Assembly: GCA_937891785.1 (NCBI GenBank)
Contig: CALAGN010000033.1
Location: 1-64,000 of the forward strand
DNA from: an uncultured Octadecabacter sp.
GTDB lineage: Bacteria > Pseudomonadota > Alphaproteobacteria > Rhodobacterales > Rhodobacteraceae
Direction of reading: 5' to 3'
DNA length: 64,000 bases
Shown: piece by piece, positions 1-64,000 of the stretch
Layout: each line of letters opens with the position of its first letter
Numbering within the stretch: position 1 is the stretch's first letter
Notes under the pieces: model-generated
What the model was told of the DNA's origin: nothing
The model's input: only the letters and a program-made list of their open reading frames with translations
Databases searched by the model: none
Translations under genes and position numbers: made by a program

Positions 1-40
1 CTATCACGCTGGATTCATACAGTGAATCCCTACAACCGAT

Positions 41-832
41 TTGTGCAACAAAGCCCCCGCGAATCGTCGCCTTGTTCAGACGGGCGCGCCGCGTGAAAAG
101 CTGCGTTTGCCTGTGCGCTGGGGCCTGTTTGAGCATCCAAACGTGGGTTGGGTGATGATTGATACCGGCTATATGCCGGCCGCCCTAAGCGCACCTGACC
201 GCTCGCTTGGGTTACGGATTTATTCGGTGGCCCTGCGCGCACAGTCGCACGAGGCTGGACAGCCCGAGGTCATCCTTGCCCGTCTTGGGTTGGGCGTTGC
301 CGATGTGGCCATGGTGATTGTTACCCATTTTCATGCAGATCATGTGGCGGGGCTGCACTCGTTTGTGAATGCGCGTTTTGTGGCGTCAGGTGCTGCGATC
401 GCTGCGGTGCAGGCGCGCAGCTATCTGGGCAATATGAAGCGCGGAGTATTTGGTGAACTGGTTCCGGCTGATTTCAAAGCGCGGATGGTGGCAATTGAAG
501 ACTTGGCACAAGCCGAGGCCGCCGGGTTGCAGGGCGGCGATATTTTTGGCGACGGGACCGTGCTGGCGATCCCGCTTGCAGGTCACGCCGAGGGGCATTT
601 TGGCCTGCTGTTTTCTGACCAGCCGCGCCCGTTTCTTTATGGCGTCGATCCGCAGTGGCTTATGGCTGCGGTAACGCAAAATGCACCACTGGGATACCCC
701 GCGCGCCTGATCTTTGATGACTATGCAGCGGGGTTGGTCAGTGTAGCGCGACTGCGTGATTTCATGGCGCAGGGGGGTGACCTGGCCCTATGTCATGATC
801 CTGCCAAAATGCCATATGATGGCGACGCTTGA
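41..832 (+). CDS. MBL-fold metallo-hydrolase (AHL-lactonase/quorum-quenching-like family)
   Basis: ORF with HFHADH zinc motif (VTHFHADHVAGL) and downstream LPGH-like 'IPLAGHAEGHFG'; no ATG start, TTG at 41, N-terminus uncertain. Confidence 0.75.
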   Translation: MCNKAPANRRLVQTGAPREKLRLPVRWGLFEHPNVGWVMIDTGYMPAALSAPDRSLGLRIYSVALRAQSHEAGQPEVILARLGLGVADVAMVIVTHFHADHVAGLHSFVNARFVASGAAIAAVQARSYLGNMKRGVFGELVPADFKARMVAIEDLAQAEAAGLQGGDIFGDGTVLAIPLAGHAEGHFGLLFSDQPRPFLYGVDPQWLMAAVTQNAPLGYPARLIFDDYAAGLVSVARLRDFMAQGGDLALCHDPAKMPYDGDA

Positions 833-900
833 CGGGACTGGCACACCGATGAACGACTAGGCCATGATCATGGCGGCACAGCCCTTTGGGCACCCAGAAC

Positions 901-2052
901 CTATCGCATCGCGCCTTGATCGGGGCCGTTCCATTCGATATCGCGGGTTGTCGCGTCCTTGAGGCTGATCCGGTCGCGCAGGGCGATGCCGATGATTTCC
1001 GCAAACGAGCGCAGTTGGCGATAGGCCGAGGTCGGATCGCCTTGCCACTTCAGGACGTTACCCGCCTGCCGCAAATCGGCACAGAATTGTCCAAAATTGC
1101 CCAACGACAGCGCAAATATCCACATTGCAAGCGGCAAGGTCTGCGGAGTTGTGACATCAGGCAGGATTTCGCGACCACTTAACCCTGCAAGAAAGGCATG
1201 CCCATCGCGGAAAAAGTGGATCCCGCTGGTCGCGCGTGGATTGCATTCAAGCGGCAGTGCACTGCCATCGCTGGTGCGGATGAAATCAAACGAGATTTGC
1301 CCGTTCCAATTTGTTTCTGCGACAAAGCGGGTCACGAATTCGCGCACCGCACCGTCGGTCACGGGAACAAGGTATATTCCCGCGCCGTCGGCCGCGCGGT
1401 AGGGGATCGTGTATTTCGCCAAGGCCGTCAGCTTGCCATGAGAGGCAAGCGCATAGGTGCATATTTCCTCGCCCGCGACATAGGTTTGTGCGACCCAAGA
1501 TGCTGCGGGCGTTGGGTTTATCTTGTCCAGTTCTGTGGCGTCGGGTCGAATCAAAACCTGCGAAGCGAACCGCGACCAGACAGGTTTGAACACCAAATCA
1601 CCCGCAATTGCACGCATTGCGTCCAGATCATCTGATGATTGCAGCAAATGCGTGTCTGGCACGTCAAGCCCCATCGCGGCGGCCCGCATGACGAACGTGT
1701 ATTTGTTGTGTGTCTCGCGCAGCTGATCCATGTGCGGTGCGTAGAGCGGGCACGGCATGTCGGTGTCAGCCCAGACCTGACCAAGGTAGAATACTTCTTC
1801 GTTGATCGGGATCACCAGATCGACGGCTTCCTCGTGCAACACGCGTTGCAGCGCGCCACGATAGGCCGCCATATCAAACCGCGGCGAGGGGAGTTGAACA
1901 TAGCGTGCGCACGCCGCTCTGCGCGCCGCCATTGGGTGCGCCATGCTGTCAGCCAGTAAGACGCGCTGGCCCGCGTCATTCAAAAGTCGAGCCAGATGCA
2001 GAGCCGCCGGTACGCGCGCACCGGTGATCAAAAAGGTCTGTGTCATTTCCAA
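901..2052 (-). CDS. ATP-grasp domain-containing protein
   Basis: 383 aa ORF; N-terminal 'LITGARVPAALHLARLL' and ATP-grasp features (LVFKPVWSRFAS, FDFIRTSDGSALPLECNPRATSG). Confidence 0.75.
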   Translation of the reverse strand: MEMTQTFLITGARVPAALHLARLLNDAGQRVLLADSMAHPMAARRAACARYVQLPSPRFDMAAYRGALQRVLHEEAVDLVIPINEEVFYLGQVWADTDMPCPLYAPHMDQLRETHNKYTFVMRAAAMGLDVPDTHLLQSSDDLDAMRAIAGDLVFKPVWSRFASQVLIRPDATELDKINPTPAASWVAQTYVAGEEICTYALASHGKLTALAKYTIPYRAADGAGIYLVPVTDGAVREFVTRFVAETNWNGQISFDFIRTSDGSALPLECNPRATSGIHFFRDGHAFLAGLSGREILPDVTTPQTLPLAMWIFALSLGNFGQFCADLRQAGNVLKWQGDPTSAYRQLRSFAEIIGIALRDRISLKDATTRDIEWNGPDQGAMR

Positions 2053-2054
2053 AC

Positions 2055-2981
2055 TCTAGGGGAACGATACCGCTTTGACTTCAAGAAAATCATGGATGCT
2101 ATGCGCGCCGCCTTCACGACCGATGCCCGACATCTTGTAGCTGCCAAATGGGCTGCCCCAACTGATGTTCGAGCCATTGATATGCACCACACCAGGCCGC
2201 AAGAACCCCCAACCCTTGTGGCGCGGGCGTCGTCGCAAGTCTGCACATAGGCGGCAAGCCTATAGGGTGTATCGTTGGCGATTTTGATCTCGTCTTCCTT
2301 GTCGTCAAATGGCAGGTCCGCGAGGACTGGCCCGAATACTTCTTCGCGTGCGATCAGCATGTCGTTGGTCACATCGGCAAAAATAGTCGGACGCGTGTAG
2401 TGGCCAATGTTAAAGTCCGAAGGTTTGTCCAAACCGCCCACAAGCAGGGTCGCGCTATCGTCGACGCCGGCTTGGTCGGCGCGTCGACTTTCCGCGCATC
2501 GCCGGCCTCTTTGGTGACAGCAATGGCGCGGTCATAGGCCGAGCGTTCAACCAACATGCGGGTCGGGGCATTGCAGGACTTCGCCGTAAAGCATTGCATC
2601 AAGCGGGATCAGTTTGGACGGCTTTAACACCATCGTGCATCTGGCAGCCAAGGCGGGCAGCACCTTGAGCACGATCTGGTTGATCGGCCAGTTCCAAGGG
2701 GAAATCAGCCCGCACACACCAATCGCTTCGTGCAGAAGGTTGCCACCATTCCGGCTGATCTAGAAAAAATCCATCGCCTTGAGGGCATCAAGAACACCGT
2801 CCAGGTGGCCAATGCCAATGCCAATGCCAATGCCAACGGCAGCCTGCGCACCGTGTGCCAGATCGCGCGGGGCACCTATTTCGGCGCTGTTGATATCGGC
2901 AAATTAATCGTGGCGGCGGGTGTGAACCGTGCGGATGCTTTCGAGCGGGGCAATACGATCACCGGGGTCTCTGCAAAAAAA
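2055..2981 (-). pseudogene. aldehyde dehydrogenase pseudogene (frameshifted, internal deletion)
   Basis: Minus-strand fragments in different frames: 'INSAEIGAPRDLAHGAQ', 'LHEAIGVCGLISPWNWPINQIVLKVLPALAARCTMVLKPSKLIPLDAMLYGEVL', 'SCNAPTRMLVERSAYDRAIAV', 'YTRPTIFADVTNDMLIAREEVFGPVLADLPFDD', 'HINGSNISWGSPFGSYKMSGIGREGGAHSIHDFLEVKAVSFP*'; GGKSP segment missing. Confidence 0.88.
2808..2837. repeat. hexanucleotide tandem repeat (GCCAAT)n inside the ALDH pseudogene
   Basis: gccaatgccaatgccaatgccaatgccaac read directly; minus strand reads Gly-Ile repeat. Confidence 0.95.
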
Positions 2982-4289
2982 TTAGAACCTGTCACGCATG
3001 GCATACCAAAGCATTGCCGCGACCAGCAGCGGCGTGCGCAATGTCATGCCACCGGGAAAGCGCTTGGTCGCAACGTCAGCAAAAAGATCAAACTTTTCGG
3101 CCTGTCCCTGCACCGCCTGTGCGGCCAGCTTGCCAGCCAGTGTCGCCATGGCCACGCCGTGACCGCTATAGCCGCTAGCCGAAAGGATGTTTCCAGTAAC
3201 ACGCGCGAAATGCGGCATCCGGTTCATCGTGATGCCAAGGGTGCCACCCCAAGCATAGTCGATTTTCACATCTCGCAGTTGCGGATAAATCTGGGTCATG
3301 GGTTTGCGCACAAGGGCCGCGATATCGCTGGGAAACTTGTAGCCATAGCTTTCGCCGCCGCCAAACAGCATCCGGCGATCCTCGGACAGACGGAAATAGT
3401 TGATCACGAACTTGCTGTCGGCCACGGCGTGATTGTCACGGATCAGCCCGCGTGCCGTGGCTTCATCCAAAGGCTGTGTCGCGACGATAAAGTTGTTGAT
3501 CGGCATCACGCGCGCGGCAACGCCACCATTCAGTTCGCCCAGATAGCCGTTACAGGCCAAAAGAACGTGATTGGCCGAAATCACGGCGCCGGATGTGATG
3601 ACTTGGGCAGGATCACCCTGTTTGACGTCCAAGACCTTGGTGTTTTCGAAAACCCGCACACCGGCATCGACGCAGGCGCGCGCCAGACCCAGTGCATAGC
3701 GCAGCGGGTGCAGATGTCCGCCGCCCATGTCCAGTGATCCGCCATGATAGGCAGGTGATCCCACAAGATCGCGCATTTCATCGCGGTGCACGGCACGGAC
3801 CTTGTCGTATCCATATTCGCTGTTGAGCTTGTCCACATAGGCATGCGTGTGGGACACATCACGCACGCGGTGATCCGCCTCGATAACACCGGGTGTCCAG
3901 CCACAATCCATATCGTGGTTGTTGATTAGGCTGCGCACCAATGAAACCGAATCTTGTGACAAATCCCACAGCGCACGGGCGCGGTCCTTGCCGACCATGT
4001 TTTCAAGGTCATCCTGACCGATCCGCTGACCGCCGCTAACTTGACCGCCATTGCGCCCTGATGCGCCAAATCCCACACGGTGTGCGTCCAGCAAAACGAC
4101 GTCAAATCCCGCCTGTGCCAGATGAAGTGCGGCTGACAGTCCAGTATAACCCGCGCCGACAACACAAACATCGGCGCGCAATGCCCCTGCTGCTGCCAAC
4201 ATGGCGGGCAGGTGCGTGGATGTTGCCGCATAATAGGACGTCGGATATTCGCCCTGACGGTCATTGGCGTTTAGGATGTCTAGTGCCAT
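2982..4289 (-). CDS. FAD-dependent oxidoreductase (DAO family; gamma-glutamylputrescine oxidase-like)
   Basis: 435 aa; FAD-binding 'VCVVGAGYTGLSAALHLAQAGFDVVLLDA', 'GASGRNGGQVSGGQRI'; polyamine gene context. Confidence 0.88.
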   Translation of the reverse strand: MALDILNANDRQGEYPTSYYAATSTHLPAMLAAAGALRADVCVVGAGYTGLSAALHLAQAGFDVVLLDAHRVGFGASGRNGGQVSGGQRIGQDDLENMVGKDRARALWDLSQDSVSLVRSLINNHDMDCGWTPGVIEADHRVRDVSHTHAYVDKLNSEYGYDKVRAVHRDEMRDLVGSPAYHGGSLDMGGGHLHPLRYALGLARACVDAGVRVFENTKVLDVKQGDPAQVITSGAVISANHVLLACNGYLGELNGGVAARVMPINNFIVATQPLDEATARGLIRDNHAVADSKFVINYFRLSEDRRMLFGGGESYGYKFPSDIAALVRKPMTQIYPQLRDVKIDYAWGGTLGITMNRMPHFARVTGNILSASGYSGHGVAMATLAGKLAAQAVQGQAEKFDLFADVATKRFPGGMTLRTPLLVAAMLWYAMRDRF

Positions 4290-4293
4290 GAGA

Positions 4294-5688
4294 TCAGCCC
4301 GCCACGTTCAGGCCATTGGCCTTGATCTCGGCGTAGGTCTTATCAAGGGCGCTTGCGGCGCGTTCCATCATGGTGTCCACTTCGTCGTGCGTAATCACGA
4401 GCGGCGGCGAGATAATCATCCGGTCGCCAACATGGCGCATGATCAGACCGCCATTAAAGCAATGTTCGCGGCAGATGTAGCCCACGGTGCCACTGTCGGA
4501 TGCAAAGGGCGCGCGGTTTGCTTTGTCCGGTGACAGTGCAATTGATCCCATCATGCCGACAATCGTGGCCTCGCCGACCATGGGATGATCTGCCAGTGCT
4601 TCCCATTTTGCTTTAAGATAGGGACCGACGTCATCGCGCACGTAATCAATGATTTTTTCCTCTTCGAGAATACGCAGGTTTTCCAATGCGACTGCCGCTG
4701 CCACAGGGTGGCCGGAATAGGTGTAGCCGTGGTTGAAATCACCTGCGTTGGCGATGCCGGCGGCGATATCATCACTGACCAGTGATCCGCCAATGGGCTG
4801 GTAACCCGATGACAATCCCTTGGCGATTGTCATGATGTCGGGGCGGATATCAACGGTCTGCGTGCCAAACCAGTTGCCGGTCCGCCCAAAGCCGCAGATC
4901 ACCTCGTCGGCGATCAACAGGATTTCATGGGCGTCGCAGATGCGCTGAATTTCGGGCCAGTAAGTCGATGGCGGCACGATGACGCCGCCTGCACCCTGAA
5001 TCGGTTCCGCGATAAATGCGGCGATGTTGTCTTCGCCCAGGTCGTGAATGGCTTTTTCCAGCTGGCGCGCGCGTTCCAGTCCGAATTCTTCGGGGGATAA
5101 ATCGCCGCCTTCAGCATACCAGTTGGGCTGGTCGATGTGATGGACGCCGGACACGATTCCGCCCTGTGCGTGCATGCCGGACATGCCACCAAGACCCGAA
5201 GCACCAAGGGTCGATCCGTGGTAGCCGTTGTGGCGCGCGATGATCGTTTGCTTGTTTGGCTTGCCCATGGACTGCCAGTAATGGCGCACAAGGCGGATAT
5301 TGGTGTCGTTCGCTTCGGATCCGGAATTTGCAAAAAAGACGTTGTTGATATGTGCGGGCGCCAATTCAGCGAGCTTTGCCGACAGGGCAATCGCGGGCAC
5401 ATGGGTCGTTTGGAAAAACGTGTTGTAGTAGGGCAGTTCGCGCATCTGGCGGGCGGCGGCCTCGGCCAATTCATCGCGGCCATAGCCGACGTTAACACAC
5501 CAAAGGCCCGCCATGGCGTCTAGCAACTGATTGCCATCCGAATCGGTGAGTGTCACCCCGTCCGCCCGCGTGATGACGCGCACACCTTTGGCGGCCAGTT
5601 CGCCGTTTGCCGTAAACGGGTGCATATGGTGTGCCGCGTCCAGAGCCTGAAGTTCATGGGTCGGCATATGGTTGGTGATCATATTCAT
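4294..5688 (-). CDS. class III aminotransferase (putrescine/pyruvate-type)
   Basis: ORF 4294..5772; likely Met at 5688 (MNMITNH...). Motifs 'LLIADEVICGFGRTGNWFG', 'IAKGLSSGYQPIG', 'HGYTYSGHPVAAAVAL'. Confidence 0.9.
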   Translation of the reverse strand: MNMITNHMPTHELQALDAAHHMHPFTANGELAAKGVRVITRADGVTLTDSDGNQLLDAMAGLWCVNVGYGRDELAEAAARQMRELPYYNTFFQTTHVPAIALSAKLAELAPAHINNVFFANSGSEANDTNIRLVRHYWQSMGKPNKQTIIARHNGYHGSTLGASGLGGMSGMHAQGGIVSGVHHIDQPNWYAEGGDLSPEEFGLERARQLEKAIHDLGEDNIAAFIAEPIQGAGGVIVPPSTYWPEIQRICDAHEILLIADEVICGFGRTGNWFGTQTVDIRPDIMTIAKGLSSGYQPIGGSLVSDDIAAGIANAGDFNHGYTYSGHPVAAAVALENLRILEEEKIIDYVRDDVGPYLKAKWEALADHPMVGEATIVGMMGSIALSPDKANRAPFASDSGTVGYICREHCFNGGLIMRHVGDRMIISPPLVITHDEVDTMMERAASALDKTYAEIKANGLNVAG

Positions 5689-5785
5689 GGCTGGTCCTTT
5701 GATATCTTGCTGGGCCGACGCAATCTGTGGGTCGCAGGCGGCGGTTTGCGTGCGATGATATGGCTTCGTCACACACTGTCAACGA

Positions 5786-5799
5786 AATTTGATCAAATT
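5786..5799. promoter_or_regulatory. candidate operator, perfect palindrome AATTTGATCAAATT
   Basis: 14-bp perfect palindrome upstream of the aminotransferase gene; same core as site at 6545. Confidence 0.55.
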
Positions 5800-6463
5800 A
5801 TGCCGACACGAGGTCCTTACGGATATAATCATGGCCCTGACGGATGTCCCTAGCGATTGCGGCGGCCACGCCTTCGCTATCGCCTGCGCGCATAGCAAGG
5901 AGGGCCGCGTCGTGCATATCGGGCAGATTCTGGGTGCCGTAGCGCCCGCAAACTACGCGCAAAGACGGCCCGACACGCAGCCACAAGGCCGCTGCGATAC
6001 CCGACAGAATCTGCGCGTCTGCTGCCTCGTAGAGGGCGGCATGAAAGCTGTAGTTGTGTTCCAGATAGCCACGCACGTCACCCTGAACGATCGCCAAATC
6101 CAATGCCGCGTCGATCTGTGTAAGCTCATCAATTTGGCTAGAAAGCAGCTTGGGTGTGGCAAGCCGGGCCAAATGCGGCTCGATTTGCAGGCGCAAAAAG
6201 GAAAGTTCGTCCAATTGTGCAAGGTTCAGGACCGGCACGGCGATCCGGCGGTTGCCCTTCGCCTCGAGTGCGCCTTCGGCTGTGAGGCGGCGTATCGCTT
6301 CACGCACGGGGGTCATGCCGGAGCCAAGATGAGCGACGATTCCCTGGATGGTGACAGCCTGACCGGGGGCCAATTCGCCGAACAGAACCATGTCGCGCAA
6401 CTGGCGATAGGCCAGTTCGTGTGCGGGTAAATTAGATGTTTCGCTGTCAGTTTGATCTTTCAT
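5798..6463 (-). CDS. GntR family transcriptional regulator (FCD type)
   Basis: 221 aa; N-terminal wHTH 'AYRQLRDMVLFGELAPGQAVTIQGIVAHLGSGMTPVREAIRRLTAEGAL'. Confidence 0.9.
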   Translation of the reverse strand: MKDQTDSETSNLPAHELAYRQLRDMVLFGELAPGQAVTIQGIVAHLGSGMTPVREAIRRLTAEGALEAKGNRRIAVPVLNLAQLDELSFLRLQIEPHLARLATPKLLSSQIDELTQIDAALDLAIVQGDVRGYLEHNYSFHAALYEAADAQILSGIAAALWLRVGPSLRVVCGRYGTQNLPDMHDAALLAMRAGDSEGVAAAIARDIRQGHDYIRKDLVSA

Positions 6464-6544
6464 CGTTCGGCCTAATCCTTGCCCATATATGGCACCGCAC
6501 GAGCGGGGCCAGATGTCTGGATAACATAATTATTGCATATCGTG

Positions 6545-6564
6545 GCAAATTTGATCACATTTGC
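6545..6564. promoter_or_regulatory. candidate GntR operator GCAAATTTGATCACATTTGC
   Basis: 20-bp dyad (18/20 symmetric) between divergent gntR and potF; core shared with 5786..5799. Confidence 0.6.
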
Positions 6565-6612
6565 AAAGTGAAAGGGCGACAAGCCCTCAGGAATCGCAAC
6601 GGGAGAACTAAG

Positions 6613-7698
6613 ATGAAGAAGTATATGCTGTCGATTGCCACTGGTGCAGTCATTGCGGCCGGTGCCGTGAGCGCCGAAGAAGTGCGCGTATATAACTGGT
6701 CGGACTATATCGACGAGGCGCTGCTTGAGCAGTTCGAAGCCGAGACCGGCATCGACCTGATCTATGATGTTTTCGATTCTAATGAAGTGCTCGAAACAAA
6801 AATGCTGGCCGGTGGGTCTGGCTATGATGTGGTTGTGCCGTCGGGCACCTTTCTGCAGCGCCAGATCACGGCCGGAGCGTTCCAGCCGCTCGATTTCGAT
6901 CAACTGCCTAATGCGGTGAACCTGTGGGACGTGATCAAAGATCGTACCGCACAGTATGACCCCGGCAACCTTCACGCGATCAACTACATGTGGGGCACGA
7001 CGGGCCTTGGCGTGAACATCGGCAAAGTCACCGAAGCCTTGGGCGAAGATGCGCCAATGGATTCTCTGGCGCTGATCTTTGATCCGGCAAATATGGAAAA
7101 GCTTGCCGATTGTGGTGTGTACTTCCTTGATGCTCCGGTCGAGATGATCCCGGCAGCACTGGCCTATATCGGCGAAGACCCCGATACTCAGGACCCTGAT
7201 GTGCTTGCTCTGGCCGAACCAGTGCTTGCAGCCATTGCCCCCTATGTCACCAAGTTCCACAGCTCCGAGTATATCAACGCGCTGGCTAACGGTGACATCT
7301 GTGTTGCATTCGGCTGGTCCGGCGACATCCTTCAGGCGCGTGATCGTGCATGGGAAGCCGAGAACGGCGTCGAGATTGCGTATAACGCACCAGCCGAGGG
7401 TGCGCTGATGTGGTTCGACATGATGGCAATTCCGGTTGATGCGCCCAACCCGACTGGCGCGCACAAGTTCCTTGATTTCATCATGGACGCGCAGAACATG
7501 GCCGCTGCGTCGAACTATGTTTACTACGCCAACGGCAACCTTGCCTCGCAAGAGTTTCTGGTCGAGGACGTGATTGGCGATACCGCGATCTACCCAAGTG
7601 CCGTGGCACTTGAGAACCTCTATACTACCCGTCCATACGATTCTAGCGTGCAGCGTATTGTCACGCGGATGTGGACTCGTATCAAGTCTGGCACCTAA
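6613..7698 (+). CDS. potF: polyamine ABC transporter substrate-binding protein
   Basis: Signal peptide MKKYMLSIATGAVIAAGAVSA; 'EVRVYNWSDYIDEALLEQFEAETGIDLIYDVFDSNE' typical of PotF/PotD. Confidence 0.93.
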   Translation: MKKYMLSIATGAVIAAGAVSAEEVRVYNWSDYIDEALLEQFEAETGIDLIYDVFDSNEVLETKMLAGGSGYDVVVPSGTFLQRQITAGAFQPLDFDQLPNAVNLWDVIKDRTAQYDPGNLHAINYMWGTTGLGVNIGKVTEALGEDAPMDSLALIFDPANMEKLADCGVYFLDAPVEMIPAALAYIGEDPDTQDPDVLALAEPVLAAIAPYVTKFHSSEYINALANGDICVAFGWSGDILQARDRAWEAENGVEIAYNAPAEGALMWFDMMAIPVDAPNPTGAHKFLDFIMDAQNMAAASNYVYYANGNLASQEFLVEDVIGDTAIYPSAVALENLYTTRPYDSSVQRIVTRMWTRIKSGT

Positions 7699-7712
7699 AC
7701 TGACCTGACACT

Positions 7713-7745
7713 GCCCGGACCAGCAATTGGTCCGGGCGATTTTGC
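7713..7745 (+). terminator. hairpin between potF and potG (attenuator/partial terminator)
   Basis: gcccggaccagcaattggtccgggc followed by gatttt. Confidence 0.6.
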
Positions 7746-7764
7746 GCATTCAAGGCCACATTAT

Positions 7765-8901
7765 ATGCCCGTAAACGAACAAAACGTTTTTGCCCCTTGG
7801 GAAGACCCAAAAGCCAAGCCACTGATCAAGTTTGAAAATGTGACCAAACGTTTTGGCGATTTTGTCGCCATTGATGATTTGACGCTGGATATCTACGCCG
7901 AAGAATTCTTTGCCCTGCTTGGCCCGTCCGGTTGTGGCAAAACCACGATGATGCGGATGCTTGCGGGTTTCGAAAACACATCGTCCGGCAAGATCAGCAT
8001 TGATGGTGTGGACGTGGGGGGCGTCCCCCCCAACAAGCGTGCGGTAAACATGATGTTCCAGTCCTACGCGCTTTTCCCGCATCTGACGGTCTATGAAAAC
8101 ATCGCCTTTGGCCTGAAACGTTCAAAAATGCCAAAGGACGAAATAGCTGCGCGTGTTGATGAAATGCTGCGTCTGACGCGGCTGGAAAAACTCGCGCGAC
8201 GCAAACCGCATCAGGTATCGGGCGGACAACGCCAACGGATCGCGCTGGCACGCTCGTTGGCCAAGGCGCCAAAGCTGCTGTTGCTTGATGAACCGCTTGG
8301 CGCGCTGGATAAGAAGCTGCGTCAAGATACGCAATTTGAACTGATGGATATTCAGGAAAAGACCGGCACGACCTTTGTGATCGTGACCCACGACCAAGAA
8401 GAAGCAATGACCGTTGCCTCGCGGATTGCCGTGATGGACGAAGGCCGGATAGTGCAGATTGAAACGCCTGCACGGATCTATGAAACTCCCAATTCCGTTT
8501 ACGTGGCTGACTTTATCGGTGACGTAAATATCATCGAAGGCAACGTCAGCCCGCAGGATGGTGGTGTGCATCATATCGACTGGGCGGAAGGGCAATCGCC
8601 TATTATCGCCCACGCCGACCCTTCAATTGCCAACGGAACCCGTGGGTTCTTTGCGATCCGCCCTGAAAAGGTAGCAATTTCCGCAGAGCGCCCCGCCGAT
8701 CGTGCCAACGCGTTCCAAGGCAAGGTGTTGGACATCGCATATTTGGGCAACGTGTCGACCTATCACGTCGCGCTGCCAACCGGAAACATCGTCAAGGCGC
8801 AGGCGACAAACTCACGCCGACTGTCGCGCCGTGACATTACGTGGGAAGATACTGTGTGGCTGTCGTGGACCGACACCGCCGGCATCATCCTGACGCAGTA
8901 G
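7765..8901 (+). CDS. potG: polyamine ABC transporter ATP-binding protein
   Basis: Walker A 'GPSGCGKTTM', 'VSGGQRQRIALARSLAKAPKLLLLDEPLGALDKKLR', TOBE-like C-terminus. Confidence 0.95.
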   Translation: MPVNEQNVFAPWEDPKAKPLIKFENVTKRFGDFVAIDDLTLDIYAEEFFALLGPSGCGKTTMMRMLAGFENTSSGKISIDGVDVGGVPPNKRAVNMMFQSYALFPHLTVYENIAFGLKRSKMPKDEIAARVDEMLRLTRLEKLARRKPHQVSGGQRQRIALARSLAKAPKLLLLDEPLGALDKKLRQDTQFELMDIQEKTGTTFVIVTHDQEEAMTVASRIAVMDEGRIVQIETPARIYETPNSVYVADFIGDVNIIEGNVSPQDGGVHHIDWAEGQSPIIAHADPSIANGTRGFFAIRPEKVAISAERPADRANAFQGKVLDIAYLGNVSTYHVALPTGNIVKAQATNSRRLSRRDITWEDTVWLSWTDTAGIILTQ

Positions 8902-8909
8902 GTGGGGTT

Positions 8910-9806
8910 ATGAATATCCGCCGCATTTTTCTGATCGCAGTGCCATATTTGTGGTTGGGTGCGTTGTTCCTGATCCCGTTCGGGATCGTGTTCAAGATCG
9001 CGCTGTCCGACGGCGCGCTGGCGATCCCACCCTACATCCCCACACTGGATTTTTCGCAAGGCTGGGCGGGCTTCAAGGACTTCGCTGGCAAGCTTGATTT
9101 CGAGAACTTTCGCTTCCTTGCCAGTGATGATCTTTACTGGAAGGCCTATTTGTCCAGCGTGAAGATTGCTTCGATTTCTACATTGGCCACGCTGCTTGTG
9201 GGCTACCCGATTGCCTATGCCATGGCGCGCGCCGCCCCTGAATGGCGTCCGACCCTGATGATGCTGGTTATTCTGCCGTTCTGGACCAGTTTCCTGATCC
9301 GCGTTTACGCATGGATCGGCATTCTGAGCAACGAAGGTTATCTCAACCAGATATTGATCGGCATGGGGCTGATTGATGAACCTCTGACGATCCTGAATAC
9401 CAACTGGGCCGTCTATATCGGTATCGTTTACACCTATCTGCCGTTCATGGTCCTGCCCATCTATGCGGCATTGGAGAAAATGGACGACAGCTTGCTAGAG
9501 GCCGCCGAAGACCTTGGGTGTTCGCGCTTTTCCGCATTCTGGCTAGTGACGATCCCGCTTTCCAAGGCGGGGATTGTCGCCGGCAGTTTCCTTGTGTTCA
9601 TTCCGGCGCTGGGCGAATTCGTGATCCCCTCGATCCTTGGCGGCTCTAAAACGCTGATGATTGGCAAGGTTCTGTGGGAAGAGTTCTTTAACAACCGCGA
9701 CTGGCCAGTGGCCTCGGCTGTGGCTGTCATCTTGTTGTTGATCCTGATCATTCCGATCGTGCTGTTTCAGCGTAACGAGCAAAAACAGCGGGAGGCCGAA
9801 GAATGA
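8910..9806 (+). CDS. potH: polyamine ABC transporter permease
   Basis: ORF 8841..9806, start at ATG 8910; BPD permease EAA-like loop 'EAAEDLGCSRFSAFWLVTIPLSKAGI'. Confidence 0.93.
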   Translation: MNIRRIFLIAVPYLWLGALFLIPFGIVFKIALSDGALAIPPYIPTLDFSQGWAGFKDFAGKLDFENFRFLASDDLYWKAYLSSVKIASISTLATLLVGYPIAYAMARAAPEWRPTLMMLVILPFWTSFLIRVYAWIGILSNEGYLNQILIGMGLIDEPLTILNTNWAVYIGIVYTYLPFMVLPIYAALEKMDDSLLEAAEDLGCSRFSAFWLVTIPLSKAGIVAGSFLVFIPALGEFVIPSILGGSKTLMIGKVLWEEFFNNRDWPVASAVAVILLLILIIPIVLFQRNEQKQREAEE

Positions 9807-10627
9807 GACGTTTTAGCTGGTTCAACGCCACTTCGCTGACGCTCGGGTTTGCGTTCCTTTATCTGCCGATGCTGATCTTGATCATCTACAGCTTTAATGA
9901 ATCGCGTCTTGTGACGGTCTGGGCAGGCTTTTCGACTAAATGGTATGGCGAACTGTTCCAGAACGAGGCTTTTTTGGACGCAGCTTGGGTCACGGTCAAA
10001 GTGGCGTTCTGGTCGTCGACCTTTGCCACGGTGCTGGGCACGATGGCGGCCTATGTGCTTGTGCGCGGCGGGCGGTTCCTTGGACGGACGTTGTTTTCGG
10101 GGATGATCTACGCGCCGCTCGTGATGCCTGAAGTGATCACGGGTCTGTCGCTGCTACTGCTGTTCATCGCCATCGGCATGGACCGCGGTGTCATGACCAT
10201 TGTCCTGGCACATACCACCTTTTCGATGTGCTATGTGTCGGTCGTTGTGTCGTCACGGCTGGCGAGCTTTGATCGTAGCGTCGAGGAAGCAGCTCTTGAT
10301 TTGGGCTGTAGCCCGTTTGACGCGTTCCGCCTTGTTACATTGCCTATAATTGCGCCTGCGGTGATTTCGGGTTGGCTGTTGGCCTTTACCCTGTCATTGG
10401 ATGATCTGGTGATTGCGTCCTTCACCTCGGGGCCATCTTCGACCACTTTACCCATCCGGATTTTCAGTGCCGTGCGTCTTGGGGTAACCCCCGAGATCAA
10501 CGCGCTGTCAACGATCATGATTGGCATCGTTACGGTTGGGGTTGTCACGGCCTCACTTGTTTCTAAACGCACGATGACCCATCGCGCGGCGGACGAACGG
10601 AAAGCAGAACAAAATGACAAACTTTGA
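9803..10627 (+). CDS. potI: polyamine ABC transporter permease
   Basis: 'EEAALDLGCSPFDAFRLVTLPIIAPAVISGWLLAFTLSLDDLVIASF'; ATGA overlap with potH. Confidence 0.93.
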   Translation: MRRFSWFNATSLTLGFAFLYLPMLILIIYSFNESRLVTVWAGFSTKWYGELFQNEAFLDAAWVTVKVAFWSSTFATVLGTMAAYVLVRGGRFLGRTLFSGMIYAPLVMPEVITGLSLLLLFIAIGMDRGVMTIVLAHTTFSMCYVSVVVSSRLASFDRSVEEAALDLGCSPFDAFRLVTLPIIAPAVISGWLLAFTLSLDDLVIASFTSGPSSTTLPIRIFSAVRLGVTPEINALSTIMIGIVTVGVVTASLVSKRTMTHRAADERKAEQNDKL

Positions 10628-11960
10628 GGCCGAGTATCAGGCCTATTGCAAGGAATTCGGGAAACCTGACCGGATCGAACTTATGCTGTGCGACATCAAC
10701 GCGGTGCTGCGCGGCAAGTGGTTGCCGGGCGATCAGGTGAACAAATTCGAACAGGGAACAGTGCGTTTGCCGCTCTCAACCTATGCACCCAATATCCTTG
10801 GCACCGAAGTAGAGGCAACAGGCCTTGGCATCCTGATTGGCGACCCTGACGGGGTGATTGTTCCGATCGCAGGTAGCCTCAAGCAAATGCCTTGGACAGA
10901 GGGCAACGTCGCGCAAGTCTTGGTCGAGATGGTTGATGAAGACGGCAATCTTAGCCCGCTTTCAACGCGCTATCACCTTCAGGTTGTGTCCGAGCGCTTT
11001 GCGGCCAAGGGTCTGACGCCGGTCGTCGCGACCGAGCTTGAATTCTATATCGTGCAAAAGCGCGAAGAAAGCACCGATGCGCCAACCCCGCCCGAAGGCC
11101 TTCCCGATGCGCAGAATTACGATCTTGAAGTGCTGAACCATTCCGAAGCGATCCTGACAGAAATACTTGACTCGGCGCGCGCGCAGGGCCTGCAGACAGA
11201 CACACTGATTGCCGAATATGGCCCCGGCCAATTCGAAGTGAACTTTCACCATACCGACAACGTGCTCGAGGCTGCCGATACGGCGCTGCTGTTCAAACGG
11301 ATGGTCCTGGCCATCGTTGACAAGCACGGTTTTGAAGCAACTTTTATGGCGAAGCCCTACGCTGATGAACCGGGTAGTGGGATGCATGTTCACGCCTCGG
11401 TTCTGGACAAGAACGGCAAGAATATCTTTGCCTCAACAGTCGATGACGAGGTATCTGACACCCTCAAGGCCGCCGTTGCCGGTACCTTGGCGACCATGCG
11501 TGATGCACAGGCGATCTTTGCGCCTCACATGAATTCATACCGCCGGTTCCAGCCCAATAGCTTTGCGCCGTCCTCCCCCGATTGGGGCGTGGATCATCGC
11601 GGCGCTGGAATTCGCCTTCCGGATGTGAACGGCATGGGCGCGCGTCTGGAGCACCGTATCAGCGGCGCGGATGTGAACCCCTATCTGGTGTTGGCTGCGG
11701 TGTTGGGTGGGATGCTTTACGGGCTTGAAAACGACTGCCCGCTGCCGCTGCCGCTTGACGACGAACACGCGCCGGACACCGAATCGCTCACCCATGATTG
11801 GACGACGGCCGTGGAGATTTTTGCCGAGTCCGATTTTATCGCGGATATTTTTGGCGAGGACTATCGCCACATCTATGCCGCCGTGCGCCGTGACGAGATT
11901 AGCGAACTTGCGTCTATCATCACATCCGTCGAATATCGCTATTACCTCAGCCGCTTATAA
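10614..11960 (+). CDS. puuA: glutamine synthetase family protein (gamma-glutamylputrescine synthetase-like)
   Basis: 448 aa; GS motifs '[11 protein letters not shown]', '[19 protein letters not shown]', '[13 protein letters not shown]'; context. Confidence 0.85.
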
Positions 11961-11968
11961 GTCTTGAT

Positions 11969-13663
11969 ATGTCAAACTTGACCGACCGTATTGCGCAAGG
12001 ACGCGGGGATGCCCTCGCCGACGTAGTGCTGCGCGGGGGCCGCGTGTTTGATGTGGTCACGGGGGCGTTTCTGGAAGGCGACGTGGCGATTTGTGGCGAT
12101 ACAATTGTAGGCACCTGTGCGGATTATGATGGCAAACAGATCGTCGATGTCACCGGCCTTACGCTGGTTCCGGGGTTTATTGACACACATCTTCACATCG
12201 AAAGCAGCCTTGTCACGCCGTTCGAATTTGACCGTCTGGTCACGCCATTGGGTGTGACCACGGCGATCTGCGACCCACACGAGATCGCTAATGTGCTGGG
12301 TATGCCGGGGATCGAGTATTTCCTGCAAGCAGCACTTGAAACGGTGCTGGATATTCGCGTGAACCTGTCATCCTGCGTGCCCTCTACCAATATGGAAACC
12401 TCGGGTGCTCGGATCGAAGCGGACGACCTGACCCCGCTGATGGGTCATCCGGCCGTGATCGGTCTGGCCGAAGTGATGAACTACCCCGGTGTGATCCACC
12501 GTGATGCAGGGATAATGGCAAAGTTGGAGGCATTTGCCGGCCGTCACATCGACGGGCACGCGCCAATGCTGTCGGGCCGCGATCTGAACGCCTATATCGC
12601 CGCCGGTATCCGCACCGAACACGAGGCGACGACCGCCGACGAGGCCCGGGAAAAGCTGCAAAAAGGCATGCGCGTGTTGATCCGCGAAGGCTCGGTCTCC
12701 AAAGATATGGAGGCGCTGCTGCCGCTGCTGGACGAGCGGACATCGCCTTACATGTGTCTGTGCACCGACGACCGGAACCCACTGGATATTGGCGAACACG
12801 GCCACTTAGATTTCGTGATCCGCACTGCGATTGCACGCGGTGTGCCGCCGCTGGCCATTTACCGCGCCGCCAGCCTGTCAGGCGCCGAAGCGTTCGGCCT
12901 TAAGGATCGCGGCCAGATCGCGCCGGGCAAACGGGCGGATATCGTGGCGCTGGGCTCGCTTGAAAATTGCGATGCGCAAATCGTGTTTTGCGGCGGTGTG
13001 CAGGTCGGGCAAGCGGCGTTTGATGCGCGCAAGATCGTGCCGCCCATCGGGCGTGGATCGGTCAGGGCGCGTCCCGTTACGGCAAGCGATTTTCGCACGA
13101 CGTCAAACAAACCTGACACGGATGTCATCGGTATCTTGCCGGGCAAGATCATCACCGAACACCTGCATTTCGATATTGCGATCACCGACGGCGACAAACG
13201 CCCTGATCTGACGCGCGATCTGGTGAAAATCGCTGTGGTGGAACGCCACGGTATCAACGGCAATATCGCCACGGGGTTTGTGCAAGGGTTCGGGTTGCAG
13301 CGCGGGGCGATTGCGTCAACCGTTTGCCACGACCACCACAACATCGCCTGCGTTGGTGTCGACTACGATGATATGGCGCTGGCCGCCAAGCGCTTGGGCG
13401 AACTTGAGGGCGGATTTGTCGTTGTCGAAAACGGCCGTGTTCGGGCCGAACTCGCGCTACCCGTCGCGGGCCTGATGAGCCTTGAACCGTTCGAAGTCGT
13501 GCGCGCCGCGTTGGAGGACTTGCGTAGCGCCGCGCGCGGGCTTGGTGTGACGTTGGAAGAACCGTTCTTGCAGCTGGCCTTCCTTGCCTTGCCGGTGATT
13601 CCGATGCTGAAAATCACCGATCGCGGTCTGGTGGACGTGACGAAGTTCGAGATTATCGCCTGA
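11969..13663 (+). CDS. ade: adenine deaminase
   Basis: '[45 protein letters not shown]' and C-terminal '[30 protein letters not shown]'. Confidence 0.95.
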
Positions 13664-15385
13664 TCATGTGGCCTGAGCGCCTAACTGATGATGCGCATCA
13701 TATTGCGACAGAAACACATCACCCGTCAGCTCATCCAGAAAATGCGAGCGTTGCAGGCGGTCCATTACGGGGCCTTTTACCTCGGACAGGTGCAAGCGGA
13801 TATTCATATCCTTCAGACGCGCATTGATCGCTTCAAGGCTTTCCAGCGCTGACATATCAACCTCGTTCACCGCAGAACACATGATCACCACGTCCGTCAG
13901 GGGTTTGTCGCCAATCACGCGGTCATAGATGTAATCCTCCAGATAACGCGCATTGGCAAAATACAGGCTTTCGTCGATCCGCAGGGTCAGCAGGGTGGGA
14001 AATGTCATCACTTTGTGGCGCTTGATGTTACGGAAATGCTGGGTCCCCACCACAAGGCCAACTTCGGCAACATGCGGCTTGGATGACGTGTAAAGATGCA
14101 AGAAGATCGAGATGATCACACCAGCGGACACACCAACTTCGACGCCAAGCCCGAGGGTCAGCAGGATCGTTGCGAGAACCGCGAGAAAGTCAGCTTTGGA
14201 ATATGTCCATGTGCGTTTCAAGATGCCGAAATCCACTAACGACAGCACGGCAACAATGATCGTTGCGGCCAGCGTCGCCTTGGGCAGGAAAAAGATCAGC
14301 GGCGTCAGGGCAAGGGCGGCGATAGCAAGCCCGACAGCAGTATAGGCACCCGCAGCAGGGGTTTCAGCGCCCGCGTCAAAGTTCACAACCGAGCGGGAAA
14401 AGCCACCTGTGACGGGGTATCCACCCGTAAAGGCCGCACCGATGTTGGCAACACCCAGACCGATTAATTCCTGATCGGGATCAATGCGTTGGCGCTTCTT
14501 GGCGGCAAGGGTTTGCGCCACGGAAATGGATTCAACAAAGCCGATGATTGAAATCAGCAAGGCGGGAATGAACAGCGCCTTCACCAAATCAACGCTCAGG
14601 TCTGGCATGGTCAGCGGCGGCAGGCTTTGTGGCACAGCACCGACGATTTTGACACCCTGCGCATCAAGGCCAAACAGCCAGACTACGGCGGTCGTCACGA
14701 CAACGGCGGCTACAGGCCCCGCCTTGGTGCCGATGTCTGCCATGCGTTTGGACAGCCCGAACCCCAGCAACAGCGGCTTTAGCCCCTTACGGACCCAAAA
14801 CAGGAACGCGGTGGCCGTAACCCCAAGCACAAGGGTCATCAGATTGGTGTCGGGCAGGTGGTGCCATAGGCTTTCGACCAGATGGATCAGCGTGTGCCCG
14901 CCTGCATCTACCCCAAGGATATGTTTCAGCTGGCTGGTGGCGATCAGCACACCCGAGGCGGTGATGAAGCCGGCGATCACGGGATGCGACAGGAAGTTGG
15001 CAAGGAAACCCAACCGGAACACGCCCATGAGCAGCAAAATACCCCCCGAAAGGGCCGCAAGCGTGATCGCAGCGGCGATATATCCTGCGGTGCCCGCCTC
15101 GGCCACATTGCCGATTGCTGCAGCGGTCATCAAGGATACCACTGCTACCGGACCAACAGCCAATGCGCGCGAAGTGCCGAAAATCGCGTAGAGCATGATT
15201 GGCGCAATAGAGGCATAAAGGCCCATTTCCGGCGGCAACCCTGCCAGCAAAGCATAGGCCAGCGACTGTGGAATCAGCATGATCGTGACGATCAGCGCCG
15301 CAATCAGATCGTTCGACAGGGCGCCGGGATTATAGGTGCGACCCCAGTCAAGAATGGGCAGGTAACGGGCAAGGGAACGGGACAT
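13664..15385 (-). CDS. SulP family inorganic anion (sulfate) transporter with STAS domain
   Basis: 573 aa; 'AALIVTIMLIPQSLAYALLAGLPPEMGLYASI', STAS region 'VIMCSAVNEVDMSALESLEAINARLKDMNIRLHLSEVKGPV'. Confidence 0.93.
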   Translation of the reverse strand: MSRSLARYLPILDWGRTYNPGALSNDLIAALIVTIMLIPQSLAYALLAGLPPEMGLYASIAPIMLYAIFGTSRALAVGPVAVVSLMTAAAIGNVAEAGTAGYIAAAITLAALSGGILLLMGVFRLGFLANFLSHPVIAGFITASGVLIATSQLKHILGVDAGGHTLIHLVESLWHHLPDTNLMTLVLGVTATAFLFWVRKGLKPLLLGFGLSKRMADIGTKAGPVAAVVVTTAVVWLFGLDAQGVKIVGAVPQSLPPLTMPDLSVDLVKALFIPALLISIIGFVESISVAQTLAAKKRQRIDPDQELIGLGVANIGAAFTGGYPVTGGFSRSVVNFDAGAETPAAGAYTAVGLAIAALALTPLIFFLPKATLAATIIVAVLSLVDFGILKRTWTYSKADFLAVLATILLTLGLGVEVGVSAGVIISIFLHLYTSSKPHVAEVGLVVGTQHFRNIKRHKVMTFPTLLTLRIDESLYFANARYLEDYIYDRVIGDKPLTDVVIMCSAVNEVDMSALESLEAINARLKDMNIRLHLSEVKGPVMDRLQRSHFLDELTGDVFLSQYDAHHQLGAQAT

Positions 15386-15460
15386 GACGGGCTTTCATTC
15401 GGCAAAGGGGGCGGGCGGGACCAAGCGGCCCCACCACGCGTTTTGAACACGTATCGACGG

Positions 15461-17134
15461 TTAGCTGGCTGAGATTTTTTCCGGCTTGGCCATCCATTCA
15501 CGGCCCCGCAGCATTGCTTTCCAGTAGATCGGCGGCAGGATCTTTTCCTTAAGCAGCCACGCTGCGCGGGTCGGTTTAGTGCCATCAAGAACCCAATTTG
15601 GAAAGCTCGGCAGCAAGGTGCCGCCATAGCCGAATTCCGCCAGCACGATCTTGCCGCGCTCAACTGTGAGCGGGCAGGAGCCATAGCCGTTGTACTGCGT
15701 CGTGGCGGGCTTGCCGTTGATATCGGCGACCACATTATTGGCCACAACCGGCGCTTGCATCCGCGCCGCGGCGGCGGTTTTGGCATTTGGCGCGTTCATC
15801 ACATCGCCCAGCGACCAGATGTTGTCGAATTCCTTGTGGCGCAGTGTGGCCTGATCCACATCGACCCATCCGGCGGCGTCCGCCAGCGGTGACACACGGA
15901 TAAAGTCAGGCGCGGCCTGCGGTGGCGTGACATGCATCATGTCGAACTCCACTTCGATACGTTCTACTGGCGTGTCGGGTTTGGCCACGTCGAACCATGC
16001 CTTTTTCGCAGGGCCATCGACGGCAACAAGGTTGTGGAAAAAGTTCAGGTCGGCGTCGTATTTCTTCACATACTGTTCCAAGGCGGGGACATATTCCTTG
16101 ACCCCGAACAGCACGCCACCGGCGTTCATGAACTGAATGTCGATGTTGGGCAGGCTGCCATTGCGGAACCAGTGATCACCCGACAGATACATCGCCTTTT
16201 GCGGCGCACCGGCACATTTGATCGGCATCGGTGGCTGGGTAAACAGCGCGCGACCAGTCTTCATGTCGCTGACCAGCTCCCAAGTATAAGGTGCCAGATC
16301 ATAACGATAGTTCGAGGTCACGCCGTTCTTGCCCAGCGTGTCGACCAACCCGTCAACCTTGTGCCAGTCCAGTTTGAGCCCCGGACAGACGATCAGGCGC
16401 TTGTATTTCACCACGCGACAGCCGTCGAGGATCACCGCGTCATCTTTGGGTTCAAAGGCGGCCACGGCGGATTTGATCCAATGGACACCGCGCGGGATCA
16501 GGCTGCCCATGGTTCTTGCAGTCGATTGCGCATCAAAGATGCCGCCGCCGACCATCGTCCAACCGGGTTGGTAGTAATGAACATCGGCAGGATCAATAAT
16601 TGCGATCTCAAGCCCGATCGTGCGGGATTCAATGCTTGAGGCGACGGCGATACCCGCCGCGCCCGCCCCGACAATCACCACATCATATAAAGCATCGGCG
16701 CGATCGGTCGGTGTTTTGCCACCATTGACGATCCGGCGGACAACGCCCGCCATATCGTATCCGGCAGCTTTGGTTGCAGCCAGAATATCGGCGACGCTCA
16801 GGGTCTTGGCTTTGCTTAGCGACCATAGAGTGGCCGACCGTGTGCCCGTGCGGCAATAGGCCAGCACGGGCTTGGGCAGTTCGTCCATCGCAACGCTAAA
16901 CGCGTCAGCGTCGCTATCTTGCACCTTACCGGCGATCACGGGAACATAGCGCGCCACAAGGCCGACGGCCTTTGCCGCCGCTTCGATTTCCTCGAAGGTT
17001 GGCTGATCAGCCCCTTCGCCGTCAGGGCGGTTGCAGATCACGGCACGATAGCCTTGATCCGCGATGCCCTGTAGGTCTTGGGCTAGGATTTGCTGGCTGA
17101 CCGACAAGGTCGCATTGATGGCGCGCAGGTCCAT
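15461..17134 (-). CDS. fusion of DUF442/TIGR01244 PTP-like sulfurtransferase domain with type II sulfide:quinone oxidoreductase-like domain
   Basis: N-terminal 'PVLAYCRTGTRSATLWSL' (CxxGxRS); SQR region 'VIVGAGAAGIAVASSIESR', 'PPMPIKCAGAPQKAMYLSGDHW', 'YNGYGSCPLTVERGKIVLAEFGYGG'. Confidence 0.9.
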   Translation of the reverse strand: MDLRAINATLSVSQQILAQDLQGIADQGYRAVICNRPDGEGADQPTFEEIEAAAKAVGLVARYVPVIAGKVQDSDADAFSVAMDELPKPVLAYCRTGTRSATLWSLSKAKTLSVADILAATKAAGYDMAGVVRRIVNGGKTPTDRADALYDVVIVGAGAAGIAVASSIESRTIGLEIAIIDPADVHYYQPGWTMVGGGIFDAQSTARTMGSLIPRGVHWIKSAVAAFEPKDDAVILDGCRVVKYKRLIVCPGLKLDWHKVDGLVDTLGKNGVTSNYRYDLAPYTWELVSDMKTGRALFTQPPMPIKCAGAPQKAMYLSGDHWFRNGSLPNIDIQFMNAGGVLFGVKEYVPALEQYVKKYDADLNFFHNLVAVDGPAKKAWFDVAKPDTPVERIEVEFDMMHVTPPQAAPDFIRVSPLADAAGWVDVDQATLRHKEFDNIWSLGDVMNAPNAKTAAAARMQAPVVANNVVADINGKPATTQYNGYGSCPLTVERGKIVLAEFGYGGTLLPSFPNWVLDGTKPTRAAWLLKEKILPPIYWKAMLRGREWMAKPEKISAS

Positions 17135-17157
17135 GGTGTTCTCCGGCTAAGGTTTGA

Positions 17158-18042
17158 TTACAGGGCGTTAACAGGCACTTTGAGCATAGGATTGCCGTCT
17201 TTGTCCTTTGGCACCACGCCTGCGCGCATGTTCACCTGCAACGATGGAATGATCAGTTTGGGCATATCCAACTGCGCATCGCGTTCCGTGCGGAACTTGA
17301 CGAACTCTTCCTTGGATTTGTCGCCGCCGACGTGGATGTTATGGGCCTTTTCGTCGCCAACGGTGGTTTCCCATGCAATATCGCGGCCATTGGGGCCATA
17401 GTCGTGGCACATGAACAGACGCATGTCGTCGGGTAGGGCAAGCACCTTTTGAATGCTGTCATATAGCGTGCCAGCGTCACCACCGGGGAAATCGGCGCGT
17501 GCCGATCCACCATCGGGCATGAACAGCGTGTCACCCGTAAAGGACGCATCACCCATCACATGCACCATGCAAGCCGGTGTGTGGCCGGGCGTATAAAGCG
17601 CTACGACGTCCATATTACCGACTTTGTAGCTGTCACCGTCTTTCAGCAGCGCGTCAAACTGGCTGCCGTCACGCTGGAATTCGGTGCCTTCGTTAAAGAC
17701 TTTACCGAATGTGTCCTGCACGACCATGATCTGATCGCCAATGGCGATCTTGCCACCAAGCTGCCCTTGGATATAAGGCGCGGCGGACAAGTGGTCAGCG
17801 TGCACGTGGGTTTCGACGATCCATTGCAGATCAAGACCCTTGTCGCGGATATAGGCGATCATTGTATCGGCGTGGTCATAAGTGATCCGGCCAGCCGCAT
17901 AATCAATGTCCATAACGCTATCGACGATTACGCAGGCGTTGGACGTCGGGTCTTTGACCACATAGGAAATCGTGTTGGTTGCGGGATCGAAAAAGGCTTC
18001 GACCTCGGGTTTGATGTCCATATTGATTGGATAGTTGCTCAT
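17158..18042 (-). CDS. MBL-fold persulfide dioxygenase/Blh-like hydrolase
   Basis: 'ETHVHADHLSAAPYIQGQLGGKIAIG', 'YTPGHTPACMVHVMGDASFTGDTLFMPDGGSARADFPGGDA'. Confidence 0.9.
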   Translation of the reverse strand: MSNYPINMDIKPEVEAFFDPATNTISYVVKDPTSNACVIVDSVMDIDYAAGRITYDHADTMIAYIRDKGLDLQWIVETHVHADHLSAAPYIQGQLGGKIAIGDQIMVVQDTFGKVFNEGTEFQRDGSQFDALLKDGDSYKVGNMDVVALYTPGHTPACMVHVMGDASFTGDTLFMPDGGSARADFPGGDAGTLYDSIQKVLALPDDMRLFMCHDYGPNGRDIAWETTVGDEKAHNIHVGGDKSKEEFVKFRTERDAQLDMPKLIIPSLQVNMRAGVVPKDKDGNPMLKVPVNAL

Positions 18043-18059
18043 AGTGTCCTCCAGTAACT

Positions 18060-18500
18060 TTAATTAGCGGTGGTTTTTGCGCGGTTGACCATCATGGCGC
18101 CAAGGCCCTTGGCGGCAAAGATGCCAGCTAGCAGCGCGCCGGTGAAAATGAAAACTTCGATGCGACCAGTGCCAAGGGCGGGCAGGGCGCCACCTGGGCA
18201 AAATCCAGCGATGCCCCAACCGATTCCGAACACCAGGCTGCCGCCGACCAGTTTGGCGTCGATCTTGGTGTTGGTCGGTAGGTGGAACTTGTGCTCCATC
18301 ATCGGGGCGGGACGGCCCAGAACGACGCGGTAGCCAAAGAAGGCCACGATTACAGCGCCGCCCATCACAAAGGCAAGGCTTGGATCCCAAGTGCCTGCGA
18401 AGTCAAAGAAGTTCAGGACTTTGGCGGGGTTCGCCATACCCGAAATAGAAATGCCGATGCCAAAGATCAGGCCGATAAGGTAGGTTGATAGTACACGCAT
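18060..18500 (-). CDS. YeeE/YedE family sulfur transport protein (DUF6691-type half)
   Basis: 'FGIGISISGMANPAKVLNFFDFAGTWDPSLAFVMGGAV', 'GIGWGIAGFCPGGALPALGTG'. Confidence 0.9.
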   Translation of the reverse strand: MRVLSTYLIGLIFGIGISISGMANPAKVLNFFDFAGTWDPSLAFVMGGAVIVAFFGYRVVLGRPAPMMEHKFHLPTNTKIDAKLVGGSLVFGIGWGIAGFCPGGALPALGTGRIEVFIFTGALLAGIFAAKGLGAMMVNRAKTTAN

Positions 18501-18504
18501 GTTT

Positions 18505-18933
18505 CTATCCTCCAATCACGTGACGAATGACGTAAACGGTGATCGCCGTGGCAACCATGAAGCTGGCCGTGGCCACGATTGAGCGACGCGACAAGCGCGC
18601 CATGCCGCAGACGCCGTGACCAGATGTGCAGCCACCGCCCCAAATGACGCCCATACCGACGATAAAGCCGCCGACGATCATCATTGTGGTGCTAACTGGC
18701 ACGTCAACTGTTGGCATTTCGCCAGTCAAAAGCAGAACGGCCACGGGGCCTGTGACCATGCCGGCCAGAATGGCGGCGCGCCATGCCCAGTCCTGTCCAC
18801 TTATGGGTTGAATAAAACCGGCAAGGATGCCTGTGGCACCCATGATCCGCCCGATATTGAGCATGAGTAGAACCGAGGCGAGGCCGATAAGGCCGCCCCC
18901 GATCAGAGATTGGTATGGAGTAAAGTCTGTCAT
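18505..18933 (-). CDS. YeeE/YedE family sulfur transport protein
   Basis: 'MTDFTPYQSLIGGGLIGLASVLLMLNIGRIMGATGI', 'GGGCTSGHGVCGMARLSRRSI'; ORF extends to 18966 but Met at 18933 fits better. Confidence 0.9.
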   Translation of the reverse strand: MTDFTPYQSLIGGGLIGLASVLLMLNIGRIMGATGILAGFIQPISGQDWAWRAAILAGMVTGPVAVLLLTGEMPTVDVPVSTTMMIVGGFIVGMGVIWGGGCTSGHGVCGMARLSRRSIVATASFMVATAITVYVIRHVIGG

Positions 18934-19030
18934 GTATTCTGGTGTCCTATTGCAGCTTGGGCACATGTTTCATTTATGGGGCGAGTCGCCCCGATGTGTG
19001 CGTTATGGTCGACTTCGATTGCATCGTTGG

Positions 19031-19041
19031 TGACAATGTCA
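19031..19041. promoter_or_regulatory. dyad TGACAATGTCA in intergenic region upstream of yeeE genes
   Basis: Inverted repeat read directly; next to cataaatga/tcatttatg inverted motifs. Confidence 0.4.
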
Positions 19042-19070
19042 CACATCACATAAATGAAATGTATTATTTA

Positions 19071-19084
19071 TGACAGAGATGTCA
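19071..19084. promoter_or_regulatory. dyad TGACA-N4-TGTCA (5-4-5, Crp/Fnr-like geometry)
   Basis: tgacagagatgtca, overlapping the stop codon of the Crp/Fnr gene and upstream of yeeE. Confidence 0.45.
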
Positions 19085-19741
19085 AGCCGCGCTGGTCACA
19101 AGAGACTTCAGGCCGGAAATATTGCTAATTGTAATGGTGCCTCGCGTCTGGCTGACCCAGCCACGGCGATGGAATTCCTGAAGTTGACGCGAGATCACTT
19201 CGCGGGCGGTGCCCAGTTCAGCAGCCATTTGCTGGTGTGTGGCATGAATAACCTGATCTTGCCCGGCCAGTTCCAGCAGCCGCTGCGCAAGGCGGATATC
19301 AACGCGGTGAAAGGCAATTTCTTCGATCACGACAAACAGATCGGTGATCCGGCGCGAATAAGCGGAAAAGACAAACTGGCGAAATGTTTGCGATTGCGAA
19401 ATCAGATCGTCAAACACGGCACGCGGAATGGCAACGGCCTGCACATCGGTTTCGGCAATGCCTTCGGCGCTGTAGTCTACGTAGGCCAGCAGGCAGGCCG
19501 TGGTCAGCACGCAGCTTTCGCCTGCATGCACACGATACAGCACGATCTCGCGGCCTTGATTGGACGTTTGCTGCACCCGTACCGTGCCCTCAAGCAGCAA
19601 CAGCAAGTTTTCCGGAGCTTTGCCGGGGCCGAAAATCAACGTGTCCTTGGGCACTGACACGATAACGGCCCGCGCAGTCAAAATATCGCGGATCGGTGCC
19701 TTAAGCGACGCAAGTCCGTCAAAGCGTGAAATCCAATCCAT
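19082..19741 (-). CDS. Crp/Fnr family transcriptional regulator
   Basis: cNMP-like domain plus HTH 'QMAAELGTAREVISRQLQEFHRRGWVSQTRGTITISN'. Confidence 0.9.
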   Translation of the reverse strand: MDWISRFDGLASLKAPIRDILTARAVIVSVPKDTLIFGPGKAPENLLLLLEGTVRVQQTSNQGREIVLYRVHAGESCVLTTACLLAYVDYSAEGIAETDVQAVAIPRAVFDDLISQSQTFRQFVFSAYSRRITDLFVVIEEIAFHRVDIRLAQRLLELAGQDQVIHATHQQMAAELGTAREVISRQLQEFHRRGWVSQTRGTITISNISGLKSLVTSAA

Positions 19742-19921
19742 AGCAGTTTCCTTTTGGGCAGCGTTTGTATCGGTTTAGGGGCTGCGTGGGCGGGGTGCAA
19801 TTGTGTGTTTGTCTCGCAGGTCGGGTCGCTCGCAAGCGACAGGGCGGCGTTTGCGCGCTTGCACTTGAACGTGGCAGGCCCCAATTATGCGTCAACTTAA
19901 CACACCTGCCGGAGAACCAGC

Positions 19922-20956
19922 ATGACCCTGTCCCGCCGCGCCGTTTTGGGCGTCACCCTTGCCGCAACCCTGATCGCAGGCGCCGCCATGGCGCAAGAGG
20001 TCACATTGCGGATGCACCAGTTCTTGCCTGCCAATTCGGTTGTTCCTGCCGAAATCCTTGACGTCTGGGCCGACAAGGTCGAGGCCGACAGCGGCGGACG
20101 CATCGAAATCCAGCGATTCCCGTCGATGCAGTTGGGCGGCACCCCGCCACAGCTTTATGATCAGGCGGTTGATGGCGTGGCCGATATCGTATGGACAGTG
20201 GCCGGCTACACGCCGGGCCGTTTCCCGCACGCCGAAGTCATGGAATTGCCGTTCATGATGACCAACGCCGAAGCCACATCCCGCGCGTTCTGGGAACTGG
20301 CCGAGGAACACATGCTGGATGATGATTTCGCCGACGTCAAAGTGCTCGCACTTTGGGTGCACGGCCCCGGCGTGCTGCACACCAACCGACCCATCACCGA
20401 AATCGCCGATCTGGACGGGCTGAAACTGCGCGCCCCGTCACGCACTACAACAATGTTGTTTCAAGCATTGGGCGCGACGGCGGTCGGTATGCCAGTGCCT
20501 GGCGTCCCCGAAGCCCTGTCCAAAGGCGTGATCGACGGCGCGGCCCTGCCATGGGAAGTGACCGAGGCGCTGCGCGTGCACGAACTGGTCGACAACCACA
20601 CTGAATTTGGCGATGCGGCGATCTACACGCTCGCTTTTGTGTTCGCGATGAATCTTGACGCATATAACGGCCTGCCCGACGATCTGCGGGCTGTGATCGA
20701 CGCCAACTCAGGTGTCGAATTCTCTGCCTTTGCAGGGCGTACCCATCAGGCATTTGATGCACCCGTACGCGCAGTGGCCGAGGAACGCGGTAACAATATC
20801 ATCACGCTGTCTCCCGAACAGGTAGACGTTTGGCGTGCTGCGGCTGCCCCAACCGTGGGCGCATGGATCGCCGAGATGAACGAGCGCGACATCGACGGCG
20901 CAGCGCTGGTTGATCAGGCCCGCGCGCTGATTGCGAAACACACCACCGCGCAATAA
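19922..20956 (+). CDS. TRAP transporter substrate-binding protein (DctP)
   Basis: Signal peptide; 'VTLRMHQFLPANSVVPAEILDVWADKVEADSGGRIEIQRFPSMQLGG'. Confidence 0.92.
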   Translation: MTLSRRAVLGVTLAATLIAGAAMAQEVTLRMHQFLPANSVVPAEILDVWADKVEADSGGRIEIQRFPSMQLGGTPPQLYDQAVDGVADIVWTVAGYTPGRFPHAEVMELPFMMTNAEATSRAFWELAEEHMLDDDFADVKVLALWVHGPGVLHTNRPITEIADLDGLKLRAPSRTTTMLFQALGATAVGMPVPGVPEALSKGVIDGAALPWEVTEALRVHELVDNHTEFGDAAIYTLAFVFAMNLDAYNGLPDDLRAVIDANSGVEFSAFAGRTHQAFDAPVRAVAEERGNNIITLSPEQVDVWRAAAAPTVGAWIAEMNERDIDGAALVDQARALIAKHTTAQ

Positions 20957-20963
20957 GACAGAC

Positions 20964-20997
20964 CTTGCCCCTTTGGGCACCCAATAGAGGGGCAGGG
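20964..20997 (+). promoter_or_regulatory. RNA hairpin ending directly before the dctQ-like start codon
   Basis: ccttgcccct ... aggggcaggg arms (10 bp incl. one G-U) with inner ttggg-ca-cccaa stem; ATG at 20998. Confidence 0.55.
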
Positions 20998-21549
20998 ATG
21001 CTGCATAACCTGATGATCAATTTGGCCAAAAGCATGGCCCTGCTTGGCGGGGTTGTTTTGCTATGTTTAATCGCCATTGTTGGGATCTCCGCGCTGGGCT
21101 TGCAGGTGAACGGGTTTGGCCATTTGGATTGGGTTGAAACCAGCGCCCCGCGTTTTGCAGCGTGGCTACTTGGCACGGGTGTCGGTCCGCTGACCGGCGA
21201 CTATGAACTGGTCGCGGCGGGCGCAGCATTCGCGATTTTCGCCTTTCTACCGATTTGCCAAATCACCGGCGGGCATGCATCTGTCGATATCTTGACCGAC
21301 CGTTTCCCGCCCCGAATCCAAGCCGCCCTGATCGCATTCTGGGAGGTGGTCTTGGCCGCGACCTTGATCCTGATCGCCGCGCGTCTTTATGTAGGCACGA
21401 TGGACAAAATGCGGTATGGCGAAACGAGTTACCTGATACAGTTCCCACTATGGTGGTCCTATGGGGCCAGTTGTGCGGCAGCTGCAATCGCCGCCTTGGT
21501 CGGCGTCTACTGCGCCGCGTGGCGCTTCGCGCAGGCGGTCAAACCATGA
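20998..21549 (+). CDS. TRAP transporter small permease (DctQ)
   Basis: Four-TM profile; SBP and DctM neighbours; start ATG 20998. Confidence 0.88.
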   Translation: MLHNLMINLAKSMALLGGVVLLCLIAIVGISALGLQVNGFGHLDWVETSAPRFAAWLLGTGVGPLTGDYELVAAGAAFAIFAFLPICQITGGHASVDILTDRFPPRIQAALIAFWEVVLAATLILIAARLYVGTMDKMRYGETSYLIQFPLWWSYGASCAAAAIAALVGVYCAAWRFAQAVKP

Positions 21550-22859
21550 GCATGCTTGCCCTCGCCGCATTGTCGTTCCCCGTCTTCGTGCTGATGATCG
21601 CCCTGCGCGCACCGATTGGTCTGGCGATGCTGATTTGCGGGTTGGGCGGCACGTATTTAGCCACCGGAAGCCCCAATATCGTGCTGGCCCGCCTAAAGGG
21701 TGAAACCTACACGACATTCGCCAATTACGATCTGACCGTGGTGCCGTTCTTTTTGCTGATGGGGCAATTTGCTTCTCATTCAGGCATGTCGGCATCCCTG
21801 TTTCGCGCGGCAGCCGCGTTCTTGGGGCACCGCAAGGGCGGGGTCGCCATGGCTGCTGTCGGGGCTTGCGGCGGGTTCGGCGCGATCTGCGGAAGCTCGC
21901 TGGCAACGGCCGCCACAATGGGCCGCGTGGCCCTGCCGGAACTGCGCCGCTATGGATATGAGGGCGGCTTTGCGTCAGCAGCCCTTGCGGCAGGCGGCAC
22001 GCTGGGCATACTGATCCCGCCCTCGGTAATCCTTGTGATTTATGCCACCCTGACGCTGCAAAACATCGCCGAATTGTTTGTTGCCGCCGTTGTGCCGGGG
22101 GTTATCGCGGCCCTTGGCTATATGCTGGTGATCGCGATCTATGTGCGGGTCGTGCCAAATAGTGCGGGACAACGCGCGGCCTTGCCGTGGCCGGATCGGA
22201 TGCGCGCGCTGGGCGACGTTTGGCCTGTGTTGCTGGTGTTTGTACTGGTGGTTGGCGGCATCTATCGCGGATGGTTCACACCCACGGATGGTGCCGCAAT
22301 CGGTGCGCTGGCCACGGGCTTGATTGCCGCCCTGATGGGACGTTTGGGGTGGTCGGGCCTGCGCGCTTGCCTGATGGCCACAGGTAAGCAAACGGCGATG
22401 ATCTTCTTTATCATCCTTGGGGCCGCGTTCTATCGCGGCTTCCTCGCCCTTGCCCAAGTCCCACAAGAGCTGACCGACATTGTGACGCAACACGCATTCG
22501 CGCCGATGACGGTGCTGCTGATCGTACTGGTGTTCTATCTGGTCATGGGATGCCTGATGGACAGCCTGTCGATGATCTTGTTGACGATCCCGATTTTCTG
22601 GCCGGTTATCAGCGGTTTGGACTTTGGCCTTTCACCTGATCATCTTGCGGTCTGGTTTGGTATTCTGGTGTTGATCGTGGTCGAAGTCGGGCTGATCACG
22701 CCGCCCGTGGGCCTGAACCTGTTCGTGATCCACAAGATCGACGGGCAAACACCGATGGGGCGCACGTTTAAGGCGGTCCTGCCCTTTGTAGCCTCTGATA
22801 TCGTGCGTGTGGCACTACTGCTGGCATTCCCAGCGATCACGCTTTTCGCGATCAATTAG
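21546..22859 (+). CDS. TRAP transporter large permease (DctM)
   Basis: ORF 21255..22859, start at 21546 overlapping dctQ stop; 'GFGAICGSSLATAATMGRVALPELRRYGY', 'LAAGGTLGILIPPSVILVIYA'. Confidence 0.93.
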   Translation: MSMLALAALSFPVFVLMIALRAPIGLAMLICGLGGTYLATGSPNIVLARLKGETYTTFANYDLTVVPFFLLMGQFASHSGMSASLFRAAAAFLGHRKGGVAMAAVGACGGFGAICGSSLATAATMGRVALPELRRYGYEGGFASAALAAGGTLGILIPPSVILVIYATLTLQNIAELFVAAVVPGVIAALGYMLVIAIYVRVVPNSAGQRAALPWPDRMRALGDVWPVLLVFVLVVGGIYRGWFTPTDGAAIGALATGLIAALMGRLGWSGLRACLMATGKQTAMIFFIILGAAFYRGFLALAQVPQELTDIVTQHAFAPMTVLLIVLVFYLVMGCLMDSLSMILLTIPIFWPVISGLDFGLSPDHLAVWFGILVLIVVEVGLITPPVGLNLFVIHKIDGQTPMGRTFKAVLPFVASDIVRVALLLAFPAITLFAIN

Positions 22860-22864
22860 TCGCG

Positions 22865-23488
22865 TCAAAGGGTGATATCCGCCGTACGTGATTGATCAAT
22901 CACGGCCTGCGCGTTGGGAATATCGTTGCTTTCGGCGCGTCGCGTGGCGGCTAGGCTGCTTAGCCCATGCGACAGCCAGCGGTGAATCAACCGCCCGCGC
23001 AGATCAGCCATGGGCACATCAAGCATCACAGTCAGATCCCAAAGCGGACCAAGCTGCGCCCAAGGCTCCGTTTTCATCAGCAGATAGTTCCCCTCCACAA
23101 GGATCACATCACACTCGGCGGGCACGATTACCGCGCCGGCGATGGCGATATCGCGGCTGCGATCAAACACCGGAATTGCCACTTTGTCACCGGCGCGCAA
23201 GCGCCGGACCATATGTACAAATCCCTCTGCATCAAAGGTTTCTGGCGCGCCCTTGCGTCCCAGAACGCCGCGCGTTTCCAGCAACCGATTGTCCAGATGA
23301 AAGCCATCCATCGGCACAACCGTGGCGCTACATTTCTGACTTGTCAGGCGGCGCGCAACTTCGGCGGCAAGCGTGGATTTGCCGCTGGCAGGTGCACCGC
23401 AAACGGCAACCATCATGCGCGGGTAATCTGCGCGCATCTCGTGAATACGATCAGCCAATTCGTTCACATGTGTATTGATCGAGTTCAT
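22865..23488 (-). CDS. P-loop NTPase, uridine kinase/fructokinase-like nucleoside/nucleotide kinase family
   Basis: Walker A 'GAPASGKSTLAAEVA', 'VVPMDGFHLDNRLL', 'VILVEGNYLL'. Confidence 0.85.
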   Translation of the reverse strand: MNSINTHVNELADRIHEMRADYPRMMVAVCGAPASGKSTLAAEVARRLTSQKCSATVVPMDGFHLDNRLLETRGVLGRKGAPETFDAEGFVHMVRRLRAGDKVAIPVFDRSRDIAIAGAVIVPAECDVILVEGNYLLMKTEPWAQLGPLWDLTVMLDVPMADLRGRLIHRWLSHGLSSLAATRRAESNDIPNAQAVIDQSRTADITL

Positions 23489-23576
23489 GCCCTGCCCATC
23501 CGTTTTTGCGAGGAGCCTAGCTGTCTGATGGGCATCGTGCGAGCGGAAAGTCTAAACGTGGCAGATTTAGCCTATC

Positions 23577-24260
23577 TTAGTCTGGCAGCAGTCGCGCGGC
23601 TTCCTTGCGCGCAAAAGGCTTCATGCGCGTTCCGTGCTGATCCAGAAATGTCTGGACACGTGCAGGGTCATGTTTCGAAAGATCCCGCAGCCACCACGCC
23701 ACAGCTTTCTGGATGAACCATTCAGGGTCGTCCAGATAGGTTTCAGCCCAGCCAAGCACTTGTTCGCGAACTGCGATCTCTGCGGGTTTGGGGTGGTTCT
23801 GTTTGGTCCATGGCAGGGTCATGACAAGGGCGGCGCGGCGGGTCCACATATGCTCTGACTGCGCCCATCCGTCCAATTCCTGAACGCGCTGTGGCTGCCA
23901 CACCAGCCGCTTCTGGCCCGCGATGCTGGCATGATCCGCAATCGCCCAAGCATCGAAATCGGGCACCCAGGATACAATCAAATCCCATGCGGGTTGGTCG
24001 TCGGGGCGAATGCGGGCCTGCGTCAACAGCTTGCCTGCGGCCACGCGCGCCTCGTGGATGTTGGACTGCCACAACCCGTCGGCCAGCGCGATCCTTGCGT
24101 CTGGCTCAAGTTTGGCGCGCCAGTCTTTGACGGCCGCATCAATCGCGGGGGTGGCGACGCCCAGATAGTGGCGCTCAATTTTGTGATAGCGGGCCATTTC
24201 GCCAGCTTTGCCTACATCGCCAATGGCGCGCAGCACGTCGATTGCGCTGTCGGGTGTCAT
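23577..24260 (-). CDS. DNA alkylation repair protein (AlkD-like HEAT repeat)
   Basis: 'ALVMTLPWTKQNHP', 'DDPEWFIQKAVAWWLRDLSKHDPARVQTFLDQH'. Confidence 0.85.
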   Translation of the reverse strand: MTPDSAIDVLRAIGDVGKAGEMARYHKIERHYLGVATPAIDAAVKDWRAKLEPDARIALADGLWQSNIHEARVAAGKLLTQARIRPDDQPAWDLIVSWVPDFDAWAIADHASIAGQKRLVWQPQRVQELDGWAQSEHMWTRRAALVMTLPWTKQNHPKPAEIAVREQVLGWAETYLDDPEWFIQKAVAWWLRDLSKHDPARVQTFLDQHGTRMKPFARKEAARLLPD

Positions 24261-24826
24261 CGCGCCAGCCGATGTTCAAGGTGCGCCTTGACCACAGCCC
24301 ATTCTGGCGCGGTGATCGAATAGGCGGCGGTGTCGCGAATGGTGCCATTCTTGCTGACCAGGTGCGCGCGTAGTATACCATCAAGCTGTGCGCCCAACCG
24401 TTCTATTGCTCGGCGCGATCGGCTGTTCATCCGGTGGGTGCGAAATTCAACTGCGATGCAGCCCAGATGGTCAAATGCATGGGTCAGCATCAGCAACTTG
24501 GCTTCGGTGTTCAGGGGGGTGCGATGCACGCTTGGCCCCAGCCACGTCGAACCGATCTCCACCCGTTTGTTAACGGCGTCGATATGCATGAATGTGGTCA
24601 TGCCCACGGGGGTGCTGTCGGGTGTCATGACCGTAAAGGGGGCCATATTAGACAGCGATAGGCGGCGGCTAATTTCGGCCGTAATGCCGTCAGGGGCGGG
24701 GATATCCGTATACCAAAGCTGGCCAAGATCAGCCGCCGCGCGGCCCAACGCAGGGGCGTGATCATGCGACAAGGGCGCAAGGATCACGTGTTCGCCTGTT
24801 AGTGTTACGGGGGCTGGCCAGTTCAT
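24257..24826 (-). CDS. GNAT family N-acetyltransferase (RimJ-like)
   Basis: Start MNWPAPVTLTGEHVILAPLSHDH at 24826; 'EIGSTWLGPSVHRTPLNTEAKLLMLTHAFDHLGCIAVEFRTHRMNSRSRRAIERLGA'. Confidence 0.9.
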   Translation of the reverse strand: MNWPAPVTLTGEHVILAPLSHDHAPALGRAAADLGQLWYTDIPAPDGITAEISRRLSLSNMAPFTVMTPDSTPVGMTTFMHIDAVNKRVEIGSTWLGPSVHRTPLNTEAKLLMLTHAFDHLGCIAVEFRTHRMNSRSRRAIERLGAQLDGILRAHLVSKNGTIRDTAAYSITAPEWAVVKAHLEHRLAR

Positions 24827-26643
24827 TCTACGGTCACCGATTTGGCCAGATTGCGCGGCTGATCGACGTCCGTGCCCTTGGCGACTGCGGTGTGATACGC
24901 CAGCAGTTGGGCGGGGATCGCATAAAGGATCGGCGCGAAAAACGGATCGACTTGTGGCATGATGATTGTCTCCCAAACGCCGCTTCCGGCCTCTTCTGCG
25001 CCTTGTTTGTCAGTGATCAACAGAACCTGTCCGCCGCGCGCCATGACCTCTTGCATGTTGCTGATGGTCTTGTCGAACAGCGCGTCTCGTGGGGCCATAA
25101 CAATCACAGGCACATGTTCATCCACAAGGGCAATGGGCCCATGTTTAAGTTCACCTGATGCATAAGCTTCGGCGTGTATATAGCTGATTTCTTTCAGTTT
25201 TAGCGCGCCCTCAAGCGCGAGAGGATACATGCGTCCGCGCCCCAGAAATAAGATGTCGCGGGCTTCTGCCAGCTTGCGTGCGATGTGCTGGCTGTGTTCC
25301 TCAATCCCCAAGGCCGCGTTCATCAGGCCCGGCATCGCGCGCAGGGCTTGCGTCATCTTGGCGGCGTCTTCAGCGTTAAGGCGACCACGATCAGTGGCGG
25401 CTTTGATCGCCATCAACGCCAAGACGGTCAACTGGCAGGTAAACGCCTTGGTCGAGGCCACGCCGATTTCCGTGCCCGCCAGAATGGGCAACGGCAGATC
25501 GCTTTCACGCGCTATTGAGCTTTCGGGGACATTGATGACGCTGACGATCTTGTCAGCTTTGCCAGCGCAATAGCGCAGAGCGGCCAGCGTATCAGCGGTT
25601 TCGCCAGATTGGCTGACGAACAACGCGACAGTGCCTTTGGTGATGGGTGGTTCGCGGTAACGGAATTCTGACGCGACATCGACTTCGATAGGTAGCCCTG
25701 CAAGTTGTTCAAACCAGTATTTCGCCGTGAGACAGGCATAAGAGGCAGTGCCGCAAGCGACCATGGTCAGGCGTTCGATCTTAGCAAAGTCCAAACCGGG
25801 GTCGGGTAGGATTATACTACCATCTTCGGCCAGATAATGCCCCAATGCGCCAGTTATCACAGTGGGTTGTTCGGCAATTTCCTTGGCCATAAAGTGTTTA
25901 TGCCCCGCTTTGTCGATCATGGCGGTGTCAATCTGGATGACCTTCATGGGGCGGTTGGCCAATCGCCCGGAAACGTCACGTATTTCCAAGGAGTTGCGCG
26001 TAATGACCGCCCAATCACCTTCGTCCAGATAGGTAATACGGTCGGTCATTGGCGCCAACGCAATCGCGTCTGAGCCAACGAACATTTCGCCGTCGCCATG
26101 CCCAATCGCCAGCGGAGAGCCTTTGCGCGCGGCGATCAGCAGGTCGTCTTCGCCTTCAAACAAGAAACACAGCGCATATGCGCCTTCCAGCCGTGCAATG
26201 GTCTTTTGGGCGGCGTCACGGGGTGCAAGCCCTTGTTCTATATATGATTGCGCAAGGAGCGCGACAGTTTCCGTGTCGGTATCCGTGTGGTGGCTAATGC
26301 CCTTTTGAGCCAGCTCGGCGCGCAACTCGCGAAAGTTCTCGATGATGCCGTTGTGGACAACGGCGACCTTACCAGCGCGATGCGGGTGTGCGTTGTTGAC
26401 GTTGGGCGCGCCATGCGTAGCCCAGCGCGTGTGGCCGATGCCGGATTTGCCTGCCAGCGGATCATAAACCAGTACGTCTTGTAGGTTCACAAGCTTGCCC
26501 ACGGCGCGGCGACAATCAAGGCGCCCATCCTGCACAGTGGCGATACCTGCGCTGTCATAACCGCGATATTCAAGCCGTTTCAGGGCTTCAACCAGTATCG
26601 GACCAGCTTCGTGGTTCCCCAAGATACCTACAATTCCACACAT
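24823..26643 (-). CDS. glmS: glutamine--fructose-6-phosphate aminotransferase (isomerizing)
   Basis: 'MCGIVGILGNHEAGPILVEALKRLEYRGYDSAGIA', two SIS domains, C-terminal 'DQPRNLAKSVTVE'. Confidence 0.98.
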   Translation of the reverse strand: MCGIVGILGNHEAGPILVEALKRLEYRGYDSAGIATVQDGRLDCRRAVGKLVNLQDVLVYDPLAGKSGIGHTRWATHGAPNVNNAHPHRAGKVAVVHNGIIENFRELRAELAQKGISHHTDTDTETVALLAQSYIEQGLAPRDAAQKTIARLEGAYALCFLFEGEDDLLIAARKGSPLAIGHGDGEMFVGSDAIALAPMTDRITYLDEGDWAVITRNSLEIRDVSGRLANRPMKVIQIDTAMIDKAGHKHFMAKEIAEQPTVITGALGHYLAEDGSIILPDPGLDFAKIERLTMVACGTASYACLTAKYWFEQLAGLPIEVDVASEFRYREPPITKGTVALFVSQSGETADTLAALRYCAGKADKIVSVINVPESSIARESDLPLPILAGTEIGVASTKAFTCQLTVLALMAIKAATDRGRLNAEDAAKMTQALRAMPGLMNAALGIEEHSQHIARKLAEARDILFLGRGRMYPLALEGALKLKEISYIHAEAYASGELKHGPIALVDEHVPVIVMAPRDALFDKTISNMQEVMARGGQVLLITDKQGAEEAGSGVWETIIMPQVDPFFAPILYAIPAQLLAYHTAVAKGTDVDQPRNLAKSVTVE

Positions 26644-26645
26644 TT

Positions 26646-27998
26646 CTATGCTCCCTTTGTGGCTTTCGCCTTCTTGGACTTTAACTTTTCGAACATTCTC
26701 TTGGCTAGGCCAAGTTTTATTTCTTGCGGCGCGCGCGAAAGTGCCAATGCCTCGGCAGGCACGTCGCGGGTGATGACAGATCCGCTTGCAGTCATGGAAT
26801 CGTCACCCAAAGTCACAGGGGCCACCAACATCGTGTTGGATCCGACAAAGACACGCGCGCCAATCACCGTGTGGTGCTTGGACACGCCATCATAATTGCA
26901 GGTGATGGTGCCCGCGCCGATGTTGCTGCCCGCACCAATCGTCGCATCGCCGATATAGGACAGGTGGTTGACCTTGGCCCCTTCGGCGATTTGGGCGTTC
27001 TTTACCTCGACGAAGTTGCCGATCTTGACGTTTTCAGCCAATTCCGCGCCGGGGCGCAGGCGGGCGTACGGGCCAACGACTGATCCGCGCGACACGTGGC
27101 AGCCCTCAAGGTGGGAAAAGGCGCGGATTGTTGCACCGCTTTCCACCGTCACATCAGGGCCAAAGACCACGTTTGGTTCAATTATTGAATCACGGCCAAT
27201 CACGGTATCATGCGCGAAATAGACGGTTTCGGGGGCTTGCAGCGTGACGCCATCAGCAAGGGCTTCGGCGCGGCGTGCAGTCTGAAACGCACCTTCGGCC
27301 ACGGCCAGTTCGGCGCGCGAATTGATCCCCATGGTTTCGGATTCATCGCAGCGTACCACAGTGGCCGACAGCCCGCGTGAACGCGCTATTTCGATGATGT
27401 CTGTCAGATAGTATTCGCCAGCGGCATTGTCGTTTTTGATGGCGGCCACCAGATCAAAAAGCGTTGCGCTATCGGCTGCAACAACACCGCTGTTACAAAG
27501 CGTTATGGCGCGCTCCTCATCCGATGCATCTTTGAACTCGACGATTCTCTCCAGCACCTCGCCTGATGTCACAAGCCGCCCATAGCGTCCCGGATCAGCC
27601 GCATCAAAGCCCAGCACGACCACATCATGAAACTGGCGCGCAGCGGACATCGCGGTCAGGGTTTCGGGGCGGATAAAGGGCGTGTCACCATAAAGGACAA
27701 AGGCGTCACCGCTGAAATCGGACAGTGCGCCGCTGGCCTGTGCCACGCCGTGCCCCGTGCCCAACTGTTCAGCCTGTAACACAACCTCGGCGCGGTCGTC
27801 CCAGTCTTGTGCTACCTTGCCAACAGCCGTGGCGCCGTGGCCTGCGACGATTACCGTGCGCTCTGGATCAAGGCTCGCGCCGGACTTCATCGCGTGGATC
27901 AACATTGGTGCTCCGGCGATGGCGTGCAGCACTTTGGGTAATTCGCTGTTCATGCGTGTGCCCATGCCCGCCGCGAGGATAATCAGTGCCGTTGCCAT
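26646..27998 (-). CDS. glmU: bifunctional UDP-GlcNAc pyrophosphorylase/GlcN-1-P N-acetyltransferase
   Basis: 'ALIILAAGMGTRMNSELPKVLHAIAG' and left-handed beta-helix repeats; start at 27998. Confidence 0.97.
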   Translation of the reverse strand: MATALIILAAGMGTRMNSELPKVLHAIAGAPMLIHAMKSGASLDPERTVIVAGHGATAVGKVAQDWDDRAEVVLQAEQLGTGHGVAQASGALSDFSGDAFVLYGDTPFIRPETLTAMSAARQFHDVVVLGFDAADPGRYGRLVTSGEVLERIVEFKDASDEERAITLCNSGVVAADSATLFDLVAAIKNDNAAGEYYLTDIIEIARSRGLSATVVRCDESETMGINSRAELAVAEGAFQTARRAEALADGVTLQAPETVYFAHDTVIGRDSIIEPNVVFGPDVTVESGATIRAFSHLEGCHVSRGSVVGPYARLRPGAELAENVKIGNFVEVKNAQIAEGAKVNHLSYIGDATIGAGSNIGAGTITCNYDGVSKHHTVIGARVFVGSNTMLVAPVTLGDDSMTASGSVITRDVPAEALALSRAPQEIKLGLAKRMFEKLKSKKAKATKGA

Positions 27999-28116
27999 AA
28001 CTTGCATCCTTGTTCTTTGCGCCCCTTCTAACCCGCCCCAAAAGCAGCGCAAGGGTTAGGGCTTCACAACAGGTGTCGCATCGTTACAGATGACTCAAAA
28101 CGCCAAGGGAGGCACC

Positions 28117-28779
28117 ATGCGCAGCGTTATTTTCGATCTTGACGGGACATTGGCTGATACCAGCGGAGATTTGATCGCGGCGGCGAATTTTTGCTTTCGG
28201 GCTTTGGGTTTGGGTGACCTGCTTGATCCGGTGAGCGATGCGGCCATTGCGTTTGGGGGTGGTCGCGCGATGCTGCGCGAAGGGTTTGCGCGCACGGGCA
28301 GCCACGGCGCGGATGAAATTGATCGCCAGTATCCCATTCTGCTGGCGGCCTACGACAAGGATATCGACGTGCATACGACGCTTTATCCCCGCGCAATGGA
28401 GTCGGTCGCCGCCCTTAAAGCCGCCGGTTATGCGGTGGGCATTTGCACCAATAAACCCGAAGGGCTGGCGCGCACCTTACTGGCCCGTTTGGGAATATTG
28501 GATCAGTTCGCCTCGCTGATCGGGGCCGACACCTTGCCTGTGCGCAAGCCCGATCCTGAACCGCTGTTTGAGGCCGCGCGCCGTGCGGGGGGTAATCCTG
28601 CGCAGTGCTGTCTGATCGGCGATACGATTACAGATCGCGACACGGCCCGAGCGGCAGGGGTGCCTTGTGTGTTGGTCACGTTCGGTCCGACCGGCATGGA
28701 TGTGGCCGATCTAAAGCCCGAGGGTCTGATCGGACATTTCGATGAATTGCACGGCGTGGTTCAGTCGCTGATTGGTTGA
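28117..28779 (+). CDS. gph: HAD hydrolase, phosphoglycolate phosphatase
   Basis: 'VIFDLDGTLADTSGDLIAAAN', 'CLIGDTITDRDTARAAGVPCVLVTFG'. Confidence 0.88.
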   Translation: MRSVIFDLDGTLADTSGDLIAAANFCFRALGLGDLLDPVSDAAIAFGGGRAMLREGFARTGSHGADEIDRQYPILLAAYDKDIDVHTTLYPRAMESVAALKAAGYAVGICTNKPEGLARTLLARLGILDQFASLIGADTLPVRKPDPEPLFEAARRAGGNPAQCCLIGDTITDRDTARAAGVPCVLVTFGPTGMDVADLKPEGLIGHFDELHGVVQSLIG

Positions 28780-30068
28780 AACAGCAGGTCGGTGAGGGTT
28801 GCAAGCGGGGCGGTGTCCAGCCTGTCGATTGCGGCGCTGATCGCGCCAGCGCAAGATGTTCCAAGGACCGGATCAGCCAGATCGTGAAACTTGGTTGCCA
28901 ATTCATCCGGCGTGGGCGGCGCTGTGTGATCCCAGCGCGGTTCGCTCCACTCGCCTAGCAGTCTTCGCCCGTCCGTCAGGGTTAACGTAACCCGTGCGAG
29001 TCGGGTTTGCGGAAAGGCTGCATTGGCGCGATCGTCCTCGATCATCACCAGCGATTGCGACAGACGCAACACGGCCGGAGCGTTCAACGCGGAGTCGCTG
29101 ATATCGTTGGGCGTTACGCTGCCACGCACCATCGCAACGGCGCAGGGGAACGACGTTGAATACTGGGCTTCCTCAGTGGTCCGGGGCGTCGCTGTGGCAA
29201 GGCGGATCGCTTCGTGAAAGGTTTCGACCGTGATCTGGGCCACATCGTCAGCCTGCAACCCGTGCGCGCGGCGCAGGACCAAAACGCCTTCGATCGGGGC
29301 TTGGGCCCAGCGACAAACGGGGTAGGGTTTGTAGTATTGCTCCAGCCCATACCAGCGTGTGCCCAGATCGGCCCAGTACTGCGGTGCATCTTCGACGGTG
29401 ATCGCAGGCGCTCCCGTGAAACCCTGCGCGGCCATTCGCGCCGCAGACACGCCCGCCATCGCGCCCCAGCCCGATCCGTCTTTCAGCATGGTCGGGTGAT
29501 CGATGCAGCGCATCATCTGGCTGCGCGGTCCATGGTATTCGGCGATGCCCAATGCGTGGCGGGTTTGGTCACGCGCCAATCCCATCAGCCGTGCCGCACA
29601 AGCCGCCGCCGTAACCGCGCCCCAACTGCCCGAGGTGTGATAATCGGGCACGGTGCCATGTTGCGCCATCGCAGCGCGCGCACCAAATTCATAGCCCATC
29701 GCGAGGGTTGCTAGAAATTCGCGCCCCTGCGTGCCTGCGCCATGGGCCACGGGCAGCATCGCTGCAAACAGCGGGCAGCCGATGTGGCCTTTGGCCGGAT
29801 TAAAGCCGTCATGGCTGTCCAGGGCATCAATCGTCATACCAACGGCAAGGGCGACGCCGGATGCGCTTGCGGTGCGGGCATCAAACAGCATAGGCAGGTC
29901 ACCGCCGAATTCTGATGCTGCATGAGCGCGGATAATGCCTGAAAGCCGCGTTCCTATGCCGCCAGCCGCCACGCCGATCAGATCACGCAGCGCCAGTTTC
30001 GTTTGCGCCTGCACGGGGGCGGGTAGGTCGGGCCATTGCAGGTCATGTATCAGGTCAAGTGGTGTCAT
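28761..30068 (-). CDS. MmgE/PrpD family protein
   Basis: Start MTPLDLIHDLQWPDLPAPVQAQ at 30068; 'AVGMTIDALDSHDGFNPAKGHIGCPLFAAMLPVA', 'YKPYPVCRWAQAPIEG'. Confidence 0.88.
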   Translation of the reverse strand: MTPLDLIHDLQWPDLPAPVQAQTKLALRDLIGVAAGGIGTRLSGIIRAHAASEFGGDLPMLFDARTASASGVALAVGMTIDALDSHDGFNPAKGHIGCPLFAAMLPVAHGAGTQGREFLATLAMGYEFGARAAMAQHGTVPDYHTSGSWGAVTAAACAARLMGLARDQTRHALGIAEYHGPRSQMMRCIDHPTMLKDGSGWGAMAGVSAARMAAQGFTGAPAITVEDAPQYWADLGTRWYGLEQYYKPYPVCRWAQAPIEGVLVLRRAHGLQADDVAQITVETFHEAIRLATATPRTTEEAQYSTSFPCAVAMVRGSVTPNDISDSALNAPAVLRLSQSLVMIEDDRANAAFPQTRLARVTLTLTDGRRLLGEWSEPRWDHTAPPTPDELATKFHDLADPVLGTSCAGAISAAIDRLDTAPLATLTDLLFQPISD

Positions 30069-30161
30069 AACGACAGCTTTGTCTTGCGGGCTGGGATGCG
30101 CATGCCTGTTCGCGACATCGCGGCCATTGACCCGCGCCCAACCCCGCCGCAAAGTCAGCGG

Positions 30162-31355
30162 ATGAGCGAGATATTCAAAGGCAGTTTCACCCAGCAAGAG
30201 CCAATCCCCGATGACGGGATCGCGGCGGCGCTGGCAGTTATGCAACACGGGCGGCTGCACCGTTACAACACCGTCGCCGGTGAGGTGGCAGAGGCCGCCC
30301 TGCTCGAGGAAGAATTCGCCGCCCAAGTGGGTGCGAAATACTGCCTCGCGGTTGCCTCGGGCGGTTATGCCATGACGACGGCCATGCGCGCCTGCGGTGT
30401 GAAAGCCGGAGACAAGGTGCTGACCAATGCTTTTACGCTGGCCCCCGTGCCGGGCGCGATTGCCAGCCTTGGGGCGGGGCCTGTGTTCGTGGGTGTGACC
30501 GAAGGGTTGGTGATTGATCTGGATGATCTTGCGGGCAAGCTTGATCAGGCCTGCGTGCTGCTGTTGAGCCATATGCGCGGGCATATTTGCGACATGGATG
30601 CGCTGATGGCGATTTGTGATGGCGCAGGTGTAACGGTGATCGAAGACTGTGCGCATACGATGGGGGCAAGCTGGAACGGCGTGCCAAGCGGGCGGCATGG
30701 GCGTTTCGGTTGTTATTCGACCCAAACATATAAGCACGTGAATTCTGGCGAGGGCGGATTGCTGGTGAGCGATGATGCGGACGGTATGGCGCGCGCGATT
30801 ATGCTATCAGGCAGTTATATGCTTTTTGAACGGCATCGTGCAGCCCCGCCGCCCGCCGTGTTCAAGGATATCAAATACGACACGCCCAATGTGTCGGGCC
30901 GCATGGACAACCTGCGCGCGGCAATTCTGCGTCCGCAATTGCGCCGTTTGGGTGTACAGGCAGACAATTGGAACGCGCGCTATGGCGTGATGAGCAGGGG
31001 GCTTGCCGAAACGCCAGGTCTGACCCTGATCGCCCGGCCAAAGGCGGAACACTTCGTGGCCTCGTCGTTTCAGTTTCTACTGCTCGATTGGTCGCCCGAA
31101 GCTGTGCAAAAGGTAATCGCGCGCTGTCTTGCGCGTGGTGTGGAACTTAAATGGTTCGGCGCGCCCGAACCTGTGGGGTTCACCAGCCGGTATGATAGCT
31201 GGCGCTATGCCCCAAGCGCTTCGATGCCCAAAAGTGACCGCGTGTTGGCGGGGATCGTTGATATGCGCCTGCCGCTGACGTTCAGCCTTGCAGATTGCGC
31301 GCAGATTGCAGGAATCATCCGGGCCGAAGTCGCCGCCGTTTTTCAAGCCGCATAA
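30162..31355 (+). CDS. DegT/DnrJ/EryC1/StrS family aminotransferase
   Basis: PLP Lys region 'CYSTQTYKHVNSGEGGLLVSDD', 'VIEDCAHTMGASWNG'; start inferred at MSEIFKG. Confidence 0.87.
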   Translation: MSEIFKGSFTQQEPIPDDGIAAALAVMQHGRLHRYNTVAGEVAEAALLEEEFAAQVGAKYCLAVASGGYAMTTAMRACGVKAGDKVLTNAFTLAPVPGAIASLGAGPVFVGVTEGLVIDLDDLAGKLDQACVLLLSHMRGHICDMDALMAICDGAGVTVIEDCAHTMGASWNGVPSGRHGRFGCYSTQTYKHVNSGEGGLLVSDDADGMARAIMLSGSYMLFERHRAAPPPAVFKDIKYDTPNVSGRMDNLRAAILRPQLRRLGVQADNWNARYGVMSRGLAETPGLTLIARPKAEHFVASSFQFLLLDWSPEAVQKVIARCLARGVELKWFGAPEPVGFTSRYDSWRYAPSASMPKSDRVLAGIVDMRLPLTFSLADCAQIAGIIRAEVAAVFQAA

Positions 31356-31407
31356 GGCGTCTTGCGCAGTGTCGCAGGCCATTGACCCGACTCACTTTGC
31401 AATTTAG

Positions 31408-31429
31408 TTATTGAACAACCGTTCAATAA
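31408..31429. promoter_or_regulatory. perfect 9-4-9 inverted repeat TTATTGAAC-AACC-GTTCAATAA upstream of ivd
   Basis: Read directly; ends 13 bp before the ATG at 31443. Confidence 0.7.
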
Positions 31430-31442
31430 TGCGAGGCCCGCC

Positions 31443-32606
31443 ATGTTTACTGCGTCTATGACCTTTGATTTGGGCGAGGACACCAACGCCCTGCGCGAGA
31501 TGGTGCACCGCTGGGCGCAAGAGCGCGTCAAGCCGCTGGCTGCCGAAATCGACACATCTAACACCTTCCCTGCGGCGCTTTGGACCGAAATGGGCGAACT
31601 GGGCTTGTTGGGGATCACGGTCTCCGAAGACTTGGGCGGGTCGGGCATGTCCTATCTTGCGCATACGATCGCTGTCGAAGAAATTGCCCGTGCCAGCGCC
31701 TCGGTGTCACTGTCGTATGGCGCGCATTCCAACCTCTGCGTGAACCAGATCAAGCTGAATGGCACAGATGATCAGCGCCGCAAGTATCTGCCAGGTTTAA
31801 TCTCGGGCGAACATGTGGGCGCGCTTGCCATGTCCGAAGCAGGGGCGGGATCCGATGTTGTGTCGATGTCGCTGCGCGCGGAACGGCGCAACGATCATTA
31901 CCGTCTGAACGGCAACAAATACTGGATCACCAATGGGCCGGACGCAGACACGCTCGTGGTTTACGCCAAGACCGACCCAAGTGCGGGTGCCAAAGGGATC
32001 ACGGCCTTTATCGTCGAGAAGTCGATGAAAGGCTTCAGCACGTCGGCGCATTTCGACAAGCTGGGCATGCGCGGGTCAAACACCGCTGAGCTCATTTTCG
32101 AAGACGTCGAGGTGCCGTTTGAAAATGTTCTGGGCGAGGAGGGCCGCGGCGTGCGCGTTCTGATGTCCGGCCTTGATTACGAGCGGGTTGTTCTTGCCGG
32201 GATCGGCACAGGGATCATGGCCGCCTGTCTGGATGAAATCATGCCCTATCTTGCGCAGCGCAAGCAGTTTGGCCAACCTATCGGGTCGTTCCAACTGATG
32301 CAGGGCAAGATCGCTGATATGTATACCGCGCTCAATTCCGCGCGCGCCTATGTTTATGCGGTCGCTGCGTCTTGTGATGTGGGCACTGTCACGCGCCAAG
32401 ACGCCGCTGCTTGCTGCCTTTATGCCTCCGAGCAGGCGATGGTGCAGGCGCATCAGGCAGTTCAGGCGATGGGTGGTGCCGGGTTTATGAACGATGCACC
32501 TGTCGCGCGTTTGTTCCGTGACGCCAAACTGATGGAAATCGGCGCCGGCACCAGCGAAATCCGCCGGATGCTGGTCGGGCGTGAAATGATGGGGGCGATG
32601 GGGTGA
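31443..32606 (+). CDS. ivd: isovaleryl-CoA dehydrogenase
   Basis: Acyl-CoA dehydrogenase signature '[15 protein letters not shown]', '[41 protein letters not shown]'; MCC context. Confidence 0.92.
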
Positions 32607-32658
32607 AAATAGCGCGCCTTTTTACACCTCAGTCACGGCAAACGGTCGGGTGTCAGCA

Positions 32659-34236
32659 ATGACAACGCAAACCTCTGATAGTCGCGCGGCCCATGAAGCA
32701 GCCCTTGCGCAGATCGCCGAAGTCGCCCGCAGCGCAGCCCAAGGTGGCAGCGAAAAATCCCGTGCGCGTCATATTTCGCGGGGCAAGATGTTGCCGCGTG
32801 ACCGTGTGGCGAACTTGCTGGATGCAGGATCGCCGTTTCTGGAAATTGGCGCGACGGCGGGGCATGGCATGTATGATGGCGCGGCCCCTTGCGGTGGTGT
32901 GATCGCCGGTGTCGGCAAGATCAGCGGCGTGGACTGCATGGTGGTCTGCAACGATGCTACCGTGAAGGGCGGCACCTATTATCCTGTGACGGTCAAGAAA
33001 CATCTGCGCGCGCAGGAAATCGCGGCGCAGTGTCATTTGCCTTGTGTCTATCTTGTGGATTCCGGCGGGGCGAACCTGCCCAATCAGGACGAAGTTTTCC
33101 CCGACCGCGACCATTTCGGGCGCATCTTTTACAATCAGGCGCAGATGTCGGCGGCGGGCATTGCGCAGATTGCTGTCGTGATGGGCTCTTGCACGGCAGG
33201 GGGCGCATACGTTCCCGCGATGGCGGATGTGTCGATCATTGTACGCGATCAGGGAACGATCTTTCTGGCCGGTCCGCCGCTGGTCAAGGCGGCGACAGGC
33301 GAAGTCGTTAGCGCCGAGGATCTGGGCGGCGGTGATGTGCATACGCGCCTATCTGGTGTGGCCGATTATCTCGCCGAGGATGACACGCATGCCTTGGCCT
33401 TGGCACGCCAAGCGGTCGCCAGCCTTTCGAGCGATCATACCTTACCTGTCAAATGCCAGACGTCTGAACCGCCCAAGCACGACATAGATGATCTGTTTGA
33501 TGTAATTCCCGCCGATCTGCGCACGCCCTATGACGTGCGCGAGGTGATCAAGCGCATCGTTGACGGCTCGCGCTTTGATGAATTCAAGGCGCGGTTCGGT
33601 GATACGCTGGTAACCGGGTTTGCGCATATCGAAGGGATGCCCTGCGGGATTGTCGCCAATAACGGCGTGTTGTTTTCACAGGCCGCCCAGAAGGGCGCGC
33701 ATTTTGTTGAACTGTGTAGTCAACGCCGTATCCCGCTGATATTCCTTCAAAATATCACGGGTTTCATGGTCGGCCGCGAATATGAAAACGAAGGTATCGC
33801 GCGCCACGGGGCCAAGATGGTGACTGCTGTTGCCACAACGTCGGTGCCGAAAATCACAATGGTGATTGGCGGGTCTTATGGCGCGGGCAACTATGGCATG
33901 TCGGGGCGGGCTTATTCGCCGAATTTCATGTGGTCATGGCCCACGTCGCGCACGGCTGTCATGGGCGGCGAACAGGCGGCTGGTGTCTTGGCGAGCGTGA
34001 AACGCGACGGGATTGAACGGGCAGGTGGCGAATGGTCAGCGCAGGAGGAAGCCGCGTTTAAGCAGCCAACCCTTGATATGTTCGCTGAACAATCGCATCC
34101 GCTTTATGCATCGGCACGCCTGTGGGATGATGGGGTGATTGATCCGCGCAAATCGCGCCAAGTGCTGGCGCTGTCACTGGCGGCGTCACTGAATGCGCCG
34201 ATACAAGAAACGCGTTTCGGCGTGTTCAGGATGTAA
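32659..34236 (+). CDS. methylcrotonoyl-CoA carboxylase beta (carboxyltransferase) subunit
   Basis: 'ICG-like CT domain: '[37 protein letters not shown]', '[49 protein letters not shown]'. Confidence 0.95.
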
Positions 34237-34302
34237 ACGCCAATGGCGCGGGAGAGCCGGCAACCAGCCCCGATACCAGCCCCGATTCCAGCAAGGAACG
34301 AT

Positions 34303-34752
34303 ATGACCGACAACAACCAACGCCCCGATGCTTATTCCGGTATTCCATGGGTCAATGTGACACCGACGCAGGCGCGCGCCCATCCCAAGGGGCAACTTGG
34401 CGTGATCCTATATGTGATCATTGCTTATCTGGTGCTTTCCGGACTGTTCAAGCTTTGGGCCTTTGGCACGGCCGGCTATCCGATCGGGGTGATTGCGCTG
34501 GGTGCGACCCTGCCGCTTGTGACTGGTCTTGGGCTTTGGGCGCGGATGCCTTGGGCGATTGTTGTGGCCATTATTATGGCCGGTTTCACGCTTTATGCCT
34601 TTGTCCGCAACATCGGGACGAACCCTGATTTTCTGTTGCTGGCTGATGCTTTGGTGGCTGTGGGTATGATTTTCTATCTGATCGAAGGGGATCGCCCCAA
34701 CCTGATTTACCGGCACCGCTACCGTAAATATTCGGCTTTGAAGGACGAATGA
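34303..34752 (+). CDS. hypothetical multi-TM membrane protein
   Basis: ORF 34243..34752 with several hydrophobic segments, between MCC subunit genes; start inferred at MTDNNQRPDAYSG. Confidence 0.65.
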   Translation: MTDNNQRPDAYSGIPWVNVTPTQARAHPKGQLGVILYVIIAYLVLSGLFKLWAFGTAGYPIGVIALGATLPLVTGLGLWARMPWAIVVAIIMAGFTLYAFVRNIGTNPDFLLLADALVAVGMIFYLIEGDRPNLIYRHRYRKYSALKDE

Positions 34753-36698
34753 TGTTCACACGTATCTTGATTGCCAATCGCGGCGAGATAGCCTGCCGGA
34801 TAATCCGCACGGCCCGCGCGCTGGGCGTGCAGACAGTCGCGGTCTATTCTGACGTGGACGCAAACGCACTGCATGTGCGCATGGCGGATCACGCGGTGCA
34901 TATTGGCGGGGCGGCCCCGTCTGACAGCTATTTGCGCGCAGACCGGATTATTGCGGCAGCGCTAGAAACTGGCGCGCAGGCGATCCATCCTGGATACGGA
35001 TTTTTGTCGGAAAACCCCGATTTTGTCGACGCCGTTGAAAAGGCGGGGTTGGTGTTTATCGGCCCAAGCGCGGATGCTATCCGTGCGATGGGCCTTAAAG
35101 ACGCGGCCAAGGCACTGATGCAAAAGGCAGGTGTGCCAGTGGTGCCGGGCTATCATGGGGCTGATCAGGATGATGCCTTGTTGGCGCAAGAGGCAGACAA
35201 GATCGGTTATCCGATCATGATCAAGGCCGTCGCTGGTGGTGGTGGCAAGGGCATGCGTCTGGTGGAGATTGCGGCTGACTTTGGCCAAGCGCTGGACAGT
35301 GCAAGGGCCGAGGCACGCACCGCATTTGGCAATGATGCCGTGTTGATCGAGAAATACATCACCAGCCCGCGCCACATCGAAGTGCAGGTGTTTGGCGATG
35401 GTGCGGATGCCGTGCATCTGTTTGAACGCGATTGCTCCCTTCAGCGCCGCCATCAAAAGGTCATCGAAGAAGCCCCCGCACCTGACATGACGGATAGCGT
35501 GCGCGCGGCCATGTGCGCGGCCGCCGTGCGCGCCGCCAAGGCGATTGGCTATGCCGGTGCGGGCACCGTCGAATTTATCGTAGACGGGTCAAATGGGCTG
35601 CGCGATGACGGGTTCTGGTTCATGGAAATGAACACCCGCCTCCAAGTGGAACACCCCGTTACCGAGGCGATCACCGGCGTTGATCTGGTCGAGTGGCAAT
35701 TGCGTGTCGCGGCGGGTCAGGGGCTGCCCTTGTCCCAAGACGAGTTGACTATCAGCGGGCACGCCTTTGAGGCACGCCTTTACGCAGAAGATGTGCCAGC
35801 TGGGTTCTTGCCCGCAACCGGACGGCTGGCGCATCTGGCGTTTCCTGACGGGGTTCGCGCTGACAGAGGCGTTGAAACAGGGGATGAAATATCGCCCTAC
35901 TACGATCCGATGATTGCCAAAGTGATAACCCATGGACCCGACCGTGCAACAGCACTTGCGGCCTTGTCGCGCGGCTTGGGCGAAACACAGGTGGCAGGGA
36001 CTGTGACCAACCTTGGGTTTCTTAAATCGCTAGCCGATCATGCAGGGTTTCGGGCGGGGCAGGTTGATACCGGCTTGATCGCGCGCGATCTTGATGCGCT
36101 GGTCGCGCAAGATCCCGCGCCCGCCCAAGTACGCGCACAGGCGGCCCTTGTGGCGACGGGGCAATGGTATGATCAGGGACCTATGGCTGGCTTTACCCTC
36201 TGGGAGCCGCTCGCACAGGAGGTCGCGCTGGCGACCGGTGGCACGGATACGCATCTGACATTGAAGCAAACCGATCCCGACACAGTTGTCGTGACATGGG
36301 CAGATCAGGCCGTAACCTGCACACGGCGCGCGGGGCTTTGGTGGTTCAACGACCAGCGCGCGCGCGAATTTTCCCGTCACAGCGATCAGATCACGGTCTT
36401 TGGGGCGCCGACCTATGCCTTTACGATTCTTGACCTTTTAATGCGGGACACTGGTGCTGCCATGGGTGGCGATAGCGTTGCCGCGCCGATGCCCGGTCTT
36501 GTACAAAGCGTCGCCGTGACCGTGGGCGATACCGTGACGATGGGTGATCGACTTTGCGTCCTTGAGGCGATGAAGATGGAATACGTGCTGCGCGCGCCGC
36601 GTGATGGTGTGATTGCCACGCTTTCGGTCAAGGCAGGTGGTCAGGTTGTGGCTGGCGCGGTGCTTGTTACATTGGTACCCGAAAGCGAGGGCACATGA
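34749..36698 (+). CDS. methylcrotonoyl-CoA carboxylase alpha subunit (biotin carboxylase + BCCP)
   Basis: 'RILIANRGEIACRIIRTARALGVQTVAVYSD', ATP-grasp 'KAVAGGGGKGMR', biotinyl motif 'VLEAMKMEYVL'. Confidence 0.96.
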   Translation: MMFTRILIANRGEIACRIIRTARALGVQTVAVYSDVDANALHVRMADHAVHIGGAAPSDSYLRADRIIAAALETGAQAIHPGYGFLSENPDFVDAVEKAGLVFIGPSADAIRAMGLKDAAKALMQKAGVPVVPGYHGADQDDALLAQEADKIGYPIMIKAVAGGGGKGMRLVEIAADFGQALDSARAEARTAFGNDAVLIEKYITSPRHIEVQVFGDGADAVHLFERDCSLQRRHQKVIEEAPAPDMTDSVRAAMCAAAVRAAKAIGYAGAGTVEFIVDGSNGLRDDGFWFMEMNTRLQVEHPVTEAITGVDLVEWQLRVAAGQGLPLSQDELTISGHAFEARLYAEDVPAGFLPATGRLAHLAFPDGVRADRGVETGDEISPYYDPMIAKVITHGPDRATALAALSRGLGETQVAGTVTNLGFLKSLADHAGFRAGQVDTGLIARDLDALVAQDPAPAQVRAQAALVATGQWYDQGPMAGFTLWEPLAQEVALATGGTDTHLTLKQTDPDTVVVTWADQAVTCTRRAGLWWFNDQRAREFSRHSDQITVFGAPTYAFTILDLLMRDTGAAMGGDSVAAPMPGLVQSVAVTVGDTVTMGDRLCVLEAMKMEYVLRAPRDGVIATLSVKAGGQVVAGAVLVTLVPESEGT

Positions 36699-37384
36699 TC
36701 CGCCTACACCACTGCCACCAGACACGTTCCATGCGCACATTGTGGCTGCTGCACGAGCTAGAGATCGAGTTCAAGGTTGCCGTCTATCCGTTTGATCAAA
36801 CGCTGCGGATGGACGCATTTCGCGCGCTCAATCCCATTGGTCGCGTTCCGGCGCTGGAAATCGATGGCGAAGTGATGTCGGAAACGGGGGCGATCACGCA
36901 ATACCTGTGTGAAAGGTTTGACAGGTTTGGCCTTGGGCGGCCTGCGGGTGATCTGGATCGGATGGACTGGCTGGTCTGGGTGCATTTTGCAGAAACCGTC
37001 AGCCAGCACACGGCTGCTTTGACCCAACAACATATCGCCCTGCGCGAGGATCATATGCGCAGCCCGATCATTATGCAGCTTGAAGCCAAGCGGCTGGGCA
37101 AATGTCTTGAGGCGATCGAGGGGCGGCTCTCCACGCCGGTGGAAAACCGTGATTATTTGCTTACCAGCGGCTTTAGCGCGGCCGATGTCAGTGTCGGGCA
37201 GGCGGTCTATATGGGGCAGCACTTTGTGCGGCTCGATGCCTATCCCGAAACTGCGAAATGGTTTGAACGCATCACCGACCGCACGGCATTTCAGCATTGC
37301 CTGCCTCCCGCTGACGGGCGGCTATATACCCGTGATTTCTATCCGCCGTGGGACATTGACGATGCGCGGTGCCGTCGCGACTGA
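36695..37384 (+). CDS. glutathione S-transferase family protein
   Basis: 'MIRLHHCHQTRSMRTLWLLHELEIEFKV', 'NPIGRVPALEIDGEVMSETGAITQYL'; ATGA overlap with MCC alpha. Confidence 0.9.
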   Translation: MIRLHHCHQTRSMRTLWLLHELEIEFKVAVYPFDQTLRMDAFRALNPIGRVPALEIDGEVMSETGAITQYLCERFDRFGLGRPAGDLDRMDWLVWVHFAETVSQHTAALTQQHIALREDHMRSPIIMQLEAKRLGKCLEAIEGRLSTPVENRDYLLTSGFSAADVSVGQAVYMGQHFVRLDAYPETAKWFERITDRTAFQHCLPPADGRLYTRDFYPPWDIDDARCRRD

Positions 37385-38340
37385 CCAAGGCGTGGGGCTG
37401 GCCTAGGTCGGTGCGATGCTCGCAAGTGCTTGTTGCAATCCGGCATCTTTGCCAAAGCCGTCTTGAATATATGCTTAGGCTGCGGGTTCGTCATACAAAA
37501 CGTGGGTTTTTGCAGCCCTTTCCCACCTGCGTTTCGCATCGGCAACTTCGGGCGGAAGCGTTGCGCTATACCCAGAACTGGAACACATCCGCGGCGGGGC
37601 TGGGTGCGCCAGTGTCGTCCGGTTTTGGAATTGCGGCCCGATGACGGGCAAAAAATGCCCAACCCATCGCTTCGAACCGTGTGATCGGATTGGCGTCTTT
37701 GTCACCGGTGATTTCACCAAGGCGTCGCTGCCAAGATCGGTAACGATGGCATTGAAAAGCCGTGGTTGACCGCCAAGGGTATGGCGCGCCAACGGTGCAA
37801 GCTGGCGGTAATTGATATCAGCATTGCCTTGGAGAAGCTGATCTATGACGCGAAATGGCACACCTGCGACATCGAGCCCTTTTTGGGCGATGTTTCCAAG
37901 AAAGGCGTCAAGCCTGCCAAAACGCTGCCTCTCGGCAAGGTTGTCGACCCCAAGGCGGCGATTAAACTTCAGTCTTGACCCTATCACACGCCTCTTTTGC
38001 CCGCCCGCAAGGCTGTTGCGAATTCCCTTGGGTTTTCAAGCATGTCGCGCGGCAAAACCGATCCGGTTTGGTGTCGTTTTGCTATGGCCCTGCGGCACCG
38101 GCACGCACTGATCACTTGACCACAAATTGGCGAAAGTGATGTGCAAATCCGTGGCCAGCTTTGGCGCTCATGCCACAAATCGATCATCGCGATGACAGTA
38201 CGCGCGTTTTAAAACCGCCATTGCGAGGCAATTGAAACGTAAAACACAGGTCCGCGCCCGTTGACCCTTTGGGCGAGCAGGGATAAACGCAGAGCCAGCA
38301 CGCGGGCCCGCATGATGGACCTGCCCAAACAGGAGCCTGT
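37385..38340. other. non-coding or decayed interval with only short ORF remnants
   Basis: No ORF with recognisable family; short coherent-looking + strand fragment 37766..37978 without confident identity. Confidence 0.5.
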
Positions 38341-38343
38341 TCT

Positions 38344-38709
38344 GTGGACGAACTTCTTCGGGAATACCTGCCTATCATCATCTTTTTGGGGTTAGCGATT
38401 GGAATCGGTCTTGTGCTGATTTTGGCCGCCGCCATCATAGCGGTGAGCAATCCCGATCCCGAAAAGGTATCGGCCTATGAATGCGGCTTCAACGCGTTCG
38501 ACGATGCACGGATGAAATTCGATGTACGGTTCTATCTGGTCGCCATTCTATTCATCATTTTCGATCTGGAAATCGCGTTTTTGTTCCCATGGGCCGTGGC
38601 CTTTGCTGACATCAGCATGATTGGGTTCTGGTCGATGATTGTGTTCCTTGGGGTGCTGACCATCGGCTTCGCCTACGAGTGGAAAAAGGGAGCCTTGGAA
38701 TGGGTGTAG
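38344..38709 (+). CDS. nuoA: NADH-quinone oxidoreductase subunit A
   Basis: '[44 protein letters not shown]'; GTG start. Confidence 0.97.
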
Positions 38710-39233
38710 TTGCAGGCGCAAACACCGCTGGTGGTGATCGCGAAGTTGCCACCTCGGGGCTGAACCGCGAATTGCAGGACAAGGGTTTCCTTGTGACCAG
38801 CACCGCCGACATGATCAACTGGGCGCGCACCGGGTCTTTGCACTGGATGACGTTCGGTCTGGCCTGTTGCGCGGTCGAGATGATGCACACGTCGATGCCG
38901 CGCTATGATGCTGAACGCTTTGGTATTGCCCCGCGCGCCAGCCCGCGCCAGTCCGATCTGATGATCGTCGCCGGCACGTTGACCAACAAAATGGCCCCCG
39001 CCCTGCGCAAGGTTTATGACCAGATGCCGGAGCCGCGCTATGTGATCTCGATGGGGTCATGCGCGAACGGCGGCGGGTATTACCACTATAGCTATAGCGT
39101 TGTGCGCGGCTGTGACCGGATCGTGCCCGTGGATATTTACGTTCCCGGATGCCCACCGACAGCCGAAGCACTACTTTATGGCCTGCTGCAACTTCAGCGC
39201 AAAATTCGCCGCACTGGCACGATTGTCCGTTAG
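38700..39233 (+). CDS. nuoB: NADH-quinone oxidoreductase subunit B
   Basis: '[12 protein letters not shown]', '[45 protein letters not shown]'. Confidence 0.98.
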
Positions 39234-39257
39234 GGCGATTTGGAAAGGACCGTCTTC

Positions 39258-39869
39258 ATGTCTGAAGCGATGAACGACCTTGGAACTCACCTTGAGCTAA
39301 AGCGCCCTGATTGCGTGCTTAGCTGGGCCGTAACGCATGACGAATTGACCGTCGAAGTGGCCCCCGCCAATATCGTCAGCTTTGTCGAGTTTCTGAAATC
39401 GGATCAAACCTGCAAATTCAACAGCCTGATTGATATCACGGCTGTTGATTACCCCGGACGGGCGAAACGGTTCGACGTGGTTTACCATTTTCTGTCGATG
39501 TATCAGAACCACCGCATTCGCCTGCGTATTCAGGTGCGCGAAGAGAATCTGGTGCCCAGCATCATCGACGTGCATCCAAGCGCCAACTGGTTTGAACGCG
39601 AAGTGTTCGACATGTTCGGCATTCTTTTTTCCGGCCACCCCGATCTGCGCCGTTTGCTGACAGACTACGGGTTTCGTGGCCATCCGTTGCGCAAGGATTT
39701 CCCGACAACGGGTTATACCGAAGTGCGCTATGACGAGGCGCAAAAGCGCGTGGTATATGAACCGGTGTCGCTGGTGCAGGAATACCGCCAGTTCGATTTC
39801 ATGTCCCCCTGGGAAGGTGCCGAATACATCCTTCCAGGTGATGAAAAGTCGAAAGAGGGTGCGAAATGA
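39258..39869 (+). CDS. nuoC: NADH-quinone oxidoreductase subunit C
   Basis: '[39 protein letters not shown]'. Confidence 0.97.
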
Positions 39870-41107
39870 TGGACGGCGATATCCGCGTAAATACCTATGA
39901 TGACGGGTCCACTGACGCCCAGACGGGCGAGCAGAAGATCCGCAATTTCAACATCAACTTTGGCCCGCAGCACCCTGCAGCACACGGCGTTTTGCGTCTA
40001 GTGCTTGAACTGGACGGCGAGATTGTTGAACGCTGCGATCCCCACATCGGCTTGCTGCACCGCGGCACTGAAAAGCTGATGGAAAGCCGCACCTATCTGC
40101 AAAACCTGCCGTATTTCGACCGCCTTGATTATGTGGCGCCGATGAATCAGGAACATGTCTGGTGTCTGGCAATTGAAAAGCTGACGGGCACGGTCGTGCC
40201 GCGTCGTGCCAGCCTGATCCGCGTGCTTTATTGTGAAATTGGCCGCGTGCTCAACCACTTGTTGAACGTCACGACCCAAGCGATGGACGTGGGCGCGCTG
40301 ACGCCGCCTGTCTGGGGCTTTGAGGAACGCGAACAACTGATGGTGTTTTACGAACGCGCATGTGGCGCACGTTTGCACGCTGCCTATTTCCGCCCCGGTG
40401 GTGTGCACCAAGACCTGCCCGAAGGTCTGCTCGAAGATATTGAGGCTTGGGCCGATCAGTTCATGACCAACTTTATGGTCAACCTTGACGGGTTGCTGAC
40501 GGAAAACCGGATTTTCAAACAGCGTAACGTAGATATCGGCATCATCAGCGAACAAGACATTCTGGACTGGGGTTATAGCGGCGTCATGGTGCGCGGCTCG
40601 GGCCTTGCATGGGATTTGCGCCGCGCGCAGCCCTATGAATGCTATGACGAATTTGATTTCCAGATCCCCGTGGGCAAGAACGGCGATTGTTATGATCGTT
40701 ACCTCGTGCGTATGGAAGAAATGCGCCAATCCGTGTCGATCATCCGTCAGGCCTGCGCCAAGTTGAAGGTCGAAAAGGGTGATGTGATGGCGCGTGGCAA
40801 GTTGACCCCGCCAAGCCGTGGCGAAATGAAGACCAGCATGGAAGCGCTGATCCATCACTTCAAGCTTTATACCGAAGGCTTCCATGTTCCTGCGGGCGAA
40901 ATTTACGCAGCCGTTGAGGCCCCTAAGGGCGAATTCGGCGTTTATCTGGTGGCCGATGGCACCAATAAACCCTATCGCGCCAAGCTGCGCGCGCCGGGTT
41001 TTCTGCACCTGCAATCCATGGATCACGTCGCCGGTGGGCATCAGCTTGCCGATGTGGCTGCCATTATCGGTACCATGGATATCGTTTTTGGAGAGGTCGA
41101 CCGATGA
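39869..41107 (+). CDS. nuoD: NADH-quinone oxidoreductase subunit D
   Basis: '[46 protein letters not shown]'. Confidence 0.98.
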
Positions 41108-41394
41108 TTGATATGAAAAAAGTAATTGCTGCCGCGGCATTTGTGTTGGCTGGCCAACCCGCCTTGGCGCAAGAATCGGATAGTGCCACGCGTCTTTTGG
41201 CGGCTATTGAAGATGCAGGTTGCATTATAAATGATGAAAATGGTGAAGCTATCCGACTTGCCGCTAGTCTGACAGACGACGAAGCGGCCGAAGCTGTGTT
41301 GCTCCTGAGAACGGACGGTCGTGCTGTGCCGCATGAAGACGGTGTTAACGTGACAAATGACGCTCTTCGCGTGATATATGGAGAGTGCGAATAA
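41104..41394 (+). CDS. small secreted hypothetical protein in nuo operon
   Basis: Signal peptide-like '[20 protein letters not shown]'; overlaps nuoD stop, abuts nuoE. Confidence 0.7.
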
Positions 41395-42447
41395 ATGCTA
41401 CGTCGCCTTTACCATGACCAACCGGCCAGTTTTGCTTTCACCCCTGCGAACCAAGCATGGGCCGAAGGGCAAATTGCGAAATACCCTGAAGGACGTCAGG
41501 CCAGCGCGATTATTCCGCTGCTGTGGCGTGCCCAAGAGCAGGAGGGCTGGTTGACTCGTGCCGCGATCGAGCATGTGTCGACGATGCTGGATTTGGCGTT
41601 CATTCGCGGACTTGAGGTTGCGTCGTTTTATTTTATGTTCCAGTTGCAGCCGGTTGGGTCCGTCGCCCACATCCAGATTTGTGGCACATTGTCGTGTATG
41701 ATCTGCGGGGCCGAAGATTTGGTCGCGGTCTGTCGCGTCAAGATCGCTGACAAGGCGCATGCGCTGTCGAGTGATGGCAAGTTCAGCTGGGAAGAAGTCG
41801 AATGCCTGGGGTCTTGCGCCAACGCGCCAATGGCCCAGATCGGCAAGGATTATTACGAAGATCTGACCGCTGCACGCCTTTCGGAAATCATCGACGAACT
41901 AGCCGCTGGCAAGGTGCCGACACCCGGACCGCAAAACGGCCGCTTTGCTGCCGAACCGCTCAAGGGTCTGACATCGCTGAAAGAAAACGACAGCGGTAAG
42001 TATCAGTATAACGCCTCTGTGCAGTTGGCGGTGGATATTGGCGACACTGTAAAACGCATCGACGGGACCGAAGTACCGCTCCTGACGCCGTGGATTTACA
42101 AAGCCGGCAAGGCTGCGCCCGCCAAGACGGCACCGGCGAAAAAGGCAGCGATTGCACCTGCTGCCAAATCCAGCCCAGCCAAGCCCGACGTTGCCGCCGC
42201 AACCGAGAAGAAGCCGCGCACGATGGATGCGCCGCGCAAATCTGGTGCGGATGATCTTAAGCGGATCAGTGGTGTCGGCCCCAAGCTTGAGGGCGTGTTG
42301 AATGACATGGGATTCTGGCACTTTGACCAGATTTCCAAGTGGGGTGCGGGAGAAATTTCATGGGTTGATTCCCGCCTGAAATTCAAAGGCCGGATCGAGC
42401 GTGATGACTGGGTTGATCAGGCAACGAAACTGGCTGCTGAAACCTAA
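41395..42447 (+). CDS. nuoE: NADH-quinone oxidoreductase subunit E with C-terminal helix-hairpin-helix-like extension
   Basis: 24-kDa [2Fe-2S] pattern '[14 protein letters not shown]...[15 protein letters not shown]'; Ala/Lys/Pro linker then '[30 protein letters not shown]...'. Confidence 0.95.
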
Positions 42448-42608
42448 CCTAAACCGTAACATGGCGACCTTTGCGGTCCGATTGATGCGCTATTTTGTGC
42501 CTGCAGGCAGTTTTACTACCGAACCCTGTGGTTTTGCTCTAAGCACGGCGGATATGGCCGCACGCAATCGCTGCGGCATGGTTGGCAATAGACAAGGGAT
42601 GTGACGTG

Positions 42609-43346
42609 ATGACTTCGACATCGACAAATAATAGCTGCAAGATATGGTGCTGGGTAATCGGCGTTATTCTGGGCCTTGTGGCCTTTTTCTTGGTCAAGGG
42701 CGGTGGGAATTTCTTCCTTGCCCTGCTGGCTGGCATCATCGTTGCCGTTGTTCTGGCTTGGTTGCTGGTTAGATTCTTTTGCTCTGCCGATACGGCAAGC
42801 ACGGTTGGCGGCTCTGGTTCGGGCGGCGCGGTGAAACCGGCGTCGACCTCTGGTGAGACATCGACCACATTAACCAAAGCTGCCGCGGCAACACCTGCAC
42901 CGATCGCTAGTTCGGGCGCTGCGGCCCCGGTGGCGAAACCTAAAGCTGCGGCCAAGCCCAAGGCGGCTGCAAAGCCAAAGGCTGCCGCGAAACCCAAGGC
43001 AGCTGCGAAACCTGCTGCTGCAAAATCAGCGCCCGCAGCCAAAGCGGTTGCCGCTGACGGCAAGCCTGAAACCCTGACCAAGGCGCGCGCCGGTGGCGCG
43101 GATGATCTTAAGATGTTGAAAGGCGTTGGTCCTGGCATTGAAAAGACCCTGAACGAGCTGGGCTTTTATCACTTTGATCAGGTCGCTGGGTGGCGAAAGC
43201 AAGAGATTGAATGGGTCGATTCCCGTCTCAAGTTCAAGGACCGGATCGTACGTGACGAATGGGTCAAGCAAGCCAAGACTTTGGCCAAAGGTGGCAAGAC
43301 TGAATTTGCCGAAAAAGTGAAAAAAGGCGGTGTTTACAAAAAGTAA
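42609..43346 (+). CDS. membrane-anchored protein with KPKAAA repeats and COG3743-like helix-hairpin-helix domain
   Basis: Two hydrophobic segments near N-terminus, (KPKAAA)4 linker, C-terminal domain closely matching the NuoE extension. Confidence 0.8.
   Translation: MTSTSTNNSCKIWCWVIGVILGLVAFFLVKGGGNFFLALLAGIIVAVVLAWLLVRFFCSADTASTVGGSGSGGAVKPASTSGETSTTLTKAAAATPAPIASSGAAAPVAKPKAAAKPKAAAKPKAAAKPKAAAKPAAAKSAPAAKAVAADGKPETLTKARAGGADDLKMLKGVGPGIEKTLNELGFYHFDQVAGWRKQEIEWVDSRLKFKDRIVRDEWVKQAKTLAKGGKTEFAEKVKKGGVYKK
42936..43022 (+). repeat. 18-bp imperfect tandem repeats encoding KPKAAA
   Basis: Four KPKAAA units plus degenerate KPAAA in the ORF translation. Confidence 0.85.
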
Positions 43347-43409
43347 GCGCGCGAATTTGCCCCGTTCGGCACCAGCCGGGCGGGGCGCTAGACCAAGGAC
43401 TGCCCCCCA

Positions 43410-43625
43410 GTGACCACCCCCCCAAACTCAGACCTTGCCAAGCAGGCCCGCACCGCCGGTCTGGTCATTGCCTGTTCGGGAATTTTGGCAGTTCTGGCGC
43501 CTTGGCTGACGACAGCTCTGGGGCTGGCCCCGCGATACGAGATATTGTTTTATCTGTTCTCGCTTGCGGGGTTCATTTGGTCACTGGTTGTCACGTATAA
43601 TATCTGGCAAAAGAACCGCAAGTAG
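43410..43625 (+). CDS. small two-TM protein (DUF5337-like)
   Basis: 71 aa; two TM helices; located immediately before nuoF. Confidence 0.65.
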   Translation: MTTPPNSDLAKQARTAGLVIACSGILAVLAPWLTTALGLAPRYEILFYLFSLAGFIWSLVVTYNIWQKNRK

Positions 43626-43661
43626 GCGCAACGCGCACATGACCGCACAAGGACCCGCAAG

Positions 43662-44945
43662 ATGCTCAAAGATCAGGATCGCATTTTTACCAATCTTTAC
43701 GGCATGCACGACCGCACCCTGAAAGGGGCGCAGGCGCGTGGGCACTGGGACGGCACGGCCAAAATCATTCAAAACGGACGCGGCTGGATCATTGATCAGA
43801 TGAAAGCATCCGGGTTGCGCGGGCGCGGCGGCGCAGGTTTCCCTACAGGTCTGAAATGGTCGTTCATGCCCAAAGAAAGCGACGGTCGCCCATCCTATCT
43901 GGTGGTCAACGCGGACGAATCAGAACCGGGCACCTGCAAAGACCGCGAGATCATGCGCCACGATCCGCATACATTGGTCGAAGGCTGCCTGATCGCGTCC
44001 TTCGCGATGAATGCCAACGCTTGCTACATCTACATTCGCGGCGAATACATCCGCGAAAAAGAAGCGCTTCAGGCAGCGATCGACGAAGCATATGCAGCCG
44101 GTTTGGTTGGCAAAAACGCGGCCAAATCGGGCTGGGATTTCGACATCTATCTGCACCACGGGGCAGGGGCGTATATCTGCGGTGAAGAAACTGCGCTGCT
44201 CGAATCCCTTGAAGGCAAAAAGGGCATGCCGCGCATGAAGCCACCGTTCCCTGCGGGTGCTGGTCTTTATGGCTGCCCGACCACTGTGAACAATGTCGAA
44301 TCAATTGCTGTTGTGCCGACGATTCTGCGCCGTGGTCCGGAATGGTTCGCTGGCATGGGGCGCCCCAACAATGCGGGCACCAAGCTGTTTGCGATCTCGG
44401 GTCATGTGAACAACCCCTGCGTGGTCGAAGAAGAGATGAGCATTTCGTTCGAAGAACTGATCGAAAAGCATTGCGGCGGAATTCGGGGGGGCTGGGATAA
44501 CCTCAAGGCTGTGATCCCCGGTGGGTCATCGGTTCCTTGTGTGCGCGGCGAAGACATGCGCGACGCGATCATGGACTTTGATGCGTTAAAGGAAAAAGGG
44601 TCGTCGCTTGGCACCGCTGCGGTGATCATCATGGACCAGTCAACCGACATGATCAAAGCGATCTGGCGTCTGTCCAAATTCTACAAGCATGAATCCTGTG
44701 GCCAGTGCACCCCATGTCGTGAAGGCACGGGCTGGATGATGCGCGTAATGGAACGTCTGGTGCGCGGCGACGCCGAGCCCGAAGAAATCGATATGCTGTT
44801 TGATGTGACCAAACAGGTCGAGGGACACACGATTTGTGCGCTTGGCGATGCGGCGGCTTGGCCGATCCAAGGCCTGATTAAGAATTTTCGCGGAGAAATC
44901 GAAGATCGCATCAAGCACAAGCGTGGCACAATCGCCGCTGAATGA
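43662..44945 (+). CDS. nuoF: NADH-quinone oxidoreductase subunit F
   Basis: '[21 protein letters not shown]', '[23 protein letters not shown]'. Confidence 0.98.
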
Positions 44946-45445
44946 TGAATCTCCAATTTAGCAAGATGCAATACGGCCTGTTCGTTGGGGGCGTGTTGCT
45001 GATGGTTGTGCTGCTTTGGCCCGCCCGCACGCCGATCCCGGAAGGTATGAGTCGCGAGACCGCGCTGGCAGAGGCCAGCGCCTGCATCGCTGCGGCTGAT
45101 ACTGCGATGATTTACTACGACAATTGTACGGTGCTGCAAGATATTGACGTGGATCGCGTCGCCGACGCCCAGCCAAAGTGCGGGGCCGAGTTTGAATTGT
45201 TGCGCGCATTTTCAAGTGATCGTGACGCCGGCGAAATTGACCGCGAGGCCGCATTGACTGGCGCGATGCGTGATGTGCAAACTGCGCGCGCGGCTTTGCA
45301 GGCGCAAGTCAGCCAGATCCAACAATCAACCCAGACCGAGGCCGCATCCGGTGACGTTTGGTGTGCGATGTACGATGCCGCGTTAATCGGCTCCACTGAT
45401 CTGGACGAGGTCCTGCGATTGATAGCGGCGCGGCTAGATAAGTAG
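44942..45445 (+). CDS. hypothetical protein with N-terminal TM anchor
   Basis: 167 aa, '[18 protein letters not shown]'; ATGA overlap with nuoF. Confidence 0.65.
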
Positions 45446-45458
45446 CGCGCGGACAATT

Positions 45459-45572
45459 TTGAACGGTCGCACCTTAGGTTGGCAAGACGGCTACGCGTTA
45501 TACCTTTGGGGTGACGAGGTCGTGATGCGGGCCGTCGACACAAGTGAATGGCTGTTTACCGGCATGTGCTGA
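45459..45572 (+). CDS. possible short ORF (TTG start), hypothetical
   Basis: LNGRTLGWQDGYALYLWGDEVVMRAVDTSEWLFTGMC*, protein-like but short and not in the supplied ORF track. Confidence 0.3.
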   Translation: MNGRTLGWQDGYALYLWGDEVVMRAVDTSEWLFTGMC

Positions 45573-45599
45573 TCGTTGATATCAAGTTAAGGAAATCAA

Positions 45600-46094
45600 A
45601 TGATTGACACACTTGCTAAGATGCAGCTTGCCGAGCTCAACGTCGGGCGCTTGCTTGCCCCCACAGATGACCCGCGCGTTGCGGGATTTATGGTGAATCT
45701 GGATCGGATCAACAGCCTTGGCAAACGCATGCCTGGCTTTGTGTGGATGGTGGAAGGGTCGGGCGAACCCGGAGCGGCCAATACCTCGGCGCTGATTGAT
45801 GATGATGCGCAATATGTCCCGAACTTGACCGTCTGGGAGTCCGTTGAAACACTCGAGAAATTCGTCTGGAGCACGATCTACAAACAGTTCTTTGCGCGCC
45901 GGTCCGAATGGTTCGAGATACTGGGCGGGATGCATTTTGTCATGTGGTGCGTGCCGGACGGTCATCGCCCGACACTGGACGAAGCCCTGTCCCGCCTTGA
46001 AATGCGGCGCGCGCAGGGCGACACTGCCGAGGCCTTTGGCTGGGATTGGCTGAAAGAAGCGCAGATGTACAAAACGCATCGCGACCCTACATAG
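45600..46094 (+). CDS. DUF3291-like domain protein
   Basis: 'LAELNVGRLLAPTDDPRVAGFMVNLDRINSLGKRMPGFVW...WESVETLEKFVWSTIYKQFFARRSEWF'. Confidence 0.8.
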   Translation: MIDTLAKMQLAELNVGRLLAPTDDPRVAGFMVNLDRINSLGKRMPGFVWMVEGSGEPGAANTSALIDDDAQYVPNLTVWESVETLEKFVWSTIYKQFFARRSEWFEILGGMHFVMWCVPDGHRPTLDEALSRLEMRRAQGDTAEAFGWDWLKEAQMYKTHRDPT

Positions 46095-46208
46095 GCGGAA
46101 ATCCAACGATTCTGGGGCTGTTGTCTAGCTGATATTGAATAGCAGCCCCGCATAACCGATGTGACGTAGGACAGCGCCGGGCTTTGGTGCAGACATGGAG
46201 TCTTGTTG

Positions 46209-46604
46209 ATGAACATCCTTTTTCCGCTGGCCCTTGGGGTTAGCCTGACTGCAAGTGTTGCTTTGGCAAATCCGCCGCTGCGCGAAGTGACCCATGTGCG
46301 CGAGGGTCTTATCACCGCAGGCATGGCAATCGAACTTGATGACAACTGTGACGATGTGTCGGTGCGTCTGCTGCGTGGGTTGATGTTTCTGTCTGGGCTG
46401 AAACGCCATGCCAGCGGGCTGGGCTACTCTGACAGTGCGATTGACGCCTATGTCGATGATGACGTCGAAAAGGCCCGTTTGGAGGCGATTGCGCGGGCGC
46501 GACTTGTGGAGTTGGGCACCGTTACCGGCCAATCGGAAAGCTATTGCACCGTCGCGCGTGCACAGATTTCGCAGGGTACGCCTGCGGGGCGGTTGCTACG
46601 CTAG
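46209..46604 (+). CDS. DUF5333-like secreted hypothetical protein
   Basis: Signal peptide 'MNILFPLALGVSLTASVALA'; between nuoF and nuoG. Confidence 0.6.
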   Translation: MNILFPLALGVSLTASVALANPPLREVTHVREGLITAGMAIELDDNCDDVSVRLLRGLMFLSGLKRHASGLGYSDSAIDAYVDDDVEKARLEAIARARLVELGTVTGQSESYCTVARAQISQGTPAGRLLR

Positions 46605-46746
46605 ACCCGCGCGCGATTTTCCTGACATTTTAGACCGCTTCCCGCTGGCATTGGCGGGCGCGGCGCGTTAGAACGCGTTCAACTGCGGTTTTAGGGCGTT
46701 CATGCATGGCGCAGAACCGGATAACCGGAATACGGGGACAGGCGCT

Positions 46747-48768
46747 ATGTCCGATCTACGCAAGATCATTATTGACGAAAAAGAAGTCGAAGTTGACGGG
46801 GCGATGACCCTGATACAGGCCTGCGAAGAGGCCGGCGTTGAAATCCCGCGTTTCTGCTATCATGAACGCCTTTCGATTGCCGGCAACTGCCGCATGTGTT
46901 TGGTCGAAGTTGTTGGCGGCCCGCCCAAGCCCGCAGCGTCTTGTGCGATGCAGGTCAAAGACTTGCGCCCCGGCCCCGAAGGCCAGCCCCCCGTTGTGAG
47001 AACCAACAGCCCGATGGTCAAAAAGGCCCGCGAAGGCGTGATGGAATTCCTGCTGATCAATCATCCGCTTGATTGCCCGATTTGTGATCAGGGTGGCGAA
47101 TGCGACTTGCAGGATCAGGCGATGGCCTATGGCGTCGATTTTTCCCGCTTCCGTGAACCAAAGCGCGCGACCACCGATCTTGATCTTGGCCCGCTGGTCG
47201 AAACCCATATGACGCGCTGCATTTCGTGCACCCGTTGCGTGCGCTTTACGACCGAAGTTGCCGGAATTCACCAGATGGGCCAGACAGGCCGTGGTGAAGA
47301 CGCCGAGATTACGTCCTATCTGGGCGAAACTCTTGATAGTAACCTGCAAGGTAACATCATCGATCTGTGCCCCGTCGGTGCGCTGACGTCCAAACCCTAT
47401 TCGTTCACCGCCCGCCCGTGGGAGCTGACCAAGACCGAAAGCATCGACGTAATGGATGCGCTTGGCGCCAACATCCGTGTGGATACCAAAGGTCGCGAAG
47501 TTATGCGGTTCTTGCCGCGCAACCATGATGGCGTGAACGAGGAATGGATTTCCGACAAGACGCGGTTCGTTTGGGACGGTTTGCGCAGCCAACGCCTTGA
47601 TACTCCCTATATTCGCGAGGGTGGCAAATTGCGCCCCGCCACGTGGCCCGAAGCGCTTGGCGCAGCTGCTGCCGCAATGAAGGGCAAAAAAGTTGCCGGC
47701 CTCGTCGGTGATCTGGCCCCGGTCGAAGCTGCGTTTGCGTTGAAGCAGTTGGTTGAGGGTCAGGGCGGGAACGTCGAATGCCGCACCGATGGCGCAAAAC
47801 TGCCAGCGGGCAATCGCTCGGGGTATGTTGGCACCGCGTCTATAGCTGATATCGACACTGCCGATAAAATCCTGCTGGTAGGCACCAACCTGCGCACTGA
47901 ATCCCCCGTGTTGAACGCACGGGTCCGCAAGGCGTGGGCACGCGGCGCTGATGTGATTGTTGTCGGTGAAAAGGTTGATCTTACCTACGAATATGAACAC
48001 ATGGGCACTGATCGCGCCGCACTTGATCGTGTTGCAGGGCTGGATATGTCCGCGCTCGAGGATTTGAATTGTATTTTGATTGTCGGTCAAGGCGCACTGC
48101 GCGAGGCGGATGGTGAGGCCGTTTTGGCGACGGTTCAAGCAATTTGCGAAAAGTCAGGTGACAAGAAACTGATGGTCCTGCACACCGCCGCTGCCCGCGT
48201 GGGCGCGATGGATATAGGTGCCGTGACGACAGGCGGCATGGCCGCTGCTATGGACGGGGCCGATGTAGTTTACAACCTTGGCGCGGACGAAGTCGACGTC
48301 GCAGCTGGGCCGTTCGTGATTTACCAAGGCTCGCATGGTGATCGCGGCGCGCATCGCGCCGATATCATTCTGCCCGCCGCCGCCTATACCGAAGAAAACG
48401 GGCTGTTCGTGAACACCGAAGGCCGCCCGCAACTGGCCATGCGTGCAAGTTTCGCACCCGGCGACGCCAAGGAAAACTGGGCCATTCTGCGCGCACTTTC
48501 TGCAGAACTGGGCGCGACATTGCCTTATGACTCGCTCGCAGCATTGCGCACGGTGCTGATCGGCGAAGTACCGCATTTGGGTGACATCGACGTAGTTGCC
48601 GAAAACGACTGGCAGCCTTTGCAGGCGAAAAAGATGGGCAAGGCTGATTTCGTTAACGCGGTGACGGATTTCTATCTGACCAACCCGATCGCACGCGCCA
48701 GCATGATTATGGCTGAACTTTCAGCCAATGCCAAAGCGCGGGCAAACGCGCTAATGGCCGCTGAATAG
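46747..48768 (+). CDS. nuoG: NADH-quinone oxidoreductase subunit G
   Basis: '[23 protein letters not shown]', '[15 protein letters not shown]', '[10 protein letters not shown]'. Confidence 0.97.
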
Positions 48769-49167
48769 GTGATCCGAACAACCCTCATATCCCTGGCGGC
48801 ATTTGCTGCTGCCGGCTGCACTCAAGCAGACGGCGCAGATGTGTCCCAAGCGCAGTTTGCTCCCGCATATGCGGGTGTGGAAACGCGGTTGCTGGATGGG
48901 GATCTGGTGAATTTCCGCGTCGCCATGCAAGGCGCACGCGGGGCCGAAGATGTAAGTAAATACGCCGAATGCGCCGCTGCCCAATACACACTGATCCGAG
49001 GTTACGGTTTTGCCCGCCATGTGCGGACGCAAGTAACCGAAGATGGTGGAATTTGGCGTGCGGATGCTGTCTACACGATCTCGTCGGCTTTGCCGCGAGG
49101 ATTGCGCACAATTGACGCCGAAGTGACTGTCGCGGATTGCGGCACTAACGGCATACCAACGGTCTAA
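48769..49167 (+). CDS. putative lipoprotein, hypothetical
   Basis: GTG start; 'MIRTTLISLAAFAAAGCTQADG' lipobox-like; abuts nuoG stop. Confidence 0.6.
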   Translation: MIRTTLISLAAFAAAGCTQADGADVSQAQFAPAYAGVETRLLDGDLVNFRVAMQGARGAEDVSKYAECAAAQYTLIRGYGFARHVRTQVTEDGGIWRADAVYTISSALPRGLRTIDAEVTVADCGTNGIPTV

Positions 49168-49179
49168 GGGGACTGACGC

Positions 49180-50220
49180 ATGGTTGAATTCTTTACCACG
49201 ACGAATCTTGGCATTGTCCTGCTGATAATCGGGCAATGTCTACTTGTTCTGGTCCCGCTCTTGGTTGCGCTGGCTTTCTTGATGTATGCTGACCGCAAGG
49301 TTTGGGCCGCCGTGCAGATGCGCAGGGGCCCTAACGTGGTTGGGCCGTTTGGTCTGCTGCAAAGTTTCGCGGATTTCCTGAAATACATCGTCAAGGAAAT
49401 CGTAGTGCCTGCGGGGGCCGACAAGTTTGTGTTCTTCCTCGCGCCGATGATCACCTTTGTGATGGCCGTGATCGCATGGGTCGTGATCCCGTGGAACGAT
49501 GGCTGGGTGATCGCCGATCTGAACGTTGCAATCCTTTATGTGATGGCCGTGTCATCGCTTGAAGTTTACGGCGTGATCATGGGTGGTTGGGCGTCGAACT
49601 CTAAATATCCGTTCCTTGGCTCGCTGCGCTCAGCTGCACAAATGATTTCCTACGAGGTCAGCCTTGGGTTGATCATCATCGGCATTATTATCAGCACAGG
49701 ATCGCTGAATTTCGGCGATATCGTCGCCGCGCAGGATGGCAGCTTTGGTATCTTTAGCTGGTATTGGCTGCCACACTTCCCGATGATGTTCCTGTTCTTT
49801 ATCAGCGCCTTGGCTGAAACAAACCGCCCACCGTTCGACCTTCCCGAAGCGGAAAGTGAACTGGTTGCGGGCTATCAGGTTGAATATTCATCCACGCCCT
49901 TCCTGCTGTTCATGATCGGCGAATTGATGGCTGTAGTACTAATGTGCGCGCTGGTATCCTTGCTGTTCCTTGGCGGCTGGTTGTCACCAATTCCGGGCCT
50001 GCCAGACGGCATCCTGTGGCTGATCGGCAAGATGTTGTTCGCCTTCTTTATCTTCGCGATGATCAAGGCGATCACACCGCGCTACCGCTATGACCAATTG
50101 ATGCGTCTGGGCTGGAAAGTCTTCCTGCCAATGTCGCTGTTCTGGGTCGTGCTGGTGTCGTTCCTGGCAAAATTCGAATTGTTCGGCGGCGCCTATGCCC
50201 GCTGGGCTGTAGGAGGCTGA
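49180..50220 (+). CDS. nuoH: NADH-quinone oxidoreductase subunit H
   Basis: '[37 protein letters not shown]'. Confidence 0.98.
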
Positions 50221-50221
50221 T

Positions 50222-50716
50222 ATGACCCAGATGGATTATACCCGCGCCGCGAAATACTTTCTGTTGGCGGATTTCGCCAAGGGGTTTGGGCTTGGGCTCA
50301 AGTATTTCTTTTCGCCCAAGGTTACGCTGAATTACCCGCATGAAAAGGGGCCGTTGTCGCCTCGTTTCCGTGGTGAACACGCGTTGCGCCGGTATCCAAA
50401 TGGCGAGGAACGCTGCATTGCTTGTAAATTGTGCGAGGCCGTGTGCCCCGCCCAAGCGATCACGATTGACGCGGAACCGCGCGATGACGGGTCTCGGCGC
50501 ACAACGCGATATGACATCGACATGACCAAATGCATCTACTGCGGCTTCTGCCAAGAGGCCTGCCCGGTGGATGCGATTGTCGAGGGGCCGAATTTCGAAT
50601 TCAGCACCGAAACGCGCGAAGAACTGTATTACGATAAAGAAAAACTGCTCGATAACGGCGACCGCTGGGAAGCCGAGATTGCTCGCAACCTCGAATTGGA
50701 CGCGCCCTACCGATGA
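50222..50716 (+). CDS. nuoI: NADH-quinone oxidoreductase subunit I
   Basis: Two 4Fe-4S motifs '[16 protein letters not shown]', '[16 protein letters not shown]'. Confidence 0.98.
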
Positions 50717-51111
50717 GCGATGAAAACCCCTTTGAAGCGATGATGAAAGCTGGTCAGGACTGGGCCAAGTCAATCAATCCCGCGCTGGAAAAATTCACTG
50801 CCGGTGATTTCGAAGGGATGTTCCCGACCATGTCCAAAGACATGATGGAACAATTCATGGGCAAAGGTTTGAACCCCGAGGGGCTGGACGCCAAGACGAA
50901 ATTATTGCTGACGCTGCAAGGGCTTACCATTCAGGGCGCCATCGCGGAAGCACAGATCAAACTGACCGTGCGCCACGCCGTTGCAGCGGGCGCAACCGGA
51001 CAGGAAGTCGCTGATACCATCACCCTCGCGGGGATGTTCGGCGGCATACCGGCAATGACCAAGGCCATGGAATTGGCCGCCGCGGTCATGAAAAAGGACG
51101 ACGAGATATGA
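50713..51111 (+). CDS. carboxymuconolactone decarboxylase family-like protein
   Basis: '[58 protein letters not shown]'; ATGA overlaps with nuoI and nuoJ. Confidence 0.75.
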
Positions 51112-51713
51112 CACCCATTGTGATTGCCTTTTACCTTTTCGCGGTCAGCACGATTACTGGCGGCCTGATGACAGTTGTGAGCCGCAATCCGGTGCATTCG
51201 GTCCTATGGCTGATCCTTTCATTCCTGTCCTCGGCGGGGTTGTTCGTGCTGCTGGGTGCTGAATTTGTCGCGATGTTGTTGATCATTGTCTATGTGGGCG
51301 CGGTCGCTGTGTTGTTCTTGTTCGTTGTGATGATGCTTGATGTGGATTTCGCTGAACTAAAGGCGGAAATGACGCGGTATATGCCGCTGGCCTTGCTGAT
51401 CGGCGTGGTGATCTTGATGCAATTCGCGCTGGCGTTTGGCGCCTGGGACTATTCCGACGGTGCGGCTGATCGTATCGCCTCCCCCGCGGGTGAGATCCAC
51501 AATACCAAAGCGTTGGGCCTGCTGATTTATGACAAATATATCATGCTGTTCCAGCTGTCCGGCCTGATCCTGCTGGTCGCAATGATTGGTGCAATCGTGC
51601 TGACACTGCGCCACCGCACCGACATCAAGCGCCAAGACATCGTTGGCCAAATGATGCGCGATCCGGCCAAGCAGATGGAACTCAAAGACGTTAAACCGGG
51701 GCAGGGGCTGTAA
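51108..51713 (+). CDS. nuoJ: NADH-quinone oxidoreductase subunit J
   Basis: '[53 protein letters not shown]'. Confidence 0.97.
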
Positions 51714-51715
51714 CA

Positions 51716-52021
51716 ATGATCGGACTTGAACATTATCTGACGGTGGCTGCGGCCTTGTTCGTCATTGGCATCTTCGGGCTGTTTTTGAACCGCAAGAACG
51801 TGATCATCCTGCTGATGAGCATCGAATTGATGCTGCTCGCGGTGAATATCAACCTTGTGGCGTTTTCGTCATTCCTTGGTGATCTGGTCGGGCAGGTGTT
51901 CACCTTGTTCGTGCTCACAGTCGCCGCTGCCGAGGCTGCGATTGGCCTTGCGATCCTCGTTTGTTTCTTCCGCACCCGCGGGACGATCGACGTTGAAGAC
52001 GTCAACGTGATGAAGGGCTAA
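51716..52021 (+). CDS. nuoK: NADH-quinone oxidoreductase subunit K
   Basis: '[31 protein letters not shown]', '[13 protein letters not shown]'. Confidence 0.98.
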
Positions 52022-52025
52022 CCAC

Positions 52026-54143
52026 ATGGAAACCATCATCCTATTCGCCCCGCTGATTGGCGCCATTATTGGCGGTTTTGGCTGGAAGATCATCGGCGAG
52101 ACTGGCGCGCAGTGGCTGACCACGGGTCTGCTGTTCCTGTCGTGTTTCCTGTCGTGGATCTTTTTCCTGACCCATGATGGTGTCACCGAGACCATTCACC
52201 TGATGACATGGATCCAGTCCGGCACTTTAGACGCGTCTTGGGCCATTCGCATGGATCGCCTCACCGCGATCATGCTGATCGTGATCACAACAGTGTCGGC
52301 CCTCGTTCACCTTTATTCCTTTGGCTACATGGCCCACGACGAAAACTTTGGTGAGGCCAAGTATAAAGCACGCTTCTTTGCCTACCTGAGCCTGTTTACC
52401 TTCACGATGTTGATGCTGGTGACGGCGGACAACCTTGTGCAGTTGTTCTTTGGCTGGGAAGGTGTGGGGCTCGCATCGTATCTGCTGATCGGTTTTTATT
52501 ACCGCAAGCCAAGCGCGAACGCTGCCGCGATTAAGGCTTTCGTCGTAAACCGTGTGGGCGACGTTGGTTTGGCGCTGGCTATGATGGCGCTGTTTTTCCT
52601 GACAGACAGCATCAAGTTTGACGATATTTTTGCCGCGGCACCTGCGCTGGCTGAAACGGAACTTAGCTTTCTGTGGACCAATTGGAACGCTGCGAACCTG
52701 ATTGCGTTCCTGCTGTTCGTCGGTGCCATGGGCAAATCGGCGCAGCTGTTCCTGCACACATGGTTGCCCGACGCGATGGAAGGCCCGACCCCTGTGTCGG
52801 CCCTGATCCACGCCGCGACCATGGTGACGGCGGGGGTTTTCCTGATTTGTCGCATGTCGCCGCTGATGGAATTTGCGCCTGAAACACAGACCTTCATCGT
52901 CTTTATGGGCGCAAGCACGGCATTCGTTGCCGCAACGATCGGCCTTGTGCAAAACGACATCAAGCGCGTGATTGCTTATTCAACCATGTCGCAGCTGGGC
53001 TATATGTTCGTGGCGGCTGGACTTGGGGTTTATTCGGTCGCGATGTTCCACCTGCTGACACATGCGTTCTTTAAGGCGATGTTGTTCCTTGGGGCTGGTT
53101 CGGTGATCCACGGGATGCACCACGAACAAGACATGCGGAACTATGGTGGGTTGCGAAAGAAACTGCCGATGACGTTTTATGCGATGCTGATCGGCACATT
53201 GGCGATTACAGGCGTTGGTATCCCGCTGACGCATATCGGTTTCGCGGGCTTCCTGTCCAAGGACGCGGTGATTGAAAGTGCCTTCGCTGGCACCAATGGC
53301 GGCTATGCTTTCTGGATGCTGGTGATCGCGGCGCTGTTCACATCGTTCTACAGTTGGCGTCTGATGTTCCTTACTTTTTGGGGCAAGGCGCGCGGCGACA
53401 AGCACACCCACGATCACGCCCACGAATCGCCCAAAGTCATGTTGGTGCCCCTTGGGGTTCTGGCGATTGGTGCAGTGTTCTCGGGGATGGTCTGGTATGG
53501 GTCGTTCTTTGGCGATCATGACAAGGTGAATTCGTTCTTTGGCATCACCCATGTAGCGGCCGCAGATGATCACGGCGCCATGGAGGTTGAAGACCACGGC
53601 GACGCGGCGACCCAAGAAGGCACAGCAATCGCTGAAGAACACGACGGCGACGAAGCCGTCGTTGCAGATCACGGTCCCGCACAGGTTCCCGGACAGGGCG
53701 CGATTTACATCGGTGCCGACAACCACGTCATGGACGATGCGCACCATGTCCCGACTTGGGTCAAGGTTAGTCCGTTCCTTGCCATGCTGATCGGTTTCTT
53801 CACCGCCTATATGTTCTACATCGTGAACCCGTCGCTGCCCAAGCGTTTGGCCGAGGTGCAGCGACCGCTATATCTGTTCCTGCTCAACAAATGGTATTTC
53901 GACGAGATTTACGATTTTATCTTTGTGCGCCCCACTATGGCGGTTGGCCACTTCTTGTGGAAACGCGGCGATGGCAATGTGATTGATGGTGGTATCAACG
54001 GCGTCGCCCTTGGGATTTTGCCGTTCCTGACCCGCCTCTCGGGCCGGATGCAGACAGGTTATGTGTTCACCTACGTCTTTGCCATGGTCATCGGGATCAC
54101 TGTTATCCTCACCTATGTCACGCTTTCCGGAGGGTATAACTAA
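52026..54143 (+). CDS. nuoL: NADH-quinone oxidoreductase subunit L
   Basis: '[38 protein letters not shown]', '[28 protein letters not shown]'. Confidence 0.98.
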
Positions 54144-55684
54144 TGGAAAACCTTCTCTCGATTGTGACTTTCATTCCCCTGCTGGCGGCTGCCATTCTGG
54201 CCTTTTTCCTGCGCGGTGACGACAAAGACGCACAGCGTAATGCCAAATGGGTGGCTATGGCCGCCACGGTTATGACGTTCTTTGTGTCGCTGTTCATTCT
54301 GTTCGGCTTTGATCCGCAAAACACCGGCTTTCAGTTCGTCGAAGAACGCCCGTGGCTGCTTGGCTTGCAATACAAGATGGGCGTCGACGGGATTTCGATC
54401 CTGTTCGTGATGCTGACAACCTTCCTGATGCCGCTGGTGATTGCGTCCTGCTGGGACGTGAAAACGCGTGTTAAGGAATATATGATCGCTTTCCTGATCC
54501 TTGAGACGCTGATGCTTGGCGTGTTCATGGCGCTTGATCTGGTGCTGTTCTACGTGTTCTTCGAAGCGGGCCTGATCCCGATGTTCCTGATCATTGGCAT
54601 CTGGGGCGGCAAAGAGCGGATTTATGCATCGTTCAAGTTTTTCCTTTATACCTTCCTTGGCTCGGTGCTGATGCTGGTGGCGATGGTCGCTATGTTCTCG
54701 GACGCGGGCACCACCGACATTGTCGCGCTTCTGACCCATGATTTTGGCAGCGAAAGCTTTAATCTGCTAGGCATTCACGTGGTTGGCGGGATGCAGACCC
54801 TGATGTGGCTGGCGTTCTTTGCCTCTTTCGCCGTCAAAATGCCGATGTGGCCTGTTCATACATGGCTGCCCGATGCGCATGTACAGGCCCCGACTGCGGG
54901 TTCTGTGGTGCTGGCGGCAATCTTGTTGAAGATGGGCGGCTACGGCTTCTTGCGGTTCTCACTGCCAATGTTTCCTGTGGGAACCGATGTCATGGCCCCG
55001 CTGGTGTTGTGGATGTCAGCGATCGCGATTGTTTACACCTCGCTTGTGGCGCTGGTGCAGGAAGACATGAAAAAGCTGATTGCCTATTCGTCGGTCGCAC
55101 ACATGGGTTTTGTGACCATGGGTATCTTTTCGGTGAACCAGCAAGGTATCGACGGCGCGATTTTCCAGATGATCAGCCACGGCTTTATTTCCGGCGCGTT
55201 GTTCCTGTGTGTCGGTGTTATATATGACCGGATGCACACACGAGACATTGATGCTTATGGTGGTCTGGTGAACAAGATGCCGGCCTACGCGCTGATCTTT
55301 ATGTTCTTCACGATGGCCAATGTCGGCCTGCCGGGAACATCTGGATTTGTCGGCGAATTCCTGACGCTGGTTGGCGTGTTCCAAGTGAACACATGGGTGG
55401 CGCTGGTGGCGACGACTGGTGTGATCCTGTCAGCCGGGTATGCGCTGTGGCTTTATCGCCGCGTTGTGATGGGTGACCTGATCAAGGAATCCCTGCGCTC
55501 CATTACCGATATGACCCGCCGCGAGCGCGCGATTTTTGCGCCGCTGGTGGCGATGACATTACTGCTGGGTGTCTACCCCAGCCTTGTGACCGATATCATC
55601 GGCCCCAGCGTGCAATCGCTGATCGGGCGGGTGGACACTGCGCAGGCGGCCTTTGATGCCACCAGCCAGCTGGCTCAGCATTAA
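54143..55684 (+). CDS. nuoM: NADH-quinone oxidoreductase subunit M
   Basis: '[32 protein letters not shown]', '[28 protein letters not shown]'. Confidence 0.98.
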
Positions 55685-55696
55685 GGAACTGAACGG

Positions 55697-57136
55697 ATGA
55701 TTTCTTCCGATATCCAAACCGTCCTCCCCGAGATTTCACTCGCGGTCTTTGCCATGCTGGCCCTGCTTGCAGGCGTCTATAACGGTAAAGACAAGACAGC
55801 GCCGATGATGGTCTGGCTGACCTCGGGTATGTTCGTGCTGCTGGCCGCATGGATCGGCTATGGCGGAGAGGGCACGACAACGGCCTTTGGCGGCATGTTC
55901 GTCAATGACGGATTTGCCCGCTTTGCCAAAGTCACGATCCTGCTGTCGGCCGCTGCGGTCCTGCTGATGTCGCAAGACTACATGACCAAGCTTGGCCTGC
56001 TCCGCTTTGAGTATCCGCTGCTAGTGGCTCTGTCGGTTGTGGGCATGATGTTCATGGTCAGTGCCGGTGATCTGATGGCGCTTTATATGGGCCTCGAACT
56101 GCAGTCCCTCGCGCTTTATGTGGTCGCATCCCTGCGCCGTGACAGCGTGAAGTCCACCGAAGCGGGCCTGAAGTATTTCGTTCTAGGCGCACTGTCGTCG
56201 GGTCTGTTGCTTTATGGCGCATCGCTGACCTACGGCTTTGCGGGAACGACACTGTTTAGCGGTATCATTGCTGCCGCCGATGGCGGCGTGTCGCTGGGTA
56301 TGTTGTTTGGCGTGGTGTTCATGCTTGCAGGGTTAGCGTTCAAGGTCAGCGCCGCACCGTTCCATATGTGGACGCCAGACGTCTATGAGGGGTCGCCCAC
56401 ACCCGTGACAGCGTTCTTTGCTACCGCCCCAAAGGTCGCCGCGATGGCCATGTTTGCGCGGGTTGTGCATGACGCATTTGGCGGGATCGTTGGCGAATGG
56501 CAGCAAATCATCGCCTTCCTGTCGGTGCTGTCGATGTTTCTGGGTGCAATTGCCGCGATCGGTCAAACCAATATCAAACGCCTGATGGCCTATTCATCCA
56601 TCGCCCATATGGGCTTTGCACTGATGGGTCTGGCTGCTGGCACGGCGTTCGGCGTGCAGGCAATGCTGATTTATATGGCGATCTATGTGACGATGAATAT
56701 CGGTACCTTCGCGTTCATCTTGTCGATGGAACGCGATGGCCGCCCGGTGACGAATATCGCCTCGCTCAACCAATACGCCAAGACCGAACCGCTCAAGGCG
56801 CTGGCCGTGTTGTTGTTGATGTTCAGCCTTGCTGGTGTGCCACCGCTGGTTGGCTTCTTTGGCAAATTCTACGTGTTGCGCGCGGCCTATGATGCCGGTC
56901 TTGCCTGGCTTGCCGTGGCGGGCGTTGTCGCGTCGGTGATCGGCGCGTTCTACTACCTGCGCATAGTGTTCTATATGTATTTTGGCGCCGAACAGGACGA
57001 TCCACTGGATCGCGGCATGCCGCCGGTTCTGTGGGGCTTTCTTGTGGTCACGGCGGCGATGATGCTGGTCGGTATCGTGAACTTGTTCGGGATCGAACCC
57101 TTAGCGCAGGCTGCGGCGGCGACACTTGTTAATTAA
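55697..57136 (+). CDS. nuoN: NADH-quinone oxidoreductase subunit N
   Basis: '[45 protein letters not shown]', '[29 protein letters not shown]'. Confidence 0.98.
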
Positions 57137-57863
57137 ATCGGACTGGCCAGCGGGCTATGGACGGATCGTGTTGGACAGTGTCGACAACACCATGGCCGAG
57201 GCGCGCCGCCAGAGTGGCGCGCTGACCCAACCCACATGGATCATGGCGCTTGCCCAAACCGCCGCGCACGGGCGGCGTGGGCGCGTCTGGCACACCCCCA
57301 CAGGCAATTTCGCAGCAACGCTGGTGTTCGCTCCCAACTGCACCGCGCAGATGGGCGCGTTGCGGTCCTTCGTGGCGGCAAACGCGCTGTTTGATGCCCT
57401 CGCTGAATTTGTTGATGTCGCGGCGCTGTCATTGAAATGGCCAAACGACGTGCTGCTGAACGGCGGTAAGGTTGCGGGCATCCTGCTGGAAAGCAGCGGG
57501 CGGGGCCGCGATCTGGACTGGCTGAGCATCGGTATCGGTGTGAACCTAGCCAGTGCGCCTACAGATTTGGCCGATGCCGCCTTTGCGCCGGTTAGCCTGA
57601 ATGGTGCGGTGACGCCTGATGCCTTTCTTGATGTGTTAGCGTTTCACTACGCTGCGCAGGAAAATGACTACGTGCAGCATGGATTTGCGCCGACCCGCGA
57701 CAGATGGCTACGCCATGCGGCGCGCTTGGGTCAGGTGATCACCGCCCGCACCATGACGGATGAAATCACCGGCACATTTGAAACCATCGACGCGGATGGC
57801 AACCTTGTGCTTTTGACACCCAAGGGGCGCACTGCTATCGCGGCGGCAGATGTTTATTTCTAA
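57126..57863 (+). CDS. birA: biotin--[acetyl-CoA-carboxylase] ligase
   Basis: '[23 protein letters not shown]', '[25 protein letters not shown]'. Confidence 0.94.
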
Positions 57864-57874
57864 GGGGACGGCAA

Positions 57875-58648
57875 ATGCTTCTCGCGATTGATTGCGGCAA
57901 CACCAACACCGTCTTTGCCATTTGGGACGGCGAGGAATTCCTGTGCACGATGCGCACTTCGACACACCACGGCCGCACAGCGGATGCGTATTTCACGTGG
58001 TTCACGACGCTTGTGCAGCACTACGGGATCACGCCTGATATTACGGATGTCATCATCTCGTCGACGGTGCCGCGCGTTGTGTTTAACCTGCGTGTGTTTT
58101 GCGAGCGTTTCTTTAATTGCCGCCCGTTGGTCTTGGGCAAGCCAGAATGCAAGCTGCCCATCGCGCCCCGCGTTGACGCAGGCACGCGCCCCGGTTCGGA
58201 CCGTCTAGCCAACGCTGCCGGTGCATTTGATCGCCACGGCGGGTCTGTGGTTGTCGTTGATTTCGGCACGGCGACCAATCTGGATGTGGTGGCCGAAGAC
58301 GGCGCCTATGTTGGCGGCGTGATCGCCCCCGGCGTGAACCTGAGCCTTGAGGCCCTGGCGGCGGGCGCTGCCGCCCTCCCGCATGTGGACGTGTCCCAGC
58401 CCGCCAAGGTGATTGGCACCAATACCGTTGATTGCATACAATCGGGGGTGTTTTGGGGTTACACGGGGCTGGTCGAGGGGCTAACAGCACGGATCAAGGC
58501 CGAATACGGCAAACCCATGAAGGTCGTCGGGACAGGTGGCCTCGCGCCCTTGTTCGCACAGGGCGACACGCTATTTGATGTGATCGACGAAGATCTAACG
58601 ATGCACGGCCTGACCGTCATCCACCAATATAATAAGGATAATCCATGA
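57875..58648 (+). CDS. coaX: type III pantothenate kinase
   Basis: 'MLLAIDCGNTNTVFAIWDG', 'VVVVDFGTATNLDVV', 'GGVIAPGVNLSLEALAAGAAALPHV'. Confidence 0.96.
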   Translation: MLLAIDCGNTNTVFAIWDGEEFLCTMRTSTHHGRTADAYFTWFTTLVQHYGITPDITDVIISSTVPRVVFNLRVFCERFFNCRPLVLGKPECKLPIAPRVDAGTRPGSDRLANAAGAFDRHGGSVVVVDFGTATNLDVVAEDGAYVGGVIAPGVNLSLEALAAGAAALPHVDVSQPAKVIGTNTVDCIQSGVFWGYTGLVEGLTARIKAEYGKPMKVVGTGGLAPLFAQGDTLFDVIDEDLTMHGLTVIHQYNKDNP

Positions 58649-60312
58649 GCAGTAACCGTTTGATCTACCTTCCCCTTGGCGGGGCGGGCGAGATCGGGAT
58701 GAATTGCTATGTCTATGGCTATGGCAAGCCCGATCAAGAACGGCTGATCGTGGTCGATTTAGGCGTGACGTTTCCCGATATGGACACGTCACCCGGTGTG
58801 GATTTGATTCTGCCCGACATCGCTTGGCTCGAGGCGCGGCGCGACCGGATTGACGGGATTTTCATCACCCACGCCCACGAAGACCATGTGGGGGCCGTTG
58901 GCCATACTTGGAGACGTCTGGGCGCGCCGATCTATGCGCGGGCCTTCACGGCCAATATCGCGCGGCGCAAGATGTCTGAACACGGGTTCAGTGATGACAG
59001 CGTGACTGTGGTGAACAAATGGCCCGAAACCACTAAGGCCGGGCCGTTTTCTGTGGGTTTCCTGCCGATCAGCCATTCCATTCCCGAAAGTTCTGCGCTG
59101 GTGATCGACAGCCCCGAGGGGCGCGTATTGCACACCGGCGATTTCAAGATCGACACTTCGCCCGTGGTAGGCGAACCGTTCGATCATGACCTTTGGCGTG
59201 ATGTGTCCAAGGACGGTGTGCGTGCGCTGGTTTGTGACAGCACCAACATCTTTTCCACGCACGCTGGGCGCTCGGAATCGACCGTTGGGCCGGAAATTGA
59301 GCGTTTGATGCGCGAAATGAAGGGGATGGTCGTTGCCACCACATTCGCGTCCAACATCGCGCGTTTGAAAACGCTGGCCCAAGCTGCTGACCGTGCGGGA
59401 CGTTCTGTGTGCCTGCTGGGCCGCTCTATGCGCCGGATGACCGAAGCTGCAGCCGAAGTCGGAATCTTGGGTGATTTTCCAAGCACCATTTCGCCTGAAG
59501 ATGCATTGAGCGTGCCGCGCGAAAACCTGATGTTACTGGTTACGGGGTCGCAGGGTGAACGCCGTGCGGCCAGCGCCCAACTGGCGAATGGCAAATACAT
59601 GGGGCTGACGATGAAGGATGGCGATACCTTCCTGTTCAGTTCCAAAACGATTCCCGGAAACGAGCGTGGCGTGATCCGCATCATGAACCAGTTTTCGGAA
59701 ATGGGCGTTGATATCGTTGATGATACTTCGGGTTTGTATCACGTGTCGGGCCATGCCAACCGCCCCGACATCGAAGAAATGCACGATATCGTCAAACCGC
59801 AGATTGTCATTCCGATGCACGGTGAACATCGCCACCTGCGCGAACACGTCAAGATCGCTGAAGGTAAAGGGCTGGCCGGTATCGTTGCCGTGAACGGCAT
59901 GATGATTGACCTGTCTGGCAATGCCCCGCGCGTCGCCGAATACATCGACACGGGCCGCACCTATCTGGATGGCACCGTGCAATACGGTGCGATGGACGGG
60001 ATCGTGCGCGACCGTATCCGCATGGCGCTGAACGGCCATGTGATTGTCACGACGATCATCGATGAAACTGGCGATCCTTTGGGTGATCCGTGGTGCGAGA
60101 TCATGGGCCTACCCGAAACAGGCCGCAACAACGCGCCGCTGATTGATGTGCTGGAACATGACCTGTCGCAGTTCATGAATCGTGCGGCGGGCAAAACGCT
60201 GGCGAATGATGAAAAGCTGGAACGCGAGCTGCGCAAGATCGCGCGCAGTTCCGCCATGACCGAGATCGGCAAGAAGCCGGAAGTGACGGTGGTGATTTCG
60301 CGTCTCAGCTAA
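58645..60312 (+). CDS. rnj: ribonuclease J
   Basis: 'LPLGGAGEIGMNCYVYGYG', 'FITHAHEDHVGAVGH', 'VLHTGDFKIDTSPV', 'HVSGHANRPDIEEMHDIVKPQIVIPMHGE'. Confidence 0.95.
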   Translation: MSSNRLIYLPLGGAGEIGMNCYVYGYGKPDQERLIVVDLGVTFPDMDTSPGVDLILPDIAWLEARRDRIDGIFITHAHEDHVGAVGHTWRRLGAPIYARAFTANIARRKMSEHGFSDDSVTVVNKWPETTKAGPFSVGFLPISHSIPESSALVIDSPEGRVLHTGDFKIDTSPVVGEPFDHDLWRDVSKDGVRALVCDSTNIFSTHAGRSESTVGPEIERLMREMKGMVVATTFASNIARLKTLAQAADRAGRSVCLLGRSMRRMTEAAAEVGILGDFPSTISPEDALSVPRENLMLLVTGSQGERRAASAQLANGKYMGLTMKDGDTFLFSSKTIPGNERGVIRIMNQFSEMGVDIVDDTSGLYHVSGHANRPDIEEMHDIVKPQIVIPMHGEHRHLREHVKIAEGKGLAGIVAVNGMMIDLSGNAPRVAEYIDTGRTYLDGTVQYGAMDGIVRDRIRMALNGHVIVTTIIDETGDPLGDPWCEIMGLPETGRNNAPLIDVLEHDLSQFMNRAAGKTLANDEKLERELRKIARSSAMTEIGKKPEVTVVISRLS

Positions 60313-60330
60313 GTGCGGAGTGCTTGAACG

Positions 60331-60366
60331 AAAAAGGGCGGGGCCATTGGCACCCGCCCTTTTTTA
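60331..60366. terminator. bidirectional Rho-independent terminator between rnj and DEAD-box helicase
   Basis: aaaaagggcggg-gccattggca-cccgcccttttttatt. Confidence 0.9.
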
Positions 60367-60384
60367 TTCTGTCGTCAGCAGGCG

Positions 60385-61905
60385 TTAACCCTTGCGACGC
60401 TCTTCAAAGCTCATTGCGATGAAGTCGGGGGCGTCGTTGCCAAGGCCAGTTGCACGGGCGTTGGTGGAGCGATTGTTGTTATCGCTGCCACGTCCGCGTC
60501 CACCCTGTTGTTTTGGCTGTTCGGCGGGTGCCTCGGCTGGTTTTGCCACAGGCGTCTCGGGCTGTTTTTGAACCGGCTTTTCTGCCACAACATCCGGCTT
60601 GGCTGCAACAACGTCCGCTTTGGGTGCGTCGGTGACTGGCTTGCTGCGTGACCGTGAGCGCGTGCGCTTTTTCGGCTCCTCGGTCCGTTCGCCAGATTGC
60701 GGTGCGGGGGCCTGCGGGGCAGCGGCGGGGGCAGTGGTCGCCGCAGGCGCGTTGCCACCCTTTGGATTATCCAAGCGCGGAATCTTGTTTTGAACGAGTC
60801 GTTCCACGTCTTCGAGATTCTTTTCGTCGCGCGGCACGCAGATCATCATTGCCGTGCCTGTCTTGCCTGCGCGGCCCGTGCGGCCAATCCGGTGGACATA
60901 ATCCTCGGCGTGGCTGGGAACGTCGAAGTTGAACACATGGCTTACATTTGGCACATCAAGCCCGCGCGCGGCCACATCGGACGCCACCAGAAAGCGCAAC
61001 GTGCCATCGCGGAATTCCTGCAAGGTGCGTGTGCGATGGGATTGGTCCAGATCGCCGTGGATCGGGGCTGCATCCAGCCCGTGCTTTTTCATCGATTTGG
61101 CGACCACATCCACATCAACCTTGCGGTTGCAGAAAATGATGCCGTTGCGGCAATTTTCGCCTTCGCTTTCGATCAGCGCACGCAGCAGGGCGCGTTTTTC
61201 GGTGCCTTCGCGGTCCTTGCGGCTGCCACGAAACATGACGACGCTTTGGGCGATATTTTCACCAGTCGTTGCGGCGCGCGCCACTTCGATGCGGGCAGGG
61301 TTGGACAGGAAAGTATTGGTGATCCGTTCGATTTCCGGCGCCATGGTGGCGCTGAAAAAGAACGTCTGACGCGTGAAGGGTGTGAGGCCAAAAATGCGTT
61401 CAATATCAGGGATAAAGCCCATATCAAGCATACGGTCCGCTTCGTCGACGACCATTATTTTCACGTCTGACAAGATTAGCTTTCCGCGTTCGAAATGATC
61501 AAGCAGACGGCCCGGCGTGGCAATCAGAACGTCAACGCCTTTGTCGATCAGCATATCTTGTTCTTTGAACGAAACACCACCGATCAGCAGCGCTTTGGTC
61601 AGCTTGGTATACTTGGCGTAGGCGTCGAAATTTTCCGCAACCTGTGCGGCCAGCTCGCGCGTCGGGCAAAGCACGAGCGAGCGCGGCATCCGTGCGCGTG
61701 CACGTCCACGTCTCAGCATCGAAATCATCGGCATGGTAAATGCTGCGGTTTTGCCGGTGCCGGTCTGGGCGATCCCCAAAATATCGCGCCCTTCAAGGGC
61801 GGGGGGGATGGCACCTGCTTGAATTGGAGTTGGGCTTTCATAGCCCGTGTCGACGATGGCCTTAAGAACCTTAGGGTCGAGATTTAAATCGCTAAATTTT
61901 GTCAT
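60385..61905 (-). CDS. DEAD/DEAH box RNA helicase (RhlE-like)
   Basis: Start MTKFSDLNLDPKVL at 61905; 'AQTGTGKTAAFTMPM', 'VVDEADRMLDMGF', 'FSATMAPEIE', 'YVHRIGRTGRAGKTG'. Confidence 0.96.
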   Translation of the reverse strand: MTKFSDLNLDPKVLKAIVDTGYESPTPIQAGAIPPALEGRDILGIAQTGTGKTAAFTMPMISMLRRGRARARMPRSLVLCPTRELAAQVAENFDAYAKYTKLTKALLIGGVSFKEQDMLIDKGVDVLIATPGRLLDHFERGKLILSDVKIMVVDEADRMLDMGFIPDIERIFGLTPFTRQTFFFSATMAPEIERITNTFLSNPARIEVARAATTGENIAQSVVMFRGSRKDREGTEKRALLRALIESEGENCRNGIIFCNRKVDVDVVAKSMKKHGLDAAPIHGDLDQSHRTRTLQEFRDGTLRFLVASDVAARGLDVPNVSHVFNFDVPSHAEDYVHRIGRTGRAGKTGTAMMICVPRDEKNLEDVERLVQNKIPRLDNPKGGNAPAATTAPAAAPQAPAPQSGERTEEPKKRTRSRSRSKPVTDAPKADVVAAKPDVVAEKPVQKQPETPVAKPAEAPAEQPKQQGGRGRGSDNNNRSTNARATGLGNDAPDFIAMSFEERRKG

Positions 61906-62045
61906 GTGTATCCGGTGTAAGCGGACACTGACTTGGCCCGCGGCGCTATTGATGCTGGCCCGCATGGCCCTTGGGCGGTCCTGTGACCGCTGCATCTTTG
62001 GATGCGCATACCAAGTTGCGCGATGGCCGTCAAATGGTTGTGCGC

Positions 62046-62981
62046 TTAGGGGAATACGCAAGGGAAATGCGTGGACAATGGTGTGTCGAGGTCAAGATTG
62101 GCCAGCGTTAGGACGCCATGGGCATCCAAACGCGCCCGCAGGGCAGGAGTGTCGGCGCAAACTTCGTCAAAAAATGCACGCAGGCCTGTGGTGCCGCTGT
62201 CATCCTCGATCATCATGAAAAGCTGGTGCATCGTCAGCCCGCCATCTTCGACTGCCTTGTTGGGGCCAAGGGAGTCACGATACGATCCCTTGGTCAGACG
62301 AAAACGATAGCTTGCCTGCCAGTCCCCCCATGATTTGGCATGCAGATGGGCAAGATCCAACCCCGGTTGATTGTTGATCCCCGTGATTTCCTGCCCGTCC
62401 TGAAACGCATTGTGGATTTGGATGGTGACGTCGGGCAGGCCGGTGCGCACAAATACTTTGCCCCCAAGATGGCTTAGAAAACCGCCCTTGGTGTAGCGGC
62501 CATAGTTTGGGTAGAACGCATTGGTGATCCGCTCGCGATCAGTGTTTTTGGGAATGAACCGTTTAAAGGCGCTGATGCCGCCAGACAGGGATTCCATCGG
62601 GCGGATACGGGTCAGGGCTGTGTCCTCCGGCACAGCGTCAAGCAAGGCATCTACGGCAATTTTGCCGACCAGAAATTCATCCACATCCATGTGGATCAGC
62701 CAATCCACCTCGACGCGGCGATGATAGGCATGGGTGGCATTAAGCGATTGGCGCACCTGATGCTTGTCGGGGTGCGGTTCGCCCAAGCGCTTCCACCACG
62801 TTGCGTCGCACATCGTCACGCGGACCTTTGGATGCGCCTTAAGCAGATCAAACGCCGCTTGGTTGTCGTCGTCCAGATAGATGAAGATCCTATGCGCGCC
62901 CTTTTCAAGGTGATAGGCGGCAAAACGCAGGATGTCATTTACGGGGGCCTTGATCGTCGCGCAGATTCCCCATTTTTGCAT
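62046..62981 (-). CDS. glycosyltransferase family 2/92-like protein
   Basis: 'CATIKAPVNDILRFAAYHLEKGAHRIFIYLDDDN', 'VDWLIHMDVDEFLV'. Confidence 0.85.
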   Translation of the reverse strand: MQKWGICATIKAPVNDILRFAAYHLEKGAHRIFIYLDDDNQAAFDLLKAHPKVRVTMCDATWWKRLGEPHPDKHQVRQSLNATHAYHRRVEVDWLIHMDVDEFLVGKIAVDALLDAVPEDTALTRIRPMESLSGGISAFKRFIPKNTDRERITNAFYPNYGRYTKGGFLSHLGGKVFVRTGLPDVTIQIHNAFQDGQEITGINNQPGLDLAHLHAKSWGDWQASYRFRLTKGSYRDSLGPNKAVEDGGLTMHQLFMMIEDDSGTTGLRAFFDEVCADTPALRARLDAHGVLTLANLDLDTPLSTHFPCVFP

Positions 62982-63045
62982 CAGTCTACTTGGGCCCTGA
63001 TCAGCAGTTCACTAAGCCAGTTGCGCATAGGGTCTTGGCAGACCA

Positions 63046-63489
63046 TTAGCCGTCGACAATCTGCGCGTAACGCATGATCGCCGACTGGAATGTCTCGGGG
63101 TCGGTGATGGCTTCGAGCGAACCGCGCAAAGAAACGCGGCTGCCTTCGATAAGCCCTGCTACGGGACTGGCAAGGCTAACCTGAAGCGAGGTTCCATGTT
63201 CAGGTGAGCCGCAGAACGGGCAAAAGCCCATATCAGAGACAAGGATGAAGTCGGAGATTTCATTTCCATCTGTCAGAGGCACGACAAATCCTGTGATATC
63301 AAAGGATTCGATGCCGTTCTCGATGGCGGCAGGAAATACTTTCCGCACCTCGTAAGTGGTGTCGGTCATGATCTCATCGATCTGTATGGCCGCGAGCAAA
63401 TCCCAAGGGGTTGCTGTTTCCGAGAAGGCAGCACCGCCAATTACCGCAAGAGGAACACATAGAGCGAGGGCAGAAACGTTGTTTTTCAT
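63046..63489 (-). CDS. secreted hypothetical protein (DUF3299-like)
   Basis: Signal peptide 'MKNNVSALALCVPLAVIGGAAFS'; 'FDITGFVVPLTDGNEISDFILVSDMGFCPFCGSPEHG'. Confidence 0.6.
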   Translation of the reverse strand: MKNNVSALALCVPLAVIGGAAFSETATPWDLLAAIQIDEIMTDTTYEVRKVFPAAIENGIESFDITGFVVPLTDGNEISDFILVSDMGFCPFCGSPEHGTSLQVSLASPVAGLIEGSRVSLRGSLEAITDPETFQSAIMRYAQIVDG

Positions 63490-63587
63490 TACACGGTCCA
63501 TTAAGAGAAGTCTCTGCGATAGTAACGTCCTGCGCCTGCGTAAACAAGCGAGCAGAAAACCCGTCAGCACGATGTTGCGCACAAGAC

Positions 63588-64000
63588 TCAGACCATCATT
63601 TCTTTTGTCGCCGTTAGGGTCACATCTGGGTAATCCCGCGCAACGCGGTCAATGTCCCATTGCAGGCGGGTCAGGTAAACGACGTCGCCGTCATTGTCGG
63701 TGGCGATGTGCTGTTTGTTGGTCTCGGCGAATTTGTCGACGGCCGCTTTAGTGCCATGCACCCAGCGTGCGGAGGTGAACTGTGATTGATCAAAGCGCAC
63801 GGGCAGCCCGTATTCAAGCTCGATCCGGCTGGCCAGCACTTCGAATTGCAATGCGCCTACAACGCCGACGATATAGCCCGATCCAAAGGTCGGCTTGAAC
63901 ACTTTGGCCGCGCCTTCTTCGGCGAATTGCATCAGCGCCTTTTCAAGGTGTTTGGATTTCATCGGATCGCCCGCGCGCACGCCTTGCAGCAATTCGGGCG
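63588..64000 (-). CDS. prfC: peptide chain release factor 3, C-terminal part (truncated by window edge)
   Basis: 'SKHLEKALMQFAEEGAAKVFKPTFGSGYIVGVVGALQFEVLASRIELEYGLPVRFDQSQFTSARWV'. Confidence 0.93.
   Translation of the reverse strand, partial: PELLQGVRAGDPMKSKHLEKALMQFAEEGAAKVFKPTFGSGYIVGVVGALQFEVLASRIELEYGLPVRFDQSQFTSARWVHGTKAAVDKFAETNKQHIATDNDGDVVYLTRLQWDIDRVARDYPDVTLTATKEMMV

Follow-up and report, generated by a model that had tools for sequence, protein, structure and literature searches.

A conserved dyad upstream of ivd, probable operator of a trans-encoded TetR-family repressor of leucine catabolism in Rhodobacteraceae

The inverted repeat that precedes the isovaleryl-CoA dehydrogenase gene (ivd) in the window (the whole stretch of DNA that was analysed, 64,000 nucleotides long) is very probably an operator at which a dedicated TetR-family repressor acts; the repressor would also regulate its own gene and be encoded in trans (C34:2475-3071). 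With high confidence the regulator can be named from comparative evidence, an example of how an orphan operator and a distant regulator can be paired by the site that they share and by their being lost together; the regulator-operator pair is new and of a kind already known from LiuQ, BkaR and AibR. On this reading leucine catabolism throughout the Rhodobacteraceae, the marine Roseobacter group among them, would gain a regulator with its operator and a likely ligand.

Window letters 31408-31429 read TTATTGAACAACCGTTCAATAA, a perfect 9-4-9 dyad to which no strand is assigned (TTATTGAAC-AACC-GTTCAATAA) and whose two arms are reverse complements of each other. The ATG of ivd stands at 31443, which leaves 13 bp between the end of the dyad and the start codon, so that the preliminary description of this site was exact in both sequence and coordinates. 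No other perfect 9-4-9 dyad exists in the 64 kb of the window. Arms of 9 bp recur, however, in five further entries at spacers of 0-10, and for this reason the palindrome alone would be weak evidence; the site pattern with two mismatches likewise shows no enrichment inside the window. The part that matters for comparison is the core TGAAC-N4-GTTCA (31412-31425, also strandless), which is invariant in 83 exact ivd sites and is found again at the TetR gene. A genome-wide search with the TTGAAC pattern and one mismatch gave background-like results and was set aside, and it was the shorter core, learned from relatives, that resolved the search. A scan with the sigma-70 consensus found no promoter. 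There is a putative -35 element on the plus strand (TTGACC, 31382-31387), weakly conserved 24-30 nt upstream of the core, and if it is the true -35, the -10 element would overlap the left arm of the dyad.

The genes that follow, all on the plus strand, begin with ivd itself (31443-32606, an acyl-CoA dehydrogenase by Pfam) and continue with mccB, the methylcrotonyl-CoA carboxylase beta subunit (32650-34236), which carries a carboxyltransferase domain and has an orthologue in 77 of 79 relative loci, and with mccA, the alpha (biotin) subunit (34749-36698), a biotin carboxylase present in 72/79. A carboxyltransferase followed by a biotin carboxylase is what is expected of mccB and mccA. Between mccB and mccA lies a gene for a small putative membrane protein (34243-34752) without a Pfam match, and a similar protein occurs near ivd in 2 of the 79 relative loci. 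The end of mccA is overlapped by a glutathione S-transferase-like gene (36695-37384; Pfam GST_N and GST_C), a homologue of which is found downstream of ivd in 41/79. No hmgL-type gene adjoining the latter was recognised in the list of open reading frames.

The genome from which the window comes contains four exact copies of the core, one of which is located 13 bp upstream of a TetR gene on a contig other than that of the window (C34:2475-3071, minus strand, 198 aa). When the site is extended to include its A/T flanks and one mismatch at most is allowed, only two sites are left in that genome, those of ivd and of the C34 TetR gene. The copies at window position 58977 and at C143:1086 were set aside: they have no A/T flanks on either side and are probably in coding DNA. 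The protein consists of an N-terminal helix-turn-helix domain (PF00440, TetR_N, above cut-off) and a C-terminal ligand-binding domain (PF17932, TetR_C_24, E 1.4e-28). None of the eight TetR matches in this genome lies on the contig of the window, and only the C34-type TetR has the site. The preliminary description had held the regulator to be in trans and unidentified; the first part stands, while the second gives way to the C34 gene, and the second genomic site near a TetR gene, to which it had looked for support, is thus at hand. The TetR promoter palindrome is also conserved, being exact in 76/88 genomes and within one mismatch in 82/88, usually 13-15 bp before the TetR ATG. The neighbour of the TetR gene in most relatives is homoserine dehydrogenase, and a small lipoprotein-like gene often separates the two. 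A tblastn search with the C34 TetR gave no match near ivd in the 80 closest loci. Twelve named genomes were checked for the TetR, Phaeobacter italicus and Leisingera aquimarina being two of them, and each one has it, which makes direct tests possible.

The presence of this TetR follows that of the operator. In the first set, of 61 genomes, the operator was found at ivd in 23/24 TetR-bearing genomes versus 1/6 of those that bear ivd without TetR. In the survey of the whole family, the figures were 84/85 with TetR versus 4/20 without (totals that omit seven genomes in which a TetR adjoins ivd), and for the genomes beyond the first set only, 61/62 versus 3/14. The Fisher test for the family survey (p 2.5e-14) ignores kinship among the genomes, and its value is weakened because these are related and offer few independent contrasts; on the ivd tree there are five that are well supported, of which about four are concordant and none discordant (p 0.125). 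A relative of the same genus (G001) has neither TetR nor operator, though its ivd is 90% identical. One genome (G103) has the TetR and lacks the ivd operator. Four genomes carry the operator without a detected TetR, and since three of these assemblies are in at least 300 contigs or less than 97% complete, the gene may simply not have been assembled in those three. The covariation across the family, together with the site at C34, supports the TetR-family operator that had been proposed from the window.

In seven genomes (G018, G117, G123, G130, G138, G151 and G161) the gene of a TetR relative immediately precedes ivd in the same orientation. These proteins are 36-52% identical to the TetR of the window's genome, and each of the seven genes is preceded by a related site, which is exact in three, has one mismatch in two and is more altered in the other two. 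At one of these loci (L135, G018:C122) the recognition helix departs from the usual VQAGALYxY and the dyad is altered too, a possible case of co-evolution between the protein and its site. In the genomes that lack the TetR, a profile built from its orthologues detected no TetR next to ivd.

The dyad could instead serve another regulator, either a different TetR or some other palindrome-binding protein, the C34 site being coincidental or shared. This proposal could draw on the four genomes with operator and no detected C34-type TetR, and on a different TetR gene that carries the same core in G010. It is nonetheless quite unlikely, given that among the eight TetRs of the window's own genome the C34-type alone carries the site, that TetR and operator vary together across genomes, and that a TetR adjoins ivd in seven of them.

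The conservation of the site bears on the other alternatives. The core lies 14-61 bp upstream of ivd in 80/80 loci collected, nearly all from Rhodobacteraceae, which were picked by ivd similarity and are thus not an unbiased sample; there was one further copy in the 1.3 Mb of sequence that these loci comprise. In the genome survey, which is less biased, the exact core is found within 120 bp before ivd in 83/85 TetR-bearing genomes, and in none of the shuffled upstream sequences. In the 83 exact ivd sites the ten core positions are invariant, with full information content, and the arms just outside the core are next best (TTAA on the left, AATAA on the right), while the flanks beyond the dyad have low information content. 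Two loci of the collection come from assemblies with actinobacterial labels (L077, Nocardioides marinus, and L086, Enemella evansiae); the ivd in both is Rhodobacteraceae-like (84-85% identical) and is preceded by the same operator, and these assemblies are probably mislabelled or contaminated.

The idea that the dyad works at the RNA level, as a hairpin in the leader of ivd (attenuation or translation control), would suit a 9-bp stem placed 13 bp before a start codon. It is very improbable, in that the core arms are fixed, without compensatory changes, in all 83 exact sites, and the same sequence stands before the TetR gene and is lost from ivd where the TetR is absent. A chance palindrome, for which the other 9-bp-arm dyads and the unenriched two-mismatch pattern of the window might be invoked, is judged already refuted by the conservation in 80/80 loci with a single stray copy and none in shuffled upstreams, so the comparison points to the dyad as a real cis element.

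With the dyad read as the operator of the C34 TetR, a mechanism can be proposed. Bound as a dimer to TGAAC-N4-GTTCA, the TetR would cover the promoter or start region and block the initiation of ivd-mccB-mccA-gst, and through its own site it would repress itself. Isovaleryl-CoA, made from leucine, or the next intermediate, 3-methylcrotonyl-CoA, would bind the C-terminal domain and release the protein, and leucine catabolism would thus be induced. Isovaleryl-CoA is the natural guess for the inducer because it is the substrate of Ivd. The predicted structure of the TetR, obtained from an alignment with a pLDDT of 93.6 (the single-sequence prediction was poor), has PfmR and the AibR-isovaleryl-CoA complex (5K7H, TM 0.82) as its top fold matches, followed by KstR2, FadR and BkaR; the matches include a stearoyl-CoA complex of FadR. 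KstR2 and FadR are acyl-CoA-responsive regulators. Among solved structures PfmR of Thermus thermophilus (3VPR) also gives the best match by profile (E 7e-38).

In Myxococcus xanthus the synthesis of isovaleryl-CoA is under the control of AibR, which acts as a repressor with its ligand bound (PMC6018408, PMC9131029). On the evidence of the model, the likeness would lie in the TetR fold and in a ligand that is the substrate of Ivd, and the difference in the pathway controlled and in repression by the ligand-bound form, on account of which the ligand effect here may be of either sign (PMC6018408). The closest characterised analogue, also among the fold matches, is BkaR of mycobacteria (Rv2506/MSMEG_4718), an autoregulated TetR repressor that binds a palindrome as a dimer and controls a branched-chain keto-acid operon including acyl-CoA carboxylase genes (PMC3920632). 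The site before ivd-mccB-mccA suggests a comparable control of a leucine/branched-chain catabolic operon. However, the BkaR operator, GTTA(N)T(N4)A(N)TAAC, differs from TGAAC-N4-GTTCA, and BkaR is actinobacterial and divergent from its own operon, whereas the C34 TetR is remote from ivd. LiuQ, compared by description only, resembles the present protein as a TetR regulator of branched-chain amino acid use, and is reported to be unique to betaproteobacteria among the lineages studied (PMC5343134). In proteobacteria the leucine/branched-chain degradation genes are also controlled by LiuR, a protein of the MerR family (PMC5343134), whereas the regulator that tracks the operator here is of TetR type. 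According to a network paper on R. sphaeroides, ivd and mccB are among the genes changed in an RSP_0489 mutant (PMC4344238). Searches of the accessible literature found no paper that names the TetR-operator pair, which may have been predicted computationally before.

The strong sites of the window's genome are confined to ivd and the TetR gene, and relatives carry some further ones. The mccB gene of G002, which is separated from ivd, has a perfect site to itself (AGGAATTGAACAGGCGTTCAATTCCT), some 30 nt ahead of its likely start, and ivd has a site as well. Single sites in relatives (L009, L010, L148 and L159) precede a short-chain dehydrogenase (G014), an SbtA-like transporter (G006) and an acyl-CoA ligase (G036, G021), names which, being based on inspection of the sequences, are less certain; these are possible regulon extensions. 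The G010 locus (L014, G010:C3:129424-129441) has the same core dyad between the different TetR gene and a divergent monooxygenase-like gene, which points to a second regulator whose site is similar, or else to an extension of the regulon. A broader and unlikely proposal is that one family-wide TetR senses isovaleryl-CoA for leucine breakdown and also tunes amino-acid synthesis, the latter because the operator is in the divergent region between the TetR gene and the lipoprotein-homoserine dehydrogenase genes.

Other symmetrical sequences of the window deserve mention. A perfect 18-bp palindrome at 22887-22904 (CGTGATTGATCAATCACG) is another candidate regulator site, and two strong GC-rich inverted repeats, at 7713-7737 (GCCCGGACC...GGTCCGGGC) and at 60334-60361 (AAGGGCGGG...CCCGCCCTT), are possibly terminators.
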